Part shown: in pieces, positions 1-54,604 of the stretch | Layout: the number at the start of each line of letters is the position of its first letter | How positions within the stretch are numbered: the stretch's first letter is position 1 | Origin: Candidatus Paraprevotella stercoravium | GTDB taxonomy: Bacteria; Bacteroidota; Bacteroidia; Bacteroidales; Bacteroidaceae | Direction: 5' to 3' | DNA length: 54,604 nucleotides | Assembly: GCA_944320795.1 (NCBI GenBank) | Contig: CALUIU010000022.1 | Span: 1 to 54,604, forward strand | Program-made: the position numbers and the translations under genes | The notes under the pieces: model-generated | Seen by the model: only the letters and a program-made list of their open reading frames with translations | What the model was told of the DNA's origin: nothing | Database searches by the model: none

Positions 1-76
<76 letters not shown>

Positions 77-281
77 TTCACTTCATACACAAGTGTATGA
101 ACCGAAATTAAATATAAAAAACAATAAAGAAACAAAGAAAAAAGCATATTAAAAGTCAGCAAGTTAGAACAGAGAGAAAAAACAACTAAAACTAAAACAT
201 TTGATGCAATTTCAAGAAAACCAGAAAGAGCAATTATATTAATATTTGTAAATCCATTCACATTATATAATATCTATTATT

Positions 282-326
282 AATAATTAAAAAGGGATAC
301 CATTTTGGTATCCCTTTTTAATTATT
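282..326 (-). terminator. Hairpin terminator of the Lrp-type gene
   Basis: A perfect 20-base inverted repeat (282-301 with 307-326) encloses the 5-base loop ATTTT. The outer part of the stem is A/T-rich, giving a T tract on either strand. The stop codon of the regulator (322-324) lies inside the stem. Confidence 0.85.
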
Positions 327-849
327 CTGACAGATCCTCATCCTCGTCATCATCCCCATCAGCCCTCCGATCCGTATCACGTGCCGCAATATCTGTAATA
401 GGCATCTGACGCGAAAAGGCCTCATGGAAGGAAATTATGGTTTCCGTACGCTGAAGGCCCAATGGTTGCAATTTATCATGTATGATGCTCAACATATGAT
501 TGTTGTTACGAGCATAAATCTTGATGAACATATCATAATCACCGGTTGTGTAATGGCATTCCACCACCTCAGGAATCTGCTCCAACGCTGCTACCACACG
601 ATCAAAATCCGAAGGATCCTTTAGGAATAAGCCCATATAGGCACAAGTATCATAACCAATCTTTTCAGGATCCAAAATATACTGAGAACCCTTCAGAACT
701 CCTAACTTCACTAACTTCTGAATTCTCTGGTGGATAGCCGCACCTGAAACCCGGCATGCACGAGCAACTTCGAGAAAAGGAATACGCGCATTTGACGCAA
801 TCATCTGAAGAATCTGCTCATCCAAACTGTCTAAGTTTAAAGCTTTCAT
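322..849 (-). CDS. Lrp/AsnC family transcriptional regulator
   Basis: A 175-residue DNA-binding regulator. Residues 5-65 form the winged helix-turn-helix of the Lrp/AsnC family (LDEQILQMIASNARIPFLEVA, then a recognition helix around GAAIHQRIQKL). Residues 70-150 form the RAM/AsnC effector domain that oligomerises and binds an amino acid or related ligand. The last 20 or so residues are an Asp/Glu-rich tail (DGDDDEDEDLSE) beyond the normal end of the family. A TAnnTTTG-type box on the minus strand (876-883) lies 27 bases upstream and a strong hairpin overlaps the stop codon, so the gene looks monocistronic. Ligand and targets cannot be read from sequence. Confidence 0.93.
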   Translation of the reverse strand: MKALNLDSLDEQILQMIASNARIPFLEVARACRVSGAAIHQRIQKLVKLGVLKGSQYILDPEKIGYDTCAYMGLFLKDPSDFDRVVAALEQIPEVVECHYTTGDYDMFIKIYARNNNHMLSIIHDKLQPLGLQRTETIISFHEAFSRQMPITDIAARDTDRRADGDDDEDEDLSE

Positions 850-875
850 ATTGTGTTATATTTTATAGATTACTA

Positions 876-883
876 CAAAAATA
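876..883 (-). promoter_or_regulatory. -7 promoter box for the Lrp-type gene
   Basis: Reads TATTTTTG on the minus strand, matching the Bacteroidetes TAnnTTTG box, 27 bases before the start codon. Confidence 0.5.
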
Positions 884-906
884 GCAATTTTAGTAATACA
901 AACACA

Positions 907-944
907 AAAAATAGGCATTTCCAATTAAGGAAATGCCTATTTTT
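907..944 (-). terminator. Terminator of the exbB-exbD operon
   Basis: A perfect 16-base inverted repeat (907-922 with 929-944) with loop AATTAA and A/T-rich outer stem, 29 bases after the stop of the last exbD. Confidence 0.85.
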
Positions 945-972
945 ATAATTATTTGAATAATCTGCTATCAGC

Positions 973-1431
973 TTAATTTCGTTTACTTGCTGAATAGTTG
1001 ATCTTCAGAGCCCATGATTTACGCAATACCTGCTTGATATCAGTAACGATACCCATCTTGGTCTTCTGGTCTACCTTTAATGAAATCTGCTGTGCAGCCT
1101 GATCAGACATACTAGCACGTTCCTGTGCTACGAAATCCATAATCTCAGCTGGCTCAGCAAAACGGTCATTCAACTGAATACGAGTTCCTGAACCCATTGT
1201 TGCACGCAACTGATCGGTTGGAGGACCTACATAAATGAATGATACCGCTGATTTTTTCTCCAGCTTTTCCAATTCAGTACCAGCCGGAACAGTAAACTTC
1301 ACTTTCAAGGTAACCTCACGCATAGTGGTTACAATCATAAAGAAGAACAGAATGGTAAAGATCAAGTCAGGAAGTGAAGATGTATTCATTTCGGGCATCT
1401 CTCTACTACCCTTTTTATTAAATCTGCTCAT
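973..1431 (-). CDS. exbD: ExbD/TolR family protein (second of two)
   Basis: A 152-residue ExbD/TolR-type subunit of the inner-membrane motor that uses the proton gradient to energise TonB. A short cytoplasmic start is followed by one membrane helix (about 20-40) carrying the family's essential aspartate (D22 in SSLPDLIFTILFFF), then a periplasmic domain. Its ATG overlaps the stop of the upstream exbD by one base (TAATG), implying translational coupling. It is the last gene of the operon before the hairpin at 907-944. Paired ExbD paralogues are usual in Bacteroidetes; the two probably form a heterodimer in the ExbB pore, which is inference. Confidence 0.9.
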   Translation of the reverse strand: MSRFNKKGSREMPEMNTSSLPDLIFTILFFFMIVTTMREVTLKVKFTVPAGTELEKLEKKSAVSFIYVGPPTDQLRATMGSGTRIQLNDRFAEPAEIMDFVAQERASMSDQAAQQISLKVDQKTKMGIVTDIKQVLRKSWALKINYSASKRN

Positions 1432-2021
1432 TACTTTTCTCCTCCATAATTTTTAGGTTCTGCTTCAGAAATCTTCTGTGGGTAATAGCCACGGATAGCT
1501 TCCTGCTGCTCATCGGTACAATTTGCATAAACTTTGCCAAATCTAGCCTTAGCCAATTCGTCACGCAGTTCATTATAAGCACGTACCAATTCATTCTGAA
1601 CCTGGAAGTACACATTATAGCTTGTTCCACGGTCGGTCTGAACAGAAATCACATGTTTGTCGGTTACCGCACACATACCCAACAATGGAATGTTCTTGGC
1701 ATGCTTTTCTGGCAATGACGGTGAATTGTTCGGATTCTGAACAAATTCCTTTGCACGTTCGCAAAGTTGATCCAAACCGATATAGTCACCATTTACCATC
1801 AAATTACCGGCAGAGTTGATTTTTACGTTCAGTACGTTTCTTTCCTTTACATCGATTTCAGCTTCACTCTGTTCATCCTCTGGTGGAGGCGGAAGGCGGC
1901 GAACCAAACCCATGTCAGTATCCATAGAAGTGGTCACCAGGAAGAAAATCAGCAAAATGAAAGAAATGTCCGCAGTAGAACTTGCGTTCAAACCAGGTAC
2001 TGTTCTTTTTTTCTTTGCCAT
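1431..2021 (-). CDS. exbD: ExbD/TolR family protein (first of two)
   Basis: A 196-residue ExbD/TolR-family protein. After a basic start (MAKKKR), one membrane helix (about 17-36) holds the conserved aspartate D18 in the motif STADISFILLIFF. The periplasmic part is longer than in enteric ExbD (about 140 residues), with a Cys-containing middle section. It follows the 4-TM protein by 35 bases and overlaps the next exbD by one base. Role by family: couples proton flow through ExbB to movement of TonB. Confidence 0.9.
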   Translation of the reverse strand: MAKKKRTVPGLNASSTADISFILLIFFLVTTSMDTDMGLVRRLPPPPEDEQSEAEIDVKERNVLNVKINSAGNLMVNGDYIGLDQLCERAKEFVQNPNNSPSLPEKHAKNIPLLGMCAVTDKHVISVQTDRGTSYNVYFQVQNELVRAYNELRDELAKARFGKVYANCTDEQQEAIRGYYPQKISEAEPKNYGGEK

Positions 2022-2056
2022 TTAATTTTTAGTTTTATAAATTGAAAACGATGTTT

Positions 2057-2548
2057 TTATTTCTTCTGTGCGCTCTTTTTGATAATGCCAGACATATTAA
2101 CTACAACTGCAATTGCGGCTACAGCCATCAGGATATAAGTTGAAATGATGAACATATCCACAACTGAAACCATTGCTCCACTGGTAACATTACCATCAGC
2201 AGCAGTAAAATCAGGCTCATTCAAGTTTGTCAACAAACCAATAGCCAAAGAAGCGATCAACAGAACTACGGAAATAAGACTAATTTTACCTCCAGGAACG
2301 CCACTCAGGTTCTCACCAGAGGCTCCCATACCGTCCTTAATGCTCTTGATTGCACTCCATACGGCCAACAGAGCTGTAATACCGGTCAGCACGTACATGA
2401 GGTAAATAACAGCGTCGGTACACTGAGGCGCATTATAATCCCCCATCGGGTTGTCATATCCGATCATGAAGAAGCACGCAAATACAATCAGAATGACTGC
2501 AATGCAGACGTTCAACATGCTCTTAGACAATTTTTCGGTCTTTATCAT
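2057..2548 (-). CDS. Four-helix membrane protein of the exb operon, function unknown
   Basis: A 163-residue protein with four predicted membrane helices (about 12-30, 46-66, 88-108, 126-150) and no catalytic motif that I recognise. It sits between exbB (5 bases away) and the first exbD (35 bases away), all on one strand, so it is co-transcribed with the motor subunits. Small membrane proteins occupy this slot in other Bacteroidales exb loci as far as I recall. An accessory or stabilising subunit of the motor is a reasonable guess, not shown. Confidence 0.8.
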   Translation of the reverse strand: MIKTEKLSKSMLNVCIAVILIVFACFFMIGYDNPMGDYNAPQCTDAVIYLMYVLTGITALLAVWSAIKSIKDGMGASGENLSGVPGGKISLISVVLLIASLAIGLLTNLNEPDFTAADGNVTSGAMVSVVDMFIISTYILMAVAAIAVVVNMSGIIKKSAQKK

Positions 2549-2553
2549 GATTA

Positions 2554-3384
2554 TTATTTTTTCAAGTTATACTTCATACACATATCCAACAGAGAGATTG
2601 TAGCCTCTTCCATATGAGCGGTAATAGTCTCGATCTTTGACAGGATATAGTTGTAGAAAATCTGCAGAATCAAAGCAACCACGATACCGAAGATAGTAGT
2701 AATCAAGGCCACCTTCATACCACCGGCAACAATTGTCGGAGAGATATCACCAGCCCGCTGGATCTCGTCGAACGCCATAACCATACCGATCACAGTTCCC
2801 AAGAATCCCAAAGACGGAGCCATAGCGATGAACAAAGTGATCCATGAGCAACCCTGCTCCAGATAGCTTGACTGTACGCTTCCGTAAGCAACAACTGAAC
2901 GCTCTACGTTTTCGATACCCTCGTCAATACGCATCAGACCCTGATAGCAGATAGAAGCAACAGGACCACGAGTATTACGGCAAATTTCCTTTGCACCTTC
3001 TACATCACCTGCAGACAATTTCTCTTCCAATGAGTTCAACAGTTTCTTCACGTTAATCTCAGCCAAGCTCAAGTAAATGATACGCTCGATACAGAAAGCA
3101 AGACCCAAGACCAATGCGATGGCTACCAATGACATGAAGCCTGCATCTCCTTCGATAAACTTAGTCTTCAATTCTTTGTGAATACCACCTTCCTCAACGA
3201 TTGGCTCCTGAGCGATATCTTCAGTAACAGCAGCGGCAGCTGTATCAACAGCAGCTGAATCAACAACAGTTGTGTCAACGGCAGCTGAATCCACGGCTGC
3301 AGAGTCGGCCTGAGCCATCATCGACTGAGTCGCGCCAAATGCAAAGACTCCCATCATCGCAATAATTGCAAATAACTTTTTCAT
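2554..3384 (-). CDS. exbB: ExbB/TolQ/MotA-family proton channel with periplasmic repeat
   Basis: A 276-residue ExbB/TolQ/MotA homologue, the proton-channel subunit of the TonB motor. A signal-like N-terminus (1-25) is followed by an Ala/Asp/Ser/Val repeat (about 26-60, units such as DSAAVD). Then comes a membrane helix (about 80-100), a cytoplasmic stretch, and the two C-terminal helices of the MotA_ExbB domain (about 185-250, with GFLGTVIGMVMAF). It begins 46 bases after the 3' end of tRNA-Ser on the same strand, with no promoter-like or terminator-like element between, so it may be expressed from the tRNA promoter. Confidence 0.92.
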   Translation of the reverse strand: MKKLFAIIAMMGVFAFGATQSMMAQADSAAVDSAAVDTTVVDSAAVDTAAAAVTEDIAQEPIVEEGGIHKELKTKFIEGDAGFMSLVAIALVLGLAFCIERIIYLSLAEINVKKLLNSLEEKLSAGDVEGAKEICRNTRGPVASICYQGLMRIDEGIENVERSVVAYGSVQSSYLEQGCSWITLFIAMAPSLGFLGTVIGMVMAFDEIQRAGDISPTIVAGGMKVALITTIFGIVVALILQIFYNYILSKIETITAHMEEATISLLDMCMKYNLKK

Positions 3385-3430
3385 TGTGTGTCTAATTTTT
3401 TAAGATTATTAATTGTTTTATTATTTATCG

Positions 3431-3518
3431 CGGAGAGAGGGGGATTCGAACCCCCGATACGCTTTTGACGTATACACGCTTTCCAGGCGTGCCTCTTCAG
3501 CCACTCGAGCATCTCTCC
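3431..3518 (-). tRNA. tRNA-Ser (anticodon GGA)
   Basis: An 88-base class II tRNA. The acceptor GGAGAGA pairs with TCTCTCC, and the discriminator is G at 3431. The anticodon arm is CACGC-CTGGAAA-GCGTG, giving GGA. A long variable arm (TACG...CGTA) and a GGTTCGAATCC T-arm complete it. CCA is not encoded. Confidence 0.97.
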
Positions 3519-3608
3519 TTTCATCCTTGAAAACGTACAAAAAAATGCTACATTCTCAAAACGGGTGCAAATTACAAAAAAAATGTGATATGCAAGCGAA
3601 ATCAGGTG

Positions 3609-3616
3609 CAAAAATA
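3609..3616 (-). promoter_or_regulatory. Possible -7 box for tRNA-Ser/exbB
   Basis: Reads TATTTTTG on the minus strand, about 90 bases before the tRNA 5' end. It is the only good TAnnTTTG match I find between tatD and the tRNA. The rest of 3519-3694 is A/T-rich and shows no gene. Confidence 0.35.
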
Positions 3617-3694
3617 TTCTTTTTTTTCTTCTTAGCCACTATTCCACAAAGAAAAAATTGCGTTAACTTATGAAATATTTCTTTTTGCTCCCTT

Positions 3695-4483
3695 TTATGC
3701 TTCTACCCGATCAAAAATCTCCAATGCCGCTTCTGTTGTACACCGAATGACTTCTGACTCTGCGACCTCATAAATCTGGCTTAATTTCTGTACGACATAG
3801 GGCAGATAGGCGCTCTCATTACGTTTGCCACGATAAGGCACAGGAGCCAGATACGGAGCATCAGTTTCCAAGACCAAGCGCTCTAATGGAACCGCAGCGA
3901 GCAGTGTTTCTGGCAAATCTGACTTTTTAAAAGTAACGATGCCATTAACACCCAAGACAAAGCCCTTAAAATCAAGCAGCTCGGCCGCTTCATCAGGAGT
4001 TCCCACAAAACTGTGAAACACTCCACGAAGAGGCTCTTCACGATATTCCCGCAACACATGTACCAAATCGTCATGAGCTGAACGACTGTGAATCATCAAA
4101 GGGAGGCCATATTTCAAGGACAATTGCACCTGAAAATCAAAAGCCGCCAACTGTTCCCGCTTCATACTGTCATCCCAATAATAATCCAGTCCAACCTCTC
4201 CGATACCTATATAGGGATGTCCGGGAGTAGCCACCAAAGTTTCCATATACCGGAGTACCTGCTGATAATCCTGGTCCAAATCTGTAGGATGAAGCCCCAT
4301 CATTGGATAAAGGAAACCGGGATTACGCTCCGCTAAAGCATTTAATGCAGAAATACTGGCCTTATCGATGTTGGGCAAAAAAATCTTTCCCACCCCATTC
4401 TGCCGGGCCCGCTCCAAAACAAGATCAATATCTTCTGTAAACTCATCTCCGTAAAGATGGGCATGCGTATCAATAATGTACAT
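3695..4483 (-). CDS. tatD: TatD family metal-dependent deoxyribonuclease
   Basis: A 262-residue TIM-barrel hydrolase of the TatD family, metal-dependent DNases implicated in DNA quality control. Metal ligands are visible in order: HAH at the start (DTHAHLY), Glu in GIGEVGLDYYWD (about 97), His in MIHSRSA (about 132), His in GVFHSFVG (about 157) and Asp in LETDAPYLAP (about 208). The length is normal. It starts 2 bases after the stop of the polyprenyl synthase gene, so the two form an operon without an obvious functional link. Confidence 0.94.
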   Translation of the reverse strand: MYIIDTHAHLYGDEFTEDIDLVLERARQNGVGKIFLPNIDKASISALNALAERNPGFLYPMMGLHPTDLDQDYQQVLRYMETLVATPGHPYIGIGEVGLDYYWDDSMKREQLAAFDFQVQLSLKYGLPLMIHSRSAHDDLVHVLREYREEPLRGVFHSFVGTPDEAAELLDFKGFVLGVNGIVTFKKSDLPETLLAAVPLERLVLETDAPYLAPVPYRGKRNESAYLPYVVQKLSQIYEVAESEVIRCTTEAALEIFDRVEA

Positions 4484-4485
4484 AA

Positions 4486-5460
4486 TTACAGATCACGATT
4501 CAATAGGGACAATACAAAGCGTTTCAGATTTTCTTTCTTAGTCTCGGACAAAGCCACTTCTTCAAGAAGTTCCAACCCTTCCTCAAAATAAGCCTGGATC
4601 TTTTCATTGCAACAGGCCGGGACTCCTACTTCATTATAAATAGCACGTACCGAATTAATTTTTTCCTCAGCGACATAGCTCTTACAATCAAGCCAGCTTT
4701 TCAGAATACGGCGCTGTTCTTCATTTGACAATTCAAAGGCTTTGATCAGCAAATAGGTTTTCTTATTACACAATATATCTCCACCTATTTTCTTTCCGAA
4801 CTTTTCAGACTGGCCATACACATCCAGATAATCATCCTGCAACTGAAAAGCCAGTCCTATTTTCTCGCCAAACTGATACAACAACTCGGCGTCACGCGCT
4901 TCCGCTCCTCCGACCAAAGCTCCGATTTTCAGGGCACATGCCAACAATACAGAAGTCTTCAGACGGATCATTTCTATATATTCAGCCTCAGTAACATCCT
5001 GACGCTCTTCAAAATCAATATCGTACTGCTGTCCCTCTCCGATTTCCAAAGCGGTTCGGGTAAAAAGGTCTAATACAGCCGACAAATATTCTGCCGGAGC
5101 CTGTTGCATCAGAGAATATGCCCAAACAAGCATGGAATCACCACTGAGAATAGCCGTGTTTTCATTCCACTTCTTATGTACCGTAGGCTTTCCACGGCGC
5201 AGATCCGCATGATCCATCAAATCATCATGCAACAACGTGTAATTATGATAGGTCTCCAGGCCCAAAGCCAAGGGAACGATACGCTCCAAATCTTCACGAT
5301 AAAGGTTATAGGCCATCAGCATCAGAACCGGACGGATACGCTTGCCTCCCATAGAAAGCACATAACGGATAGGATCATAGAGTCCGGCCGGCGTAGCCTT
5401 AATATTCATATTCTCAACCTGCGCTTTTACAAAAGCTACTATTTCTTCTGAAGTATACAT
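4486..5460 (-). CDS. Polyprenyl (farnesyl/geranylgeranyl-type) diphosphate synthase
   Basis: A trans-prenyltransferase of 324 residues that condenses isopentenyl diphosphate onto allylic diphosphates. Both aspartate-rich motifs are present: DDLMDHADLRRG (first, about residue 80) and QDDYLD (second, about 208). I start at MYTSEE (5460); an in-frame ATG 12 codons upstream would add a short hydrophobic extension and reach into the hairpin behind tonB. Chain length of the product is not decided by sequence; a short-chain product is usual for this size. It links to IspH in this window through isoprenoid supply. Confidence 0.9.
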   Translation of the reverse strand: MYTSEEIVAFVKAQVENMNIKATPAGLYDPIRYVLSMGGKRIRPVLMLMAYNLYREDLERIVPLALGLETYHNYTLLHDDLMDHADLRRGKPTVHKKWNENTAILSGDSMLVWAYSLMQQAPAEYLSAVLDLFTRTALEIGEGQQYDIDFEERQDVTEAEYIEMIRLKTSVLLACALKIGALVGGAEARDAELLYQFGEKIGLAFQLQDDYLDVYGQSEKFGKKIGGDILCNKKTYLLIKAFELSNEEQRRILKSWLDCKSYVAEEKINSVRAIYNEVGVPACCNEKIQAYFEEGLELLEEVALSETKKENLKRFVLSLLNRDL

Positions 5461-5483
5461 AAACAAAACATTCTTGATTAAAA

Positions 5484-5506
5484 AAAGGCTGCACAAGGCA
5501 GCCTTT
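5484..5506 (-). terminator. Terminator after the TonB gene
   Basis: A 9-base stem (5484-5492 with 5498-5506), loop ACAAG, followed on the minus strand by T residues (complement of A5481-5486). It lies 13 bases after the tonB stop and just before the polyprenyl synthase start, so some readthrough may feed that gene. Confidence 0.75.
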
Positions 5507-5518
5507 AAATTTCCTATA

Positions 5519-6235
5519 TTACTGTAAACGGAATGTCACTGGCAAAGAGAATTTCACACGTACCGGTTTTCCTCTCTGACGACCCGGCTTCCAACGTGGC
5601 ATAATCTTCAGCACACGCTCTGCTTCTTTTGACAAGTAAGGATCCGGACTTCTTACGATCTCAATATCTACAATAGAACCGTCCCTATTTACCACGAAGG
5701 TTGCGATTACACGACCCTGAATGTTCTGCTCCACACAGATTGGCGGATACTTGATGTTCTCCTGCAACCATTTCATACAAGCCGCTTCACCACCCGGGAA
5801 TTCCGGATTCTCTTCTACAACAGTATGGATTGTCTCATCCTCTACGGCCTCAACTACCGGACCAACCGGACCTGTAGGACCTGTAGAAGCAACACCACCG
5901 GTACCGGTTACAGGAGCGATTGCCTGATTCATTTCCTCAGAACTCTCCACTTCTTCTTCTACCAGTTCGGTCTCGTTATCCACAATGTTCAGGATTTCAG
6001 CGATCTTAGGTGCAGCTGCTGGTGGTGGAGCTGCTACTTCCGGCTGTTTTGAGATAGGAATCATGTCTTCTTCAACAGTAGCCGTGAATACGGGTTCCAA
6101 CTCAACAACTTTCTTCTCGCGCTGCGTCCATTCGAACGCAACGAAAATAGCAGCAAGAACAATCACGTAGCCAATCAGCATGCCGGTGCTTTTCTTACCT
6201 TCAAGATCTGCTTTCTGCGATTTTTTTATTTCCAT
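5519..6235 (-). CDS. tonB: TonB-family energy transducer
   Basis: A 238-residue TonB protein. A basic N-terminus is followed by one membrane helix (about 20-37, GMLIGYVIVLAAIFVAFEW). A periplasmic spacer holds a short Pro/Ala run (AAPPPAAAPK) and an acidic and Gly/Thr-rich stretch. The C-terminal TonB domain (about 145-238) contains YPPICVEQNIQGRV and SIVDIEIVRSPDP. By family it carries energy from the ExbB/ExbD motor to outer-membrane receptors. It is close to, but not co-transcribed with, the exb genes. A TACATTTG box on the minus strand lies at 6272-6279. Confidence 0.93.
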   Translation of the reverse strand: MEIKKSQKADLEGKKSTGMLIGYVIVLAAIFVAFEWTQREKKVVELEPVFTATVEEDMIPISKQPEVAAPPPAAAPKIAEILNIVDNETELVEEEVESSEEMNQAIAPVTGTGGVASTGPTGPVGPVVEAVEDETIHTVVEENPEFPGGEAACMKWLQENIKYPPICVEQNIQGRVIATFVVNRDGSIVDIEIVRSPDPYLSKEAERVLKIMPRWKPGRQRGKPVRVKFSLPVTFRLQ

Positions 6236-6271
6236 AATATATTTTATTTTTACTTATTCGTCTTAACGTGG

Positions 6272-6279
6272 CAAATGTA
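6272..6279 (-). promoter_or_regulatory. -7 promoter box for tonB
   Basis: TACATTTG on the minus strand, 36 bases before the start codon. Confidence 0.5.
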
Positions 6280-6414
6280 GCACATTTTTTTATTTTAAGA
6301 CACTGAAATTCTCTTTTTTTTTTCCGCAAAAGCATTCTTTTTTATTTTTTCCGTAATCTGACACCCTAAACGGCTTTTTTATACGTTATAAATTAAAAAA
6401 GATGTATCTTTGAC

Positions 6415-6422
6415 CACAAAAT
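6415..6422 (+). promoter_or_regulatory. -7 promoter box for porQ-cmk-ispH
   Basis: TATCTTTG, the commonest form of the box in this window, only 10 bases before the porQ ATG, so the transcript would have a very short leader. Confidence 0.55.
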
Positions 6423-6432
6423 AGTAACCATA

Positions 6433-7410
6433 ATGAAAAAAACAGGCTGTTTACTTCTTGGAATCCTCCTCTCCCTCTCGGCCCGGGCGCAAGAGGCTTC
6501 CACCGTCTTCAATTTCCTAAAGCAACCGGCATCCGCACATGCTACAGCTCTCGGAGGTAAGGCTATATCTGTGATTGAAGACGACGCTTCGCTTATTTTT
6601 CTGAATCCCGCATTATCTTCCTCTGTATCAGGAAATACACTAAACCTGAACTTCATGACTTATATGCAGGGATCAAAAACCGGAAGCGCCTCTTATATCC
6701 ATACTGCAGGCGAGCGTAATACATGGGGACTCGTAGCACAATTCTGCAATTACGGAAATATTGTGGAAACCAATGAAGAAGGCATAGAATCTGGCACTTT
6801 GTCTTCTTTGGATATGATGTTGGGAGGTACCTATTCATACCTGTTTAACGATTACTGGGCAGGCGGAGTAACCGGAAAATTCATTTATTCAGGATTGGCC
6901 GGATACCAATCTATGGGACTTGCTGTAGATCTGGGAGTGAACTACTACAACGAAGAAACCGATTTATCCCTCTCGGCGGTGGCCAGTAATGCAGGAGGGC
7001 AGGTAAAAGCATACAATGATCGGTTTGAACGCATCCCTTTTGATCTGTCCATAGGATTCAGCAAAGGAATGGAACATGCCCCTATCCGGGTTACAGTCAC
7101 CATGAATGATCTGACACGGTGGAACTATAAATATTATTATAATCCGGAAGGGAAAGAGAAATTCAGCACCATGTTCTTAAACCATTTCAGTCTGGGTGTG
7201 GATATTCTGCCGTCACAATCGTTTTACTTATCGGCCGGATACAATTTTCGGAGAGCGTCGGAAATGAAAGAAGCAGGCAAATCCCACGGAGCCGGACTCT
7301 CTTTCGGCGGTGGCGTACAGTTACAAAGATTCAAGCTCGGTGCGGCCTATGCGCAATATCATGTATCTACACCTACTTTCGTTTTTAATGTGTCTTATCA
7401 ATTTAACTAA
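6433..7410 (+). CDS. porQ: Type IX secretion protein PorQ
   Basis: A 325-residue outer-membrane beta-barrel of the PorQ family. A signal peptide (1-20, ending SARAQ) precedes the family start around [17 protein letters not shown]. Alternating hydrophobic strands follow, ending in a typical aromatic C-terminal strand ([10 protein letters not shown]). In type IX secretion, PorQ belongs to the outer-membrane attachment/shuttle group with PorU, PorV and PorZ. It leads an operon with cmk (8 bases on) and ispH. No other type IX gene is visible here, so whether a working system exists cannot be judged. Confidence 0.88.
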
Positions 7411-7418
7411 AGATAATC

Positions 7419-8123
7419 ATGGATAGAAATACAAAAAAAATAGTCATTGCCGTAGACGGTTTCTCTTCTTGTGGCAAAAGCACCATGGCCAAGGATCTGG
7501 CCAAAGCTATTGGTTACATCTATATTGACAGTGGTGCGATGTATCGCGCCGTAACTCTCCTGGCCTTGCGGCGTAACTTGTTCCTGCCAGACGGACAGGT
7601 GGATACAGAAAAACTTCGGACCATACTGCCGAATATCCGTATAACCTTTACACTGAACAGCGAAGGCCGGCCGGAAACCTGTCTCAATGGCGAAAATGTC
7701 GAAAAAGAAATCCGTGGTCTGGAAGTCTCCTCACACGTCAGTCGCATAGCCGCCCTTGATTTTGTCCGCTCCGAACTGGTGCGCCAGCAACAGCTTATGG
7801 GACAGGAAAAAGGAATCATTATGGACGGACGAGATATTGGTACTTGCGTTTTCCCAAATGCCGAGCTTAAAATATTTGTAGTGGCATCTGCAGAGATCCG
7901 TGCCCAAAGAAGATATGACGAACTGACGGCCAAAGGAGAAAAAGTACAATATGAAGATATTTTAAACAATGTCCAAGAACGAGACCGGATTGATACGACG
8001 CGTGCCGTAAGTCCACTACGAAAAGCAGACGACGCTATCGAGCTGGACAACAGCCATCTAACTCCTGAGGAGCAGAAGGAATGGCTTATGGAACAATTCA
8101 ACCGTGTAATCGCCAGCCTATGA
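7419..8123 (+). CDS. cmk: (d)CMP kinase
   Basis: A 234-residue cytidylate kinase that phosphorylates CMP and dCMP with ATP. Visible motifs: P-loop [12 protein letters not shown] (about 15-26), the acceptor-site segment [11 protein letters not shown] (about 38), [12 protein letters not shown] (about 139) and the lid RAQRRYDEL. Length is normal. Its stop overlaps the ispH start as ATGA, so the two are translationally coupled. Confidence 0.96.
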
Positions 8124-8989
8124 TTATCGAGATTGATCAGGAATCGGGATTCTGCTTCGGAGTAACCCGCGCAATCAGGAAAGCCGAGGAAGAATTACAA
8201 AAAGGGCAGGTACTATATTGCCTCGGAGATATTGTACATAACGGAAAAGAATGTGACCGATTGAAAAAAATGGGGCTCATTACCATTGACCATGAAAAGT
8301 ATGAACAGCTCAAAGGAGCCAAAGTTCTGCTGCGCGCACATGGAGAGCCACCGGCTACATATATAAAGGCCACTGAGAATCAGATAAATATCATTGATGC
8401 CACTTGTCCGGTTGTACTTCATCTTCAGGAAAGAATCAAAAAGGAGTACCAAAACAATAAAGCACAAAGACAGATTGTAATTTTCGGAAAAAACGGTCAT
8501 GCGGAAGTTTTGGGCCTCGTCGGACAAACCGACGGCACAGCTATTGTTCTGGAAAGTCCTGAAGAAGTAAACAAACTGGACTTCAATCAGGATATCTCTC
8601 TCTATTCACAAACGACCAAACCGTTGGACGGATTTCGAAAAATAGTAGAATATATTGAGACTCATATAGCTCCAAACGCTACATTCAAATATTATGATAC
8701 GATTTGCAGACAAGTGGCGAATCGCATGCCCAACATTCGTAAATTTGCCGCCCGTCATGATGTCATCCTTTTTGTATGCGGCAAAAAAAGTTCTAACGGA
8801 CGCGTACTCTACAACGAATGCTGTGCGGTAAATCCGAACAGTCATTTGATCGACGCGGCTCAGGAGATCGATCTGCGATGGTTCGACAGCTGCCATTCGG
8901 TAGGAATCTGCGGTGCCACTTCCACCCCAAAATGGCTGATGGAAGAATGCAAAAGCTATATTGAGTCAGCCTTGACGCCGTCGGAATAA
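8120..8989 (+). CDS. ispH: 4-hydroxy-3-methylbut-2-enyl diphosphate reductase
   Basis: A 289-residue IspH (LytB), the last enzyme of the MEP isoprenoid pathway, an iron-sulfur reductase giving IPP and DMAPP. The three cluster cysteines are seen in GFCFGV, DATCPVV and [10 protein letters not shown]. The substrate-binding histidines lie in HNGKE, RAHGEP and FGKNGHAE. I start at MIIEIDQ (8120), where the ATG overlaps the cmk stop; the longer in-frame start inside cmk has no support. The segment normally reading AGASTP is [10 protein letters not shown] here, a mild variation. A strong hairpin follows the stop. Confidence 0.95.
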
Positions 8990-9069
8990 TCACGGCACAG
9001 CGCACTGTTCAAATTTCATCGGGACAAAATTCCGATTTCGTCCTGACAAAATTTGAATATGATCGGGAC

Positions 9070-9127
9070 AAAAAAATCGCGGGCTCCTGTCATTGATTAC
9101 ACATGACAGGAGCCCGCGATTTTTTTT
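9070..9127. terminator. Bidirectional terminator between ispH and the DUF1573 gene
   Basis: A 24-base perfect stem (9070-9093 with 9103-9126), 9-base loop, with A and T tracts at the two ends. It serves both converging genes. Between the ispH stop and this hairpin lies a short stretch with three near-copies of TCGGGACAAAA and no gene. Confidence 0.93.
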
Positions 9128-9134
9128 ATCGTTA

Positions 9135-10232
9135 TTATTTCTTTTCTTCCGACTTTATTTCCGTACGAATCTTGACTGGAATCATAACCTTCGGAAGAGC
9201 CGGATCATTGGTTATCAGCAATACCCTCGGTTTATTCTTGGCCTTGACCAGATATTTATCCAAAACCGTAATTTTCAACTTGGTTTTACCACCGGCCTCA
9301 ATCTTACGATTGCCCAGACTGACATTGACCGCCTTATTAAATACCTGAATAGTCCGGATTTCCAAAGGAGACTTACCCTGATTCTCAATAGTTATTACAC
9401 CGGTCTTTTTCTTTCTCCAACTCATTTCACCCAGATCCAGAGAGTCGGCAGAAAGCACCATTTTCGGAGCACGTTCCAGTTCGGTTTTTGTCAGTTTGGA
9501 GAAATCAGGAAGCAATACAGCTGAAACAACAATCTCATTATCTTCGCCAATCCGATCTCCCATTTCGCGCGCCAGATAAATATTGGTCTGATTCAGTCCC
9601 ATCTGCTGCAAACGCTTGCTGTCCAATGTCAGCTGTATCTTTCCGATACGTCCTCCGGAAAGTTTCTCCGGCAAATAACGGGCTTCCAAATAAGGGGGAA
9701 GATGCATCAATTGAGGCACATAACTGCTGCGCGAGGTATTAACCACGGCAATCTCCGCCACCGGACGGTCTCCCTTATTGACATTATCAAATTCAATATT
9801 ATTGGTATTCAAGCGAATATTACCTAAATCTATGGGAAACAATCCTTCATAATTGGCCAGTTTGGAAACGACACGTCCTTGCACATGCAAATAGAACGGT
9901 TCCTCTGAAGCATTGGTATATACTTCCACATCCTTCTGAAAAACACCTAGCATCTTGGCATCGTAAACAACCTCTATCTTTCCGGTTTCGCCCGGCGCTA
10001 TAGGGGTTTGAGTCCAGTCTACCGTCGTGCAACCACAGGAAGGATTGATATCAGTGATCAGCAAATCGGACGTACCTGTATTTTCAATCGAGAATTCCGC
10101 CTTACCGGGCATTTTGAACATCAGCTCACCCATATTGGCCACTTCTCGGTCAATTTTCAGTTCCGGTTGTGCCCAAAGCGCGCCTGCCGCCATACAGGCC
10201 AGCCCCCACATGTATATTCTTTTCAAAATCAT
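9135..10232 (-). CDS. DUF1573 domain protein, exported
   Basis: A 365-residue protein with signal peptide (about 1-22, ending ALWAQ). It has two Ig-like DUF1573 repeats: one at about 25-115 with the hallmark SCGCTT and one at about 255-345 (LDLGEMSWRKKKTGVITIENQG). A longer middle segment separates them. DUF1573 proteins are abundant in Bacteroidetes; the fold resembles ASPM-SPD-2-Hydin domains. No enzyme motif is seen. It stands alone with a TATCTTTG box (10253-10260 on the minus strand) and a strong terminator. Periplasmic or surface location is inferred from the signal peptide. Confidence 0.85.
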   Translation of the reverse strand: MILKRIYMWGLACMAAGALWAQPELKIDREVANMGELMFKMPGKAEFSIENTGTSDLLITDINPSCGCTTVDWTQTPIAPGETGKIEVVYDAKMLGVFQKDVEVYTNASEEPFYLHVQGRVVSKLANYEGLFPIDLGNIRLNTNNIEFDNVNKGDRPVAEIAVVNTSRSSYVPQLMHLPPYLEARYLPEKLSGGRIGKIQLTLDSKRLQQMGLNQTNIYLAREMGDRIGEDNEIVVSAVLLPDFSKLTKTELERAPKMVLSADSLDLGEMSWRKKKTGVITIENQGKSPLEIRTIQVFNKAVNVSLGNRKIEAGGKTKLKITVLDKYLVKAKNKPRVLLITNDPALPKVMIPVKIRTEIKSEEKK

Positions 10233-10252
10233 CTTTTTTCTTTTATTTACGG

Positions 10253-10260
10253 CAAAGATA
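10253..10260 (-). promoter_or_regulatory. -7 promoter box for the DUF1573 gene
   Basis: TATCTTTG on the minus strand, 20 bases before the start codon. A CTTG that could serve as the -33 element lies 19 bases further upstream. Confidence 0.55.
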
Positions 10261-10300
10261 AAGATTTTGAGACAGATTACAAGAAATACATTCTATTTTC

Positions 10301-11317
10301 TCACTCCTTAATCTTCTCTAACGTACGTAGAGCCGCTTCCATGCGACGCATCAGATTGCGTTTGTCCGTACGAGGCGAGTACACAAATCCCTCTGATACA
10401 ATCACCTTCCCTTCAGCCGTATCCACACGGGCCAAAGATACAAACGGACCTCCGATACCTCCATGTCGCAGTTCCCAAAGACCGCGCAACTCCCAGGCCT
10501 GACGGTTATCGATCATACGCTCCCGCAGCGACACAATAGGCATATCCTCTTCCCAAGTGGTAGCCATCCACTGATCGGGACGACTGCCGGGAATGTTCTT
10601 TTTCATCACCGAATCACGCTTTTCCACCCAATATACCACATCCGAGAAAGCGGCCTTCGGATCGTATGGGAAGGTATACATCACCAGATTCAGGTCCTTT
10701 TCATTCAGATCGGTAGACGCCCAAAGGAATTGCTCCCGCTGTTTCATGGAGCGCATCTCATCGGGTACACAAATGCGGTAACCGAAGGTTTTGAGAGCCG
10801 CCTGCTCCGTATCACGGTGATAACGCTTCTTCAAGCGCGAAGCTTCCAGATTCAGTTCAGACTCCACAAAGTAATCTACGATCTCCTGACGATGCTTCAT
10901 CAGCACATGTTCCAGACCCTTCAGATCTGGGGACTTAAGTTCTACATATACCTGTGGTTGGGCCTTTACGTTATAAGCCACCGCCAAACGGGGCTTCTCA
11001 AGAGTAGAATCCAATTCGACAAACATGGTGTTGCGCATGGTGGTATACATCTGCACATAATTTTCGGGATACACCCGAAGCATCTTGAACAGGGGTTCGT
11101 GCTGCGGCAGTCCGGGCACACTTCCTTTCAGAACAGCCTGCAAAGAATCTCCCATAGGACTGTTCCACACATTGCGGTCCACCACTAACAACAGTTCATA
11201 AGGAACACCCTTTGACTCGGGCAACACCGCTTTTTTCTTTTCTTCACGACAACTGCCCAAGAGAACCAACATCAGCAAGCCAAGGAATGACTGACTGGTT
11301 ATCTTATATTTTTTCAT
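10301..11317 (-). CDS. DUF4837 family lipoprotein
   Basis: A 338-residue lipoprotein of the Bacteroidetes family DUF4837. I start at MKKYKITS (11317); residues 1-23 form a lipoprotein signal with lipobox LLGSC, so Cys23 should be lipidated. The start ten codons upstream would spoil the signal peptide. The family body follows (YELLLVVDRNVWNSPMGDSL; later GIGGPFVSLARVDT). No catalytic motif is evident. It is third in an operon with the macroglobulin and the phytase-esterase-like protein (26 bases downstream of the latter), which suggests an envelope role. Confidence 0.85.
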   Translation of the reverse strand: MKKYKITSQSFLGLLMLVLLGSCREEKKKAVLPESKGVPYELLLVVDRNVWNSPMGDSLQAVLKGSVPGLPQHEPLFKMLRVYPENYVQMYTTMRNTMFVELDSTLEKPRLAVAYNVKAQPQVYVELKSPDLKGLEHVLMKHRQEIVDYFVESELNLEASRLKKRYHRDTEQAALKTFGYRICVPDEMRSMKQREQFLWASTDLNEKDLNLVMYTFPYDPKAAFSDVVYWVEKRDSVMKKNIPGSRPDQWMATTWEEDMPIVSLRERMIDNRQAWELRGLWELRHGGIGGPFVSLARVDTAEGKVIVSEGFVYSPRTDKRNLMRRMEAALRTLEKIKE

Positions 11318-11343
11318 ATTCTTGAAGTTTTTAAGGTTTGGAA

Positions 11344-12393
11344 TCATTCGGTAACAGAGGGAAGAACCAGCACACGCAAATAGTCCTTCAAATGAAACAG
11401 GCGGTTACCGGCACCACTTTGAGCATCGCACAGAAGCAATACAGTCTGTCGGCCGTCCGGCAAACGGATACCGGCAGCCATTCCCTCATAATTGGCCAGA
11501 CGGTAGGAAAAAGGATTCAGGCGGGTGCGAAACGATACCACGAGAGTTTTTTCTACTTCTCCTCCCTCGGCCTCTAACAGACTTTGTGGATCTACACGAT
11601 AGATTTTATGGTTTACCCAGCTGCGCAGATAGTTCTTACTGACAAAAAACTCCCGTTCCAAAACCAACAGACCGTAATCGGGAAGCGAAAGCATTTCCGA
11701 CACACCAAAGCAATAAGTGCGACCGGCACTGCGCGCCTGAGGTTTATCCGTGCGGTAACGGCCAGCCAGACGGTGCCCCCCCTCGGTATTCAGACGATAG
11801 ACCGGTAGCAGAACCGATTCACGTCTGGTAAATCCCGCAGGATCTCCGTCGGTACGCAGCACATTTTCCGTACAGGTCCAGATACAGGCGTTTGCCGTAT
11901 CTGCGGTCAGGGACTCAAAACCGTAATTGGCATGGATCTGCTGTGGAGAGGCTTCTCCATCAAATGTCCAGGAATCATGTAACGGACGACCGGACAAATC
12001 ATAATCTCGAATGACCTGTTCTTGCTCCGAGGCCAGCAGCAGACAGTTCTTTTCGGGCCACCAGCTTACGGCCTCCAGATCAAGACGAGGACGATCGCCG
12101 CAGTCCTGTAAAACTACCCGCCGCACCTGCTCCACCTGCAACACCTTTCCGGTGAGTGAGTCCTGCCGGATGCGCCACAGGACAAAAGCGTTCTGTTTGT
12201 CATTGACTACCGCATAAAGCCCATTGCCCAAGGCCGTGATTCCGCTGTAATCGCCGGACGGAATGTTCCAGCGGGCCAGATTGTATGTTCCGGCCCAAGC
12301 CGCTTTTCCGGAAACGGCCCCGGCTGTGCCACTGAATCCCGCAAAAAACAGAAACGACAGCAAAAAACGAATCGTATATTTTCTTTTATTCAT
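11344..12393 (-). CDS. Esterase-like activity of phytase domain protein
   Basis: A 349-residue exported protein: signal peptide (about 1-26), then a beta-propeller-like body of the 'esterase-like activity of phytase' family. Family landmarks are SGITALGNGLYAVVND near the start, LDLEAVSWWPEKN, a GFESLTAD segment and NYEGMA near the end, where conserved acidic residues sit. Its ATG overlaps the macroglobulin stop by 8 bases, so translation is coupled. Enzymatic substrate is unknown; family membership alone does not prove phytase activity. Confidence 0.82.
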   Translation of the reverse strand: MNKRKYTIRFLLSFLFFAGFSGTAGAVSGKAAWAGTYNLARWNIPSGDYSGITALGNGLYAVVNDKQNAFVLWRIRQDSLTGKVLQVEQVRRVVLQDCGDRPRLDLEAVSWWPEKNCLLLASEQEQVIRDYDLSGRPLHDSWTFDGEASPQQIHANYGFESLTADTANACIWTCTENVLRTDGDPAGFTRRESVLLPVYRLNTEGGHRLAGRYRTDKPQARSAGRTYCFGVSEMLSLPDYGLLVLEREFFVSKNYLRSWVNHKIYRVDPQSLLEAEGGEVEKTLVVSFRTRLNPFSYRLANYEGMAAGIRLPDGRQTVLLLCDAQSGAGNRLFHLKDYLRVLVLPSVTE

Positions 12394-15300
12394 TTACATG
12401 TATTCTCTTGCCGGGCAGATAGGTTCTGAACTCCGGCGCATAATAACTCTGTAATTCGGCACCTCCATGCAGATAAGTTCCGCTGAACTGTACGCGGTAG
12501 GGAACTTCCAGAACATAATTGCCTTTCTGCAGATGATCAAAGTAGAGCAGCATCCCATCTTCCTCCAAAGACAGATAGTATCCCGCTCCCTGCATGGAAC
12601 GATAACCCGAAGTAACCCAAACTGGCTGACAGCAAGCCGCCGAATTGATATGAAGCAGCATATAGTCGTAGTCACGGTCAGCCCGGATCATGTAAACCGC
12701 CTTCATCTCTTCTCCCACGGTCAGAGTATCGGGCAGGCGACTGATCTCTACCGACAAGGCGCCCCACTCTTTCTGCTCCCGCACAATCTGATCGGGCGAC
12801 AGTTCGTATTGCGTATAAGCGGTACCCCAGGTCAGATGGTCGTCCTGCTTCTTCACGGTAAGAGCCTCCGGAGTGGAAGTTGTTTTATCCAACGGCAGTA
12901 TATAGCGCATCACCGGCAGATCTGCAGACGAAGCGTCAACCGGCTGCGTTGTGGAAGCGGTATGCAGCACCAAAGAATCGGATACAGAAGCGATATTCTC
13001 AGAAGATTTGTCCTGCAACAGGGCCTGTACAGCACATGCGGACAGATAGTTATTGTCCCAACCTTGAATACGCTTCTGCAACAGCACCCACTGCTGCATG
13101 CCCTGTATCCGCTCTATCTGTTCGGGCTGTAAGGCGCGGAACATACCCAATGCCGCCAGATGTAGCAGCAGGCGCTGTTCACCCGCAGCAGATCCCCAAA
13201 AGGCGGTGTCGAAATAACGGCAACCCAAAGAATCAGTAACCAGATGCTCGGCAACAGAATTCATGCAGGCAAGGGCTTCCTTGTCGCGTCCGTAGGCATA
13301 TAGCGTGCGAGCGGCAGCAATCTTCCGCATATAAGGCAAAGTGGCGCTCTGCCGGGCCAGTCCGTCCACAGCGTCTTTCACCGAAGGATCTTCCAATGCC
13401 TTATCAGCTCCTAAATGACAGGCGACCAACCACAAGAAATCGGTTTCGTCGGGTGTCGGAGTCAGGCGCAAAGGTTCGGGAACAACAGCGCCATTGCGGA
13501 AATTCTTCTGCAGATAAAGGAAGGCACGGTCGCGCAACAGTTGTTCCTTGCGGTCCAGTTCCTGATCAGACAAAGCCGTGCTGTATGGGCGCAGAGTTTC
13601 CAACAGATTCAAAATCCGTACGGTTACCGAATAACGCCCACGCAAACCGGGCATCCAGGAGAATGATCCGTCAACTTGTTGGCAAGATAAAAGACGGTCG
13701 AGCAATTGACGGCGCTGCGCGTTTACCTTCTCCGGCGAACCGGATGCGGCATACAGTCCCTCCAGACGGGCACCAGACTCTTCATAATCCTTGCTCCACG
13801 GAGTTTCTTCCCACAAGCGGGAATTCAGACGGCGCATCCACTTCCACCATTCATCTTCCTGACGGATATATTGCGGATCGCTCCATCGGTTCAGCCATTG
13901 CTGTATTTGCGGACGAGTTTTCAACAGATGGGCAGAACAAACCGCGGCATAATAGGCGGCAGCAGTCTCCTCGGCCCCCCGACCTTCTGAGCTCTGTAAC
14001 AAAGGCAATACCTGAACAGCCGCAAAAAGCGGATCGGTATAATATTCCAGGAACCAGGAAGACGGCGCGATTCCCTGGCGGCTGTACATATCCTGTCCAG
14101 ACAAAGTGATGCGATGATTACCACTGCCTTCCAAGACGAACGGACGGGCATAAGTCACCGGAACGGTTTGCGGGAGCACATAAAGTTCCTGCTGCTCGCC
14201 ATCGGCATGATGCTGTCCGTCAGCCAAAATACGACAAATCAATTTGCGGCCACCTTCCTGCGGACTAAAGGTAAAGGCATATTGTGCCGATTCTCCTCCA
14301 GCCACACGGAACGGCTGTTCCTGACGAAAGACCACAGAATCGGTTTCCGCGTCACGGATTTCCAAAGTCAGCTGTCCCCGGTCTTCCTCCTCGGACAGAT
14401 TAGTCAGCGTGGTCTGCAAACGGGCCTGATCACCGACATTCAGATAAGCCGGACGGAAGAGCTGAGCCATCAGTTTCTGCTGCGTTACCACAGTAGTATC
14501 CAATTGGCAATAAGTCATATCCTTCGTATAGGCTACTCCTAACAGACGCCAACGGGTCAAAGCCTCGGGAACGACAAACGACAGACGGACCTTTCCTTCT
14601 TCGTCCGTATTCAGTTCGGCATTGAAATAGGCTGTTTCCTGCAGATTCTTACGGACTGCCGGATGTGTTTCCAACGAAGGTGCGGCCGCCATATCCATAG
14701 CGACTTCATTTTCTGCGACTACAGCCTCAGCCAACATTTTCGGACTGGCCATACGGCAGGTAGACACAGCACCATTAGTCTGATAAAGCATCTTCGCATT
14801 CTTAACCATACCTCCACCGGTAGCAAATCCCAAGAGTCTGAGATTCAGATCAGACCAGCTTTCCACAGGCTGTAATTCATGTTTCCACGGGAAATTGATG
14901 CCGAAGCTGGTTACAGACAAGTAACGACTGCTCCAGTAAGGCATGGCCAGATAAGGAACCGTCGGGAGTGAAAGTCTCCAATAATGTCTGCGGATGGCAT
15001 CGAGCGAGGCATCATAGAGCGTAAAGAAGCAACGGGCCGACACGGGTTCACCTTTGGAATCGGTCAGTTGCAGCGTCCATTCCTCACGGGCACCGGGTGT
15101 AAGTTTATCCCGGAAAGTATGCCATTTGTATTGCAATCGCGAGTTTTCAATGCGACGGTTGATACGTATATCACGGGTATAGACCTCATTATCCTTGACA
15201 AAAGCCAGATGCAAAGTGGCCCCTTGACCATAAACCGACTGATATGGAAGCTGCAACGTAAAGAGTGAATCACTGAATTCCATCACGTTACGTTCCTGTA

Positions 15301-18016
15301 TCTTACCGTTATAACATAATGTATAATATAAGGTGACATCCCGTTCCGAAGAACCAATCTCACATTTAAAAGGATTGCTTTCCGTAAAATCGGGCTGCAC
15401 CGTGCGGAACCAGAATGCAGTATCTACCGGCACACGAGTGTCCTTTGGAGAATATACAAGAACCGGACTGGATGCCTTCAGCGTATCGTTTTCAATGACC
15501 GAATTGGCCTTCAGGATATATCGTCCGGACGGAAGCCCCTGCAATCCTTCTAACGGGAATTCCTTATTGGCAATGTATTTGCCGGTGGCCTGCACCATAG
15601 TAGCGGAAGAAGCACCTTCTGCCGGCTCGAGATGATAAAAGACTGTACCTGGCAACAATTCACGACGGGTATTCTCCAGATGGAAACACACCAACTCTGC
15701 AGAATCACGGTTCAGCACCTCGGGCACTTGAATCGAAAGTGTATTGCGAAGCGTAACCAACTGAAGATAAGCGGTCTGTTCGGCCTGTTCGCCCGACGGA
15801 TGCAGAGCCGTACAAGTTATGCTGGCCGGATAGGAATATTCCGGTTTGTCCGGATCGGGCGAAACACCCACCGGGAAAGAAAAACAGAAACGGCCGGAGG
15901 CATCAGTCTGAAGAGTATCATTTTGCGGCAGCGTTTCTTCCCAGCCCGGTTTATGGGGATTGCTCATCCGGAACTGTGCCGTAACGCGGGTATTGGCTGC
16001 CGGTGATCCGTTGTAATTGCGCACGGTACCGGATACATGAAGCGTATCTCCCCAGGCTTTGGGGGACAGGTTGGTCTGATCCAAAACGATTTCAAAATGC
16101 GGACGGGTGTATTCTTCCACAGAGAAGGTTTCTGAAACCTCTCCCACCCGAACACGATAACTGCCGTTTGCCCCCTGCAAAGGAAGTTGATAATCCATAC
16201 GCCATGATCCCCAGGCATCGGTACGCACGCTGTCACGATGCACTTCCTTGCCGGAGACATCATAAACCGACAAAGGCAACAGCGTATCAGGCACAACCAT
16301 ACAGGCGGAATCACGACGTTTGTTGACAACTCCGGCTAGATGAACGGTCTGTCCCGGACGATACAAGGAACGATCCGTATATATCTCTCCCCAAAACTCT
16401 GTGGTCTGAGGCACAGTAAACCGCCCCTTGCTCATTGGATCCAACCACGTGGTATCTCCTTGCCAATTGGCATAGATCTTATATTGTTTGAAATTGGAAA
16501 TATCCATAGATGCCCGTCCGCACTCATCGGTATAAGCTTCCATGCGGAGCTGCTTGTCTTCCTCGAGTGACGGGGACAGTACTTCTACCTTTGCACCCGA
16601 ACGGGGGGCACCGCTACGCGCATCGGTTACCACAACATCCAACATTCGACCATCGGGCTCAGCCAAAGAAAAAACACGCAATGCGGAAGACTGGAAGAAA
16701 CGGCATTCCTGCTGGGTACCTTCCGGAGAACGGACCGTAAAATATAAGGCATAGTGACCGATTTCAGGTACTGTCCAGGAAAGCGTATCGCGCATATATT
16801 CATAAGGCGAAGGTTCTTCTTTCAAAGACAGCTTGCGGGTTTCCAACAATTCCCCCTGTTTTTGCAGCATTTTCCCAACCTTTTCAAACGGTTGGCGGGT
16901 CAAAGTATCCTGCAAACTTTGGGGAATCCGATAAATCCGGCACTCCACATCACGGATGTTACGATGCGCCAAAGTCCAGGAAATGGTATCACCGGGATAA
17001 CCAGTTTCATCAACAACCCAACTCAGATAAGGCTGACTCAGGCTTTTCAGTTCATTTTTCAGGGCAGAAATACGCCGATAACGAGGATAACGCTCCAAGG
17101 CTGTTTGCAGAAGGCGCACTTTCTCCGGATTACTGAAGTCCATCTGCGAAGCGCGCAAATAGGCCTCAGCCACAGAAGGTTGATCAGCAAATCGTTGCAT
17201 TACGTCAGCATAAGCCTGATATTCTGCGCTCTGGAAGAGCAAAGAATCACGATTCTTCTCTTGCCAGCTAATGTTTGTCTGCGAAAGGTTCTGAATGGAA
17301 TCCAGTACAAAATACAGTTCGGCTTCGCGATTCTGCTTCTGGCGATAAACAGAAAGTATCTTGCAGACAGTTTCCTGACGGAGTGCTCTATCCGCCCCCA
17401 AACGGTTCATCCCCGCCAAGGCTCTCCGTCCGATCAGATGAAGCAGATCCTGTCCCAGGAAACGGTCGGCCGTCCCGGGTTTTACCAAAGGCAGGTAATC
17501 ATTCAGACGAACGCTACTCAAAGCCTGCGGATCGGCCAAAGAAAGTGTATAATAATAAAGAGCTCTTTTCCGATAATCCTTGCGGCTCCAATATTCCAAG
17601 GGCAGACTATCGGCTTCAGCCCAGGAAATCCACGGACCGCGATATTCATTATTCAGACAGATCTCGGCGGCAAATGAAGCGTAAACCGCACGCTCGGCCG
17701 GAGTCTGCGCCTCGGCAACCCGACGCTCCAACTCCGGAAAATCCATATAAAAACTGTCCGGACTGATCTGCTGACGCAAGGAAGCCGCTGCCAGAAAAGC
17801 AGCCATTTCCTGATTCCGGTTGTTCGCACGCTTTGCCTTGGCCTGGATTTTAGCCACAACATTTCCGGCAGAAGCCGGAAATCCCTGCTCCTGATAGCGA
17901 AAAACCTGTTTCCATAAACGGTCGTAACGACGCGCCTGCACCGGCTGAAATATTAGAAAAGATGCCAGCAAAGCGCTTGCACAAGAATATAGTCCTATAT
18001 TACCGAATGTTTTCAT
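12386..18016 (-). CDS. Alpha-2-macroglobulin family protein without thioester
   Basis: An 1876-residue bacterial alpha-2-macroglobulin. I start at MKTFGNIGLYS (18016), which gives a signal peptide ending VQARR; the frame extends upstream to 18085, but the TACCTTTG box at 18061-18068 would lie inside it. In order: a helical N-terminal region, MG1/MG2-type beta domains (YRPGQTVHLAGVV about 560), further MG domains, the A2M core (TRWRLLGVAY about 1160), and an alpha/alpha-toroid C-terminal part. At the usual CxEQ thioester position (about 1340) it reads SSEGRGAEETAAAYYA, without the cysteine. It may bind proteases without covalent trapping, or be structural. First gene of a three-gene operon. 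Confidence 0.9.
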   Translation of the reverse strand: MKTFGNIGLYSCASALLASFLIFQPVQARRYDRLWKQVFRYQEQGFPASAGNVVAKIQAKAKRANNRNQEMAAFLAAASLRQQISPDSFYMDFPELERRVAEAQTPAERAVYASFAAEICLNNEYRGPWISWAEADSLPLEYWSRKDYRKRALYYYTLSLADPQALSSVRLNDYLPLVKPGTADRFLGQDLLHLIGRRALAGMNRLGADRALRQETVCKILSVYRQKQNREAELYFVLDSIQNLSQTNISWQEKNRDSLLFQSAEYQAYADVMQRFADQPSVAEAYLRASQMDFSNPEKVRLLQTALERYPRYRRISALKNELKSLSQPYLSWVVDETGYPGDTISWTLAHRNIRDVECRIYRIPQSLQDTLTRQPFEKVGKMLQKQGELLETRKLSLKEEPSPYEYMRDTLSWTVPEIGHYALYFTVRSPEGTQQECRFFQSSALRVFSLAEPDGRMLDVVVTDARSGAPRSGAKVEVLSPSLEEDKQLRMEAYTDECGRASMDISNFKQYKIYANWQGDTTWLDPMSKGRFTVPQTTEFWGEIYTDRSLYRPGQTVHLAGVVNKRRDSACMVVPDTLLPLSVYDVSGKEVHRDSVRTDAWGSWRMDYQLPLQGANGSYRVRVGEVSETFSVEEYTRPHFEIVLDQTNLSPKAWGDTLHVSGTVRNYNGSPAANTRVTAQFRMSNPHKPGWEETLPQNDTLQTDASGRFCFSFPVGVSPDPDKPEYSYPASITCTALHPSGEQAEQTAYLQLVTLRNTLSIQVPEVLNRDSAELVCFHLENTRRELLPGTVFYHLEPAEGASSATMVQATGKYIANKEFPLEGLQGLPSGRYILKANSVIENDTLKASSPVLVYSPKDTRVPVDTAFWFRTVQPDFTESNPFKCEIGSSERDVTLYYTLCYNGKIQERNVMEFSDSLFTLQLPYQSVYGQGATLHLAFVKDNEVYTRDIRINRRIENSRLQYKWHTFRDKLTPGAREEWTLQLTDSKGEPVSARCFFTLYDASLDAIRRHYWRLSLPTVPYLAMPYWSSRYLSVTSFGINFPWKHELQPVESWSDLNLRLLGFATGGGMVKNAKMLYQTNGAVSTCRMASPKMLAEAVVAENEVAMDMAAAPSLETHPAVRKNLQETAYFNAELNTDEEGKVRLSFVVPEALTRWRLLGVAYTKDMTYCQLDTTVVTQQKLMAQLFRPAYLNVGDQARLQTTLTNLSEEEDRGQLTLEIRDAETDSVVFRQEQPFRVAGGESAQYAFTFSPQEGGRKLICRILADGQHHADGEQQELYVLPQTVPVTYARPFVLEGSGNHRITLSGQDMYSRQGIAPSSWFLEYYTDPLFAAVQVLPLLQSSEGRGAEETAAAYYAAVCSAHLLKTRPQIQQWLNRWSDPQYIRQEDEWWKWMRRLNSRLWEETPWSKDYEESGARLEGLYAASGSPEKVNAQRRQLLDRLLSCQQVDGSFSWMPGLRGRYSVTVRILNLLETLRPYSTALSDQELDRKEQLLRDRAFLYLQKNFRNGAVVPEPLRLTPTPDETDFLWLVACHLGADKALEDPSVKDAVDGLARQSATLPYMRKIAAARTLYAYGRDKEALACMNSVAEHLVTDSLGCRYFDTAFWGSAAGEQRLLLHLAALGMFRALQPEQIERIQGMQQWVLLQKRIQGWDNNYLSACAVQALLQDKSSENIASVSDSLVLHTASTTQPVDASSADLPVMRYILPLDKTTSTPEALTVKKQDDHLTWGTAYTQYELSPDQIVREQKEWGALSVEISRLPDTLTVGEEMKAVYMIRADRDYDYMLLHINSAACCQPVWVTSGYRSMQGAGYYLSLEEDGMLLYFDHLQKGNYVLEVPYRVQFSGTYLHGGAELQSYYAPEFRTYLPGKRIHVNE

Positions 18017-18060
18017 AAGCCAGATTTTTTCAAGATAATTAGACAAATACAGGTCGTAAA

Positions 18061-18068
18061 CAAAGGTA
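18061..18068 (-). promoter_or_regulatory. -7 promoter box for the macroglobulin operon
   Basis: TACCTTTG on the minus strand, 44 bases before the chosen start codon; it decides against the longer frame. Confidence 0.5.
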
Positions 18069-18163
18069 TTTAAAATATCGGACAAAAGACGCTTTTTAAT
18101 TACTTTTTATCATATCGTAAATATAAAGTCACCGCTAATTACGGATTACGGTGACTGATAAAA

Positions 18164-18195
18164 AAATTCCTCTACCCGGCAAGGCAGAGGAATTT
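18164..18195 (-). terminator. Terminator of the phosphate transporter gene
   Basis: A 10-base stem (18164-18173 with 18186-18195), followed on the minus strand by T residues. A second hairpin (18127-18134 with 18149-18156) follows it and may add strength. Confidence 0.8.
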
Positions 18196-18225
18196 ACCAA
18201 ACTTAGTTCCTATATTTAACCCCCA

Positions 18226-20469
18226 TTATTGAACAAACTTCTTAAAGGCACGGAGATCATGACGCAGACAGCTGATCAACTCCTGACTTTCTTGCAGAAT
18301 GTTCAAATAAACCAAAGCAACTTTCAGATACTGACTGTTTTCGGTCTGCAAGCGATCGAACTGCTTTTTACGGATTACAGACAACTTATCCTTATAATTC
18401 TCCGTCTCAAGCAGGAAGGCCTCAACAATCTCCAGATTCTGCTCCTCGATAATGGCACCGCCACGGGCAATAAACTCAAGCACCTGCTGCTTCACCTGCT
18501 GCAGCTCGGCTACACATTCCTCGTTCAGCGGATTGAAGTTATTGTCAACATGCTCCTGACACGGATCATTCATACGTTTCAAACAGTAGATCATCTGCTG
18601 ATCGCTGTTGGTACTCAAATGGAACCAGGTGTTCTTCTCCAAAGACAACTGTGTATCGATTCTTCTCATACCGACCAGTTCTCTCTGACGGAGTTTCTTG
18701 ATCATACGTTTTTCCTGATCCAACTTACGGGAAACCTTTCGCAGTGTTTTCAGATTTTCACCGGTGAATCCATCAATAACCCGTTCATAAGAAGATGCCA
18801 CAAAATCAAGAACTTCTTTCTGAGTGATAGACACATGCTTCTTGAGGTATCCCCAGCACTCAGCCTTGTCGCGGGTTGCCATCATTTCCTGGAATACCAC
18901 ATCACGAGTACCACGCTCTTCCTTCTTGCCAACTCCAATATTGTTTTTCAACAGAATGTAGATTGAAAGAATCACGAAAGCAAACATCACGATCATACCA
19001 CCGTAGTACATCAGAATGGTTACGAGAGCACAGGATATGAAAGCAATAGCTGCAGTAAGGAACCATCCACCAATAACATTCAGCACACCGGTAATACGGA
19101 ATACAGCACTTTCACGGCTCCACGCTCTATCGGCCAAAGAAGAACCCATCGCAACAATAAAGGTTACGTAAGTTGTTGACAAAGGCAATTTCAAGGAAGT
19201 ACCCATGATGATCAGCAAACCGGCAACCACCAGATTGACAGAAGCACGAACCAAGTCAAAAGCGGCTCCATTTTCCAGAATCACTTCATTCTTGTTAAAA
19301 CGCTTGTCACACCAAGAAGTCAATGCTTTTGGAGTATAACTGGACAGAAACTCACCGATCGTATTCGAACCACGCACAATGCTTCGGGCCACTCGTGAAG
19401 AACCGAACATCTCTTCACCTTCATCCTGACGGGACAAATCCACAGAAGTCTTGATCACATTATGTGCTTTCTTGGAGAATACCAGAGCCAATACCATAAC
19501 AATACCGGCTATCAAAAGGAAAACAAAGGGAGTCTTGGCACTTTCGTTCAAGGAAGACATCATGAAAGTATCCGCATTTCCGGCACCGTTTGCCACGAAA
19601 TCCTGAAAAGCAGAATAAGCAGCCAAAGGCACACCGATAAAGTTTACCAAGTCGTTTCCAGAAAATGCCATCGCCAAGGCAAATGTACCCATAAGAATGA
19701 TAATCTTGAAAACATTCACTTTCAGGAAATGCAAAATCTGCATCAGCACGGTACATCCGACAAAACAGCCCGCCAGTGCCATCAGCAGGTTTTCATTAAT
19801 GTATGTCAACCAAGGAGCATCAGCCAAAGTTGAACCTTTCAAACCTTTAACCAAAGTAAAATAAAGAATAGCGGTTACGGCAATACCACCGAAAATACCG
19901 GCTGTATAATTCAAATTCTTACGATAGTTGAAAGTAAAAATCAATCGGGAAATCCACTGCACAATAACACCGACCACAAAGGCAATGGCAACAGACAAGA
20001 AAATACCTAAAATAACAGACAAGGCCTTTTCGGTATTCATCAACTCAGCAAAGCCCAAGGTTCCGGTTTCGTCAAACGCAATTTTCAGCAAAGCCAGAAT
20101 AAATGTACCTCCAAGTAACTCAAAAACCATGGATACGGTCGTCGAAGTCGGCATTCCCAATGAGTTAAAGATGTCAAGCAATACCACGTCGGTTACCATG
20201 ACCGCCAGGAAGATGCACATCAAGTCATTGAAAGAGAACATCTGCGGCTGGAAAATACCATGACGGGCAATATCCATCATACCATTGCTTACCACCGCTC
20301 CGATCAGTACACCGGCTGCTGCCACAATCATAACCGTACGAAAGCGTGCCACCTTAGAACCAATGGCTGAATTCAAAAAGTTTACGGCATCGTTACTGAC
20401 CCCGACAACCAAATCGAATATGGCCAGCACAAAAAGGAAAAGAATTAATCCCAAGTAAATTGTTTCCAT
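18226..20469 (-). CDS. PiT family inorganic phosphate transporter with PhoU-like tail
   Basis: A 747-residue inner-membrane phosphate permease. Two inverted PHO-4 signature repeats are visible: DLVVGVSNDAVNFLNSAIG at the start and AFSGNDLVNFIGVPLAAY near residue 270. About ten membrane helices lie in residues 1-515. The last 230 residues are soluble, charged and helical (from KEERGTRDVVFQEM), resembling a PhoU-like domain fused to the permease, an arrangement known in Bacteroidetes. The upstream region carries paired 11-base-period TGTTA repeats (20547-20568 and 20619-20636), compatible with phosphate-starvation control. Confidence 0.93.
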   Translation of the reverse strand: METIYLGLILFLFVLAIFDLVVGVSNDAVNFLNSAIGSKVARFRTVMIVAAAGVLIGAVVSNGMMDIARHGIFQPQMFSFNDLMCIFLAVMVTDVVLLDIFNSLGMPTSTTVSMVFELLGGTFILALLKIAFDETGTLGFAELMNTEKALSVILGIFLSVAIAFVVGVIVQWISRLIFTFNYRKNLNYTAGIFGGIAVTAILYFTLVKGLKGSTLADAPWLTYINENLLMALAGCFVGCTVLMQILHFLKVNVFKIIILMGTFALAMAFSGNDLVNFIGVPLAAYSAFQDFVANGAGNADTFMMSSLNESAKTPFVFLLIAGIVMVLALVFSKKAHNVIKTSVDLSRQDEGEEMFGSSRVARSIVRGSNTIGEFLSSYTPKALTSWCDKRFNKNEVILENGAAFDLVRASVNLVVAGLLIIMGTSLKLPLSTTYVTFIVAMGSSLADRAWSRESAVFRITGVLNVIGGWFLTAAIAFISCALVTILMYYGGMIVMFAFVILSIYILLKNNIGVGKKEERGTRDVVFQEMMATRDKAECWGYLKKHVSITQKEVLDFVASSYERVIDGFTGENLKTLRKVSRKLDQEKRMIKKLRQRELVGMRRIDTQLSLEKNTWFHLSTNSDQQMIYCLKRMNDPCQEHVDNNFNPLNEECVAELQQVKQQVLEFIARGGAIIEEQNLEIVEAFLLETENYKDKLSVIRKKQFDRLQTENSQYLKVALVYLNILQESQELISCLRHDLRAFKKFVQ

Positions 20470-20546
20470 AAATTATAATTGATTATTAATTTTTGCTTTC
20501 AACGGTTGCGAAAATAAAAACAGATTTTCATTTATACATTTCAATC

Positions 20547-20568
20547 CTGTTACAAAGATGTTAATCGC
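20547..20568 (+). promoter_or_regulatory. Pho-box-like direct repeat, proximal
   Basis: CTGTTACAAAG is followed directly by ATGTTAATCGC, two 11-base units sharing TGTTA. It lies about 80-100 bases before the transporter start, in the opposite orientation to the gene. Spacing is like that of PhoB/PhoP sites in other phyla; assignment is inference. Confidence 0.35.
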
Positions 20569-20618
20569 CATTTTTTCTATCTATTTTCCCTGTTCCTGCA
20601 CCTGGAAAGAATTAAATT

Positions 20619-20636
20619 GTAACACATTCGTAACAT
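20619..20636 (-). promoter_or_regulatory. Pho-box-like direct repeat, distal
   Basis: On the minus strand ATGTTACGAAT is followed by GTGTTAC, again with TGTTA repeated at 11 bases. It lies 150-167 bases before the transporter start and in the gene's orientation. A palindrome TGTTATAACA lies further upstream at 20653-20662. Confidence 0.35.
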
Positions 20637-20670
20637 ACTCCCTCTCAAATTATGTTATAACAGCGCAAAA

Positions 20671-20716
20671 AAAACGGCAATCCCTGACCCCGAAAGATCT
20701 ACAGGATTGCCGTTTT
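20671..20716 (-). terminator. Terminator of pepD
   Basis: A perfect 13-base stem (20671-20683 with 20704-20716), 20-base loop, with A residues at 20667-20674 that give a T tract on the minus strand. Confidence 0.85.
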
Positions 20717-20735
20717 CAATAAATACACCAAGCAA

Positions 20736-22196
20736 TTATTCTTTTACCGGAATCTCTTGCAACAAGGTGCGCAAGAAGATCCAGAACTGAGCGACAGAAG
20801 GAATATTGCAACGCTCGTCCGGTGTATGCGGAGAACGTAAGGTCGGACCAAAACTGATTAACTCCATATTCGGATAAACCTGTCCGATCAGACTACATTC
20901 CAAACCAGCATGAACGACCTGTACAACAGGATGCTCTCCAAATATTTTTTCATATACATCGCTCATCACTTTGGTAATCTGAGCATTAAAATTAGGCTGC
21001 CATGCTCCATAATGACCATCTGTAGTCACTTTCATTCCTGCCATACCGAAGCAGCTCTCCAACATGGTCGTGATGTATTCCATCATTCCTTCGTTCGAAC
21101 TTCTGGCCAGAATCAGGAATTCCGCATTACCTCCGCCAATCTTCACGATAGCCAGATTAGAAGAAGTCTCCACAATATGAGGAATTGAAGGGATAAAACG
21201 CAACACTCCGTTATGACATGCCAAAAGCGCAGAGATCAGGTTATCCTGAATTTCTTCGGGCACTTCATATTTTGGCAGAGCCACTTCCTCAACAGCCATG
21301 ACGATTGCAGTCTCTACTCCCTCGTATTCAGCCTGGAACAAGCGCTCGCAGTATGCAACAAGATCCTGTAAATCTTCCAGATTCTCTTTAGGAAGAGTCA
21401 GAATCACTTCGCATTCTCTTGGAATGGCATTACGCATGTTACCTCCATTCCAGGATGCCAACCGGGCATCATCATCAGCTATAGCCTGTTTGACAAAACG
21501 TGCCATCAACTTATTGGCATTCGCACGCTCATCCTTGATCTCCAGTCCGGAATGTCCTCCACGTAAAGCTCCAAGAGAAACTTTGACAGCAATATCCTCA
21601 ACATCGGTCTCTACTTCTTTATATTGTAAAGCGGCTGTAATATTTACTCCTCCGGCACTACCTACAACAAACTCACCCATTGTTTCATTGTCGATATTCA
21701 GTAAGATATCGCCACTGATTACATTATCAGCCAAATGGTTCACACCATACATACAGGTTTCTTCATCGGCGGTAATCAAAGCCTCCAAAGGACCATGTTC
21801 CAGAGTTTCATCCTCAAAAACAGCCATAATAGCAGCAACACCAATTCCATCGTCCGCACCCAATGTAGTTCCCTTGGCGCGCACCCAGTCTCCATCTATA
21901 TATGTCTGGATCGGATCATTCTCAAAATCATGTTCGGAAATCGCCAACTTCTGAGGAACCATATCCATATGTGCCTGCAACACAACTTTTTTACGGTTCT
22001 CCATACCTGGAGTTGCCGGTTTCTTGAAAATAATATTTTCACCACCGTCTTTAAATGCCTCTATATGATGCTCTGCAGCCCAATCCAACAGAAAAGCCTG
22101 CACTTTAGCCAAATGTCCGGAAGGACGAGGTACCTGAGTCAAAGCATGAAAATTCTTCCAAACAATTTTCGGTTCCAGATTCTTAATTTCACACAT
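20736..22196 (-). CDS. pepD: Aminoacyl-histidine dipeptidase (PepD)
   Basis: A 486-residue M20-family metallodipeptidase that cleaves Xaa-His dipeptides such as carnosine. Zinc-site motifs are visible: QAHMDMVPQK (His and Asp, about 80), DDGIGVAA (bridging Asp, about 118) and ADEETCMYG (catalytic and ligand Glu, about 150). A dimerisation (lid) domain interrupts the catalytic domain at about 205-385, and HAGLECSLIG near residue 425 is the late catalytic segment. No signal peptide, so cytoplasmic. It lies 28 bases behind the flippase-like gene and has its own terminator. Confidence 0.94.
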   Translation of the reverse strand: MCEIKNLEPKIVWKNFHALTQVPRPSGHLAKVQAFLLDWAAEHHIEAFKDGGENIIFKKPATPGMENRKKVVLQAHMDMVPQKLAISEHDFENDPIQTYIDGDWVRAKGTTLGADDGIGVAAIMAVFEDETLEHGPLEALITADEETCMYGVNHLADNVISGDILLNIDNETMGEFVVGSAGGVNITAALQYKEVETDVEDIAVKVSLGALRGGHSGLEIKDERANANKLMARFVKQAIADDDARLASWNGGNMRNAIPRECEVILTLPKENLEDLQDLVAYCERLFQAEYEGVETAIVMAVEEVALPKYEVPEEIQDNLISALLACHNGVLRFIPSIPHIVETSSNLAIVKIGGGNAEFLILARSSNEGMMEYITTMLESCFGMAGMKVTTDGHYGAWQPNFNAQITKVMSDVYEKIFGEHPVVQVVHAGLECSLIGQVYPNMELISFGPTLRSPHTPDERCNIPSVAQFWIFLRTLLQEIPVKE

Positions 22197-22224
22197 AGTT
22201 TTATTTTTTATAGGGTTTAAAAAA

Positions 22225-23238
22225 TCAGTTCTTACGGCCAGGACTCTGCTTTAAGGCACGACTGGTAAACTGTAAACGCACCAACGCATATAACCCCAGT
22301 ACCAACACCAGCAAAGTCTGCAAGGTATGAACCGCCAAAACAAACATCACTCCGTCATCAGCCTGGACTCCATAAAGCAACAATACGGTTTTTACGGCAA
22401 AATGCCAAGGACCCGCTCCGTTGGGAGTTGGAACCAGCACGGCAAAGCATCCGACGACAAAAGCAACCAGTACAGCAGACATACTCAAGAAAGAAGTCCC
22501 CTCAAAGCAAAAGATCGTAAAATAAAAATGCAAATAATAGGACAACCAAATTCCGAACGTATACAGCAAAAATACGGGAACACTTTTTATATTGCGCAGG
22601 GAGACCAGACCATCACGTAATCCCAAAAAGGCATTTCTGGTTTTCTTAAATACAGAAAGCCTCCTCATCAGCCAAACCAGCAACAGAACCAATGCCAACG
22701 CACATACTAAAGTTACCATATAACCTGTCGCTGAAAATCCCTGCAATACTCCGACCACACTGATACCCGTCTGACGGAAAAAGGTTATGAACACCGGCAA
22801 TTGGAATAAAATGGTCAACCCGGCCAACAACACGACGAAAATGGAATCGACAATACGCTCGGTCACAACCGTACCCAAGGCTTTGGAAAACGATGTGCCG
22901 TCATATCGGGACAGTACACCACAACGTAAAACCTCACCGATGCGGGGAATTACCAGACTGGAAGCATATGACAAATATACAGAATTGATACAGACTGTCG
23001 TGCGCGGATGCTCTTGTACCGGTTCCAAAGTCTGTTTCCAGCGTAAGGCACGAAAAATCTGCGCCGTTATTCCAAACGGCATGGACAGAAGCATCCACAT
23101 CCAGTCTGTCTGATAATTTAAGACCTCAAAAAATTCTTCCCAATCAAAACCACGATACATCCACCACAGAATCAAGCCAGACAGAACCAAAGGGGCCACA
23201 ATTTGGAAGATATAGTTGATCAGTTTATTCTCTTTCAA
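22225..23238 (-). CDS. Lysylphosphatidylglycerol synthase-type / flippase-like membrane protein
   Basis: A 337-residue polytopic inner-membrane protein of the UPF0104/LPG_synthase_TM family, with about eight helices. Family landmarks are IFRALRWKQTLEP (about 62-75), SLVIPRIGEVLRCGVLS (about 95-112) and PTPNGAGPWHFAV (about 270). Only the membrane flippase-like half of MprF-type proteins is present; no aminoacyltransferase domain. It probably moves a lipid or lipid-linked precursor; the substrate is unknown. Divergent from rsmA, with pepD downstream in a likely operon. Confidence 0.85.
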   Translation of the reverse strand: MKENKLINYIFQIVAPLVLSGLILWWMYRGFDWEEFFEVLNYQTDWMWMLLSMPFGITAQIFRALRWKQTLEPVQEHPRTTVCINSVYLSYASSLVIPRIGEVLRCGVLSRYDGTSFSKALGTVVTERIVDSIFVVLLAGLTILFQLPVFITFFRQTGISVVGVLQGFSATGYMVTLVCALALVLLLVWLMRRLSVFKKTRNAFLGLRDGLVSLRNIKSVPVFLLYTFGIWLSYYLHFYFTIFCFEGTSFLSMSAVLVAFVVGCFAVLVPTPNGAGPWHFAVKTVLLLYGVQADDGVMFVLAVHTLQTLLVLVLGLYALVRLQFTSRALKQSPGRKN

Positions 23239-23337
23239 TGTCGTTCTCCTTAATTAATATCCGTTATATCCCCGATTATTTATCACCCAAGATAAAAATA
23301 AAATCCTTGGATTTGCTCTTTTTGTACGGGATTATAC

Positions 23338-23345
23338 TATCTTTG
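23338..23345 (+). promoter_or_regulatory. -7 promoter box for rsmA
   Basis: TATCTTTG, 30 bases before the start codon. A TTTG at 23312-23315 lies 22 bases upstream, close to the expected -33 spacing. Confidence 0.6.
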
Positions 23346-23375
23346 CATACACAAAAGTAGTATAAAAAAGCAACA

Positions 23376-24200
23376 ATGAAGTCTGTAAAACCTAAAAAAT
23401 TTTTGGGCCAACACTTTTTAAAGGATTTGAAAATAGCCCAGGACATTGCCGATACAGTAGATGCATGCCCTCAGATTCCGGTACTTGAAGTAGGACCGGG
23501 TATGGGTGTCATGACCCAGTTTCTCATCCAAAAGGACAGAGCGGTCAAAGTGGTGGAAATCGACTACGAATCTGTTGCTTACCTAAAAGAAGCCTTTCCT
23601 GCGCTGCAAGGAAACATACTGGAACAGGATTTCCTGAAAATGGATCTTCAGAAAGTCTTCGGAGGAGCTCCGTTTGTACTTACCGGAAACTATCCCTACA
23701 ATATTTCAAGCCAGATTTTTTTCAAGATGCTTGATTACAAAGAGTTGATTCCTTGTTGTACCGGTATGATTCAAAAAGAGGTAGCCGAACGGATTGCAGC
23801 CGGACCGGGCAGTAAGACCTACGGCATTCTGAGTGTACTCATTCAGGCATGGTATCATGTAGACTATCTGTTTACCGTACACGAACACGTGTTCAATCCA
23901 CCTCCAAAAGTCAAAAGCGCTGTAATCAGAATGACACGCAACAACACCCAGTCATTGGGATGTGACGAAACCCTGTTCAAGAAAATTGTCAAAACCTGCT
24001 TTAATCAGCGCCGGAAAACGCTACGCAATTCCATAAAACCTATTTTTGCCGAAGCAGACCAGCGCAGACAGCAAAAAGGAGACGCTGTAAAAGATCACAG
24101 CAGTTTTCTGCAAAATGAAATTTTCAACAAGCGTCCGGAACAGCTTTCCGTAGCGGATTTTATCAGGCTCACCAATGATGTATCTCAAGAATTGTCCTGA
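23376..24200 (+). CDS. rsmA: 16S rRNA dimethyladenosine transferase (RsmA/KsgA)
   Basis: A 274-residue methyltransferase that dimethylates two adjacent adenosines near the 3' end of 16S rRNA in late small-subunit assembly. It opens with the family signature KKFLGQHFLKD. It continues with the SAM-binding motif EVGPGMGVMTQFL (about 40-52), the acidic VVEIDYES, and the catalytic GNYPYNISSQI (about 108-118). The C-terminal helical rRNA-binding domain follows (FNQRRKTLRNSIK). Normal length. Confidence 0.96.
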   Translation: MKSVKPKKFLGQHFLKDLKIAQDIADTVDACPQIPVLEVGPGMGVMTQFLIQKDRAVKVVEIDYESVAYLKEAFPALQGNILEQDFLKMDLQKVFGGAPFVLTGNYPYNISSQIFFKMLDYKELIPCCTGMIQKEVAERIAAGPGSKTYGILSVLIQAWYHVDYLFTVHEHVFNPPPKVKSAVIRMTRNNTQSLGCDETLFKKIVKTCFNQRRKTLRNSIKPIFAEADQRRQQKGDAVKDHSSFLQNEIFNKRPEQLSVADFIRLTNDVSQELS

Positions 24201-24240
24201 TAAATCAAGGCATTTCTTTAGAAAATAAGGATTCTTTTTG

Positions 24241-24248
24241 TATTTTTG
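24241..24248 (+). promoter_or_regulatory. -7 promoter box for corA
   Basis: TATTTTTG, 120 bases before the chosen corA start, giving a leader of about 110 bases. Confidence 0.5.
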
Positions 24249-24261
24249 CAAACGGAAAAAT

Positions 24262-24303
24262 ATGGATCATCATATATGGACGATTATTACGCGACTTTTT
24301 TAA
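24262..24303 (+). CDS. Possible 13-codon leader ORF upstream of corA
   Basis: An ATG 13 bases after the promoter box opens a 13-codon frame, MDHHIWTIITRLF, ending at TAA 24301-24303. A perfect 9-base hairpin follows 11 bases later. Leader peptides control Mg2+ transporter genes in enterics (mgtL, corL), but nothing ties this one to that family beyond position. It may be chance. Confidence 0.25.
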   Translation: MDHHIWTIITRLF

Positions 24304-24314
24304 ACTTTTAGACC

Positions 24315-24342
24315 TATCGGAGTGTACTTTTGGACTCCGATA
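24315..24342 (+). other. Leader hairpin upstream of corA
   Basis: TATCGGAGT (24315-24323) and ACTCCGATA (24334-24342) form a perfect 9-base stem with a 10-base loop, 26 bases before the corA start. No T tract follows, so it is not a simple terminator. It also covers an alternative TTG start at 24330. Confidence 0.5.
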
Positions 24343-24368
24343 AGAATTTTATTATTGGAGGACGACGC

Positions 24369-25295
24369 ATGCGAACATACTGGAATACGGCCAACGGCCT
24401 GAAAACTATGGAAAAATGGGAGCCTAACTGCTGGGTTCAAGTGACCTGCCCGACGCAGGATGATTTGGATTTTCTGGAAAAGGACCTGAAAATCCCCGAT
24501 TATTTCCTAATGGACATCGCCGATACGGACGAGCGTGCCCGCTATGAGTTTGACGAAGGCTGGATTTTGATTATTTTACGTATTCCTTACGTCAAGGAAG
24601 TACGTTCCCGTACCCCTTATACCACAATCCCTCTAGGTATTATCATGAATAAGGAAGTATGTATCACCGTTTGTAATTTTGAAACAAACATGATGATCGA
24701 CTTTGTAAGTTACCAGCAAAAACGCGGCGTAGGTTTTACCGACTCTGTGGATCTGGTATTCCGTCTCTTCCTTTCTTCGGCCGTATGGTATCTGAAACGG
24801 CTGAAGCAAATCAACACACTGATTGAAAAAGCCAAACAGAATCTGGACCGCAATGTGGATAATGCCGATCTGATCAATCTCTCACGGCTTCAGGACAGTC
24901 TGACTTATTTCATCACCTCCATCCGAGGCAATGAAACTCTTTTGTCAAAACTGAAATTCAAGCTTCCCATTGACGAACTTGACGCCGATCTGATTGAAGA
25001 CGTAAATATTGAGATGAGCCAGGCCCGTGAAACCACATCCATCTATGCCAACATCCTTGACTCTACAATGGATACCTATGCCAATCTGATCAACAACAAC
25101 ATGAACAGCGTCATGAAGATGCTTACTTCTATCTCCATTATTCTCATGTTCCCCACATTGGTAGCCAGTTTATTTGGCATGAATCTGGTAAACGGCATGG
25201 AGCAGTCGCCCTGGGGATTTCCGTTAGCTATAGGCATCACGGTAATCGTTACAGCTCTGTTCATGTGGTTCTTCAGAAGAAAAACATGGATATAA
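24369..25295 (+). CDS. corA: CorA family divalent-cation transporter
   Basis: A 308-residue CorA-type channel for Mg2+ (or Co2+/Ni2+). A long soluble N-terminal domain of beta strands and helices is followed by two C-terminal membrane helices. The pore signature GMN is present (LFGMNLVNGM, about 265), and the short C-terminus ends basic (RRKTW). I start at MRTYWNTANG (24369), seven bases after GGAGG (24357-24361). A TTG 13 codons upstream is buried in the leader hairpin. Stands between rsmA and the DUF349 gene. Confidence 0.9.
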   Translation: MRTYWNTANGLKTMEKWEPNCWVQVTCPTQDDLDFLEKDLKIPDYFLMDIADTDERARYEFDEGWILIILRIPYVKEVRSRTPYTTIPLGIIMNKEVCITVCNFETNMMIDFVSYQQKRGVGFTDSVDLVFRLFLSSAVWYLKRLKQINTLIEKAKQNLDRNVDNADLINLSRLQDSLTYFITSIRGNETLLSKLKFKLPIDELDADLIEDVNIEMSQARETTSIYANILDSTMDTYANLINNNMNSVMKMLTSISIILMFPTLVASLFGMNLVNGMEQSPWGFPLAIGITVIVTALFMWFFRRKTWI

Positions 25296-25398
25296 AGAGA
25301 AAAAAACAGAAAAATCTTAGGACTTAATTTCTTTTTTGTTTTAATTTGTAAAAAATATAGAGATTGGAAAACCGAATCAGATACTAAAAGTAAGTAAA

Positions 25399-27198
25399 AT
25401 GATGGACTCTCAAGCAACAACTTCTATGGAAGAATTAGAAAACGTATGTATTTCGACCAATGACGAAGCAGCCGCAGAAACTGTAAAAAGCAACACTCTG
25501 CAATCAAAAGGCGAAATATTGGATTATATAAAGAAACTGGCGCAAAGCACAGAAATTCCCGGAAAACAGGAATTGGACAGCCTGAAACAAAATTTCTACC
25601 GCATACATAAAGCCGAACTCAACGAAAAGAAAGCCGCTTTTGTAGAGGCCGGAGGAAACCCGGATGAATTTGTTCCGGAAGTAGACGCAGACGAGCAGAC
25701 CTTCAAGGAATGGATGCGCATCATTAAAGAAAAGCGAGCTGAAATCATGGCTGAGCAGGAGCGCATCAAATCAGAAAACCTGCAAAAGAAATTCGACATT
25801 CTGGACAAGATCAAAGCCATGATCTCTTCTCCGGAAGAAGCGAACCAACACTATAACGAGTTCAAAGACCTGCAAGCCGAGTGGAAAACCATCACCAACG
25901 TACCTGCAGACAAGGTAAACGAACTTTGGAAAAACTATCAGTTATATACAGAACAGTTCTACGACCTGCTCAAATTGAATCATGAATTCCGGGAATATGA
26001 CTTCAAGAAGAACCTTGAAATCAAGACCCGCCTGTGTGAAACGGCAGAAAAACTGGCAGAGGAAGAGGATGTAATCTCTGCCTTCCAACAGTTACAGGCC
26101 TTGCATCAGGAATATAAGGAAACCGGCCCGGTTGCCAAGGAACTGCGCGAAGAAATCTGGAATCGCTTCAAGAATGCTTCTACAGTCATCAACAAGAAGC
26201 ATCAGCAACATTTTGAGGATATCAAACAGAAAGAAGAGGAAAACCTCAACAAAAAAGCAGAACTTTGCAGCAAAATCGAAGCAATCAATCTGGATGAGCT
26301 GAAGACTTTCGCCGACTGGGAACAAGCTACTCAGGACATCATCAAGATACAGGCCGAATGGAAAGAAATCGGATTTGCGCCACAAAAAATGAACGTCAAG
26401 ATCTTTGAACGTTTCAGAGCAGCCTGTGACAAATTCTTTGAACAAAAAGCCGCTTTCTTCAAATATCTGAAAGAAAACCAGAATAAGAATCTGGAACTCA
26501 AAAAAGCACTTTGCGAGAAAGCAGAAGCTCTGAAAGAAAGTACAGACTGGAAAGCAACCGGTGATATCCTGACCAAGCTGCAGAAAGAATGGAAGACTAT
26601 CGGTCCGGTACCTAAAAAGTATTCTGAGACATTGTGGAAACGCTTTATCGGCGCTTGTGACTATTTCTTTGAACAAAAAGGTAAAGCCACTTCATCAGTA
26701 CAGACTCAGGAACACGAGAATCTGGAGAAAAAGAAAGGCATCATTGAGCAACTGAAAAACATTGCCGTTGAAGAAATCGACGAATTTGCCGACACTGTAC
26801 GCAATCTGGCTAAAGAATGGAACGAAACCGGCCACGTACCGTTTAAAGAAAAAGATAAGATATATGCCGAATATCGTGAGCTGGCAGACAAACTGTTTGA
26901 CGCGATCAACAAAAGCAATGCCAAGCGCAGAATCAACAATTTCAGAAGCAATCTGAAATCTTCTGCTGAAAAGGGTGGTAATAGTCTGAACCGCGAACGT
27001 GAGAGACTGGTACGCGCTTACGAGAACATGAAGAATGAGATCAAGACCTATGAAAACAATTTGGGTTTCTTGTCCTTCAGCTCTAAAAAAGGAAACAGCC
27101 TGGTTAACGAGCTCAATAAGAAAGTTGAAAAACTAAAAGAAGAATTGAGCATTCTGAAAGAAAAAATAAAGGCTATTGACGAAGAAAAGAACAAATAA
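25399..27198 (+). CDS. DUF349 repeat protein
   Basis: A 599-residue, highly charged, helical cytoplasmic protein with five DUF349 repeats between about residues 145 and 510. Each has the pattern LQxEWKxIGxVP...LWxRF (LQAEWKTITNVP; LHQEYKETGPVA; IQAEWKEIGFAP; LQKEWKTIGPVP; LAKEWNETGHVP). A basic linker and a C-terminal coiled coil (about 530-599, LNKKVEKLKEELSILKEKIK) follow. The family occurs widely in Bacteroidetes and has no assigned reaction. Two ATG codons in a row (25399, 25402) are both possible starts. Monocistronic, with a clear terminator. Confidence 0.9.
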   Translation: MMDSQATTSMEELENVCISTNDEAAAETVKSNTLQSKGEILDYIKKLAQSTEIPGKQELDSLKQNFYRIHKAELNEKKAAFVEAGGNPDEFVPEVDADEQTFKEWMRIIKEKRAEIMAEQERIKSENLQKKFDILDKIKAMISSPEEANQHYNEFKDLQAEWKTITNVPADKVNELWKNYQLYTEQFYDLLKLNHEFREYDFKKNLEIKTRLCETAEKLAEEEDVISAFQQLQALHQEYKETGPVAKELREEIWNRFKNASTVINKKHQQHFEDIKQKEEENLNKKAELCSKIEAINLDELKTFADWEQATQDIIKIQAEWKEIGFAPQKMNVKIFERFRAACDKFFEQKAAFFKYLKENQNKNLELKKALCEKAEALKESTDWKATGDILTKLQKEWKTIGPVPKKYSETLWKRFIGACDYFFEQKGKATSSVQTQEHENLEKKKGIIEQLKNIAVEEIDEFADTVRNLAKEWNETGHVPFKEKDKIYAEYRELADKLFDAINKSNAKRRINNFRSNLKSSAEKGGNSLNRERERLVRAYENMKNEIKTYENNLGFLSFSSKKGNSLVNELNKKVEKLKEELSILKEKIKAIDEEKNK

Positions 27199-27217
27199 AT
27201 TATCTTATTTCCACGAT

Positions 27218-27251
27218 AAAGGAGACATCGGATACGGTGTCTCCTTTTTTT
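27218..27251 (+). terminator. Terminator of the DUF349 gene
   Basis: A 13-base stem (27218-27230 with 27235-27247, one G-U pair), loop GATA, followed by T to 27251. The next 140 bases to 27390 show no gene, only two near-copies of ATTACTGACGGG about 50 bases apart. Confidence 0.9.
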
Positions 27252-27390
27252 ATCAATCATCACCATCAAGATTTCTCCTCCTTATCCAGACAAATTACTG
27301 ACGGGAGAGTTTTTGATTATCGACAAAAGAATTTTCAATTACTGACAGGGAAATAATTTCAGATATACGAACCGAGAAGCGAATGGAGAC

Positions 27391-27415
27391 AAAAAAAGAT
27401 CGCCTGAGCGATCTT
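27391..27415 (-). terminator. Terminator of the tRNA-Gln pair
   Basis: An 8-base stem AAGATCGC/GCGATCTT (27396-27403 with 27408-27415), 4-base loop, followed on the minus strand by seven T (complement of 27391-27397). Confidence 0.9.
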
Positions 27416-27420
27416 CTCTG

Positions 27421-27491
27421 TTGGGCTACCTGGATTCGAACCAAGAAAAACAGGACCAGAATCTGTTGTGTTACCATTACACCATAGCCCA
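27421..27491 (-). tRNA. tRNA-Gln (anticodon CTG), copy 2
   Basis: 71 bases. Acceptor TGGGCTA pairs with TAGCCCA (U1-A72, typical of Gln), discriminator A. The anticodon loop TTCTGGT gives CTG, reading CAG codons. The A31-C39 closing position is unpaired, as tolerated in tRNA-Gln. It differs from copy 1 at one base in the D-loop (A at 27476). No encoded CCA. Confidence 0.95.
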
Positions 27492-27520
27492 ATAAACAAA
27501 ATAATAATAGTAGAAAAAAG

Positions 27521-27591
27521 TTGGGCTACCTGGATTCGAACCAAGAAAAACAGGACCAGAATCTGTTGTGTTACCGTTACACCATAGCCCA
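27521..27591 (-). tRNA. tRNA-Gln (anticodon CTG), copy 1
   Basis: Identical to the other copy except for one D-loop base (G at 27576), and exactly 100 bases from it. It is the promoter-proximal copy: TACCTTTG lies 17 bases upstream of its 5' end. Confidence 0.95.
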
Positions 27592-27608
27592 TTATCTGTT
27601 TCTGGATG

Positions 27609-27639
27609 CAAAGGTACGACTATTTTTTGGAACAGCAAA
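27609..27639 (-). promoter_or_regulatory. Promoter of the tRNA-Gln pair
   Basis: On the minus strand a TTTG (27639-27636), 19 bases, then TACCTTTG (27616-27609): a complete Bacteroidetes -33/-7 promoter, ending 17 bases before the first tRNA. Confidence 0.75.
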
Positions 27640-27764
27640 TTTTTGAGGAACTTTTTTCCAAGTTTTTTTTTCAAGAAAACGATATTCATGATTTTTTTTT
27701 GCAAAAAAATCCAAAAGCTGAGATATTTTAGGGGGAATATATAGCCTTTTGCAACTTTATCTCG

Positions 27765-27772
27765 TATCTTTG
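27765..27772 (+). promoter_or_regulatory. -7 promoter box for rsfS-ftsH-cdsA
   Basis: TATCTTTG, 39 bases before the rsfS start codon. The preceding 27640-27764 is A/T-rich and holds no gene. Confidence 0.55.
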
Positions 27773-27811
27773 TCCTGTTCTATTTTATAAATAGGTAATT
27801 AATAACGAAAC

Positions 27812-28174
27812 ATGTATAGATCACAAAACATTCTGGTAGAAAAAATCATTGAGGGAATACAAGAAAAAAAAGGATATGACATAGCAGTTGTCAATCTGGA
27901 AAACATCGAAGAAACAATCTGCAATTATTTTATCATCTGTCAGGGTAACTCACCGTCTCATGTAACAGCCATTACTGAATCCGTGGCAAAATTTGCCCGC
28001 GAGCAGGCCGGTGCCAAACCGTCGGCCGTGGATGGTTTGCGCAATGCACAATGGGTAGCTATGGACTATACGGATGTAATTGTCCACATCTTCACTCCCG
28101 ACGCGCATGAGTTCTACGATCTGGAGAACCTATGGACTGACGCAGACATCACAAAAATCGAAGACATTCAATAA
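27812..28174 (+). CDS. rsfS: Ribosomal silencing factor RsfS
   Basis: A 120-residue RsfS/Iojap protein that binds uL14 on the large ribosomal subunit and blocks subunit joining in starvation. The family core is plain: DIAVVNLENIEETICNYFIICQGNSPSHVTAI (about 20-52), then VDGLRNAQWVAMDYTDVIVHIFTPDAHEFYDLENLW (about 74-110). First gene of a run with ftsH (16 bases on) and cdsA. Confidence 0.95.
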   Translation: MYRSQNILVEKIIEGIQEKKGYDIAVVNLENIEETICNYFIICQGNSPSHVTAITESVAKFAREQAGAKPSAVDGLRNAQWVAMDYTDVIVHIFTPDAHEFYDLENLWTDADITKIEDIQ

Positions 28175-28190
28175 TAACACACTCACGTTT

Positions 28191-30266
28191 ATGAAAGAAG
28201 ACAACAAAAAGAAAAATATGCCCAAGTTCAACATCAGCTGGATTTACGGCATTATCATACTCATTCTGGCTTACCTGTTTATTATGGGTAACGACAGCAG
28301 CGCATCAAAGAATGCCACTTATACCGAATTCAAGGAATATGTAACGCGCGGATACGCATCCAAAATCATCGCCAATAAGGACGAAGGCGTGCTGCGCATG
28401 TATGTGAAACCGGAATTTATCCGCGATATATTCAAGACTGGAGTAAAACAGACCGGAAAAAATCCGTATCTGGACATCACTTATCCGTCGGATGACAAAC
28501 TGGAAGAATTTATCGACCAGCAGCAGCAAAGCGGTAACTTTACCGGCAAGTTGGCTTACGAGCACTCCAGTGGCTGGGTTAGTGGCCTGCTCTTTAACCT
28601 GCTTCCATTTATTCTGATCTTCGGAGTATGGTTCCTGCTGATGCGCCGTTTGGGCGGAGGAGCTGGCAGCGGTGCCGGAAACGTATTCAATGTGGGCAAA
28701 AGTAAAGCTAAGTTGGTGGAAAAAGGCGAAGGAACCCGCATTACATTCAAGGACGTGGCCGGACAGGCCAGCGCCAAACAGGAAGTACAGGAAATCGTGG
28801 AATTCCTGAAAAATCCGGGCAAGTTTACCGAATTGGGAGGTAAGATTCCAAAGGGTGCCCTGCTGGTAGGCCCTCCGGGAACAGGTAAGACTCTTCTGGC
28901 CAAGGCTGTTGCCGGCGAGGCTGACGTACCGTTCTTCTCTATGTCGGGTTCTGACTTTGTGGAAATGTTTGTCGGTGTGGGTGCCAGCCGTGTGCGTGAC
29001 CTGTTCCGTCAGGCAAAAGAAAAATCACCGTGTATCATCTTTATCGACGAGATCGACGCCGTGGGTAGAGCCCGCGGAAAGAATCCGGCCATGGGTGGTA
29101 ACGACGAACGCGAAAATACCTTGAACCAGTTGCTCACCGAGATGGACGGTTTCGGAACCAACAGCGGTGTGATCATTCTGGCCGCTACCAACCGTGTGGA
29201 CATTCTGGACAAGGCCCTGTTGCGTGCCGGACGATTCGACCGTCAGATTCATGTTGACCTGCCGGATCTGAACGAACGTAAGGAAGTATTCCAGGTACAC
29301 CTCAAACCAGTGAAGATTGACGACACTGTAGACATAGACCTGCTGGCTCGCCAGACTCCGGGATTCTCGGGTGCCGACATCGCAAACGTATGTAACGAGG
29401 CAGCTCTGATCGCTGCACGCCATAACAAGAAATCAGTAAGCAAGGACGACTTCCTGAGCGCCGTTGACCGTATCATCGGCGGTTTGGAGAAGAAGACCAA
29501 GGTCATGACCAACGACGAGAAGCGCACCATTGCCCTGCACGAAGCAGGACATGCCACCATCTCATGGTTCCTGCAATATGCCAATCCGCTGATCAAGGTA
29601 ACCATCGTGCCGCGCGGACGTGCTTTAGGCGCCGCCTGGTATCTGCCGGAAGAAAGACAGATTACCACCAAGGAACAGATGCTGGACGAGATGTGCGCCA
29701 CATTGGGTGGACGTGCTGCCGAGGAGGTTTTCGTAGGTCATATCTCATCAGGAGCGCTGAACGACCTGGAACGTGTCACCAAGCAGGCTTACGGTATGAT
29801 TGCCTATATGGGTATGAGCGACCGCCTGCCGAACTTGTGCTACTACAGTAATGACGAATACAGTTTCAGCAAGCCGTACTCTGACAAAACAGCCCAGCTG
29901 ATCGACGAGGAAGTGAAGCGTATGATTGCCGAACAGTATGAGCGCGCCAAGGCGCTATTGCTGGAGCACAAGGAAGGACATGCCCAACTGGCTCAGCAGC
30001 TGGTAGAGAAGGAAGTGATCTTTGCCGAGGATGTAGAAAAGATTTTCGGCAAACGCCCATGGACCAGCCGCACCGAGGAACTGCTCACGCTGAACGCAGA
30101 ACAGCAGCAGTCTGAAGAAAAAGCCGCATTAGATGCTGCACCGGAAACAGCTGAAACAGCTCCGGCATTACCGGCTGACCTGCCAGGCCAGACCACCCAG
30201 GAAAACACTCCGGCAGAAAACACTGACGGCAGCAACGATACCGCCGACCATAAAGAAAATAAATAA
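28191..30266 (+). CDS. ftsH: ATP-dependent zinc metalloprotease FtsH
   Basis: A 691-residue membrane AAA+ protease. Start at MKEDNKKKN (28191), 16 bases after rsfS; the open frame before it lies inside rsfS. Order: membrane helix (about 16-34), periplasmic domain, second helix (about 132-150), AAA domain with Walker A GPPGTGKT, Walker B FIDEIDA and second region of homology ([14 protein letters not shown]), then the M41 protease with zinc motif HEAGH. The C-terminal 45 residues are a low-complexity Ala/Glu/Thr/Pro tail. It degrades membrane and short-lived proteins. A GC-rich hairpin separates it from cdsA. Confidence 0.97.
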
Positions 30267-30274
30267 AGGTTACA

Positions 30275-30304
30275 GCTCCACGCCGCCTGCGGGCAGCGTG
30301 GAGC
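30275..30304 (+). other. Intercistronic hairpin between ftsH and cdsA
   Basis: A 9-base GC-rich stem (30275-30283 with 30296-30304) in the 55-base gap. No T tract follows, so it is more likely an RNA-stability or processing element than a terminator. Confidence 0.6.
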
Positions 30305-30321
30305 ATAAAATTTAAACCATC

Positions 30322-31176
30322 ATGACGGATAAAATTAAGAATCTAATATTGCGCACACTGACGGGTATCATCTTCGTGGCCGTCATCGTAGGTGGCTTCC
30401 TTTACGGGCCACTCACTTTCTGCCTGCTGTTTTGTATCATAACCGCCCTCTCGGTATGGGAATATACGCACATTGTAAACAAACAGGAGCATGTAACCGT
30501 AAACACATTTATCAGCACCGCCGCGGCAGCTTATCTGTTCTTAGCCTTCTTCGGTTATTGCAGCAACATCACTCCGCCGGCCGTATTTATCCCCTATCTG
30601 CTGTCTATCATTTATCTGCTCATCAGCGAACTGTATCTGAAGCGCAAATCTCCGATCAGCAACTGGGCCTTCACCATGCTGGGACAAATGTATGTGGCAC
30701 TGCCCTTCTCCCTGCTGAGTGTTCTGGCCTTCACTACCCAACCGGACACATTGGCCACGGAAAGCATCAACTACAACGGTTTTCTGCCGCTCTCGATCTT
30801 CATATTCCTCTGGCTCAGTGACACCGGCGCTTATTGTTTCGGTTCCCTGTTCGGAAAAAACAGACTGTTCCCCAGCATCTCTCCCAAGAAATCCTGGGAA
30901 GGTTTCTTCGGAGGTCTGCTCGTAGCCGTAGGCTGTTCTCAGCTATTGGCCATGGATACCAGCCTGAACCGCTGGGAATGGTTAGGCCTGTCGCTCGTAG
31001 TCGTCATCTTCGGAACCTGGGGCGATCTGGTAGAAAGTTTGCTGAAAAGACAGTTGGGTATCAAGGATAGCGGTAACATTCTGCCGGGTCACGGCGGTAT
31101 GCTCGACCGTTTCGACAGTTCACTGCTGGCCATTCCGGCAGCGGTAATCTATCTGTATACCATTACCTTGTTCTAA
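30322..31176 (+). CDS. cdsA: Phosphatidate cytidylyltransferase
   Basis: A 284-residue polytopic membrane enzyme making CDP-diacylglycerol from phosphatidate and CTP, the entry to phospholipid head-group synthesis. About eight helices. The family signature lies near the C-terminus: SDTGAYCFGSLFGKNRLFPS (about 170-190), SPKKSWEGFFGG, and GDLVESLLKRQLGIKDSGNILPGHGGMLDRFDS (about 235-267). Last gene of the rsfS-ftsH-cdsA run; converges on lpxB. Confidence 0.95.
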   Translation: MTDKIKNLILRTLTGIIFVAVIVGGFLYGPLTFCLLFCIITALSVWEYTHIVNKQEHVTVNTFISTAAAAYLFLAFFGYCSNITPPAVFIPYLLSIIYLLISELYLKRKSPISNWAFTMLGQMYVALPFSLLSVLAFTTQPDTLATESINYNGFLPLSIFIFLWLSDTGAYCFGSLFGKNRLFPSISPKKSWEGFFGGLLVAVGCSQLLAMDTSLNRWEWLGLSLVVVIFGTWGDLVESLLKRQLGIKDSGNILPGHGGMLDRFDSSLLAIPAAVIYLYTITLF

Positions 31177-31193
31177 ACATTATTACAAGAATA

Positions 31194-31258
31194 AAAACCG
31201 AAAGAAAGCTCATATCTTTACTCTTTATAAGTATGGATATGAGCTTTCTTTCGGTTTT
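31194..31258. terminator. Bidirectional terminator between cdsA and lpxB
   Basis: A perfect 23-base stem (31194-31216 with 31236-31258) with a 19-base loop and A/T ends, placed between two converging genes. Confidence 0.93.
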
Positions 31259-31272
31259 ATATTATGTATAGA

Positions 31273-32415
31273 CTATTCTTTTCTCAGGAGTCGTATCATC
31301 TCACGGGCCGCACGATCGGGAGCTCCCGGTTCTCCTAAGCGGGACAGCATACGCTGATAACCCTCCAGTTGTGCATCTCGCTGTGCTCCCCCGGGCAGAA
31401 TCCCTTGAAGTTCGCGACGCAGACGCTCGGGGTTCATCTGATCGGCAACCAGTTCGGGCACCACTTCATCACCGGTAATCAGGTTCACCAATGACACAAA
31501 GGGTACCTTCAAAAAAAGCTTCCGCAACTGCGAAACGAGTTTTCCGCAAGCAGTATAGTAGCAGACAACCTGAGGCACACGGAACAAAGCCGTTTCCAGA
31601 GTCGCCGTTCCGGAGGTGACCAAAGCTGCGGCAGAGTGCTGCAAAATGCGATAAGTACAACCTGTAAGGATACGGATCTGTCCCTCATTTATATATTGGT
31701 GATAATAAGACAAGTCTATATTAGGAGCACCGGCCAGTACAATTTGGTAATCGGCGGCATGCTCCAAAGCCACCTGCGCCATCATCGGCAGGTTGTCTTT
31801 GATTTCCTGCTTGCGGCTTCCCGCCAAAAGAGCGATAATCGGACGGTCATCCAATCCGTATTCCTTACGAAATCCTTCCGGGTCATCCGGATGCTGCGTC
31901 AGAAATTCATGCACTTCGTCCAACGACGGGTTTCCCACATAGTGAATGGGATAATGATGCTTCTGCTCAAAAAATTCAATCTCAAAAGGCAGAATGGAGA
32001 AAAGTTCGTCCACATCGCGACGGATATTCTTGATACGATGCTCTTTCCAGGCCCATATCTTCGGGGCAATGTAATAGTAAACCGGAATCGCAGTATTTTT
32101 CTTCAAATACTCTGCGACAGACAGATTAAAGCCGGGATAATCAATAAGAATCACCACATCGGGCTGCCACTTTACTATATCCTGTTTACACAGATCCATA
32201 TTCTGAAAGATCTGACGTAAATGCAACAACACGGGGATGAAACCCATATAAGCCGTGTCCTTATAATGGCGCACGAGCGTTCCTCCCTGCCCTTGCATCT
32301 CATCTCCTCCAAAATAACGGAATTCGGCGGCAGAATCATGCTCTTTCAAGGCTTTCATCAACTGTCCTGCATGCAAATCGCCGCTGGCTTCTCCGGCTAT
32401 CAGATAATATTTCAT
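31273..32415 (-). CDS. lpxB: Lipid-A-disaccharide synthase
   Basis: A 380-residue GT19 glycosyltransferase joining UDP-diacylglucosamine and lipid X to form the lipid A disaccharide at the inner membrane. Signatures: AGEASGDLHAGQLM (about 6-19), a YYIAPKIWAWKEHRIKNI segment (about 135), LLAGSRKQEIKDNLP (about 215) and LVTSGTATLETALF (about 285). Its ATG overlaps the surE stop (ATGA at 32412-32415), so the pair is coupled. Confidence 0.96.
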   Translation of the reverse strand: MKYYLIAGEASGDLHAGQLMKALKEHDSAAEFRYFGGDEMQGQGGTLVRHYKDTAYMGFIPVLLHLRQIFQNMDLCKQDIVKWQPDVVILIDYPGFNLSVAEYLKKNTAIPVYYYIAPKIWAWKEHRIKNIRRDVDELFSILPFEIEFFEQKHHYPIHYVGNPSLDEVHEFLTQHPDDPEGFRKEYGLDDRPIIALLAGSRKQEIKDNLPMMAQVALEHAADYQIVLAGAPNIDLSYYHQYINEGQIRILTGCTYRILQHSAAALVTSGTATLETALFRVPQVVCYYTACGKLVSQLRKLFLKVPFVSLVNLITGDEVVPELVADQMNPERLRRELQGILPGGAQRDAQLEGYQRMLSRLGEPGAPDRAAREMIRLLRKE

Positions 32416-33179
32416 GAAAAATCCTCCAATTCTGTTTTAAATTTTTCCAGACAATCATAGGCCGTAACATCCAGACGAATAGGTACCACGGACGCGTATC
32501 CCTGCGACAAAGCCCATACATCCGTATCCTGAGCCTCCGGTTCCAGATTCTCATATTTCCCGGTAAGCCAATAGCTGGCCTTACCGGCAGGATGAGAAGC
32601 CGACTTCCACTCGCAGTTCCAGCATCCCCACCCCATTCGGCAGACACGCATTCCGCGCAGGGAAGACACCGACGGGAAATTCACATTCAGACACACCCCC
32701 ACGGGAAGTCCATCTGCCAAAACCTTATGTACCAGCATCCTGATACTATCATAAAACGGTGTAAAATCCGCATCTGCCCGTGCATCTGCCAAAGACAATC
32801 CTATGGATGGGATTCCCTTGAGACAACCTTCAAAAGCCACTCCCATTGTACCGGAATAATGCACATTTACCGAAGCGTTATCCCCGTGATTGATTCCGCT
32901 CAACACCAAGTCGGGCTTACGGCTCAGAACCGTTTCAAAAGCCAGTTTGACACAGTCAACCGGAGTTCCGCTGCAAGAGTACACTGATAGTCCGGGTTCC
33001 TCGGAAATCTTTTTATATCCCACGGGAACAACCGAAGTAATGGCGGCGGAAGCACCCGAACGGGGCCCGTCGGGAGCCATCACAATCAGGTCCGCCTCAT
33101 CTTTCAACAAGGCAATCAGCTCATTCAATCCCTTGGCATTTACGCCATCATCATTCGATATAAAAATCAAAGGTTTCAT
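32412..33179 (-). CDS. surE: 5'/3'-nucleotidase SurE
   Basis: A 255-residue metal-dependent survival-protein phosphatase acting on nucleoside monophosphates. Start at MKPLIFISNDDGVNAKG (33179), where the NDDG metal motif falls at its normal place; an ATG four codons upstream is also possible. Further motifs: APDGPRSGASAAIT (about 35-48), SGTPVDCVKLA and VLSGINHGDN (about 90-105), and SGTMGVAFEG. Overlaps lpxB by four bases. Confidence 0.95.
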   Translation of the reverse strand: MKPLIFISNDDGVNAKGLNELIALLKDEADLIVMAPDGPRSGASAAITSVVPVGYKKISEEPGLSVYSCSGTPVDCVKLAFETVLSRKPDLVLSGINHGDNASVNVHYSGTMGVAFEGCLKGIPSIGLSLADARADADFTPFYDSIRMLVHKVLADGLPVGVCLNVNFPSVSSLRGMRVCRMGWGCWNCEWKSASHPAGKASYWLTGKYENLEPEAQDTDVWALSQGYASVVPIRLDVTAYDCLEKFKTELEDFS

Positions 33180-33205
33180 TATTGTTGTCATAAAATTATA
33201 TGGTA

Positions 33206-33213
33206 CAAAAATA
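33206..33213 (-). promoter_or_regulatory. -7 promoter box for surE-lpxB
   Basis: TATTTTTG on the minus strand, 26 bases before the chosen surE start. Confidence 0.5.
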
Positions 33214-33256
33214 CGAAAAAAGGTTTAAAAAGGCTCTTTATCAAAGAAATAATGCA

Positions 33257-33264
33257 TATATTTG
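33257..33264 (+). promoter_or_regulatory. Candidate -7 box for the parAB operon
   Basis: TATATTTG, 128 bases before parA. A weaker match, TTACTTTG at 33364-33371, lies only 21 bases before the start codon; I cannot tell which is used. Confidence 0.35.
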
Positions 33265-33283
33265 CATTTATTCATGTAGCTTA

Positions 33284-33316
33284 AGTTATCAACAATAAGT
33301 GTGAGTTATCAACAAT
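33284..33316 (+). repeat. Tandem DnaA-box-like repeats before parA
   Basis: The 13-base AGTTATCAACAAT occurs at 33284-33296 and again at 33304-33316, exactly 20 bases (two helical turns) apart. The core TTATCAACA differs from the DnaA box TTATCCACA at one base. Weaker relatives lie at 33238 (TTATCAAAG) and 33357 (TTATCCGTT). The flanking 33190-33280 is very A/T-rich. Confidence 0.7.
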
Positions 33317-33392
33317 TTTCAGAAACTCATTCACGATTATTAGGAGAAGAGTAAGATTATCCGTTACTTTGTACCAACAAAGATACTAAGAA

Positions 33393-34154
33393 ATGGGAAA
33401 GATTATCGCTTTAGCAAATCAGAAAGGTGGTGTAGGCAAAACCACTACCTCTATGAATTTAGCAGCTTCTTTGGCTACTTTGGAAAAGAAAGTTCTTTTG
33501 GTTGATGCCGATCCGCAGGCCAATGCTTCATCAGGCCTCGGCGTAGATGTTTCGGAGATAGACTGCTCCATCTACGAATGCATCATTGAACAGGCAGATG
33601 TGCGCGAGGCTATCTACACGACCGATATTGACGGTCTTGATATCATCCCATCACACATTGACCTGGTAGGTGCGGAAATCGAAATGCTCAACCTGAACAA
33701 TCGGGAAAAAGTGCTGATGCACTTGTTGCAACCCCTGAAGTCGGAATACGACTATATATTGATTGACTGTTCACCTTCACTGGGACTTATCACCGTAAAC
33801 GCGTTGACTGCGGCCGACTCCGTGATTATCCCCGTACAGTGTGAATACTTTGCGTTGGAGGGTATCAGCAAACTGCTGAATACCATCAAGATCATCAAGT
33901 CAAAGCTGAATCCGGCATTGGAAATCGAAGGATTCCTGCTCACCATGTATGACAGCCGACTGAGATTGGCCAACCAGATTTATGATGAGGTAAAACGCCA
34001 CTTTCAGGAACTTGTATTCAAAACCGTTATCCAACGCAATGTAAAACTTAGCGAAGCCCCAAGCCACGGCGTTCCGGCTATTCTGTATGATGCCGAATCC
34101 ACGGGAGCCAAAAACCACCTGGCGCTCGCCAAAGAAATCATCGAAAAAAACTAA
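33393..34154 (+). CDS. parA: ParA/Soj family chromosome-partitioning ATPase
   Basis: A 253-residue ParA ATPase. The deviant Walker A KGGVGKTTTSMNLA is at 11-24, DADPQANAS at about 40, and Walker B-like YILIDCSPSLGLITVNAL at about 117-134. The short N-terminus without a helix-turn-helix marks it as the chromosomal Soj type. It works with ParB bound at parS to move origins apart. First of five closely packed plus-strand genes; parB follows 15 bases on. Confidence 0.95.
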   Translation: MGKIIALANQKGGVGKTTTSMNLAASLATLEKKVLLVDADPQANASSGLGVDVSEIDCSIYECIIEQADVREAIYTTDIDGLDIIPSHIDLVGAEIEMLNLNNREKVLMHLLQPLKSEYDYILIDCSPSLGLITVNALTAADSVIIPVQCEYFALEGISKLLNTIKIIKSKLNPALEIEGFLLTMYDSRLRLANQIYDEVKRHFQELVFKTVIQRNVKLSEAPSHGVPAILYDAESTGAKNHLALAKEIIEKN

Positions 34155-34169
34155 AACTGAAAAAGACAC

Positions 34170-35057
34170 ATGGCAGTACATAAAAAATATCCGGCACTGG
34201 GACGCGGACTCGATGCCCTGATCTCTACACGAGAGGTACAGACCGACGGATCGTCGTCCATCAACGAAATAGAGCTGGATAAAATAAAAGCCAACCCCAA
34301 TCAACCTAGAAAGGAATTCAATGAAGACAGCCTGAGAGAACTGGCTGATTCTATTGCTGAAATTGGAGTCATACAGCCTATTACGGTCAGACAAACCGGA
34401 GAAGACAGCTATGAGATCATTGCGGGAGAACGCCGCTGCAAAGCGTCAGCAATGGCCGGAAGAACAACAATCCCGGCTTATATCCGTACCGCTGATGACG
34501 AGAATATGATGGAAATGGCCCTGATTGAAAACATACAGCGAGAAGATTTGAATGCCGTAGAAGTTGCTCTGGCTTATCAACATCTGTTGGATACTTATGG
34601 CCTGACACAGGAGCGGTTGAGCGAGCGTATCGGCAAAAACCGCAGTACCATTACCAACTATTTGCGATTACTCAAACTGCCTGCTCCCATCCAAATGGCG
34701 CTCCAAAACAAGACCATTGACATGGGACACGCCAGGGCATTGCTTGCATTGGACAATACAGCTGATCAGATACGTATCTTCAAACAAATCGAAAACGAAC
34801 ATCTGTCGGTAAGGAAAGTGGAAGAACTGGTGCGGGACATACAATATGGAACAGAAACCGTTACCAAACCACAACCTGCCAGCAAAGCTGCCTTACCCGA
34901 AGAATTCCACTTATTGAAAGACAGTCTGAGCCAGTTCTTTCAAACAAAAGTACAACTGACTTGCTCAGACAAAGGAAAAGGGAAAATCAGTATTCCATTT
35001 TCCAATGAAGAGGAACTTGAACGCATTATTGAACTGTTTGATCGCTTAAAAAGTTGA
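34170..35057 (+). CDS. parB: ParB/Spo0J chromosome-partitioning protein
   Basis: A 295-residue ParB CTPase-clamp protein. It starts with the ParA-contact sequence (YPALGRGLDALIS). The ParB N domain has NPNQPRKEF (about 41) and the CTP-binding GERRCKAS (about 87-94), and ENIQREDLNAVE follows. The helix-turn-helix is TQERLSERIGKNRSTITNYLRLL (about 150), with a C-terminal dimer domain. Its TGA overlaps the TTG start of the next gene. I see no canonical parS site in the window. Confidence 0.95.
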   Translation: MAVHKKYPALGRGLDALISTREVQTDGSSSINEIELDKIKANPNQPRKEFNEDSLRELADSIAEIGVIQPITVRQTGEDSYEIIAGERRCKASAMAGRTTIPAYIRTADDENMMEMALIENIQREDLNAVEVALAYQHLLDTYGLTQERLSERIGKNRSTITNYLRLLKLPAPIQMALQNKTIDMGHARALLALDNTADQIRIFKQIENEHLSVRKVEELVRDIQYGTETVTKPQPASKAALPEEFHLLKDSLSQFFQTKVQLTCSDKGKGKISIPFSNEEELERIIELFDRLKS

Positions 35058-35854
35058 AAACAAGAAATACAGCATATAAATTGGTCTTTATCCTGTTGTG
35101 CCTGTTTTACGGGCACAATGGGATTTGTTCGCTTGCTGCACAAGAGACGGATTCGATAAAAACACGCATCGAAAACATCCCGGATTCTATCCCTGAAAAA
35201 ATTCTGACGAATGACTCCATCGCAACAGATTCGGTAATTGCCGACTCCATCGCGCAGGAAAATCTGAAGAATATGAAGAAATTGGATCAGGCTACCGACA
35301 CACTCTTGCTTACCCACAAAAGCGACTCTATCGCTTCCAAGAAATTGACGACCAGATTTATCCCGAATCCGACCCGAGCCCTTTGGCTGTCGCTTATCAT
35401 TCCCGGAGCCGGGCAGGTATATAACCGAAAATATTGGAAAATACCTATCGTTTACGGAGGCTTTCTAGGATGCGTTTATGCCCTAAGCTGGAACGGACAG
35501 ATGTATAAAGACTACTCACAGGCTTATCTGGATATCATGGACAACGATCCCAACACCAACAGCTATCTTGATATGCTGCCGATCAATTATGACATCACGG
35601 GTAAAGAAGAGCGATTCAAGGATATTTTCAAAAATAAAAAGAACTATTACCGGAAATATCGCGACCTGAGTATTTTCTGTATGGTCGGCGTATATCTGCT
35701 ATCTGTTATCGATGCTTATGTAGATGCCGAGCTTTCGTCATTCGACATCTCTAAAGACTTAGGACTCAGGATTGAACCTGCAATCATAAACAACGGCAAC
35801 ACCACATGGAGAAACCAAACAAGTGTGGGACTGCAGTGCCGTTTAAACTTTTAA
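35054..35854 (+). CDS. DUF5683 domain protein, exported, TTG start
   Basis: A 266-residue protein of the Bacteroidetes family DUF5683. The only start that keeps the signal peptide (MKTRNTAYKLVFILLCLF, cleavage near SLAAQ) is TTG at 35054, overlapping the parB stop as TTGA. A Ser/Asp/Ile-rich stretch with repeated DSIA units (about 30-95) precedes the conserved domain (RALWLSLIIPGAGQVYNRKYWKIP about 110-135, a hydrophobic turn, and a second hydrophobic segment about 215). Function unknown; position between parB and a lytic transglycosylase suggests an envelope role coupled to growth. Confidence 0.87.
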   Translation: MKTRNTAYKLVFILLCLFYGHNGICSLAAQETDSIKTRIENIPDSIPEKILTNDSIATDSVIADSIAQENLKNMKKLDQATDTLLLTHKSDSIASKKLTTRFIPNPTRALWLSLIIPGAGQVYNRKYWKIPIVYGGFLGCVYALSWNGQMYKDYSQAYLDIMDNDPNTNSYLDMLPINYDITGKEERFKDIFKNKKNYYRKYRDLSIFCMVGVYLLSVIDAYVDAELSSFDISKDLGLRIEPAIINNGNTTWRNQTSVGLQCRLNF

Positions 35855-35861
35855 TTTGAAT

Positions 35862-37154
35862 ATGAAGAAAAGAATAGGAACTTTATGCCTCTCGTTGTGC
35901 CTTGCTGCCGTATCGGTGTATGGACAGAATAAGATAACCGTACATGATGAAGAGACAAACCAAGATGAGATAATAGACCTTCCGGAAGGTATGACCTCAG
36001 ACATCGACAGTCTGCTTCATGAATGGAATGTCAAAAATTACCTCACCCCTGACGAAGGCTGCGAATCAAGCAACGAGAACCCGGAATATTCCAAAGAGAC
36101 TTACATCAACCGACTGAGCCGCTTACCCAATGTCATCGAGATGCCATACAATGAAGTGGTCCGGAAATTTATTGACCATTACTGCACCCGATTGCGTCGG
36201 TCTGTTTCTTATATGCTGGGAGCATCCAATTTCTATACACCAATATTCGAGGAAGCCTTGGAAAGCTATCAGCTTCCCCTTGAATTAAAATACCTTCCGG
36301 TTATCGAATCCGCACTTAACCCACAGGCCGTGTCCAAAGCCGGTGCCGTCGGGTTATGGCAATTTATGATTACAACCGGAAAAAGATATGGTCTGGAAAT
36401 AAACAGTCTCATTGACGAACGAAAAGATCCGATCAAGTCTTCTTATGCCGCAGCACGTTATCTGCGCGACTTATATAATATCTATAATGACTGGCCCTTG
36501 GCTATTGCCGCATATAATTGTGGACCGGGAAATGTAAACAAAGCGATCAAACGCGCAGGAGATTCTAAAGACTATTGGGAAATATATCCATTCCTGCCTC
36601 AGGAAACCCGCGGATATGTACCGGCCTTCATTGCCGCCAATTATGTAATGAACTATTACTGCGAACATAATATTTGTCCGGTAAGCAGCAAACTGCCGGC
36701 CAGTTCAGATACTTTGCAAATCAGTCAGCCCCTACATTTTGAACAAATTGTAGCCATGTGCAACGTATCTATGGATGAAGTAAAGGCACTTAACCCTCAA
36801 TATCGTACGGGACTGATTCCCGGCAATGACCATGAAGAACAAATCCTGCGCCTCCCAACGCACAGCGTCAGCGCTTTTATCAGTGCCGGTGATTCAATCT
36901 ATCACTACAACTCTGACGAATTGTTTACCAACCGTAAGGAAACCGAAGTGAAAAAAGTTGCTCCGACCAAACCTAAAACAACTTATTCACGAAGCAAGAA
37001 AAAAACTTCCAGAACCAAGTACGCAACCATCCGCAAAGGAGATACTTTATCTGAAATTGCCGAACGGAATCATACAACGGTAAAAAAATTGCGTCAGCTG
37101 AACGGAATAAAGGGCAACAGTATTCGTGCCGGCAAGAAAATTCGAGTAAGATAA
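35862..37154 (+). CDS. MltD-type lytic transglycosylase with LysM
   Basis: A 430-residue peptidoglycan-cleaving enzyme. Signal peptide 1-21 (ending SVYGQ). The SLT/GH23 domain spans about 120-260: the catalytic Glu is in YLPVIESALNP, followed by the family's SKAGAVGLWQFM and AIAAYNCGPGNVNKAI. A degenerate LysM-like stretch (about 285-335) and a good C-terminal LysM (YATIRKGDTLSEIAERN... to the end) bind glycan. Start at ATG 35862 rather than the TTG six bases earlier. 22 bases before the RelA/SpoT gene. Confidence 0.93.
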   Translation: MKKRIGTLCLSLCLAAVSVYGQNKITVHDEETNQDEIIDLPEGMTSDIDSLLHEWNVKNYLTPDEGCESSNENPEYSKETYINRLSRLPNVIEMPYNEVVRKFIDHYCTRLRRSVSYMLGASNFYTPIFEEALESYQLPLELKYLPVIESALNPQAVSKAGAVGLWQFMITTGKRYGLEINSLIDERKDPIKSSYAAARYLRDLYNIYNDWPLAIAAYNCGPGNVNKAIKRAGDSKDYWEIYPFLPQETRGYVPAFIAANYVMNYYCEHNICPVSSKLPASSDTLQISQPLHFEQIVAMCNVSMDEVKALNPQYRTGLIPGNDHEEQILRLPTHSVSAFISAGDSIYHYNSDELFTNRKETEVKKVAPTKPKTTYSRSKKKTSRTKYATIRKGDTLSEIAERNHTTVKKLRQLNGIKGNSIRAGKKIRVR

Positions 37155-37163
37155 CTTGAAAAC

Positions 37164-37172
37164 AAAGGAGGT
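37164..37172 (+). promoter_or_regulatory. Strong Shine-Dalgarno sequence of the RelA/SpoT gene
   Basis: AAAGGAGGT, four bases before ATG 37177. It decides this start over the upstream TTG at 37156, and is unusual in a lineage that rarely uses such sites. Confidence 0.7.
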
Positions 37173-37176
37173 CAAG

Positions 37177-39444
37177 ATGGACGAAAGCAAAAACAAAGAA
37201 ATAGACGAGGAAAAACTCGTCCAAGATGCATTCCAACATTTGGTGGATACTTATCTGTCATCCCGCCACAGAAAAAAAATAGAAATCATTACCAAAGCCT
37301 TTAACTTCGCCAAACAGGCTCATAAAGGTGTGCGCCGTCTTTCCGGAGAACCCTATATCATGCATCCGATAGCCGTAGCACAGATCGCCTGCGAAGAAAT
37401 CGGCTTAGGTTCTACTTCTATCTGTGCAGCCCTGCTGCACGATGTTGTGGAAGATACCGACTACACAGTTGAGGATATCTCAAATATATTCGGTCCCAAA
37501 ATTGCGATGATCGTTGACGGACTTACCAAAATATCAGGAGGTATTTTCGGCAGCCAGGCATCTGCACAAGCCGAATCGTTCAAAAAACTTCTGATCACCA
37601 TGAGTGATGACATCCGGGTCATCCTGATCAAAATATCCGACCGCCTGCACAACATGCGTACCCTGGGTTCACAACTTCCCAACAAACAGTATAAGATTGC
37701 CGGAGAGACATTGTATATCTATGCACCACTGGCCAACAGACTGGGACTGAACAAGATCAAGGAAGAGCTGGAAGATCTGAGCTTTAAGTATGAGCATCCG
37801 GAAGAATATGCTTCCATCAAGGAAAAACTCGCTCAAACTCAAGCACACCGCGACACGGTTTTTGAGGAATTTACACGCCCCATCCGGAAAGAACTGGACC
37901 GCATGGGAATCAAATATGAAATCAAAGCCCGCATCAAAACCCCATATTCCATCTGGTGCAAGATGCAGAACAAGCATATTTCGTTCGAGGAGATTTATGA
38001 TATACTGGCGGTACGTATCATTTTTGAACCAAAATCCATTGAAGATGAGATCAACGAATGCTTCCAGATTTATGTCTATGCCAGCAAGATCTATCGGCCA
38101 CATCCAGAACGCTTAAGAGACTGGTTAAACCATCCGAAAGCCAATGGCTATCAGGCACTTCATGTCACTCTGATGAGCAATACCGGACAATGGATCGAAG
38201 TACAGATCCGCTCTACGCGTATGAACGAAATGGCAGAACAGGGATTTGCTGCCCATTGGAAATACAAAGAAGGTAGCAAGACAAGTTCCGACAGTGAAAA
38301 CGAATTGGAAAAATGGCTTAAGACCATCAAGGAGATTCTGGACGATCCACAACCCAACGCACTTGATTTTCTGGATGCCATCAAACTAAATCTGTACGCC
38401 TCGGAAATCTTTGTTGTTACTCCGAAGGGAGAATTCAAAACCATGCCGGCAGACTGCACCGCTTTGGATTTTGCCTTCAGTATCCATACCTTCTTGGGCA
38501 GTCACTGCATTGGCGCCAAAGTAAACCATAAACTGGTTCCAATCAGCTATAAACTGAAAAGTGGAGATCAGGTGGAGATTCTGACTTCCAAATCGCAGCA
38601 TGTACAAAAAGAATGGATCAATTTTGCCACAACAGCTAAAGCAAAGGGGAAAATACAGGCTATTCTGCGTCGCGAAGACAGAGAAAACCAGAAAAGCGGA
38701 GAAGAAACCCTTATCAAGTTCCTGACGGAACATGATTTGGAAGCCAACAGCATGAATGTGGACAAATTATGTGATTTGCATAATATCAAACTGCGTGAAG
38801 AACTGTACATTGCCATCGGTACCGGAAAAGTAATTCTAGGGGACGATGATATCAATGTTTTGCGTACCAAAATCAATGGATCACGCAGCTGGACCAAATA
38901 CATTCCTTTCCTGAATTTTACGAACAATCACGATGAAAGCACCCAAAACAAGAGTGATAAGAAAAAGGGAGGAGAACTGGAACAGAAAATTGACAAAAAG
39001 AAGCCGGTCATTCTGAATGAAGAGAATATCAAACGATTTATTTTGGCCGACTGCTGCCATCCGATTCCGGGAGATGATGTATTGGGATATTTGGACGAAA
39101 GCAACAACATTGTCATTCACAAACGACAGTGCCCTATTGCTGCCAAATTAAAAACCAGCGATGGTAACCATATCCTGGCAACCAAGTGGGATACGCACAA
39201 AACCATGTTCTTTCCGGTAACGATTCATATCCGGGGTATAGATCATGTAGGCATCCTGACAAAAGTGACTCAACTTCTGTCAGAACAATTACATCTGAAT
39301 ATATCACATATTGAAATGACTTGTAAAGACGGGATTTTTGACGGAGAACTGGAATTTGGAGTACATGATGTAGAAGATCTGAAAATGATCTGCAACACGC
39401 TAAAACAGTTTGAAGCTATTGAAGAGGTAAACCGAATCAGTTAA
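37177..39444 (+). CDS. RelA/SpoT family bifunctional (p)ppGpp synthetase/hydrolase
   Basis: A 755-residue Rel enzyme making and degrading (p)ppGpp, the stringent-response alarmone. Order: HD hydrolase (about 45-200, with YIMHPIAVA, ALLHDVVEDTDYT and KISDRLHNMRTL, so hydrolase looks intact); synthetase (about 240-360, KARIKTPYSIWCKM, YDILAVRIIF, HPKANGYQALHV); TGS (about 405-465); a helical/zinc-finger-like region with ADCCHPIPGDDVLGY; and a C-terminal ACT domain (from about 680). Starts after a strong Shine-Dalgarno. Last gene of the parA run; a hairpin follows. Confidence 0.95.
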   Translation: MDESKNKEIDEEKLVQDAFQHLVDTYLSSRHRKKIEIITKAFNFAKQAHKGVRRLSGEPYIMHPIAVAQIACEEIGLGSTSICAALLHDVVEDTDYTVEDISNIFGPKIAMIVDGLTKISGGIFGSQASAQAESFKKLLITMSDDIRVILIKISDRLHNMRTLGSQLPNKQYKIAGETLYIYAPLANRLGLNKIKEELEDLSFKYEHPEEYASIKEKLAQTQAHRDTVFEEFTRPIRKELDRMGIKYEIKARIKTPYSIWCKMQNKHISFEEIYDILAVRIIFEPKSIEDEINECFQIYVYASKIYRPHPERLRDWLNHPKANGYQALHVTLMSNTGQWIEVQIRSTRMNEMAEQGFAAHWKYKEGSKTSSDSENELEKWLKTIKEILDDPQPNALDFLDAIKLNLYASEIFVVTPKGEFKTMPADCTALDFAFSIHTFLGSHCIGAKVNHKLVPISYKLKSGDQVEILTSKSQHVQKEWINFATTAKAKGKIQAILRREDRENQKSGEETLIKFLTEHDLEANSMNVDKLCDLHNIKLREELYIAIGTGKVILGDDDINVLRTKINGSRSWTKYIPFLNFTNNHDESTQNKSDKKKGGELEQKIDKKKPVILNEENIKRFILADCCHPIPGDDVLGYLDESNNIVIHKRQCPIAAKLKTSDGNHILATKWDTHKTMFFPVTIHIRGIDHVGILTKVTQLLSEQLHLNISHIEMTCKDGIFDGELEFGVHDVEDLKMICNTLKQFEAIEEVNRIS

Positions 39445-39468
39445 TAAAATCACTCGCTTACAGAATAA

Positions 39469-39511
39469 CAAAAGCCGCTTAGCAAATAAAATCATGCTAA
39501 AGCGGCTTTTG
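39469..39511. terminator. Terminator between the RelA/SpoT and MerR genes
   Basis: A 16-base stem with one bulged A (39469-39484 with 39495-39511) and a 10-base loop, lying between two converging genes. Confidence 0.85.
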
Positions 39512-39538
39512 AGCTTTTATCCAAAAAAGTGATATGAA

Positions 39539-39886
39539 TCAAACCAAAGAATCCAATTCACGACGAATGGCCACCAATTCTTCACGCAACTGTTGCAAGC
39601 GGTCAATAACCTCGGCCACATTCTGAGTACCCTCTTTATTTTTCTTCAGGATATCACGTGCTGCAGCTATTTTCAGTCCGCGTACCTTCACCAGATTATG
39701 CACCAGACGAACGGCCTCAATATCTTCCTGTGTATATTGCCGGATATTTCTTCCCGCCTTTTTGGGAGCGATTGTCGGAAACTCTTTCTCCCAATATCGC
39801 AACAAAGTTTCCGAAACATCAAACATTTCCGCCACTTCGCTGATCGAATAATAAAGCTTTAGTTTTTTATTGGGATTCAATGCCAT
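39539..39886 (-). CDS. MerR family transcriptional regulator
   Basis: A 115-residue MerR-type regulator. The winged helix-turn-helix is at about 11-80 (YYSISEVAEMFDVSETLLRYWEKEFP, then RQYTQEDIEAVRLVHNLV), and a coiled coil at about 85-115 (QQLREELVAIRREL) dimerises it. There is no effector domain or metal-binding cysteine, so it is a short MerR of unknown signal. Divergent from alaS with interleaved promoters, so it may affect alaS or itself. Confidence 0.9.
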   Translation of the reverse strand: MALNPNKKLKLYYSISEVAEMFDVSETLLRYWEKEFPTIAPKKAGRNIRQYTQEDIEAVRLVHNLVKVRGLKIAAARDILKKNKEGTQNVAEVIDRLQQLREELVAIRRELDSLV

Positions 39887-39929
39887 AATTATCCTTGCTC
39901 CTATCAGTCGTTTTCATTTCTTTTCCTTG

Positions 39930-39937
39930 CAAAAATA
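39930..39937 (-). promoter_or_regulatory. -7 promoter box for the MerR gene
   Basis: TATTTTTG on the minus strand, 43 bases before the start codon. It falls between the -33 and -7 elements of the divergent alaS promoter. Confidence 0.5.
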
Positions 39938-39949
39938 AGCAAAACAAGC

Positions 39950-39957
39950 TATCTTTG
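39950..39957 (+). promoter_or_regulatory. -7 promoter box for alaS
   Basis: TATCTTTG, 44 bases before the ATG, with CTTG (39926-39929) 20 bases upstream as a -33 element. Confidence 0.6.
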
Positions 39958-40001
39958 CAACAGAATGTATAAGAATATAAACACTTTAAGACAAAAATAA
40001 G

Positions 40002-42617
40002 ATGACTGCAAATGAAATTCGCGACTCGTTCAAGAAATTCTTCGAGTCAAAAGGACACCTCATTGTCCCATCAGCACCGATGGTCATTAAGGACGACCCG
40101 ACACTGATGTTTACCAACGCTGGTATGAACCAGTTTAAAGATATCATTTTGGGTAACCGCCCGGCAGTGAGCAAGCGCTGCACAGACTCACAGAAATGCT
40201 TGCGCGTGAGCGGAAAACACAACGACCTGGAAGAGGTAGGTCATGATACCTATCACCACACCATGTTCGAGATGCTGGGTAACTGGAGCTTCGGCGATTA
40301 TTTCAAGAAAGAAGCAATCGAATGGGCTTGGGAATACTTGGTTGATGTTCTGAAAATTGACAAGACCAATCTTTATGCCACCGTATTTGAAGGTGCCCCG
40401 GAAGAAGGATTGGAAAGAGATAATGAGGCAGCAGCCATCTGGGCACAGTTCCTGCCGGAAGATCATATCCTGAACGGAAACAAGCACGATAACTTCTGGG
40501 AAATGGGAGCAACCGGTCCTTGCGGTCCTTGCTCTGAGATCCACATCGACCTGCGTCCGGAAGAAGAAAAGGCAAAGGTTCCGGGAAGAGAACTCGTCAA
40601 CAAAGACAATCCGTTGGTCATCGAGATCTGGAACCTGGTATTCATGCAGTACAACCGCAAGGCCGATCAGTCACTTGAGCCACTGCCTGCCAAGGTAATC
40701 GATACTGGTATGGGATTTGAGCGTCTTTGCGCCGTAATGCAGGGTAAGCGTTCCAACTACGACACCGACGTGTTCCAGCCAATCATCAAAGTAATCGGAG
40801 ATCTGTCTGGCTGCAAATATGGCGAAGATCCAAAGAAAGATGTTGCCATGCGCGTTGTTGCCGACCATCTGCGTACCATCGCCTTCTCTATTGCCGACGG
40901 TCAGCTGCCAGGTAATGCCAAGGCCGGTTATGTGATCCGTCGTATTCTGCGCCGCGCCGTGCGCTATGCATATACCTTCCTCGGACAGAAGGAAGCCTTC
41001 ATGTATAAACTGCTCCCGGTTCTGATTCAGGAAATGGGAGGCACCTATCCGGAACTGGAGGCTCAGAAAGTTCTGATCTCCAAAGTCATCAAAGAAGAAG
41101 AGGATTCTTTCCTCCGTACTCTGGAAACCGGTATCCGTTTGTTGGACCGCGTGATGGAAGAAACCAAGGCTGCCGGAAGCACGACCATCAACGGTGTGCA
41201 GGCATTTACCCTGTTCGACACTTACGGATTCCCGCTTGACCTTACCGAACTGATCTGCCGCGAGAACGGCATGAGCGTTGACGAAGAAGCTTTCAACGCT
41301 GAAATGCAGAAACAGAAAGAGCGTGCCCGTAATGCCGCTTCTGTAGAGACCGGCGATTGGGTAGTTCTGAAAGAAGGCGAAACCGAATTCGTAGGCTGGG
41401 ATTACACCGAATACGAATGTCAGATTCTGAAATACCGTCAGGTGACTCAGAAGAAACAGACCCTGTTCCAGATTGTACTTGACAAGACTCCGTTCTATGC
41501 CGAAATGGGTGGACAGGTAGGCGACCGCGGTGTACTTTGCTCTGAATTCGAAACTATTGAAATCATCGATACCAAGCGTGAGAACAACTTGCCGATCCAT
41601 CTGTGCAAGCAGTTGCCTCAGCATCCGGAAGCTCCGTTCATGGCTTGTGTAGATGTTGACCTGCGCAACGCCAGCGCTGCCAACCACACTGCAACCCACT
41701 TGCTCGATCAGGCTTTACGCGAAGTATTGGGAACTCATGTTGAGCAAAAGGGTTCTTTGGTTACTCCGGAATATCTGCGCTTCGACTTCTCACACTTCCA
41801 GAAAGTTACCGACGAGGAGCTGCGTGAAGTAGAAAGAAAGGTAAACGCCAAGATCCGTGCCAACATCCCGTTGCAGGATCACCGCGACATGCCGATCGAA
41901 GAAGCCAAGGAATTGGGAGCTATCGCATTGTTCGGCGAGAAATATGGTGATAAAGTGCGCGTTGTTCAGTTTGCCGACAGTGTGGAATTCTGCGGCGGTT
42001 GCCACGTGAGCGCTACAGGTAAGATCGGTATGGTAAAAATCATGAGCGAAAGTTCTGTGGCAGCAGGCATACGACGCATTGAAGCCATTACCGGAGAAAA
42101 GGTGGAGAATATGCTCTACACCATCGAAGATACTCTGAGCGAACTGAAGGCCATGTTCAACAATGCTCCTGATGTGAAAGCAGCTGTCATCAAGGCTATT
42201 GATGAGAACAGTGCCTTGAAGAAGCAGATGGAAGACATGGTACGTGAGAAAGCAGCACAAGCCAAACAACAATTGATCCAGAATGCAACTATTGCCAACG
42301 GTATTCATATCTTCAAAGGTGTGTTGCCATTGCCGGCAGATGCCATCAAGGATATTGCCTTCCAATTGCGTGCCGAACAGGAAAACGCCCTGGTAGTTAT
42401 CGGAAGTATATTCGACAACAAACCGATGCTTACAGCCGCAGCCTCTGACTCTTTGGTTAAAGAACAGGGTGTTCATGTAGGCAAGGCAATCCGCGAAGCA
42501 GCCAAACTGATTCAAGGTGGCGGTGGCGGTCAGCCTCACTTTGCGACAGCCGGCGGTAAGAATCCGGATGGTTTAAGTGCCGCTGTAGACAAACTGATCG
42601 AATTGGCCTGCCAATAA
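40002..42617 (+). CDS. alaS: Alanine-tRNA ligase
   Basis: An 871-residue class II aminoacyl-tRNA synthetase charging tRNA-Ala. The catalytic domain starts normally ([19 protein letters not shown]; motif with [17 protein letters not shown]). The editing domain has [11 protein letters not shown] (about 560) and the later [13 protein letters not shown] (about 665), which together bind zinc for deacylation of mischarged tRNA. The C-terminal C-Ala domain ends [20 protein letters not shown]. Full length. Long antisense frames here are codon-bias shadows. Confidence 0.97.
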
Positions 42618-42681
42618 ACCGGAAGTGTGTCAAAAGCAAAATAATCACCTTGAAAGGTAACAGATAGCCATTAAAAATAAG

Positions 42682-42710
42682 AAGAGCCGTTTGATACGGC
42701 TCTTTTTTTA
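42682..42710 (+). terminator. Terminator of alaS
   Basis: A 9-base stem AAGAGCCGT/ACGGCTCTT (42682-42690 with 42696-42704), loop TTGAT, followed by T residues to 42709. Confidence 0.9.
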
Positions 42711-43565
42711 TTCTTCTTCCTCAATCATCCGGAACAGTTTGGGAGACATACCCGTTATATTCTTGAAAAAACGGCCAAATTTACTCTGATCCAAAAAACC
42801 TAGTTCCTGACTGATCTGTTTGATGGTCTTGTTTGAATAATAAAGCATCTTTTTTGCTTCTGTAATCAAAGGTTCGTCAATCCAATAAGTAAAATGATAG
42901 CCACTTATCTCCTTGATTACTGCAGATAGATATTTGGGAGTCAAATCCAAAGCAGTGGCATAAAACAGTAAATTTCTTTCTGTAAGGAAATGAATCTCTA
43001 CCAGTTTCATAAAGTCATAAAAGACCTGTTCCTTACGTGTCGGCAACATTAAAGCCTTGGGATGACATCCCCAATACAACTCCATATCTTTGAGCAACAT
43101 CATCTCCAATATACGCAACACAATGCTCCGATCAAAAGAAGATCCGGAAAGGACCCTGCGTTTAACAGCCAGATAATGTGCTTTCTGCGCCAGATGATGT
43201 TCATCAGAACAAGATGTCTTATAAAATTTATTTATTCTTTCACGGGTGTCCAAATAAAAGCCAACCTCATCAAACAGATGCCGCAACACCTGATCTCTGG
43301 CAACCAAACAAAAAAAAGTCAGATCCGCCGAATGGTCGATTGTGCGAATAAAGCAACCTTGCATCAAAACAACAAAATCCTTTTCATGTAGTTCCACTAT
43401 ATGGCCATTAAGATCAAGATGGCATGTACCAGACACGATATGCACACAATACATATCCCGGGTTGAAGTCATTCTGCTAAGTTTGTTCCACTGATCCGCA
43501 TAGTTCCGTTCCACATTGTCCGCTATTGCAAAATCATTATTAATTGTATGATAAAAATATGCCAT
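42708..43565 (-). CDS. AraC family transcriptional regulator
   Basis: A 285-residue regulator. The N-terminal cupin-like sensor region (about 1-165) has no diagnostic ligand motif. The C-terminal AraC domain (about 180-285) has two helix-turn-helix units: ATALDLTPKYLSAVIKEISG and the second with KTIKQISQELGFLDQSKFGRFFKNITGMSP. No membrane or kinase domain. A TATCTTTG box on the minus strand lies 60 bases upstream (43625-43632). No metabolic neighbour suggests its regulon. Confidence 0.9.
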   Translation of the reverse strand: MAYFYHTINNDFAIADNVERNYADQWNKLSRMTSTRDMYCVHIVSGTCHLDLNGHIVELHEKDFVVLMQGCFIRTIDHSADLTFFCLVARDQVLRHLFDEVGFYLDTRERINKFYKTSCSDEHHLAQKAHYLAVKRRVLSGSSFDRSIVLRILEMMLLKDMELYWGCHPKALMLPTRKEQVFYDFMKLVEIHFLTERNLLFYATALDLTPKYLSAVIKEISGYHFTYWIDEPLITEAKKMLYYSNKTIKQISQELGFLDQSKFGRFFKNITGMSPKLFRMIEEEE

Positions 43566-43624
43566 CAGCTCATTATGTTTTGAGAATCATAACTGTATAT
43601 AAAAAGTCCTCAAAATAAGGAATA

Positions 43625-43632
43625 CAAAGATA
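43625..43632 (-). promoter_or_regulatory. -7 promoter box for the AraC-type gene
   Basis: TATCTTTG on the minus strand, 59 bases before the start codon. Confidence 0.45.
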
Positions 43633-43685
43633 CTAGTTTTTGCAGAGAAAACAGAAAATGATGACATAATGTATACACAAATTAT

Positions 43686-45119
43686 CTATAGTAACTGTGA
43701 ACTCGGCCAGTTTACAAGATAAACACATTTTCTTGCACGGGTAACCGCTGTATACAACCATCTGGCAAATTCATCAACGGACTGATCTTCGCCTACATAT
43801 CCCTGATCTATAAACACACGCTCCCATTGTCCTCCTTGCGCTTTATGACAAGTCACCGCATAGGCAAATTTTACCTGAAGAGCATTATACAACGCATCTG
43901 TTTTTATTTTTTTCAGTCGTTCTCTTTTATTCGTCACTTCAGGATAATCTTCCCAAACAGATTGAAACAGATGTTCAGATTCCGCACGTGTCAGAGAAGC
44001 CGCCTCGCTGGTGAGTGTGTTCAATACAAGTGTGGCTTCAATCTCTAGCGAATCATAATCAGGAAACTCCAAAACCGCGTCGGCAAAATCAAAACCATAA
44101 ATACAACGGTGATGTCTTACCTTACGGACCCGGGCCATATCACCATTGGCAATAAAATCCATTCCGGACATTTTCCGGATTTCTTCATCCATCCAGAAAT
44201 AATTGTTTTTTGCAACCACCAGCCAGTCACCACTGGTCAGCAACTCCTCACGTCCTAGAATACGCCCACGGATTCCCTGATTATAAATATTAGCTCTTTT
44301 ATTCGAACGGGTAATAACTATTGTTTCATCCATCCCACTTTTAGAATAGGCCTGCTCCAATTCCTCAATCAACGTATCGCCCGAAACCGAAACGATATCG
44401 GGAAATCCGATTGTCTTCATACAGGGAAGTTGAGTATCACCTTGCGTATTAAGGAATTGGCGCAGCGCACTGGCATTCCACAGAATACCGGATTCTGCCA
44501 TTTGCCGATGTACCCCTGTCAAAGTCGCAGCATAAACTTTCAAGCCATAACTTTCCAAACGGGATTTTGACAATGCCGGACTTTCCTGAGTACCTACAGG
44601 AGGTAGCTGCGCGTCATCTCCAATCAAAACCATTCTACATCCTTTTCCCGCATAGACATAACGCACCAGATCATCCAACAGACATCTACCGCCAAATGCA
44701 GCCTGATCTCCGGAAGAAATATTGGAAATCATAGAAGATTCGTCAATAAAAAACAACGTATTCTGATAAAGATTATCATTCAAGCCAAAAACCCCAATGG
44801 TTCCATCGAAAACCTTCTGCCGATAAATTTTTCGATGAATGGTATAAGCCGGCGCACCGGCAGCCCTTGAAAAAACCTTTGCCGCGCGCCCTGTAGGAGC
44901 GAGTAAAACCACTTTATGCCTGAACTGAATCAAGGATTGAATAACAGCTCCCACCAAGGTGGTCTTTCCTGTTCCGGCATATCCTTTTAATAAAAAAGCT
45001 GTTTGTGGCTCTGTCTGTTGAAAAAAAGCAACCAATGCCCTCAAGGTTTCATTCTGCTCGGCTGTTAACGGGAATGATATTTTATCTGCAATGTAATGTT
45101 CCAAATCCTTATTTATCAT
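43686..45119 (-). CDS. RecD-like ATP-dependent helicase
   Basis: A 477-residue superfamily 1B helicase. Walker A GYAGTGKTTLVGA at about 45, PTGRAAKVFS at about 76, the Walker B-type FIDESSMI at about 125, GDDAQLPPVG at about 162, and the C-terminal UvrD/RecD motifs AVTCHKAQGGQWERVFID (about 425) and LYTAVTRARKCVYLV (about 455). It lacks the long N-terminal region of RecD2, so it is the short Bacteroidetes type. A role in DNA repair is inferred. Divergent from the pseudopilin-like gene. Confidence 0.9.
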   Translation of the reverse strand: MINKDLEHYIADKISFPLTAEQNETLRALVAFFQQTEPQTAFLLKGYAGTGKTTLVGAVIQSLIQFRHKVVLLAPTGRAAKVFSRAAGAPAYTIHRKIYRQKVFDGTIGVFGLNDNLYQNTLFFIDESSMISNISSGDQAAFGGRCLLDDLVRYVYAGKGCRMVLIGDDAQLPPVGTQESPALSKSRLESYGLKVYAATLTGVHRQMAESGILWNASALRQFLNTQGDTQLPCMKTIGFPDIVSVSGDTLIEELEQAYSKSGMDETIVITRSNKRANIYNQGIRGRILGREELLTSGDWLVVAKNNYFWMDEEIRKMSGMDFIANGDMARVRKVRHHRCIYGFDFADAVLEFPDYDSLEIEATLVLNTLTSEAASLTRAESEHLFQSVWEDYPEVTNKRERLKKIKTDALYNALQVKFAYAVTCHKAQGGQWERVFIDQGYVGEDQSVDEFARWLYTAVTRARKCVYLVNWPSSQLL

Positions 45120-45170
45120 ATTTCAACATAAAAAAATGAGAGAAAAGTCGAATATTAAATTTATTTATTC

Positions 45171-45178
45171 TATTTTTG
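45171..45178 (+). promoter_or_regulatory. -7 promoter box for the pseudopilin-like gene cluster
   Basis: TATTTTTG, 35 bases before the ATG at 45214. Confidence 0.5.
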
Positions 45179-45213
45179 CGATGCGAATGTAATAAATAAA
45201 AGTATAAATAATC

Positions 45214-45885
45214 ATGAAAAAAGTAATTAATCTTGTTTTAGGCCTTTGCGCGCTCGCACTGCTTTATCTTTGCTATAGCAGCATTATGGAGCCAATAAAC
45301 TTTAACAAAGCGAAAGAGATGCGTGAAGCAGCTGTAAAAGAGCGTCTTATCCAAATCAGAGATGCAGAAGAGCAATATCGTCTGCAGAAAGGCGAATTCT
45401 GTGACAGCTTTCCTGAATTAATCGCATTCATCAAAGACGGTAAGGTTCCTTTCATCAACAAAGTAGGTGAACTGACCGACGAACAGATGGACAAGGGAAT
45501 GACCGAAGCTAAGGCTGCCGCTATTGTTAACAGCGGAGATGCCGCAGCAATCGCAGCAAACGGCTTACAGAATTTCCGCCGTGATACTGTTTGGGTTGCT
45601 TTGGCCGACACTCTTTTTGGAAAGGGCTTTGTTGCCGATTCAATTCAGTACATCCCTTATAGCAACGGAAAAGTCTTTGAATTGGAGAAGAGTGTTGTTA
45701 CCAACAAATCAGGTGTCGTGCAGAATGTTATGGAATGCCGTGCCACTTATGATGACTATCTGCAAGGTTTGAGTTCTCGCGAAGTTAGCAACCTGAAAGA
45801 TATGGCTGAAAAAACAGAGCGTTATCCGGGCTTGAAGATTGGTGACCTTTACACAGCAAACAACAATGCAGGAAACTGGGAATAA
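45214..45885 (+). CDS. Membrane-anchored pseudopilin-like protein, function unknown
   Basis: A 223-residue protein. A short basic start is followed by one hydrophobic helix (about 4-23), then an amphipathic helix running into RDAEEQYRLQKGEFCDSFPELIAFIKDGK (about 50-80). That segment resembles the class of pseudopilins and type IV pilins, where an N-terminal helix is followed by AxxxYxxxxGxYPxxLxxL. The rest has no motif I recognise. There is no prepilin peptidase site, so it is not a classical pilin. Its last 20 bases overlap the DUF3822 gene, so the two are coupled. Confidence 0.8.
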   Translation: MKKVINLVLGLCALALLYLCYSSIMEPINFNKAKEMREAAVKERLIQIRDAEEQYRLQKGEFCDSFPELIAFIKDGKVPFINKVGELTDEQMDKGMTEAKAAAIVNSGDAAAIAANGLQNFRRDTVWVALADTLFGKGFVADSIQYIPYSNGKVFELEKSVVTNKSGVVQNVMECRATYDDYLQGLSSREVSNLKDMAEKTERYPGLKIGDLYTANNNAGNWE

Positions 45886-46684
45886 ATCAAATAATCCATA
45901 TAGCCTATCCATCCGTTTCTATACGGATGGATTTTCTTTTTTTATCTGTAATCCCCAATCGGAAAAAAATTTCATAAGAAAAGACTTTCCGGTAACAACT
46001 TCCAATACATTACATTCTACGCTATCTCAGGCAATCAAAGAATATCCGCCATTACAAGAACGGAAATATACTATAGTATCTGCTCTTTTCAACAGTCCCG
46101 TAAGCCGTGTCCCTTTGGAGTTCTTCCATAAAGACCACAGAAAAATGCTTTATGAACTACCTTGCCGGCTTTTACCGGAACATCGTGTACACTATAATAT
46201 TCTTCCTCATTTAGAGATAGCAGAATTGTTTACCATTCCGCAAAACATTGAGCAAATACTGCTGAAACAATTTCCCGCCATACATTTTTATGCACAAAAT
46301 GCGATGGTTTTGGAACGTACAGTACAACAATGCCCTTCTGATAACGTTCAGACACTTTATGTATATTTTTACGCCCAAAGAGTCTTTATTTTCCATTATC
46401 AGAACAAAAAGGTAAGGTTTGCCAATGAATTCGCCATTGTCACTGTTTCTGACGCACTTTACTATATATTAAATGTATGGAAAAGGCTAGAACTGAATCA
46501 GGAAAACGACAGATGTATTCTGATACAACCGGAGAATGCGCCAGAAAACATAACAACACAACTCTCACAATATCTGCGGCACATTACTGTTGCCGATATG
46601 AAGGAATGGTTTGGGCAAGCCCCATTAAGCAGGATTAAGGATATACCTTTCGACATATTATCATTACTATTAAACGGTTTCTAG
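45866..46684 (+). CDS. DUF3822 family protein
   Basis: A 272-residue protein of the Bacteroidetes family DUF3822. Start at MQETGNKSNN (45866), overlapping the upstream stop by 20 bases; an earlier in-frame ATG at 45839 is less likely. Two similar halves can be made out, each opening with beta strands (YSLSIRFYTDGFSFFI about 12-27; TLYVYFYAQRVFIFHYQNKKVRFANEF about 165-190). This is suggestive of an actin/hexokinase-like fold as in PilM or GspL, an inference only. rsmD starts 2 bases after its stop. A terminator-like hairpin lies within its first codons. Confidence 0.82.
   Translation: MQETGNKSNNPYSLSIRFYTDGFSFFICNPQSEKNFIRKDFPVTTSNTLHSTLSQAIKEYPPLQERKYTIVSALFNSPVSRVPLEFFHKDHRKMLYELPCRLLPEHRVHYNILPHLEIAELFTIPQNIEQILLKQFPAIHFYAQNAMVLERTVQQCPSDNVQTLYVYFYAQRVFIFHYQNKKVRFANEFAIVTVSDALYYILNVWKRLELNQENDRCILIQPENAPENITTQLSQYLRHITVADMKEWFGQAPLSRIKDIPFDILSLLLNGF
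45907..45943 (+). terminator. Terminator-like hairpin inside the DUF3822 coding region
   Basis: ATCCATCCGT (45907-45916) pairs with ACGGATGGAT (45923-45932), followed by TTTTCTTTTTTT. It lies 22 bases after the stop of the upstream gene and 14 codons into DUF3822, so it could end or attenuate transcription there. Confidence 0.65.
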
Positions 46685-46686
46685 CA

Positions 46687-47241
46687 ATGAGAATCATAAC
46701 AGGAAAATATAAAGGAAGACATTTTGATGTGCCTAGAAATTTTAAGGCACGCCCAACTACAGACTTTGCCAAAGAAAATCTTTTCAATGTCCTAAACGGA
46801 TACTTGGACTTTGAAGAAACGGAACGTGCGCTGGATCTGTTTGCCGGAACCGGAAGTATTACTTATGAGCTCCTTTCCAGAGGATGCCAGCATGTTACTT
46901 CCATAGAAAAAGATCCGATGCATTATAAGTTTATCCTAAAAGTTCTGAAAGATCTGAAAGCGGAAAACAGTCAACCTTGCTGCCTGGATGTCTTCCGTTA
47001 TTTGAATCTTTGCAAAGAGTCTTTTGACTTTATCTTTGCAGATCCTCCCTATGCACTAAAGGAACTGGACAAACTCCCGGATATTATTTTTGAGAAACAA
47101 CTTCTGACTCCAGACGGTCTTTTTGTTCTGGAGCATGGAAAAGATAAAGACTTCCAGACACATCCTTGCTTTATAGAACATCGCAGTTATGGAAGTGTAA
47201 ATTTTTCTTTCTTTAAAGCAAAGGAGAAAGCAGACGAATAA
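46687..47241 (+). CDS. rsmD: 16S rRNA (guanine966-N2)-methyltransferase RsmD
   Basis: A 184-residue SAM-dependent methyltransferase for G966 of 16S rRNA. It opens MRIITGKYKGRHFDVP, with RPTTDFAKENLFNVL (about 27). The SAM site ALDLFAGTGSITYELLSRG is at about 55-73, followed by the catalytic DPPYALKEL (about 118). Normal length. Two bases after DUF3822. Its last 29 bases overlap the convergent cardiolipin synthase gene. Confidence 0.95.
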   Translation: MRIITGKYKGRHFDVPRNFKARPTTDFAKENLFNVLNGYLDFEETERALDLFAGTGSITYELLSRGCQHVTSIEKDPMHYKFILKVLKDLKAENSQPCCLDVFRYLNLCKESFDFIFADPPYALKELDKLPDIIFEKQLLTPDGLFVLEHGKDKDFQTHPCFIEHRSYGSVNFSFFKAKEKADE

Positions 47242-48676
47242 ACGACTCACCCAAGTGCCGCCATCTGGAACGTTCTTCCCAAGAATGTAGATTCAGAAGG
47301 CGGCATTTGTTTTGATCCTCCAAAAAGATTCTTTTCATCACCAAGGCCATCTTCCGGTCAAAAATAAATGCATTTACTTCAAAATTATGCTCCAGACTAC
47401 GAAAATCCATATTCGTTGATCCACAAGAACTCAACGAATCGTCACTGACCCAAGTCTTGGCATGCAAAAAAGTATCCTGATACAGATAAACACGCACTCC
47501 TGCACGCATCACATCCATCAGATAGGAACGGGAAGCCCAGGTGAGCAGTCTGGTATCCGCCTGCTCAGGAATCATCAGGCGCACATCCACCCCCGATAAA
47601 GCAGCTGTTTGCATAGCATAAAGCAAACGGTCAGTAGGCATAAAATACGGACTCTGAATAAAACAATATTTTTTTGCCTTTAGCAAAGCCAGTACCATCC
47701 CCTGCATGATATCCTGCCACGTATTCAAGGGCATGGAAGTGACAATCTGAACCACGGCCGCTTTGCCTGATTTCATCGTCATATTACCCACATACCCCGT
47801 TGTCTGAAGTTCTGTTGGATAATAACAGGCATCGGTAATCAATTCTTCCTGCGCCACATACCAGTCTGCGAGGAAAGCCCGTTGCAGTCCACACACGGCA
47901 CTGCCTTCTATGCGAAGATGGCTGTCTCTCCAGGCTCGTTTTTCTCCCTGATCATAAAAATACCGGTCTGCCAGATTCATTCCCCCAACATATCCTACTC
48001 CCCCGTCAATAACGACAATCTTTCTATGATTCCGGAAATTCACCTTACTGGTAAATTTTGGGAAACGTACCGGCATAAAAACAGCTACCTCAATACCCTT
48101 GGCCTGCATACGTTCAAAAAAAGCATTGCGTACCTTCCAGCATCCCACATCATCGTAGACGACTCTGACCTGTACTCCTTCAGCCACCTTACGTGCCAAC
48201 TCATCCAGAACCAGATTACCCACACGGTCATCTTCCCAAATATAGAACTCCAGATGAATATGATGACGTGCGGCACGAATATCTCCAATCAATGCAGACA
48301 ACATATCCTCCCCCCGAACAAACAGATGAAGCTGATTCTCAGGATAAGGGAAAGACATACTCTGGCGCCGGAAAAGATTGATGAGCTGACGATGCTCCTC
48401 GGGAATATCAGGAATCTGCATTCTGAAATAACGGTAAGCCGAACGACGAGCCAACTGTATGGAACAGGTTCGGCTAATCAGTATATTCTTCTTGTGATTA
48501 CGCCCAAAGAAGAAATAAATGACCAATCCCAGGACAGGCATCGAAGACACAACCAGAATCCATGCTACAGTCTTGACGGGTTGACGATTATCTAAAACAA
48601 TCACCAAAACAGTACTGCATACAATCAGTAAATAAATAACAGCAAAAGTTATATATAGGAATGTAGCCAACTCCAT
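47213..48676 (-). CDS. cls: Cardiolipin synthase (phospholipase D type)
   Basis: A 487-residue bacterial cardiolipin synthase condensing two phosphatidylglycerols. Two N-terminal membrane helices (about 3-25 and 35-55, PLDc_N) are followed by two PLD domains with HKD motifs: HRKIVVIDGGVGYVGGMN (about 221) and HAKTWVSDDSLSSCGSTN (about 403). Full length. Convergent with and overlapping rsmD. A TAAGTTTG box on the minus strand (48710-48703) and a palindrome at 48677-48709 lie just upstream. Confidence 0.95.
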   Translation of the reverse strand: MELATFLYITFAVIYLLIVCSTVLVIVLDNRQPVKTVAWILVVSSMPVLGLVIYFFFGRNHKKNILISRTCSIQLARRSAYRYFRMQIPDIPEEHRQLINLFRRQSMSFPYPENQLHLFVRGEDMLSALIGDIRAARHHIHLEFYIWEDDRVGNLVLDELARKVAEGVQVRVVYDDVGCWKVRNAFFERMQAKGIEVAVFMPVRFPKFTSKVNFRNHRKIVVIDGGVGYVGGMNLADRYFYDQGEKRAWRDSHLRIEGSAVCGLQRAFLADWYVAQEELITDACYYPTELQTTGYVGNMTMKSGKAAVVQIVTSMPLNTWQDIMQGMVLALLKAKKYCFIQSPYFMPTDRLLYAMQTAALSGVDVRLMIPEQADTRLLTWASRSYLMDVMRAGVRVYLYQDTFLHAKTWVSDDSLSSCGSTNMDFRSLEHNFEVNAFIFDRKMALVMKRIFLEDQNKCRLLNLHSWEERSRWRHLGESFIRLLSPLL

Positions 48677-48709
48677 AAGTTTGTATTTTTATCGATAAAA
48701 AGCAAACTT
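48677..48709. promoter_or_regulatory. Palindrome over the cls transcription start
   Basis: AAGTTTG (48677-48683) and CAAACTT (48703-48709) flank a perfect 16-base palindrome with core ATCGAT (48686-48701). The right arm is part of the -7 box TAAGTTTG on the minus strand. It could be an operator or a leader hairpin. Confidence 0.5.
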
Positions 48710-48734
48710 ACAAAAAAAGCATTAGGAAAGAAAG

Positions 48735-48786
48735 ATAATCCCCAAAAAATCCGATCTAAACCAGATTCGGATTTTTTGGGGATTAT
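48735..48786. terminator. Hairpin after the outer-membrane receptor gene
   Basis: A perfect 20-base stem (48735-48754 with 48767-48786) plus three more inner pairs, with internal A6/T6 runs, 18 bases after the receptor stop. Confidence 0.85.
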
Positions 48787-48804
48787 TCATATTTAAATCA
48801 ATAA

Positions 48805-51801
48805 TTATCGGGGACCACCGAAACCGATACGCATCGGTGCTGCATGTCCTCCAGGACCTCCACCAGGTCCCATTGGCATACCGACACGTCCTTCCTTACC
48901 ACCCATCAGATTCAGACGGTAAATGAAGTGAACCATCACATAGCTGTTAATGGCATTGGTCCAGGAATCTCTACGCTCCAAAGCAGACAGGGTACGGCTG
49001 ATATTGCTTCTCTGGCGCAGGATGTCATACCACTGCACACTTACCGTTGCGGCATTGCCTTTCAGGAAACTCTGAGAAAGCTGGGCATTCCAGATCAGCT
49101 CGTTGGTATTCATGGAAGCGTCATTGTAACCGCGGCGGCTCTCCTCTGTCAAGTCTGTAGACAGACTCATGTTCCAAGGCATGTTGACAATGGCACTTGC
49201 TCCATAAGAGAAGGTATAGGTATCCAGGTTGGCATTCTCCTGAATATCGTTACGCGCGTGTTGATAGTTGATATTTCCGTTCACGCCCAAATCCAAAAGG
49301 TCATTACGGAAATTCAGGTTCAAACGCTCACCCATATTCCAGGTACGTGTGGTACTCTTCTGAGTCTGTTTCAGGATCTCGTCGGCTGTAATGGTTGCAT
49401 ACACATCCTTAAAGTCGGCATTTGAGCTGACATAACCCACCTCATTGTTGTAACGCACATTCGTAAAGGTACTGATATTGAAATATTTCTTCTCACCTAA
49501 GGCTGAGTTGAACATGACCATACCACTCGTATTCCAGTTGCCGTTTATATTCAGTGGCATAGACAAAGTCTTACCGGTAGCCTCATCATACAACACGGCT
49601 GTGCTGATGTTATTGTTCATCATATTCGCATTAAGGTGGAATACCCATCCGCGCTGTAACTCCGGAATGTAATTGTTATAGAACATAAAGAAGGTATTCG
49701 TCCAGGATGGTTTCAAACCCGGGTTACCACGTGAGATTGACAGTGGATTGGAATCATCAACCACATCCAACAGATTGGTCATGGAAGGCTGACCGGCACG
49801 TCCTGAATAACGGAAACGCAACATACTGGTCTTGGATATCTTATATCTCAAATCCACTCGTGGCGCCCAATTAAAGACTTGGCGTACGACACTGGTATCC
49901 AGATCACCCTTCTGATAATCCATATAGGTTTTCTGAGGTTGGAAAGAAACACCGGCATTCAAGCGGAAGTCGCCCAACCGATAACGGAACATGACATTAG
50001 CTTCCTGATTATATTCGGTATAAGTGGCATACTGACTGTTACGGTAGTTCTTACACAACTCCAGAAAATCCTCTCCCGGCAAGAAGGTCAACGGGAAGCC
50101 GTCGGCCTGATATTTCAGAAACTGTTCAAACTGCTCATCACCGTCGGCAGCCTTGGCCAGCAAAGAATCCAAAGAATACATCGACCGGTCGGAATCCGAG
50201 TAGCGATACTGGAACTTATAGCTGAACTGCAGATTGGCTCCGGTAAAGATCGGTTCGCTATAACTCAAATCCGCACTATAATTATAAGATTGGGAAGGAT
50301 TCAGATTATACTGATGATTATAGTCTTTCCGGGCATCCTGCAAATAATAATTGGTCATAGACTTGCTGAAAGATGTGCTTTCTGAGTCAGAATAACCGCC
50401 ACGAAGTCTCAAAGTAATGTTTCGGCCCGTACTGTTCAAACGACGGTTGATCATCAACATTCCGTCAAACGATTTGCTCTCTGAATCAGAAGTACTCTCA
50501 TTATCATTTTTATTCACCACCGCAGAATCAGCAAAAAGCTGAGTCAGATCATCCGTCAACGGATTGGATACAAACGCATAAGGATCCTGATTAAAGGTCA
50601 AAGACAGACCATTGCTGTTGCTATTGTTCTTAGAATAAGAGAAGTTAGGCCGGAACATGATTCGTGTCATAGAATCCGGACTCCACTGCAAACGGAAATT
50701 GGCATTGACGCTTGTGGCACCACTTAAAGAACGGTCTTCACTGTTTCCAAAAGAACTTGAACTGCCGGAAGAAAGGAATCTCTCAGAGTTGACCTTTGAC
50801 CAGTTATCTGTACTTCTATAAGAATAACGCACATTACCGTTCAACTCCAAAGCACCGGCTTCACGATCTTTCTTACCATTTTCCCAGGAAAAATTCAAAC
50901 CCACCATTTTGCTGGTGACCTGACCGCTGCCACCTCCACCGAAACCACGGAATCCACCGCCCGGGAATCCTTGGTCATTCGTATTGTTCATAGATCCGAT
51001 CAGTGACATTTGAAGGCGGTCGGTAAAACGGTTCACCATAACCCTTCCGGTATATCGTTCTTCTGTACCATATCCCAAATCAACATTAGTCATCCAGCCC
51101 TTATTCATTCCTTTCTTGATAGAAAGATCCAAAACGGTTTCTTCCTCACCATCGTCAATACCAGTCATTTTGGCATAGTCACTTTGCTTGTCATAAGCCT
51201 TAATCTTGTCAATGATATTGGTAGGTAAGTTCTTCATAGCCATCTTGGTATCGTTATCGAAAAATTCTTTTCCGTCTACCATGATTTTCTTAACCTCTTT
51301 TCCATTAATCTTGATGGTACCATCCTCGTCAACTTCAGCACCGGGCAACTTCTTCACCAGTTCTTCCAAAGCTGAACCTTCGGGCACACGATAGGCTGAA
51401 CTATTATAAACAAAAGTATCCTCCTTCATTTCCACTTTGGACAATCGAGCGGTCACTTCTGCTCCTTTCAACATGACAGGATTTACATTCAAAGTGATCT
51501 GATCCAATGTCACTGTCGGCTTCTGCTTGGTTAAGGTCAGATTCTTATAAACGGTTCTGTATCCCATAAAAGATACACGCAAGATGTACGAACCACTCTT
51601 CGCCGATAATTTGAACTTTCCATTAAAATCTGTACTTGCACCTGCAGCCAAAGTACTGTCTGCTTTCAACAATGCCACCGCAGCCGAAGCCATCGGTTCA
51701 TTCAGTTCCCCATCTATAACACTTCCGTTCACCGCAATCTTTTGCGCGGAAACCTGAATGGCCATCCATGCCAGAAGGAGAAACATACCCAGTTTCTTCA
51801 T
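48805..51801 (-). CDS. TonB-dependent receptor-like outer-membrane beta-barrel protein
   Basis: A 998-residue outer-membrane protein. Signal peptide (1-19, ending VSAQ), a carboxypeptidase-regulatory-like beta domain (about 22-105, GSVIDGELNEPMASAAVALL), a plug-type domain (about 115-220, with EGSALEELVKKLPGAEVDEDGTIKINGKEVKKIMVDGKEFF split over several strands), then a long barrel of the OMP_b-brl_3 kind (about 225-970). The final barrel strand (YVMVHFIYRLNLM) is followed by a 30-residue Gly/Pro/Met tail ending in Arg. No SusD partner is adjacent, so it is not a PUL receptor. Of two adjacent ATG codons I take the second (51801). Confidence 0.88.
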   Translation of the reverse strand: MKKLGMFLLLAWMAIQVSAQKIAVNGSVIDGELNEPMASAAVALLKADSTLAAGASTDFNGKFKLSAKSGSYILRVSFMGYRTVYKNLTLTKQKPTVTLDQITLNVNPVMLKGAEVTARLSKVEMKEDTFVYNSSAYRVPEGSALEELVKKLPGAEVDEDGTIKINGKEVKKIMVDGKEFFDNDTKMAMKNLPTNIIDKIKAYDKQSDYAKMTGIDDGEEETVLDLSIKKGMNKGWMTNVDLGYGTEERYTGRVMVNRFTDRLQMSLIGSMNNTNDQGFPGGGFRGFGGGGSGQVTSKMVGLNFSWENGKKDREAGALELNGNVRYSYRSTDNWSKVNSERFLSSGSSSSFGNSEDRSLSGATSVNANFRLQWSPDSMTRIMFRPNFSYSKNNSNSNGLSLTFNQDPYAFVSNPLTDDLTQLFADSAVVNKNDNESTSDSESKSFDGMLMINRRLNSTGRNITLRLRGGYSDSESTSFSKSMTNYYLQDARKDYNHQYNLNPSQSYNYSADLSYSEPIFTGANLQFSYKFQYRYSDSDRSMYSLDSLLAKAADGDEQFEQFLKYQADGFPLTFLPGEDFLELCKNYRNSQYATYTEYNQEANVMFRYRLGDFRLNAGVSFQPQKTYMDYQKGDLDTSVVRQVFNWAPRVDLRYKISKTSMLRFRYSGRAGQPSMTNLLDVVDDSNPLSISRGNPGLKPSWTNTFFMFYNNYIPELQRGWVFHLNANMMNNNISTAVLYDEATGKTLSMPLNINGNWNTSGMVMFNSALGEKKYFNISTFTNVRYNNEVGYVSSNADFKDVYATITADEILKQTQKSTTRTWNMGERLNLNFRNDLLDLGVNGNINYQHARNDIQENANLDTYTFSYGASAIVNMPWNMSLSTDLTEESRRGYNDASMNTNELIWNAQLSQSFLKGNAATVSVQWYDILRQRSNISRTLSALERRDSWTNAINSYVMVHFIYRLNLMGGKEGRVGMPMGPGGGPGGHAAPMRIGFGGPR

Positions 51802-51944
51802 CATTTTTTATTCGTTATTTTTAGTTCTATTCTTTGCACGTTATGACATCAGTAAAAGTATAAAGTTTAAAGGAGAGAGGATCATTTAACAAAAAAAAAC
51901 GAACTTAGTAAAATAAAACATCCTGCTTCCCTAACAATAATGTT

Positions 51945-51952
51945 TATCTTTG
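51945..51952 (+). promoter_or_regulatory. -7 promoter box for aroB
   Basis: TATCTTTG, 29 bases before ATG 51982. It lies just inside the longer open frame from 51940, which argues against that earlier start. Confidence 0.6.
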
Positions 51953-51981
51953 CTTACACAAACCATTTTGAATCAGTCAAT

Positions 51982-53043
51982 ATGAAAAAGCAAGAAGTTA
52001 TCATTTCCGAGAATCTGGAGCAAAGTCTGAAACAGGCCATTGCCCAGTGCCCGCACGACCGTCTGTTTATCTTAACAGATGAAACCACACAAACACAATG
52101 CTGGCCCGTAATCAGCAACTTCACCTGTCTGCAGGAAGCCCAACATATCATAATCCGTTCTACCGATGATCATAAGAACCTGGAAAGTCTGGCTCACGTA
52201 TGGAGCGAGCTGGGCCGACTAGGAGGAACACGCCATTCTTTGCTGATCAACCTCGGCGGAGGAATGGTTACCGACTTAGGCGGTTTTGCCGCTTCTACAT
52301 TCAAGAGGGGTATTTCCTATATCAATATCCCGACGACTTTACTGGCCATGGTAGATGCCTCTGTCGGAGGAAAGACCGGTATCAATTTCAATGGCCTGAA
52401 AAATGAGATCGGTGTGTTCAATCCGGCGGCAACAGTCATTCTGGATACTGAATTCCTGAAAACACTCGACCGTGCCAACCTTTGCTCCGGCTATGCCGAA
52501 ATGCTCAAACACGGACTGATCAGTAACGAAAAAAACTGGAATGAACTATTGAGTTTTGACTTGGACAACGTTGATTATAAAAAGTTGCAAGACATGGTGG
52601 CTACCAGTGTGGCCATCAAAGAACGTGTCGTAGAAGAAGACCCGTTTGAACAAGGTATTCGAAAAGCCCTTAATCTAGGACATACTGCGGGACACGCTTT
52701 GGAAAGCCTGGCCATGAAGGAAGGACGCACGGTGCTCCACGGTTATGCTGTGGCTTGGGGACTGGTTTGCGAACTTTATCTGAGCACCCTCAAAACCGGA
52801 TTCCCGAAAGAAAAGATGCGTCAGGCCATTTATTATATCAAGGAGTATTACGGCACTTTTACCTTTACCTGTAAAGAATATGACCAGATTTATGAACTGA
52901 TGACCCACGACAAGAAAAATACCTCTGGAACAATCAATTTCACCCTATTGGAAGAAATCGGTGATATACGAATCAACCAGACTGCCGAAAAAGAAGACAT
53001 CTTCCAGATGCTTGATTTCTATCGCGAAGTAATGGGATGCTAA
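51982..53043 (+). CDS. aroB: 3-dehydroquinate synthase
   Basis: A 353-residue AroB, second enzyme of the shikimate pathway, converting DAHP to 3-dehydroquinate with NAD and zinc. The NAD-binding stretch LLINLGGGMVTDLGGFAASTFKRGI (about 87-111) and PTTLLAMVDASVGGKTGIN (about 116-134) are plain. Zinc ligands fall in SGYAEMLKHGL (Glu), LNLGHTAGHALE (His) and VLHGYAVAWG (His). The start is MKKQEVIIS. It supplies chorismate for aromatic amino acids, which fits the tryptophan-type leader 1.3 kb downstream. Confidence 0.95.
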   Translation: MKKQEVIISENLEQSLKQAIAQCPHDRLFILTDETTQTQCWPVISNFTCLQEAQHIIIRSTDDHKNLESLAHVWSELGRLGGTRHSLLINLGGGMVTDLGGFAASTFKRGISYINIPTTLLAMVDASVGGKTGINFNGLKNEIGVFNPAATVILDTEFLKTLDRANLCSGYAEMLKHGLISNEKNWNELLSFDLDNVDYKKLQDMVATSVAIKERVVEEDPFEQGIRKALNLGHTAGHALESLAMKEGRTVLHGYAVAWGLVCELYLSTLKTGFPKEKMRQAIYYIKEYYGTFTFTCKEYDQIYELMTHDKKNTSGTINFTLLEEIGDIRINQTAEKEDIFQMLDFYREVMGC

Positions 53044-53089
53044 TGCAGGAAAATAAAAAGTCAGAGCAAAAATCATTCATCATCAATCT

Positions 53090-53143
53090 GAATTGACCAT
53101 TTTTGGGGAAAAGAAAACTTTTCTCAGAAAAAATGGTCAATTC
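53090..53143 (+). terminator. Hairpin after aroB
   Basis: A perfect 15-base outer stem (53090-53104 with 53129-53143) plus an inner 6-base stem GAAAAG/CTTTTC (53108-53113 with 53118-53123). T runs are inside the stem rather than after it. Confidence 0.7.
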
Positions 53144-53157
53144 AAAAAAGAAATCGC

Positions 53158-53165
53158 TACATTTG
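53158..53165 (+). promoter_or_regulatory. -7 promoter box for tRNA-Gly
   Basis: TACATTTG, nine bases before the mature 5' end of the tRNA. Confidence 0.55.
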
Positions 53166-53174
53166 CAATGCAAT

Positions 53175-53246
53175 GCGGTAGTAACTCAGTGGTAGAGCGT
53201 TGGCTTCCCAAGCCAAAAGTCGCGGGTTCGAATCCCGTCTACCGCT
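53175..53246 (+). tRNA. tRNA-Gly (anticodon CCC)
   Basis: 72 bases. Acceptor GCGGTAG pairs with CTACCGC, discriminator T. The anticodon arm TTGGC-TTCCCAA-GCCAA gives CCC, reading GGG. T-arm GCGGGTTCGAATCCCGT. CCA not encoded. Confidence 0.97.
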
Positions 53247-53252
53247 CATCGT

Positions 53253-53287
53253 AAATGCAACCTGTTGTCGCTCTTCAGGTTGCATTT
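53253..53287 (+). terminator. Terminator of tRNA-Gly
   Basis: A perfect 12-base stem AAATGCAACCTG/CAGGTTGCATTT (53253-53264 with 53276-53287), 11-base loop, followed by a pyrimidine-rich CTCATTTCT. Confidence 0.75.
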
Positions 53288-53317
53288 CTCATTTCTATAA
53301 ACTAAAACTTACTGACC

Positions 53318-54103
53318 ATGAAATTGCTTGAAACCATCTCTATCTTAGCCCTCTGCTTCCTTTCATACAGTCCGTTAAGCGCACAAAAAAACGACTACAA
53401 ACTCGTATGGAAAGAAAACTTCCGCGGACGAAACATCAACGAAAAATACTGGAGCAAAATTCCGAGAGGAGGCTCCGACTGGAACCGCCACATGTCGGCA
53501 CACCCCAGCCTGTATGAAGTGCGCCGAGGAACCGCCCGCCTTTATGGCAGAGTAAACGAGGGCATTGCCCCCGAAGACACGGCACGCTACATCACCGGAG
53601 GTATCTTTACCAAAAACAAAAAGACACTTACATATGGTAAAGTTGAAGTCAAAGCTCGTCTTCAGGGAGCACAGGGAGCATGGCCTGCCATCTGGATGCT
53701 TCCGGAAAACGGCAAATGGCCCGACGGCGGAGAAATTGACATCATGGAGCGGCTGAATCACGACAGCATCGCCTATCAGACCGTACATTCCTATTATACT
53801 TTTGTTCTGAACGAGAAAAAGAACCCACGTCCAGGAGGCATCGGCCGGATCGATCCGGATGGCCACAACGTATATGCCGTGGAAATCCTGCCGGACAGTA
53901 TCGTGTTCTCCATCAACGGTAACCACACATTCACCTATCCGCGTATTGAAACGGACAAAAAGGGCCAATATCCTTTCGGCACTCCTTACTATCTGCTCAT
54001 CGACATGCAGATTGAAGGCAGCTGGGTGGGCAAGGCCAATCCGGCAGAATACCCCGTACGTATGGAGGTGGACTGGGTGAAATTCTATGAGCTGAAGAAG
54101 TAA
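53318..54103 (+). CDS. Glycoside hydrolase family 16 beta-glucanase
   Basis: A 261-residue secreted GH16 enzyme. Signal peptide 1-22 (ending SPLSAQ). The jelly-roll catalytic domain has the family signature GGEIDIMERLN (about 144-154): the first Glu of EIDIME is the nucleophile, Asp assists, the last Glu is the acid/base. WPAIWMLPENGKWP precedes it and WVGKANPAEYPVRMEVDWVKFYEL closes the domain. It should cleave beta-1,3 or mixed-linked glucans; the exact substrate is not decided by sequence. No SusC/SusD or other sugar gene is near it. Confidence 0.92.
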   Translation: MKLLETISILALCFLSYSPLSAQKNDYKLVWKENFRGRNINEKYWSKIPRGGSDWNRHMSAHPSLYEVRRGTARLYGRVNEGIAPEDTARYITGGIFTKNKKTLTYGKVEVKARLQGAQGAWPAIWMLPENGKWPDGGEIDIMERLNHDSIAYQTVHSYYTFVLNEKKNPRPGGIGRIDPDGHNVYAVEILPDSIVFSINGNHTFTYPRIETDKKGQYPFGTPYYLLIDMQIEGSWVGKANPAEYPVRMEVDWVKFYELKK

Positions 54104-54188
54104 AATACATACCAAGATTACAGAAAATTTTAAGTTTGTATCATATTTTAGAAGACATTTTTCATCAAAAGGCTAGCAATATTTATAA

Positions 54189-54203
54189 ACAGTATAACAC
54201 TGT
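54189..54203. other. Short palindrome upstream of the leader promoter
   Basis: ACAGT-ATAAC-ACTGT, about 58 bases before the -7 box. Possibly an operator, possibly chance. The rest of 54104-54260 is A/T-rich with no gene. Confidence 0.25.
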
Positions 54204-54260
54204 AATAAAAAAATTAAAGAATAATTATAGAAAAATCTTTTTTCGCTTATAAAAAAAAAG

Positions 54261-54268
54261 TATTTTTG
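54261..54268 (+). promoter_or_regulatory. -7 promoter box for the tryptophan-type leader
   Basis: TATTTTTG, about 100 bases before the leader ORF. A second near match AATCTTTG lies at 54281-54288. Confidence 0.55.
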
Positions 54269-54369
54269 CATTTAAATAAAAATCTTTGCCTATGTAACAA
54301 AAGAAATAAAGACATATAATAACTAAAGTGTTAACGGATATTCTGCATTCATAAAATCGCCAAATTAAC

Positions 54370-54465
54370 ATGAAACAGTCTAGAATAGAAGTTAATGCTC
54401 ACGCCTCTAATATGGCGTGGGCTTTTCTTCATTTTTGGCTGTATGGTGTTTGGCGATACCAATGA
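54370..54465 (+). CDS. Leader peptide rich in tryptophan and other aromatic residues
   Basis: A 31-codon ORF starting MKQSRIEVNAHASNM and ending in GVWRYQ, with stop TGA at 54463-54465. It holds three Trp codons (54418-54420, 54436-54438, 54451-54453), two Phe and two Tyr codons in its last 15 positions, far above normal. The first Trp codon lies in the stem of both competing hairpins and the other two within the terminator hairpin. Such a peptide senses charged tRNA-Trp by ribosome stalling. The regulated gene must lie to the right of the window. Confidence 0.75.
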   Translation: MKQSRIEVNAHASNMAWAFLHFWLYGVWRYQ

Positions 54466-54498
54466 ATGAAAAATGAAGTTAAGGCCCACGCTTTTTTT
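54397..54498 (+). promoter_or_regulatory. Transcription attenuator with two competing hairpins
   Basis: Hairpin A: GCTCACGCC (54397-54405) with GGCGTGGGC (54414-54422), one G-U pair. Hairpin B: GCGTGGGC (54415-54422) with GCCCACGC (54484-54491), extended by CTTCATTTTT (54427-54436) with AAAAATGAAG (54469-54478), and followed by seven T (54492-54498). A and B share the same strand segment and exclude each other. B is an intrinsic terminator. The remaining bases to 54604 are A/T-rich and contain no gene start that I can assign. Confidence 0.75.
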
Positions 54499-54604
54499 AT
54501 TGTCTCAACCACAGAATTTAGGGCTAATTAGTCGTCCTTTAAAAATATCTTTATTCGCTGATATTCAATAATTTAATCTATAGAAAGTTTTGATAAATCT
54601 GCAA

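Follow-up and report, generated by a model that had tools for sequence, protein, structure and literature searches.

The last few hundred nucleotides of a contig from Candidatus Paraprevotella stercoravium carry the layout of an attenuator just before the sequence stops, and this raises the question of what is controlled there and by which signal. The window (the whole stretch analysed; 54,604 nt, assembly GCA_944320795.1, contig CALUIU010000022.1, positions 1-54,604, forward strand) is one entire contig, C22 of the genome that we call G000, and ends at 54604. The initial annotation, made from the letters alone, had read the region as a tryptophan attenuator. The features that it listed are all present: a promoter box, TATTTTTG, at 54261-54268, which fits TAnnTTTG; a 31-codon open reading frame (ORF) at 54370-54465 (MKQSRIEVNAHASNMAWAFLHFWLYGVWRYQ), with three Trp, two Phe and two Tyr codons in its second half; two mutually exclusive hairpins that share the arm 54414-54442; and seven T at 54492-54498, after the later hairpin. 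The fold energy is -64.5 kcal/mol for 54275-54500 (z -6.8) and -38.4 kcal/mol for 54390-54500 (z -4.6), and in each case none of 200 dinucleotide shuffles folded as well. The structured 5'-leader RNA copy itself occupies 54325-54498. The parts of the leader, with its surroundings, are as follows.

54261-54268, + strand: TAnnTTTG -7 promoter box (TATTTTTG); a box of this type precedes the RNA in 80 of 113 copies.
54292-54297, + strand: minimal start-stop ORF (ATG TAA), in the recurrent GCCTATG context of 54288-54294.
54327-54345, + strand: strand 1 (AGTGTTAACGGATATTCTG); partner of strand 2 (terminated fold) and possible partner of strand 4 (readthrough fold).
54346-54352, + strand: 5' arm of helix P2a (CATTCAT); partner 54462-54468 in the readthrough fold, with compensatory changes in all 7 pairs among 87 copies.
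54356-54364, + strand: core strand ATCGCCAAA, complementary to the P5 hairpin loop; 15 sequence groups in 50 copies.
54375-54405, + strand: strand 2 (ACAGTCTAGAATAGAAGTTAATGCTCACGCC); partner of strand 1 or strand 3.
54414-54442, + strand: strand 3 (GGCGTGGGCTTTTCTTCATTTTTGGCTGT); partner of strand 2 (antiterminator) or strand 4 (terminator).
54445-54460, + strand: P5 hairpin GGTGTTTGGCGATACC, stem GGY/RCC; its loop, 54449-54457, is complementary to 54356-54364.
54462-54468, + strand: 3' arm of P2a (ATGAATG); covariation in 87 copies aligned to a covariance model.
54469-54491, + strand: strand 4, the 3' arm of the terminator (AAAAATGAAGTTAAGGCCCACGC); 3:4 pairing in 87.8% of cells.
54492-54498, + strand: predicted U tract of an intrinsic terminator; mean of 8.1 T in 12 nt at this place in 113 copies.
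54521-54525, + strand: GGGCT, a weak candidate downstream element, complementary to GGCCC of strand 4.
54525-54530, no strand: TAATTA, taken as an insertion-sequence target-site duplication; an identical TAATTA stands at the matching insertion-sequence end on contig C5.

These parts would allow two folds. The first, the readthrough fold, would join strand 2 to strand 3, closed by P2a and a core helix, with strand 4 kept off strand 3, either unpaired or bound to strand 1. The second, the terminated fold, would join strand 1 to strand 2, and strand 3 to strand 4 as an intrinsic terminator ending at 54498. The 1:2 protector helix is an element absent from the initial annotation; the attenuator anatomy that it proposed (a terminator with a competing antiterminator), together with this helix, is backed by the comparative data below, whereas the tryptophan reading is not.

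Several other features of the window were recorded. A run of TATT tetranucleotide repeats opens the contig (1-77), a tandem pair of tRNA-Gln (ctg) genes with a 28-nt spacing lies at 27420-27591, and genes for tRNA-Ser and tRNA-Gly (ccc) lie at 3430-3518 and 53175-53247. Upstream of the leader are the 3-dehydroquinate synthase gene aroB (51940-53043; TIGR01357, over its cut-off) and a family 16 glycosyl hydrolase gene (53318-54103; PF00722). An aromatic-pathway gene sits before the leader 54325-54498, not behind it.

In the tryptophan reading, a ribosome stalled at the Trp codons of the 31-codon ORF would prevent the terminator from forming, as in leaders of the Bacteroid-trp type. Three Trp codons in 31, over a terminator with a competing hairpin, are what speaks for it. 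The proposed membership in Bacteroid-trp (RF01692) found no support in an Rfam scan (cmscan) of 53600-54604, in which this family was absent at E values up to 10 and a chance-level hit to mir-576 was the sole match. RF01692 has a single match in G000, at C8:39340-39485 (L262; 51.2 bits against a gathering cut-off of 49). There a short ORF, MNMNKNTYWWWRYSELKRS, contains three consecutive Trp codons (...YWWWRY...), and the gene behind it is trpB (TIGR00263, 588 bits against a cut-off of 392). This copy serves as a positive control for the search, and its place on C8 before trpB counts against the tryptophan reading of the window copy.

The ORF itself fares no better. Its ATG occurs in none of the 20 relatives aligned with the window (alignment A1, described below). 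The triplets aligned to its first, second and third TGG are TGG in 20, 2 and 18 of the 20, and the first and third recur because they are helix segments (CGTGGG and TTTGGCG). The start codon is thus absent from all 20 relatives, and two TGGs recur inside conserved RNA helices. RNA helices can in this way give rise incidentally to a short, Trp-rich ORF over a terminator, which is a caution for similar annotations. The genes behind the leader copies point in the same direction: aromatic biosynthesis enzymes are absent from the best 25 of 64 Pfam, 25 of 38 NCBIfam and 25 of 59 PADLOC families downstream, and the one exception to unrelated functions among the families shown is a match of the NCBIfam anti-TRAP model to one of 108 downstream proteins (E 3.4e-7), in a table that also holds DnaJ models. 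The initial annotation had named a downstream gene unrelated to aromatic amino acids as evidence against itself, and the gene that probably belonged to the window copy, an orphan of lipoprotein-like appearance (see below), is of that kind. An amino-acid attenuator was rejected, since a conserved leader ORF with repeated control codons is missing, and the same missing ORF refutes tryptophan attenuation as a trait of the family. For the window copy we give tryptophan attenuation practically no credence.

The leader is widespread. A blastn search with 54260-54604 gave matches in 24 of 101 genomes of the order, own genome included, part of which match only through the last 80 nt of the query (an insertion-sequence end); the segment 54260-54505 does have homologues in other genomes of the order, and these leader matches precede unrelated genes. 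A covariance model of the readthrough fold (R1; 169 positions, 43 pairs) finds one copy in G000 (E 3e-27). Of 151 sampled genomes of the family (own genome included), 108 (about 70%) carry it, with 365 copies in total, a mean of 3.4 and a maximum of 10 per genome. Across the phylum, 31 of 296 sampled genomes, again with its own, contain copies. A scan of named genomes with an exact-core pattern returned at least 119 stretches, and among the matches listed are Bacteroidales, Flavobacteriia, Reichenbachiella, an Ignavibacteria MAG and a Cloacimonadota MAG. In viral contigs, 39 stretches contain the 16-mer, and around 15 of the 18 inspected by eye show the wider motif, some with identical sequence. 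A blastn search of copy L032 against named plasmids and phages gave none at E 0.01, a search that diverged copies could escape. Two or three RNA copies lie inside 8 kb, in tandem or divergent, at L174, L092 and L094.

No Rfam 15 family exceeds its gathering score in the window region 53600-54604, nor inside the element at the 20 relative loci, where the single match above a gathering score, a tRNA in L030, lies outside it. In the literature search, which covered parts of PMC8040213, PMC11955535, PMC2864571, PMC5771137, PMC6414381, PMC2965389 and PMC6429828 among others, we recognised no description of the RNA, and one may be in print. The element therefore appears to be an attenuator-like leader family of Bacteroidota for which we could not find a match in Rfam 15 or in the literature searched.

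Two alignments were used to examine the pairings. A1 is a MAFFT alignment of 21 copies (the window and 20 relatives) found by blastn from the window. A3 holds 87 copies aligned to R1, out of 115 model matches (E up to 1e-9; 100 loci); the 28 matches dropped were 17 weaker sense copies and 11 antisense ones, sorted by eye. Conservation of the core in A3 reflects the exact-core selection of its source copies and is inflated, because the exact-core scan supplied them. For the readthrough fold, the slid controls are lenient in both alignments, because the structure was derived from one aligned sequence, and the A3 alignment was also fitted to the fold. RNAalifold on A1 gave 34 pairs, 16 of them with compensatory change, and drew P2a, the core helix, the 2:3 hairpin and an outer 1:4 helix; it drew neither the 1:2 nor the 3:4 helix. 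On A1, 88.0% of cells in the readthrough fold are paired and 22 of 43 pairs have double changes, a result reached in 0 of 500 shuffles. The corresponding values for A3, with the alignment fitted to the fold, are 93.9% and 40 of 43 pairs; double-change cells number 630, compared with 162 in shuffles. Within that fitted alignment, the 2:3 helices (helices 4-6) have 88.9-97.2% of cells paired and double changes in 22 of 23 pairs.

Helices outside R1 provide independent tests. The 3:4 terminator pairing holds in 87.8% of cells in A3, compared with 33-45% when slid, and was reached in 0 of 500 shuffles. The inner part of 1:2 is paired in 82.8% of cells (40-61% slid), and its outward extension, which uses the entire first hairpin region, in 79.8% (34-44% slid). 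The covariation score of each was reached in 0 of 500 shuffles, and the count of double-change pairs by 40 (inner) and 87 (outer) of 500. In an alignment-free test of 1:2, the mean best run was 6.51 in A3 against 5.69 in row-permuted controls, and 6.41 against 5.25 in a second set, A5. The 1:4 helix, also drawn by the free fold of the readthrough state, is paired in 82.0% of cells (39-63% slid) and its covariation score was reached by 2 of 500 shuffles, while its 26 double changes are not above those of the slid controls (25-36). It is possible that this helix would hold strand 4 off strand 3 in the readthrough fold; its signal may also follow from the resemblance of strand 1 to strand 3.

Two further pairings were considered. 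An outer helix had been suggested by eye, in which GACAT upstream of strand 1 would pair with TGTC beyond the U tract; it was rejected (5.05 against 4.95 in permuted rows). Strand 4 has an exact complement of at least 6 nt in a GGACT-like element after the U tract in 31 of 87 copies, against a mean of 14 and a maximum of 24 in row-permuted controls. The window itself is without such a complement and would need a G-U pair, and we regard this pairing as a weak candidate in a subset of copies. On the comparative evidence, then, both the alternative antiterminator and the terminator pairing appear to be kept by compensatory change, and the predicted terminator hairpin is followed by a U tract before a gene, both features of transcription attenuators.

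The core helix was examined in 50 copies, comprising A1 (21) and A5 (29). A5 consists of 29 of the 31 covariance-model loci without a simple core, among 48 inspected, and is enriched in variants because it was chosen from model matches of that kind. In these 50 copies, the loop of the GGY/RCC hairpin remains complementary to the upstream strand through 15 sequence groups, which were obtained by merging those of the 23 loop strings that have 6 nt in common, several strings differing in length alone. Examples of the core are TTTGGCGA, TTTGCCGA, TACCAGT, TTCCTAGG, TTGTCAGA and TCCCCAAT. The first two pairs of the P5 stem were required by the search. The third is T-A in 40 copies, C-G in 5 and T-G in 2, with no standard pair, or none found, in 3. 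Because the loop groups and the third pair both vary in this manner, stem and loop pairing both appear to be under selection.

The replaceable core bears on a different explanation, namely that the leader is a new riboswitch class in which the conserved core (AAATCGCCAAATT / GGTGTTTGGCGATACC, internal loops included) would serve as aptamer and bind a global signal molecule. A gene-agnostic distribution would suit such a device, as c-di-GMP riboswitches serve many unrelated genes, and so would the terminator expression platform and the nucleotides conserved next to the core helix (a preceding AAA, and GG and CC around it). The same core helix, however, occurs in 15 sequence groups in 50 copies, the conserved unpaired positions look few by eye, and the downstream families carry no hint of a pathway. 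We consider a riboswitch doubtful.

In the 2:3 fold, the loop strand and the upstream strand share a long helix. The terminated fold would instead display the upstream strand (AUCGCCAAA) in the loop of the 1:2 hairpin, where it could bind the GGU/ACC hairpin loop at the tip of the terminator. When this loop helix is left out, the 2:3 fold is the more stable one in 86 of 87 copies, by a median of 10.8 kcal/mol (12.9 in a second computation); the terminated fold is then the weaker, and plain folding would therefore give readthrough by default. With 1:2, 3:4 and the hairpin imposed, and the loop helix counted as an extra duplex, the 2:3 fold differs from the terminated one by a median of -1.5 kcal/mol, and 36 of 87 copies favour the latter; the loop helix energy is here a plain duplex value that ignores geometry. 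The window gives -62.2 kcal/mol for the 2:3 fold, against -51.4 plus -11.5 kcal/mol for 1:2 and 3:4 with the loop helix. Such a near balance, as computed, fits a switch. In L023, L104, L158, L175 and L188, a second ATCGCCA(A/G/T) segment follows the terminator, in several of them adjoining the start codon, and this segment could let the P5 loop touch translation initiation.

In 80 of 113 copies a TAnnTTTG box lies no more than 150 nt upstream of the RNA, compared with a mean of 10.6 (maximum 18) in letter shuffles and 20 on the reverse strand. The box takes one of two positions, around 65-70 nt or around 30 nt before strand 1, and the latter arrangement is found in 20 of 29 A5 rows and in 1 of 84 A3 rows. 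The A5 rows (L225-L251) include a short-leader group, mostly without a start-stop ORF, and 13 of the 29 have the core TACCAGT. The motif GCCTATG lies within 150 nt upstream in 42 of 113 copies, at 29-50 nt before strand 1 in 41 of them. The remaining site, at 133 nt in a short-leader copy (L242), is probably due to chance. In all 42, the frame opened by this ATG stops within three codons (22 stop after one codon, 15 after two and 5 after three), whereas the two remaining frames at these sites do so in 27 of 84 cases. All three stop codons are used, with 0, 1 or 2 sense codons after the ATG. Where GCCTATG is missing (72 rows), the same zone contains 40 ATGs, of which 25 open equally short frames, against about 26% in shuffles.

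The regularity of these start-stop ORFs, at GCCTATG sites and in the rows without that motif, invites the explanation that the leader is a sensor of translation status: a ribosome idling on the AUG-stop would bias the folding of strand 1, and the gene would respond to the state of initiation, release factors or antibiotics and not to a single amino acid. The distance is unfavourable, as the ORF ends around 30 nt before strand 1 and the footprint of a ribosome is shorter than this gap. The short-leader copies without a start-stop ORF also count against it, as does the site in L242, one of the 42, which is probably accidental. We judge this explanation unlikely as it stands.

A common function of the genes behind the leader was sought in 141 copies, of which 123 have a callable downstream ORF and 18 have none. 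The next gene is on the same strand in 118 of the 123, with a median of 90 nt from the core to the ATG. The downstream protein set (108 of the 118, with a start within 200 nt, cut at 420 aa) falls into 80 clusters, 67 of them singletons. Simple rules detect a hydrophobic N-terminal stretch in 80 of the 108 and a lipobox-like motif in 39. The commonest Pfam families are LRR_5 and LRR_8 (8 of 108 each), followed by LRR_4 (5); type I restriction N-terminal domains and zinc ribbons occur in 3 each, and models of HsdM-type methyltransferases match one protein. Restriction-modification genes are scattered among the downstream genes by Pfam and PADLOC alike. No function common to the set was recognised in the best 25 of 64 Pfam, 25 of 38 NCBIfam and 25 of 59 PADLOC families.

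Multiple copies near accessory genes, and in some viral contigs, would also be expected of a mobile DNA element (MITE-like, or a recombination site), in which the palindromes would be structures of DNA and not an RNA switch. The weak antisense matches (11 of 115) could be taken in its favour, and arise because the element is symmetric. A single orientation before the gene in 118 of 123 copies is difficult to reconcile with a mobile element, as are the promoter box upstream, the U tract after the element, the frequent G-U pairs and the high divergence of the copies. We therefore regard a mobile element as highly improbable, and treat the palindromes as those of a leader RNA.

The window copy has been separated from its gene. 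The initial annotation had proposed reading the first genes to the right of 54604, where the contig ends; the last 74 nt (54531-54604) belong to one end of an insertion sequence, several copies of which stand at contig ends. Its terminal inverted repeat is approximately GTCGTCCTTTAAAAA, and 6-nt repeats such as TAATTA, TATATA and TATTTA lie at its ends. In the relative L016, the same insertion-sequence end is followed by an ORF with the transposase domain DUF772. Five opposite ends were found in G000 by exact pattern, and one only, on C5, has the TAATTA of 54525-54530; C10 begins with a diverged copy whose left flank is similar, because of which we treat the C22-C5 match as an inference. The gene beside the matching end on C5 encodes 131 aa with a lipobox-like LSSC near the start. 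Against Pfam it gave nothing over the cut-off (LPAM_1 and one other fall below), and it is without a homologue at E 0.001 in 120 other sampled genomes of the family. Its ATG would fall around 95 nt after the core by hand count, close to the family median, and an in-frame ATG lies slightly earlier. By way of the target duplication, the original gene behind the window leader would be this orphan, lipoprotein-like gene and not a trp gene, and the insertion sequence would have cut the leader off from it by landing 32 nt after the terminator.

We conclude that the element is probably a gene-agnostic 5'-leader transcription attenuator with two near-balanced folds, of an RNA family unmatched in Rfam 15. 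The mechanism class given in the initial annotation is right, its tryptophan reading is wrong, and the object is larger than the one it described. Comparison among copies establishes the predicted strands with their alternative pairings, the U tract, the promoter box, a same-strand gene around 90 nt farther on and, in many copies, the start-stop ORF. That termination occurs and is regulated we infer from these parts. Because the leader is gene-agnostic, the choice of fold should be set by a signal shared by unrelated accessory genes and not by the product of one pathway. No ligand, regulator or common gene function was found among the genomes and families analysed; speculatively, the cue might come from a ribosome that sits at the start-stop codon, from a protein or from a small molecule. 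A broader proposal, which we put forward as possible rather than probable, is that a phylum-wide attenuator of four strands with a loop-strand lock, often headed by an AUG-stop, sets a changing collection of accessory and orphan genes in Bacteroidota by one global cue, for example translation status. If this is true, a newly acquired gene would join the regulon merely by sitting behind the leader. An RNA family of this frequency in its bacterial family would add a layer of regulation for many unannotated surface, lipoprotein-like and restriction-type genes. The start-stop ORF is moreover a recurrent leader part with a measurable readout, terminated against full-length RNA.

The closest known systems are the amino-acid attenuators. 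Those of the E. coli trpL type work by a 1:2, 2:3 and 3:4 strand logic, with an intrinsic terminator and U tract. The present leader has the same strand logic, terminator and U tract as these and Bacteroid-trp (RF01692), and in many copies likewise has a short ORF at its 5' end. It differs in that this ORF has 1-3 codons, no control codons and a position before strand 1, in that the downstream genes share no amino acid pathway, and in having a loop-strand helix that could link both hairpins of the terminated fold; the RF01692 model does not match it. Riboswitches with terminator platforms combine a conserved core with mutually exclusive antiterminator and terminator in a 5' leader. These features are found here too, but the leader has no recognised ligand pocket, the sequence of its core helix is replaceable and its genes give no hint of function.

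Among candidate RNAs, HMP2_4205 is a palindromic, terminator-like element of 132 bp, mostly from Bacteroidetes (Fremin and Bhatt 2021; PMC8040213). The leader resembles it, by description alone, in being palindromic, terminator-like and of Bacteroidetes, and differs in that HMP2_4205 is described near TPR genes. The GUCCY-hairpin motif of Bacteroidetes and Proteobacteria is listed, in its table, without an Rfam number (Weinberg et al. 2010; PMC2864571); compared by that table row alone, it shares the Bacteroidetes, and its name resembles the GTCC of strand 4. Finally, start-stop ORFs have been reported from ribosome profiling, in a list of 18 putative internal out-of-frame sites, and regulatory roles have been proposed for them (PMC11955535). 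As in the sites of that list, the initiation codon of the leader is followed at once, or nearly so, by a stop; in contrast to those internal sites, the start-stop ORF here is a recurrent element in the leader of an RNA family.
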